Counted from the first letter of the stretch, positions 1-23,451 are shown. The stretch: DNA of 23,451 bases from a virus (IMGVR_UViG_3300025543_000220:1-23451), one strand, 5' to 3'. The notes: generated by a model not told the origin, from the sequence alone. Numbers and translations: made by a program.

Positions 1-47
1 CAGAGCGTGAATCTTTAGAAGGAGTAGATTTAACAGAAGGAGAAATA

Positions 48-1136
48 ATGGACGTAGGGATGTCTCCCAGCGATATTATAGAGCCTTTCAAAGATGACCC
101 AGTGGTAGCAACGGCAAATCTTATTTTAGCCGCGTACGGCGGTCCTAAGCTTTTAGGAATGACAAGCAAAGCTTTACAGCCCATAGTCAAGAAATATGGC
201 GCGCCAGCACTGCAAAAAGCTAGAGACCTTGCTGCAAAAGCTGTGACTACTCCTAACCCAGCTAAGCAAAATTATGACAAAATACTTCCGGGTTCTTTCC
301 CGATTAAACCTTTTAAAGGGCCTGCCCGACAGTTTAGCCCCGGAAGGACGGCTGTTACTGGTGCGCTTGGGGCTAAAGTAGCAGATGCTCTTATAGGCGA
401 AGAATTTCCGGTAGCTCCCACAGATGTTACTGTGCCAACTGAAGCAGACATATTCCGCCGCGACGCCCCCGCAGGTTTTGTCCGTGCTATAGATGCGAAC
501 GAGGGAGAGCAAGCAGCGCTAAGAGCTATGTTCCCTGACGCTCCTGAAATGACAGCAGAGGAAAGGACAGCCGAACGTGCAAGGATTGCAAGAGGAGGAG
601 GTGATAGGACCACGCGACGTGGTGCAGGTCTCTCAGGATTATTGGAGCAAGCTAAACCTTACGCATCTACAGCAGCTAGCATTGCGCAAATATTAGGACG
701 CGGGGCAGGCGCATCAAAAGGCTTTGAAGGTGCTAAGATTGTAGAAGAATCTGCTAGACTACGAGCCGCTGAGCAAGCCCGTCAAGACAGAAAGGAAGCG
801 CTAGACGCAGAGTTAGGTGTAAGGCGTGAGCAGATAAGCGCTACTAAAGCTGCGGCGGAAGCTGCGGCAGGTGCTAGGTTAAGCCAAGCGCAAGCAGACA
901 TAGTTGCAGAATTTATAAACAACAACAACACGTACCTTATGGCTGCACAAGCAGAGGCCAAAAAACGCGGAACAACTGTAGGTGATCCCGCCGTAGCAGC
1001 AGCATTGCGACCCTTAGTGCAAGAACACTTACGAACTGTTTTTAGTTCAGTTGGAGGCATGGGAGGTTTGGAGGCGCAGCCGGGAATATCTGAAGCAGAC
1101 CAAGCACTTATAGACCAATACTCTCCGAGCACTTAG
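48..1136 (+). CDS. Ala-rich putative internal virion protein, possibly 5'-partial
   Basis: I do not recognise the family. The 362-residue product has a mildly hydrophobic, Ala-rich segment near residues 18-45 and a predicted coiled-coil stretch of alternating Ala, Glu, Arg and Lys around residues 225-280. The C-terminus is Gly/Pro-rich. The ATG at 48 has a good ribosome binding site (AAGGAG, 6 bases upstream), so I chose it. The same frame is, however, open with no stop back to position 3 and encodes an acidic stretch, so the gene may begin outside the window. It ends 3 bases before the giant virion-type gene, with which it is surely co-transcribed. Composition and position suggest an ejected or scaffold-like virion protein; this is inference from context. 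Confidence 0.7.
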   Translation: MDVGMSPSDIIEPFKDDPVVATANLILAAYGGPKLLGMTSKALQPIVKKYGAPALQKARDLAAKAVTTPNPAKQNYDKILPGSFPIKPFKGPARQFSPGRTAVTGALGAKVADALIGEEFPVAPTDVTVPTEADIFRRDAPAGFVRAIDANEGEQAALRAMFPDAPEMTAEERTAERARIARGGGDRTTRRGAGLSGLLEQAKPYASTAASIAQILGRGAGASKGFEGAKIVEESARLRAAEQARQDRKEALDAELGVRREQISATKAAAEAAAGARLSQAQADIVAEFINNNNTYLMAAQAEAKKRGTTVGDPAVAAALRPLVQEHLRTVFSSVGGMGGLEAQPGISEADQALIDQYSPST

Positions 1137-1139
1137 CAT

Positions 1140-4100
1140 ATGGCAGCCAATCTACAACAAGTCCTTAATGCGTTACGAAATGCTGATGCAGCGGGGGATA
1201 CAGAAGCGGCTACCCGCTTAGCTGGAATAGCTAAACAATTTCTTCCGCCCCCACTTCCAGAACCCGAAGTTGGCCTAGGTGAAGCATTTGGCATTGGTTT
1301 GGAGCGTGGCGCTGGGCGGTTTGGCTCTACGATTACAGACATTATCCCTGCACTGGTGGGGAGTGCTGTAGGCGCTGATGAGTACGCACAACGTCAGCTA
1401 GAAGAAGCGGCGGTTAAAGAAGCGGCTCTTCCTGCACCTGTCTTTGAGAGCTATAAAGATGTGGGTGGTGTGAGCGACGCTGCTAAGTTCGTGCTTGAAA
1501 CAGTCGGTGAGCAAGTCCCTAACCTCGGCATGGCTCTTGGTACCGCTCTTACTGGCGGTGCAGCCGCACCCGCGTTACTAGGTGGACGGGCGTTAGCTAC
1601 TAAAGCTGCTACCGAAACAGCTAAGAGAGAGGCCGCTAAACTAGTTGCTAAGCAATCGGCGGCCGGACAATTCGCAGGTGCTGCCTTTGGTTCGTATGCC
1701 CTTAACGCCCCTGAAGTATTCCAAAATATCTACCAAGAAACTGGAGAGCTTGCTCCCGGCACTGCTTTGTTGTTTGGTGCCGCCGCAGCTTCATTAGACT
1801 CTATTCTTCCTGCTGCTATAGCTAGAAATATCTCTGCTCCTGTTAAAGCAGAAGCAACAAGAAAACTGTTGTTAAGGTCGGGCATGAAGCCAAGCGTACT
1901 GCGTTCCGCTGGTGTGGGGCTTGCTAAAGGTCTTGGGTTAGAAGGTGTTACTGAAGGTGCGCAAGAAGCGATTAGCATTGCTGCCGAGCGACTCATAGAC
2001 GACAACCCCGATATATTTGGTAGTAAAGAGTTTGACCGCATCATGGAGAGTGCTGTTCGCGGTGCCGTAGCTGGCGGAGCATTTGGCGGTACAGGCGGTG
2101 GCGTGCAAGGCGCACGCGAAAAGTCTGCCCAAAAACTCGAGCAAGAAGCTTTTGAGCTAGCTGAAAAAGAACTGGCGGAAGAAAAAGCTGCTGAAGAAGC
2201 ATTGATTGAGCAGACCCCCGTTGGTGAAACTCGGGATATGTTTCCAGATGCTCCTATACCGGAAGGCCCTGACCCCCGGCAATTAAGAGAAGAGCAACTT
2301 ACTCCCGCAACTCCCGTTGCTAAGTTTACTGACGCAGAAGTTAAAGCCGAAGCAAAACGCAGAAGCAAAGCTAATAAAACTCAAGAGTCAGTTGAGTTTG
2401 CTAACGTCTGGAAAGAAGTTAAGGAAGCCCGCGCTGCTGAGGCAACGGCTTTAGCTACCCAGCTAAAAAGACAGACCGAAATGTTCACTGCTAAAGGCAC
2501 TCTAACTCGGGCTGTTACAAGCCAAGACGCAGAGCTTCAAGCCCTTGAAAAGAAAGAAATTGCTAAACAAAAAGCAGATTTAAATAAGCTGCAAAAAGCA
2601 CAGGCTGCTGCGGAAAAAGCTCGGGTAGCTGCCGCTACTAAAGAAGCTAACGCAATTAAAACAGCTAAAAATAAAGCTGTATTAAAACAAGACCAAGCTG
2701 CATTTTCGTTCGAGCCTAGCGCAGAAGAAACAGCTAACTTAGCAGCGGAGCGTGAAGCAGCCGTTATAAGTGAGGCGGAATCTATAGTCGAGACGCGCTA
2801 CGCCGATGCAAGGAACAAGGCGGGAGATGCTTTAAACTTACCGCGCCCCACTGCGGATGTTATAGCGGCAGAAGTAGCAGCCGAAGCAGAAATAATACGC
2901 AACCGCGCGCCTGCGGAAGAAGCTAGACAAGGAGACGTGCTAACAAGACAACTGCCGGGTGAACAAACTCGTGCACCTCTTGTCGGTACAGACCTAAATA
3001 AGTTCCTTCGAGAGCGAAGCATACCTGTCAATGCAGCTACTAAACAAGCGCTTGCGGGCAGAGACTTGGCTGTACCTGAGCAGCGTAGAGCAGCTATTAG
3101 CGCGTTAGCAGAGGTAGCTGAGAAGAGTAAGTCTGGTAAGAACATAGACGCCATTGAGACTTTCTTACGGGAGCTAGACCCCGCCAGACCTGCACCCGCT
3201 CAAGCGGCAGATGCTGCTACTACAGAGACTACTGCGACAAAGACAAAGACAAAGACAAAGACAAAGACAAAGCCAGAGCCAAAGGCAAAGGCAAAGCCAG
3301 CAGAAACAAAAATTGACAATACTGGGGATGACATACCGCAACAAAGCGTTCAGTTCTTCCCCAATAGTAAGATTACTGACATTGGTATTAAGCAGTTAGC
3401 AATTTCTCAAACAAAGAACCTGAGAAAACCTAAAGCGTTGCGTGATTCTGGTATAACCGAAGCGTTTAACTGGTTTATGAACGAAGACAACGCCAACGTT
3501 ACAGACGCGCATCTCGCCGCGTACCAGCGGGCTATTGATACCTACCAAATGAACGCGCCAGTCTATAAGGGCGCTGCCTTCAGTCCTGAGATAAGCCGCC
3601 TCGCGTCAAACGGTAGGTTTGCACCCCTCTTAAACAAGCTCATACCTTCACAGCCCGTAGAAATACAGCGCATACTACGCAAGATAGGCGCGCAGAACCT
3701 TAAGACTAAAATAGTTGTTGGTGCTACCCCAGAAGGTACAAGCGGTTTCTACGATGCTGAGACTAATGTAATTACGCTAGACCCTGTAACAGGTATGAAC
3801 GAGCATACTTTCCTACACGAGGGTGGGCATGCTTCACTTGTACAGGCACTGGGTAACCCCGACCTACAAATTACTAAAGACTTCTTTGAGTTTTTCTCTG
3901 CTATAAAGTCACAGATGGGTGACGCTTACGGCGGGCAGAACCTACAAGAGTTTGCTGCTGAGCTAGTTGGTAACCCTGAGTTTCAAGCTCTGTTAAAGCA
4001 GATTAAAGCCCCCGAAAGTAAGACCATGTGGCAAACCATAATGGATGCCATAGCTAACTTCTTTGGTTTCCGCAAAGGTCAGAGTGCTTACACTAAGGGG

Positions 4101-6845
4101 TTAGACTTTATAGACCAAGTGCTTGACGTGTCGCAAGGTGTAGAACCTACGGTACAGGATAAGTTTTTCTTAGGCACGCCAAAGATGGCGATGGATGCCA
4201 CTGCTGAAATATTTACAAGTGCTCCTGCGTTTGTAGGTAAGAAAGTAGATAACCTAGCTAATGCTATGTCTAGGGTATACCGCAGTGATGGTGGTGGTAC
4301 GCTTACAGCTAAGGTGCTAAGCGCTTTCCGTTTGCAAGACTTTATAAAAATGACGGCAAAGAAGTTCCCTGCGTTTAGCGAAAAGGTTAGAGCACTGCAA
4401 GACATTATTATGAGGCGGCAGGGTGCAAGAGACAAAAAGCTTGAAGAAGTAAAGAAAGTATACAGAGAGCTTGAGAAAATGCAGAAGGCGTTCCCTGAGC
4501 AGATGCTTAAGCTAAACACGATAGCACAAGAAGCTAAGCGGCGGGGGTTCGACCTTCTAGGTATTGATAACCAGTTCGACAGGAACGCCCTTACGGCTGA
4601 GCAGAAAAGGCAGTTCGCAACTTTAGAGGGTCAGCTAAAAAACCTTCCTACAGAAGTACAGGAAGCGTACTCTGTAATACGCACCACGCTTAGAAAAGAC
4701 TGGGTGAACTACAAAGAACTAGTGCTAAGCCGAGCAGAAAACAAAGTGCAGAGAACCGCACTTGAAAAACTATTTGAGGAAAGCGCACCGCTTATAGGCT
4801 ATGTGCCGTCTAAAAGATTTGGGGACTACTACCTAGAGTACACTGATGCTAGCGGGGAGCGTGTCGCCACGTCTTTTGAATCGCCTCGCCAGCGCCAGCA
4901 GTTTGAAGACGCTAACAAAGCCGATATAAAAGGGGACGTTAAACGCTCTGACAAGCTAGAGAAAATTACGTACAGCTCTTCGGACCACCCGCCGGACAGC
5001 TTAATACGCAGAATGATGGAATCCGTCCCTCCTGAATACAGAGACGAGATATACCAAGCGCATCTATCGTTCATGCCTAAAGAATCTATATTGCAAAACA
5101 CTTTGAAGTACGAGGGAGTAAAAGGTGAATCTCAAGATTTAGTGCGTGGGTGGGTTGATACTGCTACGCGTGTGGCTAACAAACTAAACGCTCTTGAGTA
5201 CGCGCCACAAATAGAACTAGCAATGGGTGAAATAGACAGCAGCGATCCCGGCGGGTTTGCTGGAGAAGTGCGTAACGCCATAATAAAACGCAAAGACTTT
5301 ATTACAAATCCTACTTACCCCAAGTTAACAGGCTTGTTTGCTACAGGAGCGTACAGTCTTTTCCTTTTAGGTAACGCATCGTCTGCGCTTATTAATACTA
5401 GTGCTATATTGCTTTTGACCTACCCAATGCTCATATCTCGTTATGGTTTTAACGACGCTAACACTGTACTACTTAGTGCTATGCAAGAGGCTTTACCTTC
5501 GTTTCTTCCTAAGGCCAAACAAAAAGATGGTTTGATAGAGTACAAGTGGCAAACAAACCCCAAGTACAAAGTACTGTTAGACGCCTTGAACGACCGAGGG
5601 CAACTCCAACATACGTTGAGTAGAGAAATACTAGAAGGCGCACGGAAGGACACGGTTGACTACAACTCAAAAGCCGCCAAAGCTATGAACTTGCTTAGCG
5701 TGCCGTTCTCTGGCGCAGAGAAATACAGTCGTGCTACTTCAGCACTGGCAACATTTAACCTCGCAAAGAAAAAAGGCAAGTCAGACGCAGAGGCAGCGGC
5801 GGAAGCGGTTAACCTTGTTATAGATGTGCATACAACAGGTATGGCAGCGGAAGGTCCAAGCTTAATGCAGCACCCTGTTGGGCGTGTCATGTTTACGTTT
5901 AAGAGCTTTATCTGGAACAGCGCCAGTGTTATCGGTATGGGTTTCTATGATTCAGTGGCTAACGTACCCGGACCAGAACGTACTCAAGCACGTAAGCAGC
6001 TTTTAGGTATCTATGCTACCAGTGCAGCGTTGGGGGGCATAAACGGTTTGCCTTTCTTTGGAGCAGCGGCAACGTTTGCAAACATACTAGAAGCTATGAA
6101 TCCGTTTGACGATGACGACGAGCCTTTTAATGCTAAAGAAGAAATACGTGCGGCTACTAACGAGTTTTTCTACAAAGGTCCGTTTAACTACTTAACTAAC
6201 ATAGAATTCTCTAACCGTATTGGCCTCGCAAACGGCATGCTATTCCGTGAAGACCCTTACAGTATAGAGCAGAATGGCTATGTACTAACGGCTGCTATAC
6301 AGGGTACGGGTCCGGTAGGTAGCTATTTCTTAAGCGCAGGGCGGGCGATGGAGTCGCTGGCGGATGGAGAGTACTTTCGTTTCTTGGAGGGCATAACCCC
6401 AAGTGCGGCACGTAACTTAGTCAAAACTGCGCGGTACTACAAAGAAGGCGTCAGGACTAGAAGCGGCGAGGAGTTAGATACAGACCTAAGCGGATGGACT
6501 CTGTTCATGCAAGCGTTTGGTTTTAGCCCCGCTGACGTATCTAGCCTCTACGAAAACCGCTCTATCAGCTTAAACTTCCAAGCTAAGCAGCTTGATAGGC
6601 TAGCGGCTATAAAGAAAAAGTACTACGTAGGGGTAGAGAACGGCGACGCAGAGCTTATGCTAGAAGCCAACGAAAAACTTATGGACCTCATGCTAGAATT
6701 CCCCGGCATTGCAACCAACAAGACTCTACAGCGCTCTTATAAAGCGAAGAAAGCTTATGAGCGAGACTTAGTGTTGGGCTTAAGAATAAACCCCGGACTG
6801 CGTGACGCCGTTAATGAAAGGTTCTTAGACGAGTTTATAGCTTAG
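1140..6845 (+). CDS. Giant putative internal virion (ejection) protein with metallopeptidase motif
   Basis: This 1901-residue protein probably travels inside the virion and enters the host with the DNA. Residues 1-320 are rich in Ala and Gly with amphipathic helical stretches. Residues 330-560 are highly charged and likely coiled coil. A Thr-Lys and Lys-Ala low-complexity linker lies near 700-725. A zinc metallopeptidase signature, HEGGH, is at 893-897, followed by a QEFAAE segment that could supply the third ligand. The C-terminal third has a hydrophobic FLLGNASSA segment near 1408 and a QHPVGRVMFTFKSF segment near 1577. I recognise these as recurring in very large phage proteins carrying 'large polyvalent protein-associated' domains (LPD38-like; moderate confidence). 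The ATG follows the upstream stop by 3 bases with only a weak ribosome binding site, suggesting translational coupling. Its stop codon overlaps the stop of the opposing gene. Confidence 0.9.
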   Translation: MAANLQQVLNALRNADAAGDTEAATRLAGIAKQFLPPPLPEPEVGLGEAFGIGLERGAGRFGSTITDIIPALVGSAVGADEYAQRQLEEAAVKEAALPAPVFESYKDVGGVSDAAKFVLETVGEQVPNLGMALGTALTGGAAAPALLGGRALATKAATETAKREAAKLVAKQSAAGQFAGAAFGSYALNAPEVFQNIYQETGELAPGTALLFGAAAASLDSILPAAIARNISAPVKAEATRKLLLRSGMKPSVLRSAGVGLAKGLGLEGVTEGAQEAISIAAERLIDDNPDIFGSKEFDRIMESAVRGAVAGGAFGGTGGGVQGAREKSAQKLEQEAFELAEKELAEEKAAEEALIEQTPVGETRDMFPDAPIPEGPDPRQLREEQLTPATPVAKFTDAEVKAEAKRRSKANKTQESVEFANVWKEVKEARAAEATALATQLKRQTEMFTAKGTLTRAVTSQDAELQALEKKEIAKQKADLNKLQKAQAAAEKARVAAATKEANAIKTAKNKAVLKQDQAAFSFEPSAEETANLAAEREAAVISEAESIVETRYADARNKAGDALNLPRPTADVIAAEVAAEAEIIRNRAPAEEARQGDVLTRQLPGEQTRAPLVGTDLNKFLRERSIPVNAATKQALAGRDLAVPEQRRAAISALAEVAEKSKSGKNIDAIETFLRELDPARPAPAQAADAATTETTATKTKTKTKTKTKPEPKAKAKPAETKIDNTGDDIPQQSVQFFPNSKITDIGIKQLAISQTKNLRKPKALRDSGITEAFNWFMNEDNANVTDAHLAAYQRAIDTYQMNAPVYKGAAFSPEISRLASNGRFAPLLNKLIPSQPVEIQRILRKIGAQNLKTKIVVGATPEGTSGFYDAETNVITLDPVTGMNEHTFLHEGGHASLVQALGNPDLQITKDFFEFFSAIKSQMGDAYGGQNLQEFAAELVGNPEFQALLKQIKAPESKTMWQTIMDAIANFFGFRKGQSAYTKGLDFIDQVLDVSQGVEPTVQDKFFLGTPKMAMDATAEIFTSAPAFVGKKVDNLANAMSRVYRSDGGGTLTAKVLSAFRLQDFIKMTAKKFPAFSEKVRALQDIIMRRQGARDKKLEEVKKVYRELEKMQKAFPEQMLKLNTIAQEAKRRGFDLLGIDNQFDRNALTAEQKRQFATLEGQLKNLPTEVQEAYSVIRTTLRKDWVNYKELVLSRAENKVQRTALEKLFEESAPLIGYVPSKRFGDYYLEYTDASGERVATSFESPRQRQQFEDANKADIKGDVKRSDKLEKITYSSSDHPPDSLIRRMMESVPPEYRDEIYQAHLSFMPKESILQNTLKYEGVKGESQDLVRGWVDTATRVANKLNALEYAPQIELAMGEIDSSDPGGFAGEVRNAIIKRKDFITNPTYPKLTGLFATGAYSLFLLGNASSALINTSAILLLTYPMLISRYGFNDANTVLLSAMQEALPSFLPKAKQKDGLIEYKWQTNPKYKVLLDALNDRGQLQHTLSREILEGARKDTVDYNSKAAKAMNLLSVPFSGAEKYSRATSALATFNLAKKKGKSDAEAAAEAVNLVIDVHTTGMAAEGPSLMQHPVGRVMFTFKSFIWNSASVIGMGFYDSVANVPGPERTQARKQLLGIYATSAALGGINGLPFFGAAATFANILEAMNPFDDDDEPFNAKEEIRAATNEFFYKGPFNYLTNIEFSNRIGLANGMLFREDPYSIEQNGYVLTAAIQGTGPVGSYFLSAGRAMESLADGEYFRFLEGITPSAARNLVKTARYYKEGVRTRSGEELDTDLSGWTLFMQAFGFSPADVSSLYENRSISLNFQAKQLDRLAAIKKKYYVGVENGDAELMLEANEKLMDLMLEFPGIATNKTLQRSYKAKKAYERDLVLGLRINPGLRDAVNERFLDEFIA
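3236..3271 (+). repeat. Hexanucleotide tandem repeat inside the giant virion gene
   Basis: Six perfect copies of GACAAA run head to tail and encode alternating Thr-Lys. They are followed by degenerate copies encoding Pro-Glu and Lys-Ala pairs. The tract forms a basic linker between the coiled-coil region and the metallopeptidase part. Because the unit is 6 bases, slippage changes linker length without breaking the frame. Confidence 0.85.
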
Positions 6846-7036
6846 ACTCGCCATACCCGAAGACCCCGCACTCCGTCTTCTATTGTTACTTTGGTAACCA
6901 CTTTAAACTTAAAACGTTTGGTTTCCTCAAGTATTTCTTTTCGTGCGGAGGGGGGATGTAGGCAGGGCACAAAGAACGACCACCCTGCCTTAAACTTCTT
7001 CCAGTTAATCTGGTAGCTCACTCTCTCCACTAGCAT
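6842..7036 (-). CDS. Small conserved phage protein of unknown function
   Basis: The product has 64 residues and is basic. It begins with a QINWKKFKAGWSFFVPCLHP segment and ends in a beta-rich VVTKVTIEDGVRGLRVW segment. I recall similar small proteins in other tailed phages but know no function. The ATG at 7036 follows AAGGAAG at a normal distance, so the gene starts inside the last 32 bases of the primase-helicase gene. A GTG at 7021 is a less likely start. It is the last gene of the long leftward operon. Its TAA (6842-6844) shares bases with the TAG of the giant virion gene coming from the other side. Confidence 0.7.
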   Translation of the reverse strand: MLVERVSYQINWKKFKAGWSFFVPCLHPPSARKEILEETKRFKFKVVTKVTIEDGVRGLRVWRV

Positions 7037-9800
7037 TGTCTGCTTCCTTAGCTATTGTCTTTGCCCCGATAAACTCTGGATGAGATGAATCAAGCCACAC
7101 ACAACGAGTGGGAGTTGTGGTCATAGGCATGCCTTTACCCATATCTTTGTTATACACTTTAATACAACAACCTTTGGCTTTCAGCTCAGCAATAGTGCGG
7201 TTGTAGTCCACTTGCTTAAGGTCCCAATATTTCCTCAGCTTACTCACCGCTATATACACTATGTTTGCGTCTGGCTCTTCGCGTATATAAAGTGCGCCTC
7301 GTGGCTCCAAGTAAGGCCGCTTAGTCTTACCCGAACGAGCGTCTGCTTTCGCGTCGATGGATAGAACGTTAGGCACGTGCTCGTTAATAAACTCACCTAT
7401 CAAAGCAAAGCAGTCGCTTACCGGAGCTACCGTTTCCAAACGCAGTTTTTTAATTTCGGGTGCTACTCTATGGAATATGCGTTTCATGTCGAATTCTATG
7501 ATACCGGCTTCCACTGCCAATACCCCCGCAGCTATATTCGAGGCTATAATAGCAGACCAGTTTCTTTCCCGTTGCGTTAGGCTCAGCTCTTTGTCTATCT
7601 TAGCCTGCACTCCAAGCAACGTCTTTTTCATGTGCTCAGGGTTCGCCATAACGTATTGAATAAACGGTACGATTGCATGCCCAAAGTTTTGGCTTAGCTG
7701 GTGGTCAAACATCTGTTTACCTTCCGCCGTAGAAATTACATCCACGCCTTGGTAGTCAATGGTAAACTCAATGATGCGCATCAGCTCGCCATCAGGTGCG
7801 TTCTTCAAGCTCATTAGCTTCTGATAAAAGGAGGAATTGCTCGAAGACAAGGTTATGTTACGCCACGTAATCTCGTTCTTGCGGTTGGCGTTTATGTGCA
7901 TCTGGGCTTTCTCTTTACCCCTGCCTTGCGAAGCAGCGTAAGCAAACTTGCCTACCTCTGTCTCGTCTAAGTTAGTAAGCTCGTCCATAGTGTTAACTAT
8001 ATTATTCAACGTGCCTAGCTTGTTTATACGTCCGACTGCGGTGTCGTCTGGAGTACCTAGCAACATCTCAGGGTCACCCGCAATACTGTTAGCCATACGC
8101 AAGATTGTAGTTTTACCTGTGCCTGCGTGGGGGTGGACTAAGTTTATGATGGCCCCTTTCTGCCCCGTGAACTTAAGTAAGGCAGAGCCGAACCCACTAA
8201 GCGCAGCAAAGGCGTGCACCTCCAACCCCGGCCTATTGTACATGTTAAATACTTCTTGCCACTTCTCGTAAGACCCCCGGGGTTGTAAGAAGTCACTGTA
8301 TACGGTAGTAACAGTAGAAGGCGGCGAGTGGTATACACCGTCTACTTTTATTTCACTTTCTCCAACGATAAAAGAAGTGTCTCCGTCTGCCCAACCAAAT
8401 TGTACGCGCATTTTATCTGCTGCCTTTTCTGTGCCCAATGCTTTAATGGAGTCAATGACATATTTATGCAAATGGGGAGTAGATTTTTTGTCTGCTAGGA
8501 TACCGTTCTTAGCTAACACTCTTGTAAGTTCTCTGGAATCTAGCTGTTCATTCTGTATAGTAAACTCTCGTTTGCCGTCTTTAGGGAGGTATACGACCCC
8601 TATAGCCACGTCGCCATCGTTAGGGTCAGTCATACGTTGGCTTATATAGAAATCATATTCGTACACAAAGTGCGCTTCGCCTTCCTTATCCTGCACATAG
8701 ATGCCGCCGTTCTCTCCTTTTAAGTAAGGAGGGCGATACTTAACAGGCCCCACACTATTACTAGCTCTTTTAACCGTTTGCCCTAGCGTTATGGGGGTCT
8801 TTATCTTGCCTTTGTGCGGGCACCCTTTGCACCCTTCAGGGTTGTGCGAAGCAAACTCCGTACACGAATGCGGGCCTTTAATACCGTGCATCTTTCGTTG
8901 CGTTGCTTCAAAAGAATAATCAGGGTGACCCTCTGATAAGATGACCGCCGCCTTCATGCTGTCGCTACAAAACTTAGCAATTGATAGCGCGTCGAACCAA
9001 CGTGGTTCTTCTAAAGATTGCCTAGTCCGGATGCAATCTTGAAGCTGTAAGCACCCGTCGCTGCGTGTAACTATGCGTTTGAACACGCTAGTGTAATTTG
9101 AGTATTCCAATTCTTCAAGCGGGCTTAGCGCTACTGCCCCGCGTTCTACTTCTTCAGCTTCAGAATCTACACCTAGTATTTCTCTTAGGTCGTCGGGTGT
9201 AATTCGTTTATCGTTTGGGCGTATAACAGTTACTGGAGCAGGAGGATCGTACTTTTGATTAAAGGTCCCCGGTACTCTTAAGATGCGAGACGCATCAAAT
9301 ACTCTTTGGTCGGCGTAAAACTCTTGAGTTACACAGACTTGCTTCAAACGTTTGCAGATGGGTAGCCACCGCGTCCTTGGCACTTCTTCAGTTAGCGCCC
9401 AGTATGCGTGTATGCCACCCCCAGAATCTATTACAGCGGGGAAAGGTAACCCCACAGTTTCACAAAACTCCTTCAGCGCGAGCTGCGCCTCTTTCTTAGT
9501 TTCGTACCCCTTAGGTTGGCCCGTTGTATCGTCTATATCGTTGGCCTTACCTGTACCGCAGTCGATGTCTACCCAAACAGACTGCAAAGATTCTACGTTT
9601 GTTGCTTCTCTGCTTCCGGCTTCTGTAATTTTACCTAACATGAAGTAAACATCTTTGCGTTGCTTAACGAACTGCTCGACTAAGATGTCTACTTCTGCTC
9701 GGTCCTTTGTATACTCTGATTTGAAGCCTGAGCCTGCGCCAACCACACAGTAATAGCCGCCCGTAGGGACTACATAGTCTATGAGGTTGAAGTCAGTCAT
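7005..9800 (-). CDS. Replicative primase-helicase fusion (archaeo-eukaryotic primase plus DUF927-like ATPase)
   Basis: This 931-residue protein should prime and unwind DNA at the phage fork. The N-terminal half looks like a RepB-type archaeo-eukaryotic primase: VDID metal motif (D78, D80), SGGGIH (126-131), and D169 before RILRVPGTF. A likely zinc site, C-x(8-10)-CxxCPH, follows near residues 312-330. The C-terminal half is a helicase-type ATPase with Walker A HAGTGKTT (K563) and Walker B NTMDE (D606, E607), resembling DUF927 proteins. An Arg- and Lys-rich C-terminal region follows. The ATG overlaps the stop of the HTH gene as ATGA, so translation is coupled. The family assignment comes from motifs; DUF927 versus another SF3-like ATPase is not certain. 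Confidence 0.87.
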   Translation of the reverse strand: MTDFNLIDYVVPTGGYYCVVGAGSGFKSEYTKDRAEVDILVEQFVKQRKDVYFMLGKITEAGSREATNVESLQSVWVDIDCGTGKANDIDDTTGQPKGYETKKEAQLALKEFCETVGLPFPAVIDSGGGIHAYWALTEEVPRTRWLPICKRLKQVCVTQEFYADQRVFDASRILRVPGTFNQKYDPPAPVTVIRPNDKRITPDDLREILGVDSEAEEVERGAVALSPLEELEYSNYTSVFKRIVTRSDGCLQLQDCIRTRQSLEEPRWFDALSIAKFCSDSMKAAVILSEGHPDYSFEATQRKMHGIKGPHSCTEFASHNPEGCKGCPHKGKIKTPITLGQTVKRASNSVGPVKYRPPYLKGENGGIYVQDKEGEAHFVYEYDFYISQRMTDPNDGDVAIGVVYLPKDGKREFTIQNEQLDSRELTRVLAKNGILADKKSTPHLHKYVIDSIKALGTEKAADKMRVQFGWADGDTSFIVGESEIKVDGVYHSPPSTVTTVYSDFLQPRGSYEKWQEVFNMYNRPGLEVHAFAALSGFGSALLKFTGQKGAIINLVHPHAGTGKTTILRMANSIAGDPEMLLGTPDDTAVGRINKLGTLNNIVNTMDELTNLDETEVGKFAYAASQGRGKEKAQMHINANRKNEITWRNITLSSSNSSFYQKLMSLKNAPDGELMRIIEFTIDYQGVDVISTAEGKQMFDHQLSQNFGHAIVPFIQYVMANPEHMKKTLLGVQAKIDKELSLTQRERNWSAIIASNIAAGVLAVEAGIIEFDMKRIFHRVAPEIKKLRLETVAPVSDCFALIGEFINEHVPNVLSIDAKADARSGKTKRPYLEPRGALYIREEPDANIVYIAVSKLRKYWDLKQVDYNRTIAELKAKGCCIKVYNKDMGKGMPMTTTPTRCVWLDSSHPEFIGAKTIAKEADNASGESELPD

Positions 9801-10030
9801 TTTTTATACTCTATTATTAGTTGTTTAATGCTAGCTGTTAGTTCTTTACTAGGCGTGTGCACTCCTGAAAACCAGTTGTAAACAGTCTGCCTGCTTACCC
9901 CCAGTTGACTGGCAACTTGGGCGGCGGGAACTTCCTTCCGGATGCACACGCGACCAAGTTTTACCCCGAGCATAGAGCTATCAGCTAATTTGTTTAGGCT
10001 ACCCAGCCTCGTTGTGTAGCCATAGCTCAT
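9797..10030 (-). CDS. Small XRE-like helix-turn-helix regulator
   Basis: The product has 77 residues. A helix-turn-helix, AAQVASQLGVSRQTVYNWF, lies at about residues 36-54 and is followed by a TPSKELTASIKQLI helix, the usual layout of Cro/XRE-type DNA-binding proteins. I chose the ATG at 10030 because it overlaps the TAA of the SSB gene as TAATG. The ATG at 10048 would lie inside the SSB tail without a better ribosome binding site. It sits between the SSB and primase-helicase genes, so it could autoregulate replication genes or mark an origin-binding function. No operator is visible next to it. Confidence 0.8.
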   Translation of the reverse strand: MSYGYTTRLGSLNKLADSSMLGVKLGRVCIRKEVPAAQVASQLGVSRQTVYNWFSGVHTPSKELTASIKQLIIEYKK

Positions 10031-11367
10031 TAGTCTTCGTCGCCCCATATGTCAATGATGTCAGACATCTCTTCGTCTTCGACCGGTGCAGCTTCTTTCT
10101 TTGTCTTTCGTTTAACAGGCGCGGCAACTTCCGCCTCTTCTTCGTCGTCAAACAAATCAGGCTGCTTAGTAATCTGCCCTTCCGTTTCAAACATGCCATC
10201 GTCGTCTTCAGCGTCAGCTTCCGTACTAACTTTGGCAAACATGCCCTTGCTTTGGTCAGCGGTAAAGCCGTCAACCGCATCGAAAGGAGACGCAGGCTTG
10301 TACGGGATATACTCAAGCACCTGTACACCACGGAGCCTAAGGGATACACCAGTAGATGCCATCTTGAACGGGATCATTTCGACCGCTATGCTTACTGTAC
10401 TACCTGTAGTCAGCATAAAGTCAGCGCCAAGGCGTTCGTTCTGGGCATCAAACTGAGCCGGTGGCTCGGTCACACTGCCGCTATAAGCTGCCTTCAGACT
10501 AGTCTTACCTATAAAGCTACCGTCGTCTTGCTTCTTGAACGGCATCTCTAGTTTAACAGGCCAAGACTTATCGCGACTTTTAGCGTTGGTGTAAGCGTCC
10601 TGCATAATTTTATACAGGCCCTTAGCTTGATCCGCAGACAAACTAAAGTCTAGCTCGTAACGCGCGCCGTCTTCGGCAGGGTCGCAGGGGACGCTTTTGC
10701 CGTTCTTCCCTGCCTTGTTGTCAAACCGGTACGGCTTGTCCAGACGCGGGTAACGAGCTTCAACGTTCTTGATTATGTGAAATTGATTAGCCATGTATAG
10801 TTCCTCTGAGTTTCCTATAAAAGGATTGGTTGGTTGCGAAGCCGCTTTTAGTTGCTGCTTCACGTTCGCAAGTTCTTCCTCGGCTAAAGGTCGAACGGGT
10901 TTAAAATATATCCTGTACGAGTTGTAATGTTCGACGAGATATAATTCGGTTAAAATATCTTCTACTTCTTCTTGGTTCTTCTCTAAGTATTCGATGTGCT
11001 TGTACCACCCAAGCCTATTAGTTTCTTTAGCAAATAAGCTGCTTGCGCTTATGCGTAGCTCACAAACTATGTTGTCTTCAGGTAGTAATACTTTAATAAC
11101 AGTATAAAACTTACACGCCGCGCCCCGGTTATGCCCGCCGCTTTTAACGCTTTTAGTGCAGTCCATGCACCGGCCAGCTTGCACCTTGCTATCAGGCACG
11201 TTGTCATCAGGTCGCGCACACCCGGTAGACCAACACGCTAAGCCATTACTGTCGTAGTAACTCCTAGATAATTCTCCTCTATCAACTATCACTACTTGTA
11301 GCGAATCGCAGGGGGAGTTGGTCCGTGGGTGTATGAAACACCCATTTTCATTTTTTAATCGAATCAT
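10030..11367 (-). CDS. Zinc-ribbon protein fused to a phage single-stranded DNA-binding domain
   Basis: The 445 residues form two parts. Residues 1-190 hold cysteines arranged like a zinc ribbon (C45, C50, C67, C70, with C85 nearby); I do not know this domain's function. From about residue 192 the sequence looks like a stand-alone phage ssDNA-binding protein: an MANQFHIIKNVEARYP start, a beta-rich core, then a long acidic tail ending DIIDIWGDED, typical of T7 gp2.5-type proteins that recruit polymerase and helicase through their tail. An internal ATG at 10794 (M192) follows AGAGGAA, so a separate SSB could also be made. The start overlaps the previous stop as ATGA. The SSB assignment rests on layout and tail, not on a clear signature. 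Confidence 0.75.
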   Translation of the reverse strand: MIRLKNENGCFIHPRTNSPCDSLQVVIVDRGELSRSYYDSNGLACWSTGCARPDDNVPDSKVQAGRCMDCTKSVKSGGHNRGAACKFYTVIKVLLPEDNIVCELRISASSLFAKETNRLGWYKHIEYLEKNQEEVEDILTELYLVEHYNSYRIYFKPVRPLAEEELANVKQQLKAASQPTNPFIGNSEELYMANQFHIIKNVEARYPRLDKPYRFDNKAGKNGKSVPCDPAEDGARYELDFSLSADQAKGLYKIMQDAYTNAKSRDKSWPVKLEMPFKKQDDGSFIGKTSLKAAYSGSVTEPPAQFDAQNERLGADFMLTTGSTVSIAVEMIPFKMASTGVSLRLRGVQVLEYIPYKPASPFDAVDGFTADQSKGMFAKVSTEADAEDDDGMFETEGQITKQPDLFDDEEEAEVAAPVKRKTKKEAAPVEDEEMSDIIDIWGDED

Positions 11368-11750
11368 TTTTTACGCGGCTTTAATACAGAAACAACATAC
11401 TTACGGGTGGCTTGTAAACCCACAGGCATAAGGTCAGGGTTATCCTCAAGAAACTGTTTCATTGCTAGGGTAGAAATTCGTTTCTCGAGTAAGTGAAAGG
11501 CGTCGTGCTCCTTAATGAAGCCGTGCATCCTCTCCCAGTCGCTAGTCCAAAAATGAGTCTGTACCTTACGGCTAACTGTGCCAGAGGACGTTCTCAGACT
11601 ATCGAGGTCTTGCTCTTCACAGAGCGCAAGCAGCTTTTCTACTACGACCTCTTGCTGCTTTTTTATTTTCCTTATTTCGTCTTCTTTTTCGCTAACCGCC
11701 GTCCGCATCTTAATGTAGATTTTGGTTAGCTTATCTGCTGAATCTTTCAT
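11364..11750 (-). CDS. Conserved coiled-coil phage protein of unknown function
   Basis: The 128-residue product starts with a long charged helix (about residues 1-48, rich in Lys and Glu), probably a coiled coil. A compact C-terminal domain follows, with a WERMHGFIKEHDAFHLL segment and a VGLQATRKYVVSVLKP tail. The helix plus compact domain and the place next to an SSB gene are reminiscent of Mu Gam-like DNA-end-binding proteins, but I cannot confirm this. The ATG has the strongest ribosome binding site of the region (AGGAGGAG) and a sigma70-like promoter just upstream, so it opens a transcription unit with SSB, HTH and primase-helicase. Its stop overlaps the next start as ATGA. Confidence 0.75.
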   Translation of the reverse strand: MKDSADKLTKIYIKMRTAVSEKEDEIRKIKKQQEVVVEKLLALCEEQDLDSLRTSSGTVSRKVQTHFWTSDWERMHGFIKEHDAFHLLEKRISTLAMKQFLEDNPDLMPVGLQATRKYVVSVLKPRKK

Positions 11751-11776
11751 GGCTCCTCCTAATTGAAAGGATAGCC

Positions 11777-11806
11777 AGTTTAAAACACTTTATTTTACAG
11801 TGTCAA
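11777..11806 (-). promoter_or_regulatory. Candidate sigma70-like promoter for the SSB / primase-helicase unit
   Basis: Read leftward, a perfect TTGACA (11801-11806) is followed, after 18 bases, by TAAACT (11777-11782, 4 of 6 consensus positions including both TA and the final T). The TTGACA overlaps the stop codon of the SNF2 helicase. The predicted start lies about 20 bases before the strong AGGAGGAG of the next gene. A short ACACT/AGTGT dyad occupies the spacer. This is one of the few real intergenic gaps in the operon, which supports the call. Confidence 0.55.
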
Positions 11807-13356
11807 GTATCTATTTCTTTTTTGTATAAATCAATTATCTTTTTGTGGTTGCCGATATTAGAGCGCAGCATCTTGTACAACTTCCGCTCCACTTCGCTAC
11901 CCTCTATATGGACTATAGTCATAGGATTGTGCTGACCGGGCCTGTCTATACGGGCGTTAGCTTGTAGATAAGTCTCGACGCTTGTGACTGGGGCGTACCA
12001 TATAATAGTGTTAGCCGCCGTAAGGGTAAGACCGTGCGAAGCTGCCATAGGCTGAATGATTAGCACTTTTATTTTGTCGGTAGTCTGAAAGTCTTTTATT
12101 ACTTCACTTCGTCTATTGACCGATACCTTACCTGAGATTATCTCAGCGCTTATTTTACTCTTAGCACAAAACTCGCTAAGTAGCTCGATGGTATGAGTGA
12201 ACGGTACAAACACTAGTACTTTGTGTGACGACTCGTCTATTACTTCCTTAACAACTTTTAGTCTGTTGCTAACATCGAACTCAATAACCTCGCGGTCGTC
12301 GGAGTAGACTGCGCCTCCTGATATTTGCAAGAGCTTGTTGAGGTTAGTAGCTGCGTTAACCGATGTAACTTGCTCTCCGTCTGCCTCCATCATCATGCGG
12401 TCTTTAAGTATTTTATAATACGAAGCCTGCTGAGAAGTAAGCGGTGCCTCTCTGTCTACGAAAGTAACCTTAGGCAAGTCGAGGCATTCTGCTTTACGAA
12501 ACCTTATCGCCGGCTGTAAGGCAGCGTGCACAATCGCGCTCGCCTCTGGCTTGGGTCTCCAAGTATATTGAGAAACCTTGTGCATAACCTTGTCTTTGAA
12601 CTGCCCAAAGTATTGCGGTACGTTCTTGGGGCTGACTAGTTTTGCTAAACCAAACGCATCTACGGGAGACTGTGCTGCTGGAGTACCTGTAAGCATCCAA
12701 AGCCAGTCCTTGTTCTTGCAGATGTCTCGCAGTATCTTCCACCGGTTTGTCTGTGCGTTCTTGTAGGCGCTAGCCTCGTCTACCACAATTAAGTCAAACC
12801 CACCTTTCTCTATCTCTTCTTTTACTACGGCTACTCCGTCAAAGTTAATGATAACAAACTCTGACCCTGCGTTAATTATCTTCCTGCGCGTGTTAGATGC
12901 GCCGTGGGCCACGGAACAAGTGCGGTGCATAGCAAACTTAAACAAGTCTTCCTGCCATGCAGATTTCATAATAGACAGAGGGCATATCACAAGCACTCGG
13001 TTAATTAGTCCTTCCTGCATCAAGTAGTCTGCTGCCCATATTACAGAAGCAGTTTTGCCTGTGCCTTGCTCATTAAAACAAAAAGCTTTTTTGTTGAGCG
13101 TTAGGAACGATGCGGTTTTCTTCTGGTGGTCAAAGGGAGTAAGGCGTCCTGACCACTCATACTCACGCCCAATAGGAGAGGGTACATTTTTAACCCCTAT
13201 GCTATTTAGTACCTGCGCCTCGTGTAACCTCCACGGCAGGGCTAGTTTAAAGTAACCGTCGTCTTGCTCTGCTACTTTGTAGTTCTTTAAGCGTTCTGTA
13301 ACTAAATGGGGGCGCTTAGTCCTGATTACCATTGCTCTGTTGTTAACTATTTTCAT
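11803..13356 (-). CDS. SNF2-family DNA helicase/translocase
   Basis: This 517-residue superfamily 2 ATPase should move along double-stranded DNA. It shows a TPFDHQKKTA Q-type motif (residues 73-82), Walker A NEQGTGKT (K101), the DEAS box (193-196), motif III MLTGTPAAQSP (221-231), and a second RecA lobe ending in a QANARIDRPGQHNP motif VI. It is shorter than cellular SNF2 proteins and lacks accessory domains, like many phage versions. Such phage proteins lie near recombination nucleases, as here: the HNH-like gene ends inside its start codon (ATGA) and the RecB/Cas4-like gene is one further upstream. A role in recombination-dependent replication or clearing bound proteins is inferred. Confidence 0.92.
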   Translation of the reverse strand: MKIVNNRAMVIRTKRPHLVTERLKNYKVAEQDDGYFKLALPWRLHEAQVLNSIGVKNVPSPIGREYEWSGRLTPFDHQKKTASFLTLNKKAFCFNEQGTGKTASVIWAADYLMQEGLINRVLVICPLSIMKSAWQEDLFKFAMHRTCSVAHGASNTRRKIINAGSEFVIINFDGVAVVKEEIEKGGFDLIVVDEASAYKNAQTNRWKILRDICKNKDWLWMLTGTPAAQSPVDAFGLAKLVSPKNVPQYFGQFKDKVMHKVSQYTWRPKPEASAIVHAALQPAIRFRKAECLDLPKVTFVDREAPLTSQQASYYKILKDRMMMEADGEQVTSVNAATNLNKLLQISGGAVYSDDREVIEFDVSNRLKVVKEVIDESSHKVLVFVPFTHTIELLSEFCAKSKISAEIISGKVSVNRRSEVIKDFQTTDKIKVLIIQPMAASHGLTLTAANTIIWYAPVTSVETYLQANARIDRPGQHNPMTIVHIEGSEVERKLYKMLRSNIGNHKKIIDLYKKEIDT

Positions 13357-13655
13357 GCTTTAGATGTCTTTTTCCGCTCGCGCTTACTAGTCTCTGACAC
13401 TAAGTTGCCCTTAGAGTCCCGCTTAAAGGATCGGTTGCGACTCGCTGTTTCTACTCTAGTACCATCAGAGTTCTTGCCGCCCTTGTCCATAGCCTTAACG
13501 TGCGCCACGTCGTTACCGTCACCCTTGGACACTTTGCCTTCTCGCATCGCCTTACGTCTAGCCTTGTTGCGTTGAGCGCGTTTCTTCTTTTGCTCTTCGG
13601 TGCCTTGGTATTTGGCATATTCAGCTTTGTAATCTCTCTTTTTGCTACCAGTCAT
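13353..13655 (-). CDS. Small basic HNH-like phage protein
   Basis: The product is 100 residues and very basic, with an Arg/Lys-rich N-terminal half. A KGDGNDVAHVKAMDKGG segment followed by SRNRSFKR resembles a cysteine-free HNH-type beta-beta-alpha core (H56 plus later Asn residues). The frame is open upstream, but the ATG at 13655 follows AGGAAG at a normal distance and lies one base after the stop of the nuclease gene, so I chose it. Its stop overlaps the SNF2 helicase start. Either a small nicking or homing-type nuclease or a DNA-binding remnant would fit; a catalytic role is not assured. Confidence 0.6.
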   Translation of the reverse strand: MTGSKKRDYKAEYAKYQGTEEQKKKRAQRNKARRKAMREGKVSKGDGNDVAHVKAMDKGGKNSDGTRVETASRNRSFKRDSKGNLVSETSKRERKKTSKA

Positions 13656-13656
13656 A

Positions 13657-14322
13657 TCATCGCTTCCTATTATGTTCGCAGCTAGTAACCGGACAGTATG
13701 CACACAACGGTCCATCCGTAGCGTTCCATACATCTTGCTCTTGTGCTACATCTAACCGTTCTAACGCATCGTCGAATACACTTAGGTAAGACTTGTACAT
13801 GTCTACCGTGTGCTTTTTCTGTATGAACTCGTTACTTACTACGTATGCTAGAGCAGACTTAACTACCTTTACTTCGGGATAATGCACGAATACAGCACCC
13901 GCCAACATGTCGAGCTGCTTGGTGTCCGCATACTTGGCGTTCTTACCTGTCTTATAGTCTATAAGAAAAGCCTTCTCGCCGTTAACTATTAAGAGGTCAG
14001 CAATCCCCCGCCACCAAACGTCTTTGGCAAAGAATCCAGTAGGCTTATAAAGATTATCGTCTTTGGCAAGCCCCATGCGTATCTCGCAGTGCTTCTCTCC
14101 CGCTATATTGTTTAGCGCGTCTAAGGTCTTCTTTATATAGTTGAACTTAGCGGGTATGGGCGTGTTCGTTTTTATGTAGTCTTCCGCTGCTTTGTGTACT
14201 TGGTTCCCGTAGTACATTGCGGAACTACCTACGTCTTTTACGTCCTTAGCTACCTTCAAATGGTAGTATTTCTTAGGGCATTGCTTAAATGTACTTAAGC
14301 TGCTGTAGGACCAAGCTGTCAT
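13657..14322 (-). CDS. Cas4/RecB-like PD-(D/E)XK exonuclease
   Basis: The 221 residues contain the whole RecB/Cas4-type nuclease signature: H43 (GNQVH), D109 (GIADL), and D122-x-K124 (IDYKTG) followed by Q136 (KQLDMLA). Four cysteines, one near the N-terminus (C15 in FKQCPKKYY) and three near the C-terminus (C207, C210, C215), match the 4Fe-4S cluster ligands of Cas4 and AddB. The expected activity is ssDNA exonuclease, making recombinogenic ends or degrading host DNA. It starts within the last codons of the thermonuclease gene (4-base overlap) and ends one base before the HNH-like gene. There is no cas gene or CRISPR array in view, so this is a recombination nuclease, not an adaptation protein. 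Confidence 0.9.
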   Translation of the reverse strand: MTAWSYSSLSTFKQCPKKYYHLKVAKDVKDVGSSAMYYGNQVHKAAEDYIKTNTPIPAKFNYIKKTLDALNNIAGEKHCEIRMGLAKDDNLYKPTGFFAKDVWWRGIADLLIVNGEKAFLIDYKTGKNAKYADTKQLDMLAGAVFVHYPEVKVVKSALAYVVSNEFIQKKHTVDMYKSYLSVFDDALERLDVAQEQDVWNATDGPLCAYCPVTSCEHNRKR

Positions 14323-14726
14323 ATTAGACCCCTTTCTTTTAGAATTTCGTAGTTAACTGCGTGGGCATCGTCTATGTCTTGCTTACTCTGCCCCATGTAA
14401 GGTACAGCTAGGTGCTCGCTTACTAACGCTGCGTTGATTGAAGTTTTGCCGCTTAGCATGATGACTCCTAAGTACCGCCCGAACTTACCCTTTTCTCTGG
14501 TAGTTAGGGTGTATGTTCCTCCGACGTGCAGTGCGTCTTCGACAAACGCCTTTGCCAAGAGTCCGGCAGCCTTTTCCTCTGCATCTCGTGTGCGGCACTC
14601 TGGAGTATCAATACCGTACAAACGTATGCGCTCCCCGCACTTCCAAGTATCAAAACCAAGGTCAATATCTACATCTACGGTATCTCCATCAACGACTCTT
14701 ACGATCTTGCAATTGTATTCATACAT
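14319..14726 (-). CDS. Staphylococcal nuclease-like (thermonuclease) endonuclease
   Basis: This 135-residue Ca2+-dependent-type nuclease keeps the family active site: DGDT near residues 13-16, R35, D40, T41 and E43 in RLYGIDTPE, and R84 in KFGRYLG. These correspond to the catalytic Asp, Arg and Glu of staphylococcal nuclease. No signal peptide is visible, unlike secreted bacterial members, so it should act in the host cytoplasm, for example on host DNA or RNA. The ATG directly abuts the preceding TAA with GGGAG upstream. It forms a nuclease pair with the Cas4-like gene that follows. Confidence 0.9.
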   Translation of the reverse strand: MYEYNCKIVRVVDGDTVDVDIDLGFDTWKCGERIRLYGIDTPECRTRDAEEKAAGLLAKAFVEDALHVGGTYTLTTREKGKFGRYLGVIMLSGKTSINAALVSEHLAVPYMGQSKQDIDDAHAVNYEILKERGLI

Positions 14727-14975
14727 TTATTCACTCCCGCCTTTGTTTTTTGTAGGGCGCATCGCACCCACGTCTCGGTTGGTTGGGTCAGTTAAAGAAT
14801 CAAACTGGCTGCCAGCAAATCTTTTCTTCGGCCCTTCGGTTGGCGTGAATGTGCGTGGGGGGCACTGTGTTACCTTACCCCCTTTAGCTAGGTACGCTTT
14901 TATTTGCCTCGCTAACTCTTCACGCTGTACGTCTTTTTGTTCTTCAGTGTCTATGTCTATCTTAGTAGTGGTCAC
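14727..14975 (-). CDS. Small phage protein with an AxLxKGG-type segment, unknown function
   Basis: The 82-residue product begins with an acidic stretch, then a helix ending in RQIKAYLAKGGKVTQCPPR. This resembles the short 'amphipathic helix plus KGGKV' segment found in small phage proteins and in the Pseudomonas transcription factor SutA; the similarity is slight and gives no firm function. The C-terminal half is polar and probably disordered. It uses a GTG start that overlaps the TAG of the lysin gene by one base (TAGTG), without a good ribosome binding site, so it likely depends on coupling. Confidence 0.65.
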   Translation of the reverse strand: MTTTKIDIDTEEQKDVQREELARQIKAYLAKGGKVTQCPPRTFTPTEGPKKRFAGSQFDSLTDPTNRDVGAMRPTKNKGGSE

Positions 14976-15382
14976 TAGTTAATACCCGTATAAAACACAT
15001 GCCTGTGTATCTTGGTTGTAACTTCTCCAGTGTAAGCCCACTGCGGGAACACCTTTGTACTATGGTAGTGGGTTGCACCTTCTGTAATATCAGGTACGAA
15101 CCCACTCAAGTGCGCAATGTACAGCGAGTTAAACCATGCCTGTTTGTTCTTCGGGTCGTCTGACCTACCGTCACAATAAAAACTAAACTGGCACTTGTTT
15201 CTTATAGGTACACCGTTCCAGTAGTACCCCTGCTTAACCACGTCACACGCATTGTCTGGGTAACGTGAGTCTTCAATTCTGTTTTTAATTACATGAGCTA
15301 CAGCAATCTGTCCTGCTGTCGGCTCCCCCCTTGCTTCAAAGTACACTGCCATAGCAACGCACATCATCGCGGGGGTAATCAT
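14975..15382 (-). CDS. SleB-type cell wall hydrolase (putative endolysin)
   Basis: This 135-residue protein matches the Hydrolase_2/SleB family of peptidoglycan lytic enzymes. It shows the AVYFEARGE signature with the probable catalytic glutamate E16, then GQIAVAHVIKNRI, and the conserved CQFSFYCDG and GATHYHS segments. There is no N-terminal signal peptide or membrane anchor, so release would need a holin, and none is visible. It lies in the middle of the early-type operon, away from virion genes, which is unusual for a lysis gene. The ATG overlaps the stop of the preceding 57-residue gene as ATGA, with AGGAAG upstream. Confidence 0.9.
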   Translation of the reverse strand: MITPAMMCVAMAVYFEARGEPTAGQIAVAHVIKNRIEDSRYPDNACDVVKQGYYWNGVPIRNKCQFSFYCDGRSDDPKNKQAWFNSLYIAHLSGFVPDITEGATHYHSTKVFPQWAYTGEVTTKIHRHVFYTGIN

Positions 15383-15552
15383 CTGTACGCTTCCTGTGTT
15401 GTTAAGCAGCGTATTGTTTTCGTCGCTCGCATACGTGCTTCATCATCGAAGCTATCCCACTTACTTTTAATTAGCGCAATGTTCAATAAGTTAAGCGCTC
15501 TTTCTTTAGCCGAAAGACGGCGGTGTCTACCATAGCTATCTATTACAAACAT
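15379..15552 (-). CDS. Short 57-residue protein of unknown function
   Basis: This small frame fills the gap between two clear genes. It begins with MFVIDSYGRHRRLSAKERAL and is basic and mainly helical, with one Trp (residue 32) and one Cys (residue 49). The ATG at 15552 lies 6 bases after a strong GGGGAGG and 2 bases after the previous stop. Its TGA overlaps the lysin ATG as ATGA. The tight coupling on both sides and the strong ribosome binding site make it very probably real. I recognise no family. Confidence 0.7.
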   Translation of the reverse strand: MFVIDSYGRHRRLSAKERALNLLNIALIKSKWDSFDDEARMRATKTIRCLTTQEAYR

Positions 15553-15554
15553 AA

Positions 15555-15920
15555 TCATCCTCCCCTTCTATATATTTTTCCACCGCTGAGTAGAAAGTAG
15601 TGGTCGTATATTTTAATTTGTTTAACGCCATTAGCAGCGCACGCCCATACTACTTTTGGGGAGTGGTCTAAGTTCAACTCTCTGAGTGCATGGCATAGAA
15701 GCAGGTTATACTTATCTAACTCACGAAAAACTAAGTCTCCGTACTTATCTTCCGTAAAGAAATTCTCTAAGCGCCATTCTCTTCCGGGGCTTGCCTTCGA
15801 TATAAGCGACCAAGGGTTTACCCTTTCACCGTACATTTCTTCTTTAGATAGTGGCCGTAGGGCTGTAACCCCCGTTAGTATACGTCCTGTTCCATCTGTT
15901 CTAGCATATGCTGTTGGCAT
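15555..15920 (-). CDS. Hypothetical phage protein
   Basis: The 121-residue product has no motif I recognise. It starts MPTAYARTDGTGRILTG, has aromatic and charged residues spread throughout, contains an LLLCHALRELNLDHSPKVVW helix-strand segment, and ends in a Gly/Arg tail. The frame continues upstream to a weak start at 15971, but the ATG at 15920 lies after AGAGGTG and 11 bases downstream of the previous stop, so I prefer it. It is soluble, without signal peptide or membrane segment. Confidence 0.65.
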   Translation of the reverse strand: MPTAYARTDGTGRILTGVTALRPLSKEEMYGERVNPWSLISKASPGREWRLENFFTEDKYGDLVFRELDKYNLLLCHALRELNLDHSPKVVWACAANGVKQIKIYDHYFLLSGGKIYRRGG

Positions 15921-15931
15921 TTTTAGCACCT

Positions 15932-16129
15932 CTAGTCGTATATGTTGTGGTTCTCCTCGAAGGGAACGCACGTTTCTAATATTATGCCGCCCCTACCTAC
16001 GGCTTCTTTCTTCAACACAACTACAATCCTGTTAGGTTCAACTTCCACCACACACATTGTGCGCTTTTCTTCTTTTGCCCTGTACTCTGCCTCTTCTAGC
16101 GCAGCCATAGGGTCAGTGAAGTAAGACAT
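15932..16129 (-). CDS. Small acidic phage protein of unknown function
   Basis: The 65-residue product has an N-terminal helix (DPMAALEEAEYRAKEEK) followed by a beta-rich part (CVVEVEPNRIVVVLKKEA). I do not know its family. The ATG at 16129 lies inside the 3' end of the acetyltransferase gene (17-base overlap) and follows AGGTGG. It is part of a set of small unknown genes between the polymerase block and the lysin. Confidence 0.65.
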   Translation of the reverse strand: MSYFTDPMAALEEAEYRAKEEKRTMCVVEVEPNRIVVVLKKEAVGRGGIILETCVPFEENHNIYD

Positions 16130-16628
16130 CTTCCACCTCGTACTCGTAGTTGACGCATTTAGCGTTAGTCGAAAATATTGCCGCGCCGTTGCGCATGTGA
16201 AAACGTAACGCTGTATCCGTATGTGGAGACATGGTTATTACTGCGTCTACCTCTGGGTGCATTATAGGTGCTGCTTCTAGCAGGTTGTTGATTAACTTCC
16301 TACCGTGCCCCCGTTGGTAAGACCACACCGAATAGGGGCATAGCACAGTACCCAACTCTCCGTATATTTCTTCACGTTCTTCCAGTTCTTCTTCGATCTG
16401 CTCAAGCTTCCCCATACCAATAAGTTTTATTTGGTACTCGTCTTGCGGCACAAACCTACAGATTATTGTGCAAACAACTGCGGCTATCTCACCTGTCTCG
16501 TCGTTCACTTCTGCGTACACATGGAACGGGTCTTCAAACCGCACACTGTTATCCTCGAATAGCTCAGGGCGTACAGGGTCGTCCTCTATGAGATACAGAT
16601 GGTCAACGGCGTTACACTTTATCAGCAT
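16113..16628 (-). CDS. GNAT-family N-acetyltransferase
   Basis: The 171-residue product looks like a Gcn5-related acetyltransferase, which transfers acetyl from acetyl-CoA to an amine. It has the central beta strands (HVYAEVNDETGEIAAVVC), then the acetyl-CoA pyrophosphate-binding motif QRGHGRKLINNLLE after SVW, and a late strand with LRFHMRNGAAIF typical of the C-terminal wedge. The substrate cannot be read from sequence. I chose the ATG at 16628: AGGAG lies 7 bases upstream, whereas the TTG at 16634 would lie on top of that site. The gene overlaps the 42-residue gene before it by 17 bases. Confidence 0.8.
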   Translation of the reverse strand: MLIKCNAVDHLYLIEDDPVRPELFEDNSVRFEDPFHVYAEVNDETGEIAAVVCTIICRFVPQDEYQIKLIGMGKLEQIEEELEEREEIYGELGTVLCPYSVWSYQRGHGRKLINNLLEAAPIMHPEVDAVITMSPHTDTALRFHMRNGAAIFSTNAKCVNYEYEVEDVLLH

Positions 16629-16740
16629 CTTCAAACTCCTGAAGTATAGCCTCTAGTTTTTCCACCGCTTCGGTTGCACGTTGCAGCATAGCCATAAGCT
16701 CTTCGGCATCGGCGCCATCTACTTCTATTGTTATTTTCAT
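16612..16740 (-). CDS. Very short acidic helical protein (42 residues)
   Basis: The product begins MKITIEVDGADAEELMAMLQ and continues as one acidic amphipathic helix to its end. It is likely a small dimeric or partner-binding protein; I recognise no family. The ATG overlaps the stop of the DUF3310 gene as ATGA and the 3' end overlaps the acetyltransferase start. There is no ribosome binding site of its own, so it would rely on coupled translation. The coherent beta-strand-plus-helix sequence and snug fit between neighbours support it. Confidence 0.55.
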   Translation of the reverse strand: MKITIEVDGADAEELMAMLQRATEAVEKLEAILQEFEDADKV

Positions 16741-17006
16741 TTGACGTTGTGTATCTCGATTAGCAGGTCGATGCAGTGCTTAGCTTTTTCTAAGTCCGAC
16801 AAGGGTTGCCCCTTCAACTTCCACCTAGTTATATACTTTACTACGTTACCCTCTAGTAGAGACAAACCGTTCTTCTCTGCATACTCGGCAGGTTGAATAG
16901 CCATGTTCTTATAGTGCGTCCCGCCCGTTTGTGTCTGTAGGGCTGTCTGCTTGTTCGGCAACTTCGAGTCGCTCATTTTTGTTCTTGGCACTTCTGCTGT
17001 TAACAT
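16737..17006 (-). CDS. DUF3310 (SaV-like) protein
   Basis: Residues 28-86 of the 89-residue product match the DUF3310 family, widespread in phages: GGTHYKNMAIQPAEYAEKNG, then EGNVVKYITRWKLKG, then DLEKAKHCIDLLIE. The family is sometimes annotated as a nucleotide kinase, but its function is not firmly established to my knowledge. The track of possible starts includes a TTG at 17036 and ATGs at 17006 and 16976. I chose 17006 because of the AAGGAAGAAGAG run directly upstream. With this start the first 33 codons lie inside the preceding gene in another frame. The stop overlaps the next start as ATGA. Confidence 0.85.
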   Translation of the reverse strand: MLTAEVPRTKMSDSKLPNKQTALQTQTGGTHYKNMAIQPAEYAEKNGLSLLEGNVVKYITRWKLKGQPLSDLEKAKHCIDLLIEIHNVK

Positions 17007-17112
17007 TCTCTTCTTCCTTATGTTTTGGTTTCTCAAAGATTTTTGCCCAGTTATCCCCGAACTCGTGCATCGGTACGAACGTGGGTCTGCGTCTACTACC
17101 TTTACCGCTCAT
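16909..17112 (-). CDS. Small basic phage protein (GSRRRP type), unknown function
   Basis: The 67-residue product begins MSGKGSRRRPTF and has a DNWAKIF segment near residue 20. I recall this 'KGSRxRP ... W..IF' pattern from small proteins of many phages, without known function. The rest is polar and probably disordered. The ATG at 17112 follows AAAGGA at a normal distance. The 3' 98 bases overlap the DUF3310 gene in another frame. It is the first gene after the 198-base non-coding stretch and so heads the long leftward operon. Confidence 0.7.
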   Translation of the reverse strand: MSGKGSRRRPTFVPMHEFGDNWAKIFEKPKHKEEENVNSRSAKNKNERLEVAEQADSPTDTNGRDAL

Positions 17113-17135
17113 TTGTTTTCCTTTGTTTGTCTGCT

Positions 17136-17159
17136 TAAAAGAAGCCCGTAGCGTGGGCT
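17136..17159 (-). terminator. Candidate intrinsic terminator or attenuator
   Basis: Read leftward, AGCCC, a 7-base loop and GGGCT form a GC-rich 5-bp stem followed by TCTTTT. It lies 24 bases before the first gene of the next operon. The stem is short, so partial termination is more likely than a complete stop. Confidence 0.45.
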
Positions 17160-17277
17160 AGCCGGTGTACACACAGTGCCGAGAACGAAACCTACAGAGA
17201 GGTTCGAGTGATGAGCTACTGTTGCACACTGCGGGTGTTGCGGCTATCGTGAACCTACCCACCGCCCGCTGGGGTAT

Positions 17278-17305
17278 ACAGGGGAAAAAGACATAAAACC
17301 CCTGT
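17278..17305. repeat. Inverted repeat just after the polymerase stop codon
   Basis: ACAGGGG (17278-17284) and CCCCTGT (17299-17305) are perfect 7-bp arms around a 14-base A-rich loop (T-rich in the leftward transcript). It begins 5 bases after the polymerase gene ends. Neither direction has a T run after the stem, so it is not a classic terminator. mRNA 3'-end protection or a protein-binding site is possible. Confidence 0.55.
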
Positions 17306-17310
17306 GACGT

Positions 17311-19164
17311 CTAACACTCTCCGTATGATCTTCCGTACCCACCTTCGCAATTGAGGGGTAAATCGGGTGCCCACGTGGGGCGTATCTTCATGGCTTCTTC
17401 GACGTGGCGCATGCCTTCTTCTACTTCTTCTTCAGGGACAATACAGCCTATGGCATCATGCACGGTCATAACCACTTTATATTTCTTAGCAACTCTAAGA
17501 AGTTGTTCGCCAATTACAATGCGAGCCAATGCCTGACAAACGTTCTCGATAACTTTACCCCCGTAGATACGGTTAGGGATTATAGCCCTACCTTTGCGGG
17601 TGTCGTAAACCGTCTCGTCGTACCCACCCTCTTCCTCTGCGGCTTGCGTTCGTAGGTTGGGGTACTTTATATACAGTCCGTTGGGTAGGCGTATACCTGT
17701 ATTGCCTTCCACAGTAAGTATACCTTCCTTACCTAGCTCTTCTACCTCGTCGTCCATCATGGTTTTTAACGCTCTGTTAGCTGCTCTCCACAAAGCAGGT
17801 ATCTCGGGGTAGGTCTCACGGTATACTTGTATAATGCGTTCACATTCTTCCTCAGGTAAGTCTACCCCGAAAGTCTTTAGCTGCGCGCGGAACTTAGCGT
17901 GGCCCATACCATAGCCTGCCCCTAGTATCGTAGTCTTACCAACGAAGCGTTCTTCCTTGGTTATTTCAGACTCAGGCTTATCGTATATAGCAGAAGCCAT
18001 GATTTTATACACATCGTCGCCTCTGTCAAAGGCGTCAACTAAGTCTTCTTCCTCGGCTAACCATGCTAGCGTACGTGCTTCAATCTGGGACAAGTCACAG
18101 TCTACAAACTTATACCCTTCCGGTGCGCACATAGCTTTCTTAAGCTGCGAGCCTCGAGGCAGGTTCTGCATATTGATCTTGTCGTCCCCACCCCACCGTC
18201 CGGTGTGGGCAGCGTAATAACGCAAGGGGATTGGGAGCGTGCCACGTTCTGCAATGTCGATAAAGCGTTGGGTGCGTGTCTCTTCTATCGTAGACCTAAC
18301 CCCGAGTCGGGCAGCAACTATAGCCTGTACCTCTGGGTTCTCATGTTCTTGCAGTGCCTTAAAAGCCTCGTCACTCTTAGCGAACGCGTAAGTCTCCTTA
18401 CCTGTAGTAGGGCTTATCTTCAGGGGCGGCTCTATACCGAAAGTGCGTAACAGCTCAGCAAATTGTGGATTACTTGTTAGCTTTTTCTTGTCGTGAGTTA
18501 CCTTAGCCATTAATGCTTCTTTAGTATCCTTAACCTGTTTTAAGTGGGCCACCAGTATGTCCTTATCAAGAACTAAAGCAGGCTCACTAAACATGCGGAT
18601 AGTCAGGTCTATAAGGTTAAGCTCGAATACAGGCAGGTGCTTAACAAGCACTTTAAATAATTTGTGAGTAAGCTCCACATCTTGTATGCAATAGCCGCCG
18701 TACGCCTTGAGGTCTTTTTTGGTAAAGTCCAAACGTTTTTTGCCAATTGCATCGTGTACTTCAGTACCCTTTACGCCTAGCTCATAATACTCAGAGAGGG
18801 CGGCTAGGCTTCCACCTACTTCGATAGAGTGAATGGCACGCGCCATAGCTAGAGTGTCAGCGATCTTCTTAGGTTTTATACCGAAGTGCCAACTAAGAAT
18901 AGCCATGTCGAACATGGCGTTGTGCGCAAGAGCAACCGAGTTCTCCCAATCGAACTGAGAAAGAAAGTTAGCCACTTGCTTTTTTGAACCGGAGAACCAC
19001 ACTGGGACAGAAGCTATATTTTGATGATAGTTCTTGCTTACAACTTTAACAGCAACGCCGATAACCTCGAACAGGGGGTGGCGTATATATTCTTCAGTCG
19101 TACACTTACGCAGTCCGTAGTCTTTAGCGTAATAGGTCTCAAAGTCGACAACCAATAAGTCCAT
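17311..19164 (-). CDS. Family A DNA polymerase with 3'-5' exonuclease
   Basis: This 617-residue polymerase replicates the phage genome. The N-terminal proofreading exonuclease has all DEDD motifs: D7/E9 (VVDFETYY), D86 (AHNAMFD) and YCIQD (158-162). The polymerase part shows motif A DLSQIE (D357), motif B R406-x3-K410-x7-Y418-G, and motif C VHDAIG (D570). The residue matching E. coli Pol I F762 is Leu414, a variant common in marine phages. In motif C the usual Glu after HD is Ala, as in many phage members. There is no 5'-3' exonuclease domain. The ATG at 19164 has AAGGA upstream and lies within the end of the VRR-NUC gene (26-base overlap), so the two are one unit. Confidence 0.95.
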   Translation of the reverse strand: MDLLVVDFETYYAKDYGLRKCTTEEYIRHPLFEVIGVAVKVVSKNYHQNIASVPVWFSGSKKQVANFLSQFDWENSVALAHNAMFDMAILSWHFGIKPKKIADTLAMARAIHSIEVGGSLAALSEYYELGVKGTEVHDAIGKKRLDFTKKDLKAYGGYCIQDVELTHKLFKVLVKHLPVFELNLIDLTIRMFSEPALVLDKDILVAHLKQVKDTKEALMAKVTHDKKKLTSNPQFAELLRTFGIEPPLKISPTTGKETYAFAKSDEAFKALQEHENPEVQAIVAARLGVRSTIEETRTQRFIDIAERGTLPIPLRYYAAHTGRWGGDDKINMQNLPRGSQLKKAMCAPEGYKFVDCDLSQIEARTLAWLAEEEDLVDAFDRGDDVYKIMASAIYDKPESEITKEERFVGKTTILGAGYGMGHAKFRAQLKTFGVDLPEEECERIIQVYRETYPEIPALWRAANRALKTMMDDEVEELGKEGILTVEGNTGIRLPNGLYIKYPNLRTQAAEEEGGYDETVYDTRKGRAIIPNRIYGGKVIENVCQALARIVIGEQLLRVAKKYKVVMTVHDAIGCIVPEEEVEEGMRHVEEAMKIRPTWAPDLPLNCEGGYGRSYGEC

Positions 19165-19471
19165 CGTTGTTATCCTTACTCATCACTGTAGTTAGTATAG
19201 TTTCAAGCTCGGAGATATTGTCCTCGTTTACCACGCAGGATATACCGCCAGCTTTCATAATATCTGCAAGCTCTTTCTCTTGTAGGGGGGTTGGTTTATT
19301 CTTGCCAGCCTTGCACTCGATGCCTATGAAGCGCCCTTGCAAGCAGCATACGATGTCGGGAACACCGCTCCTGCCCATACCGTAACTGGCGGGGAAAAAG
19401 TAATACGCGCCGTACTCTTTAAGTAAGCGGACTACTTTATTCTTAACTTTCTTCTCGGGAGTCATCGCCAT
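19139..19471 (-). CDS. VRR-NUC domain nuclease
   Basis: The 110 residues form a minimal VRR-NUC (PD-(D/E)XK) nuclease of the type fused to FAN1 or free in phages. The signature is complete: YGMGRSGVPDIV (D39), GIECKAG (E52, K54) and Q64. Stand-alone viral members can cut Holliday junctions, so a role in resolving replication intermediates before packaging is plausible. No ribosome binding site precedes either ATG (19471 or 19465). A sigma70-like promoter is placed so that transcription would begin at the A of the first ATG, which points to a leaderless mRNA. It shares its transcript with the polymerase gene. Confidence 0.9.
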   Translation of the reverse strand: MAMTPEKKVKNKVVRLLKEYGAYYFFPASYGMGRSGVPDIVCCLQGRFIGIECKAGKNKPTPLQEKELADIMKAGGISCVVNEDNISELETILTTVMSKDNNDGLIGCRL

Positions 19472-19477
19472 TCAAGA

Positions 19478-19506
19478 AGAATAGCTTATAGATTGGACTT
19501 TGTAAA
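19478..19506 (-). promoter_or_regulatory. Candidate sigma70-like promoter giving a leaderless mRNA
   Basis: Read leftward, TTTACA (19501-19506, 5 of 6) is separated by exactly 17 bases from TATTCT (19478-19483, 4 of 6). The usual start point, 7 bases after the -10 box, falls on the A of the VRR-NUC ATG at 19471. It begins 4 bases after the T run of the block A terminator, so the gap is exactly one terminator plus one promoter. Confidence 0.6.
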
Positions 19507-19510
19507 GCAC

Positions 19511-19537
19511 AAAAAAACCCCGCACTAAGGCGGGGTT
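19511..19537 (-). terminator. Strong intrinsic terminator closing the MoxR-vWA operon
   Basis: Read leftward, a perfect 8-bp stem AACCCCGC/GCGGGGTT with a 6-base loop runs straight into a T tract (7 T in all, two paired). This is a textbook Rho-independent terminator in the - direction. In the + direction the stem is followed only by AATCTTT, so it should act mainly one way. It lies 12 bases after a palindrome copy. Confidence 0.92.
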
Positions 19538-19549
19538 AATCTTTCAGGC

Positions 19550-19568
19550 AACCTATAATTTATAGGTT
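19550..19568. repeat. 19-bp perfect palindrome, copy 1
   Basis: AACCTATAATTTATAGGTT has 9-bp arms around one central base. Here it overlaps the TAA of the ribbon-helix-helix gene by two bases and precedes the terminator. It is identical to copies at 21572 and 22780. Confidence 0.95.
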
Positions 19569-19767
19569 ACTCGTCGTTCTCTTCAGCAAAAAGCAATGCA
19601 GAAGACTGAAGCTCTTGTACATGCGCCTCTAACACATTGCGTATCTCGGCGGTGTAACTAGAATGATGCTCTTTGAAGTAGTCTACTACATACTCTGGTA
19701 GTCGCACGTTAGTGTGTACCATTGCAGGTTTATTACCTTTGCCTCTGCGTCTAACTGTTGAGTTCAT
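19567..19767 (-). CDS. Ribbon-helix-helix DNA-binding protein
   Basis: The 66-residue product fits the Arc/MetJ/CopG fold. A basic N-terminal arm (VRRRGKGNK) precedes the DNA-contacting strand MVHTNVRLP, then helix 1 (EYVVDYFKEHH) and helix 2 (SYTAEIRNVLEAHVQEL), with an acidic tail. Such proteins bind palindromic operators as dimers. It is the last gene of block A, begins inside the 3' end of the 314-residue gene (17-base overlap, GAGGAG upstream), and its stop codon touches palindrome copy 1. No toxin gene lies next to it, so it looks like a regulator rather than an antitoxin. The palindromes of this operon are its obvious candidate targets (inference). Confidence 0.82.
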   Translation of the reverse strand: MNSTVRRRGKGNKPAMVHTNVRLPEYVVDYFKEHHSSYTAEIRNVLEAHVQELQSSALLFAEENDE

Positions 19768-20695
19768 TTGCTAGCTCCTCTGCTATCCAAAACCTTTCTG
19801 CTTCCATCTTGAAGCCTACCTCATTTACAAAACTGTTGTCGTCTGCCAACTTAAGCATACCTAACGCACCTCGTACTTTAATAGGTATACTGTTGCGATT
19901 GCATGTCTGCACCCTAGTCGAGTCCTTACGCCACATCTGATACTCCTCTCCTACGGCTTGGACATACAGACCCTTGCCTAAGCGTTGCGCATTGTAGGCT
20001 TCCTCGACTAGCTCGAAGTCGTCCTTAGCGTCCTCGTACTTCGCCATCAAATGACTCTGGTTGGTAGCCTCGAAATACTGTAGTACCGCTTGCGATAGCT
20101 GAGAGTCAGAAAAAACCGCGCGTTCCAACTCTTCTGTTATACGCTGCTTTGCGCCACGTCTTTTGTATATTGTATCGCTGTGCGCTGAGGACACCGCCGT
20201 TTTCATTAAGCCTGCCATAGACTGCATCGTTTCCACCTTAGTCATACCGTAGAAATACTTACGAAGTATAGTCGCTGCTTTAGACTGGCTCGCGGTCTTC
20301 ATAATACTGCGGCGGTGCAAGTCCTCTGCAATGCGCGCATTAGAAAAGTTTAGCGCCCCGGTGTCTTCATAGTGCACATGCCCTACACACTCTAGCTTAT
20401 CGAAAACATACATACCGTCGAACACTTCTTCGTAGTCTAGCTTTACGCAGAACCTTAGCTGCGGCATCTTTACTGCGGTATGCCGTAGTAGGTTGTATGC
20501 CATTCGATGCGCTTTTGATGCCCCTGAGTAACGAGAAACAACTTCGGGGTCGAACTCTCGCTTTTCCCCTTCATGTTCTCCTCTCCAGTGATGCACATTA
20601 CTCGGCATATCTGCAAAGGTGTTAAGCGCGTTGTTCTTTATCTTTGTAACTAACTCGTCTACAGTTCCGTTAACTCTAACTAATTTGTTAAACAT
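19751..20695 (-). CDS. Unknown 314-residue protein of the MoxR-vWA operon
   Basis: I do not recognise a family. The protein is soluble, mixed alpha/beta, with a basic central helical region (about residues 120-190, including SKAATILRKYFYGMTKVETM) and an acidic helical part around 200-230 (KYEDAKDDFELVEEAYNAQR). There is no signal peptide, membrane segment or obvious catalytic motif. The ATG at 20695 follows GAGGAG, which overlaps the TGA of the preceding gene (10 bases apart). Its constant company with the ATPase and vWA genes suggests a substrate or adaptor role, which is inference from context only. Confidence 0.72.
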   Translation of the reverse strand: MFNKLVRVNGTVDELVTKIKNNALNTFADMPSNVHHWRGEHEGEKREFDPEVVSRYSGASKAHRMAYNLLRHTAVKMPQLRFCVKLDYEEVFDGMYVFDKLECVGHVHYEDTGALNFSNARIAEDLHRRSIMKTASQSKAATILRKYFYGMTKVETMQSMAGLMKTAVSSAHSDTIYKRRGAKQRITEELERAVFSDSQLSQAVLQYFEATNQSHLMAKYEDAKDDFELVEEAYNAQRLGKGLYVQAVGEEYQMWRKDSTRVQTCNRNSIPIKVRGALGMLKLADDNSFVNEVGFKMEAERFWIAEELANELNS

Positions 20696-20705
20696 TTTGT
20701 TCTCC

Positions 20706-21560
20706 TCACCACTCGTATGATTTAATTATCTCGTCAACTTCTTTCTTCACTTCCTCACGCACCTCGGGCTGATCCTTGAACATGTCCTTTGTCTTGCCCT
20801 CCATGATCTCCTCTAGCTTCTTGCGTGCTTCTTCTAACTTGGGGTCTTTGGTAACATTCATGTGCTTAAGCATACGGCATAGCTCCAGTGGGTTAGATAC
20901 AAAAGTATCATGCCACCGTTTGTCGTCTGCGTCCCCAACCACCGCGCACTTACTACTAATATGTTCTAACTCCTTGCGCAGCCTACGCTCACTCTCTTTA
21001 ACCGCGTCTTGTATCTTGCGTTCTACTTCGTCATCACAGGCAGCGCGTAGCTCTTGCATCTCCTGCTCTGGTAGGTCTATGCACAGGTGACCACTAGCCG
21101 GAACAGGCGCAACTACAAAGTTCCATGCAAACTTCTGTAGTATCTCCCTTACAGGGGGGTAGTCGTTCTCGTTAAAGATGTCGCCTCTGTATTCTTTAGC
21201 AACGTCACGATAGGTAGAGTACTTGTCCTCGAACACATCAATTAGTCGCCCAAACTCCTGCTTCTTCCAGTTATGTTGCGCCTTGTAGTCGATGAACAAA
21301 CTCGTAGGACACAGGCGATAACCCTTGTCGTCCCAAGGTAGGGTCATAGCTGCATGCCACAACCGAACATTGGCGGCATACTTCTGTATGTCCTTGTGCC
21401 CAACCGAACCTACCATCAGGTTGTCGTACAGGCGTGTCGCTTGCGGGTCAGCGTTCTTGCTTGCTGCTAACTCCTGCTCTAGCTGCTTGTTACGCTTAGT
21501 CGCACCCCATACGCTTATGTTCAACTTCACTAGTACTGCACTGTTTGCTATTGCACTCAT
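20706..21560 (-). CDS. Unknown helical protein, possible DUF3150-like partner of the MoxR-vWA pair
   Basis: The 284-residue product starts MSAIANSAVLVKLNISVWGA, has a central GYRLCPTSLF segment and a long charged coiled-coil C-terminal third (residues 170-284, rich in Glu and Lys). The 'LNISxW' start, an all-helical body and the place beside an ATPase/vWA pair recall proteins annotated DUF3150, but I hold this loosely. The ATG at 21560 is preferred over the adjoining GTG at 21563 because GGAGAAGAG lies upstream at normal distance. Palindrome copy 2 lies directly before that ribosome binding site. No catalytic motif is visible. Confidence 0.72.
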   Translation of the reverse strand: MSAIANSAVLVKLNISVWGATKRNKQLEQELAASKNADPQATRLYDNLMVGSVGHKDIQKYAANVRLWHAAMTLPWDDKGYRLCPTSLFIDYKAQHNWKKQEFGRLIDVFEDKYSTYRDVAKEYRGDIFNENDYPPVREILQKFAWNFVVAPVPASGHLCIDLPEQEMQELRAACDDEVERKIQDAVKESERRLRKELEHISSKCAVVGDADDKRWHDTFVSNPLELCRMLKHMNVTKDPKLEEARKKLEEIMEGKTKDMFKDQPEVREEVKKEVDEIIKSYEW

Positions 21561-21571
21561 CACTCTTCTCC

Positions 21572-21590
21572 AACCTATAATTTATAGGTT
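21572..21590. repeat. 19-bp perfect palindrome, copy 2
   Basis: Identical to copies 1 and 3. It sits between the last base of the vWA gene stop codon (one base shared) and the GGAGAA ribosome binding site of the next gene. The match with copy 3 extends to 27 bases in all, taking in TA before and GGAGAA after. Confidence 0.95.
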
Positions 21591-22768
21591 TAATCAATTT
21601 GAATTGTTTTGCCCACAGGGGCGGTTATCTTTTGGTCGTTCGTTATTGCCCACAGAATTGGAGCAGTCCAATTCCCCCAACTACTAATCTCGCCATCAGT
21701 CAGCATGATTACGCAGTCAGGCTTGATGCCCTTCTCTTTCAGGTAGTCAGATACACACGTCGGATCAGTGCCGCCTCCACCCGTTGCAGTTTTCATAGCA
21801 GGGGCAGTGGTCAGCTCGTCGCTGGAGTAAATCTCATGGCTCTCCACCTGTCCGTCCCAATCAATGAAGTGTATCTTGTCGATAGATACTGCCTTAACAA
21901 TACCAAGTATCTCGCTCGTCACATCTCTGAGTCTGTCCTTGAAGAACATAGAACCCGAAGTGTCACGCGCAATCACCGCCTCGTTGATGCTGTTACCTTG
22001 TAGCGTAGGCATAATCACATCTTGATGCAGGAACCTACGGTTAGGTCGTCGCCACGTAGACTGCTCCTTCTTCTTACATGTCGAGTTCATAAACATACGC
22101 AGCAACGCGCGCCAACTTATCTTGGGCGTGACTAGCTCCTTTAACCCGAGCGCGTCTTGTAGACCGCCTGCTCCTGCTTTGGCATCGGCATGCAGTCCTT
22201 GGCGTATCGCTTGCTTGATGTCGTCCGCTAGCTTCTCTTTCTCCTTGGCGTCCAAACCCTTCGCGCCTTCCCAATCATGCTCATCGAATCCTCCGCCGCC
22301 GCCCGAGTCTTCCTCCTGCTCGGGTATGTCGTTGAAGATTCGCTTCACCGTCCACTCGTGGTACTTGCGGTCATACAGTCCGATTGCCTTGCCGTCATCT
22401 CCAACAGGCATCTCGGTCAGTATGCGCTGCGGGTCAGCCACTTGTATGCGGTCATTGATCCAGAAGTCAGTCGCCATGTTGGTACGCCTAGCATCTTGCT
22501 CGGCTAGTCTGCGGTAGGTAACGAGGTGCATACCTGCCTTGTGCAACCACTCATGTATCAAGACGAATGCCGCGCCCTTGTCCCCATTCTTTATCTGCTT
22601 GAATAGAAAGTCAGGGTTGAACCAACAGTCCCGTCCGTTAGTACACGCTGTAGGTACGTCAGTAGTGAGATAAGTCTTACCATGCATAGCCACACCGCGT
22701 AGTAAGCCAAACTCCTTCGAGCGCATCAGTCCGATTTTGATCGCTTTGAATTTTCTGTCTGCTAACAT
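21590..22768 (-). CDS. Metallopeptidase-like / von Willebrand A protein (DUF2201 type, CobT-like)
   Basis: The 392 residues join two parts. The N-terminal part carries a zinc-site signature HEWLH (72-76) in FVLIHEWLHKAGMH, as in DUF2201 'putative metallopeptidase' proteins. A Gly/Asp/Glu-rich linker (about 150-180) leads to a vWA domain with a full metal-ion-dependent adhesion site: DTSGS (269-273), T334 in GGGTDPT, and D358 in LTDGE. vWA proteins paired with MoxR ATPases (RavA-ViaA, NorQ-NorD, CobS-CobT) help remodel or insert metal into a target. The ATPase lies just upstream here. The ATG at 22768 follows GGAG and palindrome copy 3. The target is unknown. Confidence 0.88.
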   Translation of the reverse strand: MLADRKFKAIKIGLMRSKEFGLLRGVAMHGKTYLTTDVPTACTNGRDCWFNPDFLFKQIKNGDKGAAFVLIHEWLHKAGMHLVTYRRLAEQDARRTNMATDFWINDRIQVADPQRILTEMPVGDDGKAIGLYDRKYHEWTVKRIFNDIPEQEEDSGGGGGFDEHDWEGAKGLDAKEKEKLADDIKQAIRQGLHADAKAGAGGLQDALGLKELVTPKISWRALLRMFMNSTCKKKEQSTWRRPNRRFLHQDVIMPTLQGNSINEAVIARDTSGSMFFKDRLRDVTSEILGIVKAVSIDKIHFIDWDGQVESHEIYSSDELTTAPAMKTATGGGGTDPTCVSDYLKEKGIKPDCVIMLTDGEISSWGNWTAPILWAITNDQKITAPVGKTIQID

Positions 22769-22779
22769 AGTTGTTCTCC

Positions 22780-22798
22780 AACCTATAATTTATAGGTT
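22780..22798. repeat. 19-bp perfect palindrome, copy 3
   Basis: Identical to copies 1 and 2. It overlaps the first transcribed base-pairs of the junction between the ATPase stop codon (one shared base) and the GGAGAA site of the vWA gene, exactly as copy 2 does at the next junction. Confidence 0.95.
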
Positions 22799-23451
22799 TA
22801 CAGTAAGTCTTCGTTGTCGGCTGCCCACAGTGCGAAGTCAGGGTTAGTGAAGGCGATCTGCTTCTTAGACGGATGCCGTGCCAATGTCACACAGAATATG
22901 ACTTGGAACTCCTCCTCCATGCGGCGTAGGTACTTCATAATATTGCTGAGCGTGCCCTTCTCTACATGCTCCAGTAGTCCGAAGGTCAGTACCGCCCGCG
23001 CACCTGCGTCGTCTGGGATCATCGCTGTGTCGGGGGACGTGATGATAGTGCGCACTGAGGGTAGCGACTCTTGGAACCGAATGAATGACGCTTGGCTCTC
23101 CGCATACGGCGCACCTGCTGCACCTGTTAGAGAAGCGACAAGGGAATCTTCATCGAAGTACTCACGCTGCCAGATGATACGGCTACTAATCTCAAGGGTA
23201 CGAGGTGAGACCGCATTGTCCTGCGGGTTAGCAGGGTGGAATATAAACTCATTCTGAGCGCCATCGAGGTACGAAGCTAAGGCTTGCGGGTATCTATCTA
23301 CCCATGCCATTACTACAGGGTGAATCCCATTAGCTGCTGCCCATTGCAACCACTCGGTCGCGTTAGCCTTGCGCACTGTAAGCTCGACTACACGTTGCCT
23401 AGTGTGCTGCGCGAGACCATCGCCCACGCCGTCCGTATCCATGTTACCCAT
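22798..23451 (-). CDS. MoxR-type AAA+ ATPase, C-terminal part (cut by the window edge)
   Basis: The visible 217 residues start at the window edge in a GNMDTDGVGDGLAQHTRQR segment, which is the sensor 1 / arginine-finger region of MoxR/CobS-type AAA+ ATPases. A helical lid follows, with a DAGARAVLTFGLLE segment and an acidic end. The Walker A and B motifs must lie beyond 23451, so the ATG at the very edge is not the true start. MoxR ATPases work with vWA partners to remodel proteins or drive metal chelation; the vWA gene follows after 29 bases and one palindrome. The AAA+ assignment depends on this one motif block and on the partner gene. Confidence 0.8.
   Translation of the reverse strand: MGNMDTDGVGDGLAQHTRQRVVELTVRKANATEWLQWAAANGIHPVVMAWVDRYPQALASYLDGAQNEFIFHPANPQDNAVSPRTLEISSRIIWQREYFDEDSLVASLTGAAGAPYAESQASFIRFQESLPSVRTIITSPDTAMIPDDAGARAVLTFGLLEHVEKGTLSNIMKYLRRMEEEFQVIFCVTLARHPSKKQIAFTNPDFALWAADNEDLL

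Follow-up and report, generated by a model that had tools for sequence, protein, structure and literature searches.

Genome-specific palindromes at early gene junctions of related phages: candidate DNA operators that co-vary with the first gene of the early region

The immunity regions of lambdoid phages (cI and its operators) combine inverted-repeat operators with an exchangeable specificity gene. The c1 operators of P1, control elements of a temperate phage, are asymmetric and scattered, many sites serving one repressor. In cluster A mycobacteriophages (L5, Bxb1, TipsytheTRex) one repressor likewise has many sites, at promoters and in short intergenic regions, and the site motif is specific to the phage type, diverging along with the repressor (PMC6550527, PMC9283540). 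These sites, known as stoperators, are 13-14 bp long, asymmetric and oriented with transcription; they are bound by a monomer with a helix-turn-helix (HTH) and a stoperator domain. Here we analyze a junction-associated palindrome in a 23,451-base stretch of viral DNA (hereafter the window) and its counterparts in related phages.

The word AACCTATAATTTATAGGTT occurs in the window exactly three times, starting at 19550, 21572 and 22780, with no further match at up to three mismatches; the chance expectation, estimated from 100 dinucleotide shuffles, is 0.03 matches. This bears out the original prediction of three identical copies and none elsewhere. The word had also been called a perfect palindrome, which is true of its 8-base arms but not of the 3-base spacer (AAT on the coding strand), so that strictly it is an inverted repeat. 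All genes here lie on the minus strand, as do the features listed below. The front operon enters the window with an AAA ATPase gene (22798-23451; phrog_1297, E 1e-26), which is cut by the window end and which in relatives is preceded by a palindrome. Copy 3 (22780-22798) separates the stop codon of the ATPase gene from the ribosome site of a vWA/metallopeptidase-like gene (DUF2201; 21590-22768). Copy 2 (21572-21590) is placed likewise, between the vWA gene's stop codon and the ribosome site that serves a 285-aa gene of unknown function (20706-21563). Then follow a fast-evolving 314-aa gene, F4 (19751-20695), and the gene of a 66-aa protein (19567-19767) that by eye has the look of a ribbon-helix-helix (RHH) protein, searches of Pfam and NCBIfam with it being without a match. 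Copy 1 (19550-19568) overlaps the stop codon of this last gene, just ahead of the intrinsic terminator of the operon (19511-19537), a CCCCGC...GCGGGG stem with a T-run read directly from the sequence. As had been noted, each copy shares one or two bases with a stop codon (one at 22780 and 21572, two at 19550); the match between copies 2 and 3 extends to 27 bases, and both lead at once into GGAGAA. The proposed placement at stop-codon/ribosome-site junctions thus describes copies 2 and 3, but not copy 1, which is followed by the terminator instead of a ribosome site.

An exact-word scan matched only a close fragment (L005) and one other contig. Related phages were gathered via the vWA gene and then by a terminase-anchored scan, and arms were picked by hand among repeated inverted repeats in contigs that are partial and in some cases possibly chimeric (G001). 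Most of the nearer vWA relatives have an inverted repeat recurring at gene junctions, with arms that do not vary inside one genome but change from one phage to the next; they include AACCTATA, AACCTACA, GCGTACGG, AACATTGA, GAGTTTAGG and others. Arms of the AACCTACA type are found in G002-G008 and G016, GCGTACGG in G009, G011 and G012, AACATTGA in G018, AAGCTAGGG in G013, AGGTACGG in G017, ACCTAACA in G020 and TGTTAGTC in G030, while the terminase-anchored scan contributed GCATGTAGT, TTGCATAGG, TTAGTGAC, CCTGATAC, GATGTTAGGT and, again, GAGTTTAGG. At homologous junctions the flanks are conserved and the palindrome is exchanged, as seen before the vWA gene in G011/G018 and before the ATPase gene in G014/G015. 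Spacers vary, and inside some genomes they are either 3 or 4 bases long. The search of related phages suggested originally therefore finds the junction sites retained, but in other letters. Exact conservation in the window had been attributed to selection or recent copying. Selection is upheld; recent copying is wrong, because spacers and flanks differ where the arms remain the same. In several more distant relatives a repeated palindrome was not found at the search settings used. In the Planktothrix phage isolate Pag-Yong1 (L264, OL906435), whose ATPase and vWA genes are of the kind found here, GGTTCAG-N-CTGAACC is present 21 times, counting close variants with no more than one mismatch; simple shuffles contain none. 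They lie mostly directly upstream of early gene starts, and a few flank the early region on both sides; we did not find a description of this palindrome in the literature searched. The first-gene product of Pag-Yong1 is UMO76074. Judged from these genomes, the palindrome system extends beyond the window, each phage apparently marking its early gene junctions with its own word.

The sites, typically 3-13 per contig and 15-23 bp long, are far from randomly placed. Of the 204 sites that 32 phage data sets yielded, 121 precede a ribosome site with its start codon and 24 a terminator-like element, so that 144 are at one or the other (one site was counted as both); among 1,920 positions drawn at random from these regions, 13% have a start and 1% a terminator. 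Most relatives also have a terminator-like element after their last site. A promoter-like sequence follows six of the 204 sites, and sites just upstream of -35 elements are present in L162, L213, L230, L196 and L212. In G004 and G018 sites are confined to that part of the early region which is transcribed first, with none in the structural genes or the later replication genes, and in three long records all copies are inside one stretch of ~7-10 kb. In F99-type phages (L257:4940-4995; first genes of L217 and G001), the first gene's leader palindrome lies between a ribosome-site-like GGAG and the start codon, and not ahead of the GGAG.

The original prediction allowed for an operator, an mRNA hairpin or both. 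On the hairpin view, the stem beside the ribosome site would be recognised in mRNA, either by a protein of the phage or by a nuclease, so as to control translation or cut the polycistronic transcript. Such a role fits the majority of sites, which are directly upstream of a ribosome site, and it also predicts that sites adjoin the ribosome site in long leaders too, as they do. Moreover, every site folds in isolation as a short stem (-3.9 to -12.6 kcal/mol), and the spacers are free to vary, as loops may. However, the unpaired arm positions are of the wrong kind for RNA: among 1,655 pairs, in which homologous sites are not independent, we counted 7 G-U, 22 A-C and 28 other combinations. All three transcribed copies of L231 read AACCTAAA...TCTAGGTT, giving an A-C mismatch in the message, three copies of G020 have C-A, and half-site changes in relatives are uncompensated. 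Since G-U is rarer than A-C and six sites lie upstream of predicted promoters, the site appears to act as DNA rather than as an RNA stem. We thus consider the hairpin explanation unlikely and retain the operator as the serious option of the two. Rfam models gave no match in the window. Early or N4-type hairpin promoters were also considered and rejected, since the spacers vary freely and the sites have little room before the ribosome site.

Conservation of the arms but not of the spacers implies a reader of the sequence. RHH proteins recognise short words in DNA, many of them inverted repeats, and the protein encoded just ahead of copy 1 had been named as the natural ligand, binding the palindromes as its operator. 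Its gene is indeed present in every near-group phage checked, including G009, G011, G012, G017 and G018. With operators of the Arc/MetJ/CopG type, however, the contact strand would be expected to change along with the operator, and the putative contact strand, VHVNVRL, is the same in G011 and G018 despite their unrelated GCGTACGG and AACATTGA arms; its H-x-N-x-R pattern is nearly invariant over at least seven arm types. This makes the RHH protein a very unlikely reader. Two other candidates were set aside. The F4 gene (about 50% identity where its neighbours have 85%) seemed to co-vary with the arms in three pairs of phages, yet its identity is 48% in pairs that share their arms and 87% in a pair whose arms differ; it is simply fast-evolving, unlinked to the arms. 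The HTH protein F16 (9797-10048) has a recognition helix that is constant over arm types. A second inverted repeat, GTACCAC-NNN-GTGGTAC, occurs inside sigma-70-like promoters (TTGACA ... TACAAT/TATAAT) of the front operon and is conserved in G004 (L099), G001, G002, G003, G005, G006, G007 and G016. It may be a promoter operator, perhaps that of the RHH protein.

What does track the arms is the early region's first gene. Sites often flank it, and several phages give it a terminator of its own. Its families follow the arm types: phages with AACCTACA, AACCTAGA or AACATTGA arms have F35, those with GCGTACGG arms F53 and those with GAGTTTAGG arms F99, the other first genes being unrelated singletons. 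Among 24 phages, the mean arm score is 6.1 for pairs with homologous first genes versus 1.5 for the other pairs (0 of 5,000 permutations). With ATPase identity removed, the partial correlation between arms and first gene is 0.54 (0 of 2,000 permutations, p<0.0005), whereas that between arms and ATPase identity, with first-gene homology removed, is 0.00 (p 0.48); phage pairs are not independent in any of these statistics. Among individual pairs, G011/G018 is the sharpest case. G011 and G018 have unrelated arms and unrelated first genes, while most of their shared genes are 87-100% identical (ATPase 97-99%, the 285-aa gene 100%, polymerase 98%, vWA 88-95% depending on the alignment), although a few other genes differ too. 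In G001 and L213 the ATPases are 99% identical, the first genes 33%, and the arms are different but related. Out of sample, L257, fetched solely through first-gene homology, has arms carrying AGTTTAG, like its relatives.

Within F35 (eight proteins), one column within the conserved N-terminal part (R95 in G002) splits the arm types, with Arg (FDRRWQY) in AACCTACA phages and Gln (FDQRW[KQ]Y) in AACCTAGA/AACCTARA phages. L238 is nearest to the Arg group in sequence, yet it has both the Gln and AACCTAGA arms. The motif of L231 led us to expect arms of the AACCTAGA and not the AACCTACA type; one half-site is indeed AACCTAGA, but the other is AACCTAAA, so that the agreement is partial. Four more columns segregate in the poorly aligned C-terminal part of the family. 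Searches of Pfam, PHROGs, NCBIfam and PDB sequences with the first genes gave no convincing match, and the families show no detectable mutual homology, known domain or fold. AlphaFold models are all-helical (F35 pLDDT 76, F99 pLDDT 80), and fold searches with both were without a convincing match, the best VIA-align hit, FasR of the TetR family (Z 6.1), being within helical-bundle noise and rejected. The families share a weak common segment, CG[ML]S (hhalign E 0.016), that looks HTH-like by eye. We infer DNA binding by the first-gene product, which seems probable, from co-variation and not from fold. For the window itself the reader is assigned from relatives, its own first gene lying beyond the window end.

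Several genomes are mosaic with respect to the sites. In G001 (L095), which may be either a recombinant or a chimeric assembly, an ATPase/vWA gene set with GAGTTTAGG sites is followed by another with AACCTACA sites. The near-identical G014 (L142) and G015 (L143) have mixed palindromes (AACCTAGA, AACCTTGA, AAGGTAGG and a hybrid); together with L231 they look as if caught half-way through a change of specificity. The more distant relatives G025, G026 and G022 (L145, L146, L118-L120) contain 10-18 copies of CTAAC-AWT-GTTAG, some of them apparently inside coding sequence, conserved between phages and with a sense-strand bias (ACCTAAC..GTTAGGG).

We regard it as reasonably probable that the palindromes are multi-copy DNA operators and that the product of the early first gene, outside the window in this case, probably binds them as a dimer and shuts off the early operon. 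A small orphan protein, mostly helical, would bind at the site near its own promoter and limit initiation, and at most junctions of the front operon up to the terminator, where it would block elongation as a roadblock, in the manner of stoperators. In this way the early operon, and perhaps also a phage of like type that enters the cell, would be shut off. The same co-variation with the first gene would be expected if its DNA sites served instead to activate transcription, to partition or pack the genome, or to control replication, and some sites do lie upstream of -35 elements. Most, however, are downstream of promoters, at the junctions of one operon and with no promoter beside each, and the structural genes of G004 and G018 are free of them, even if in Pag-Yong1 a few copies lie outside the early region, to either side; we find such another role rather improbable. 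Alternatively, the palindromes could be boundary linkers that let related phages swap gene modules by recombination, as the mosaic phages might suggest, with two arm types in series (G001) or mixed types (G014/G015). But 19 bp is short for recombination, the spacers differ among copies, and linkers predict no coupling to any one gene, which leaves this explanation hardly credible.

If the palindromes are operators of the first-gene product, then it is possible, as a more tentative proposition, that these phages, in which no integrase was detected, carry an exchangeable immunity-like module. It would consist of an early protein lacking any recognised DNA-binding domain and its private palindromes at each early gene junction, all changing together upon replacement of the protein, even where most early genes are about 90% or more identical. 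It is an old question how the specificity of a regulator can change in step with that of many dispersed targets. G011 and G018, near-identical and differing in the regulator and in all sites found, would together with the half-way phages make stepwise co-evolution directly testable. If true, the module would provide type-specific silencing or superinfection exclusion in phages without sign of integration, and the palindrome would be a sequence tag predicting immunity type from metagenomes.

Compared with known systems, the sites resemble the operators of lambdoid immunity regions in being inverted repeats that go with an exchangeable specificity gene; the lambdoid sites, however, are few and clustered at two promoters, whereas here there is one per gene junction over about 10 kb. 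With the P1 c1 operators they would share dispersed sites for one repressor, but the P1 sites are asymmetric. The likeness to cluster A stoperators is closer. There, too, many sites are found at promoters and junctions (here 3-13 per contig and 21 in Pag-Yong1, mostly at junctions and terminators), and the arms follow the first gene here as the motif follows the repressor there, provided that the first gene is, as we infer, the repressor. On the other hand, the sites here are inverted repeats of 15-23 bp, not asymmetric, oriented words of 13-14 bp, and the first-gene protein has no recognised domain in the two families examined. Neither a tyrosine integrase nor a serine resolvase was found in 22 related records (33-74 kb, possibly incomplete). 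Because of this, and of the asymmetry and orientation of cluster A sites, we do not file the palindromes under stoperators. The best reading by analogy is that, in phages without a detected integrase, a palindromic system would work in the way that stoperators do.
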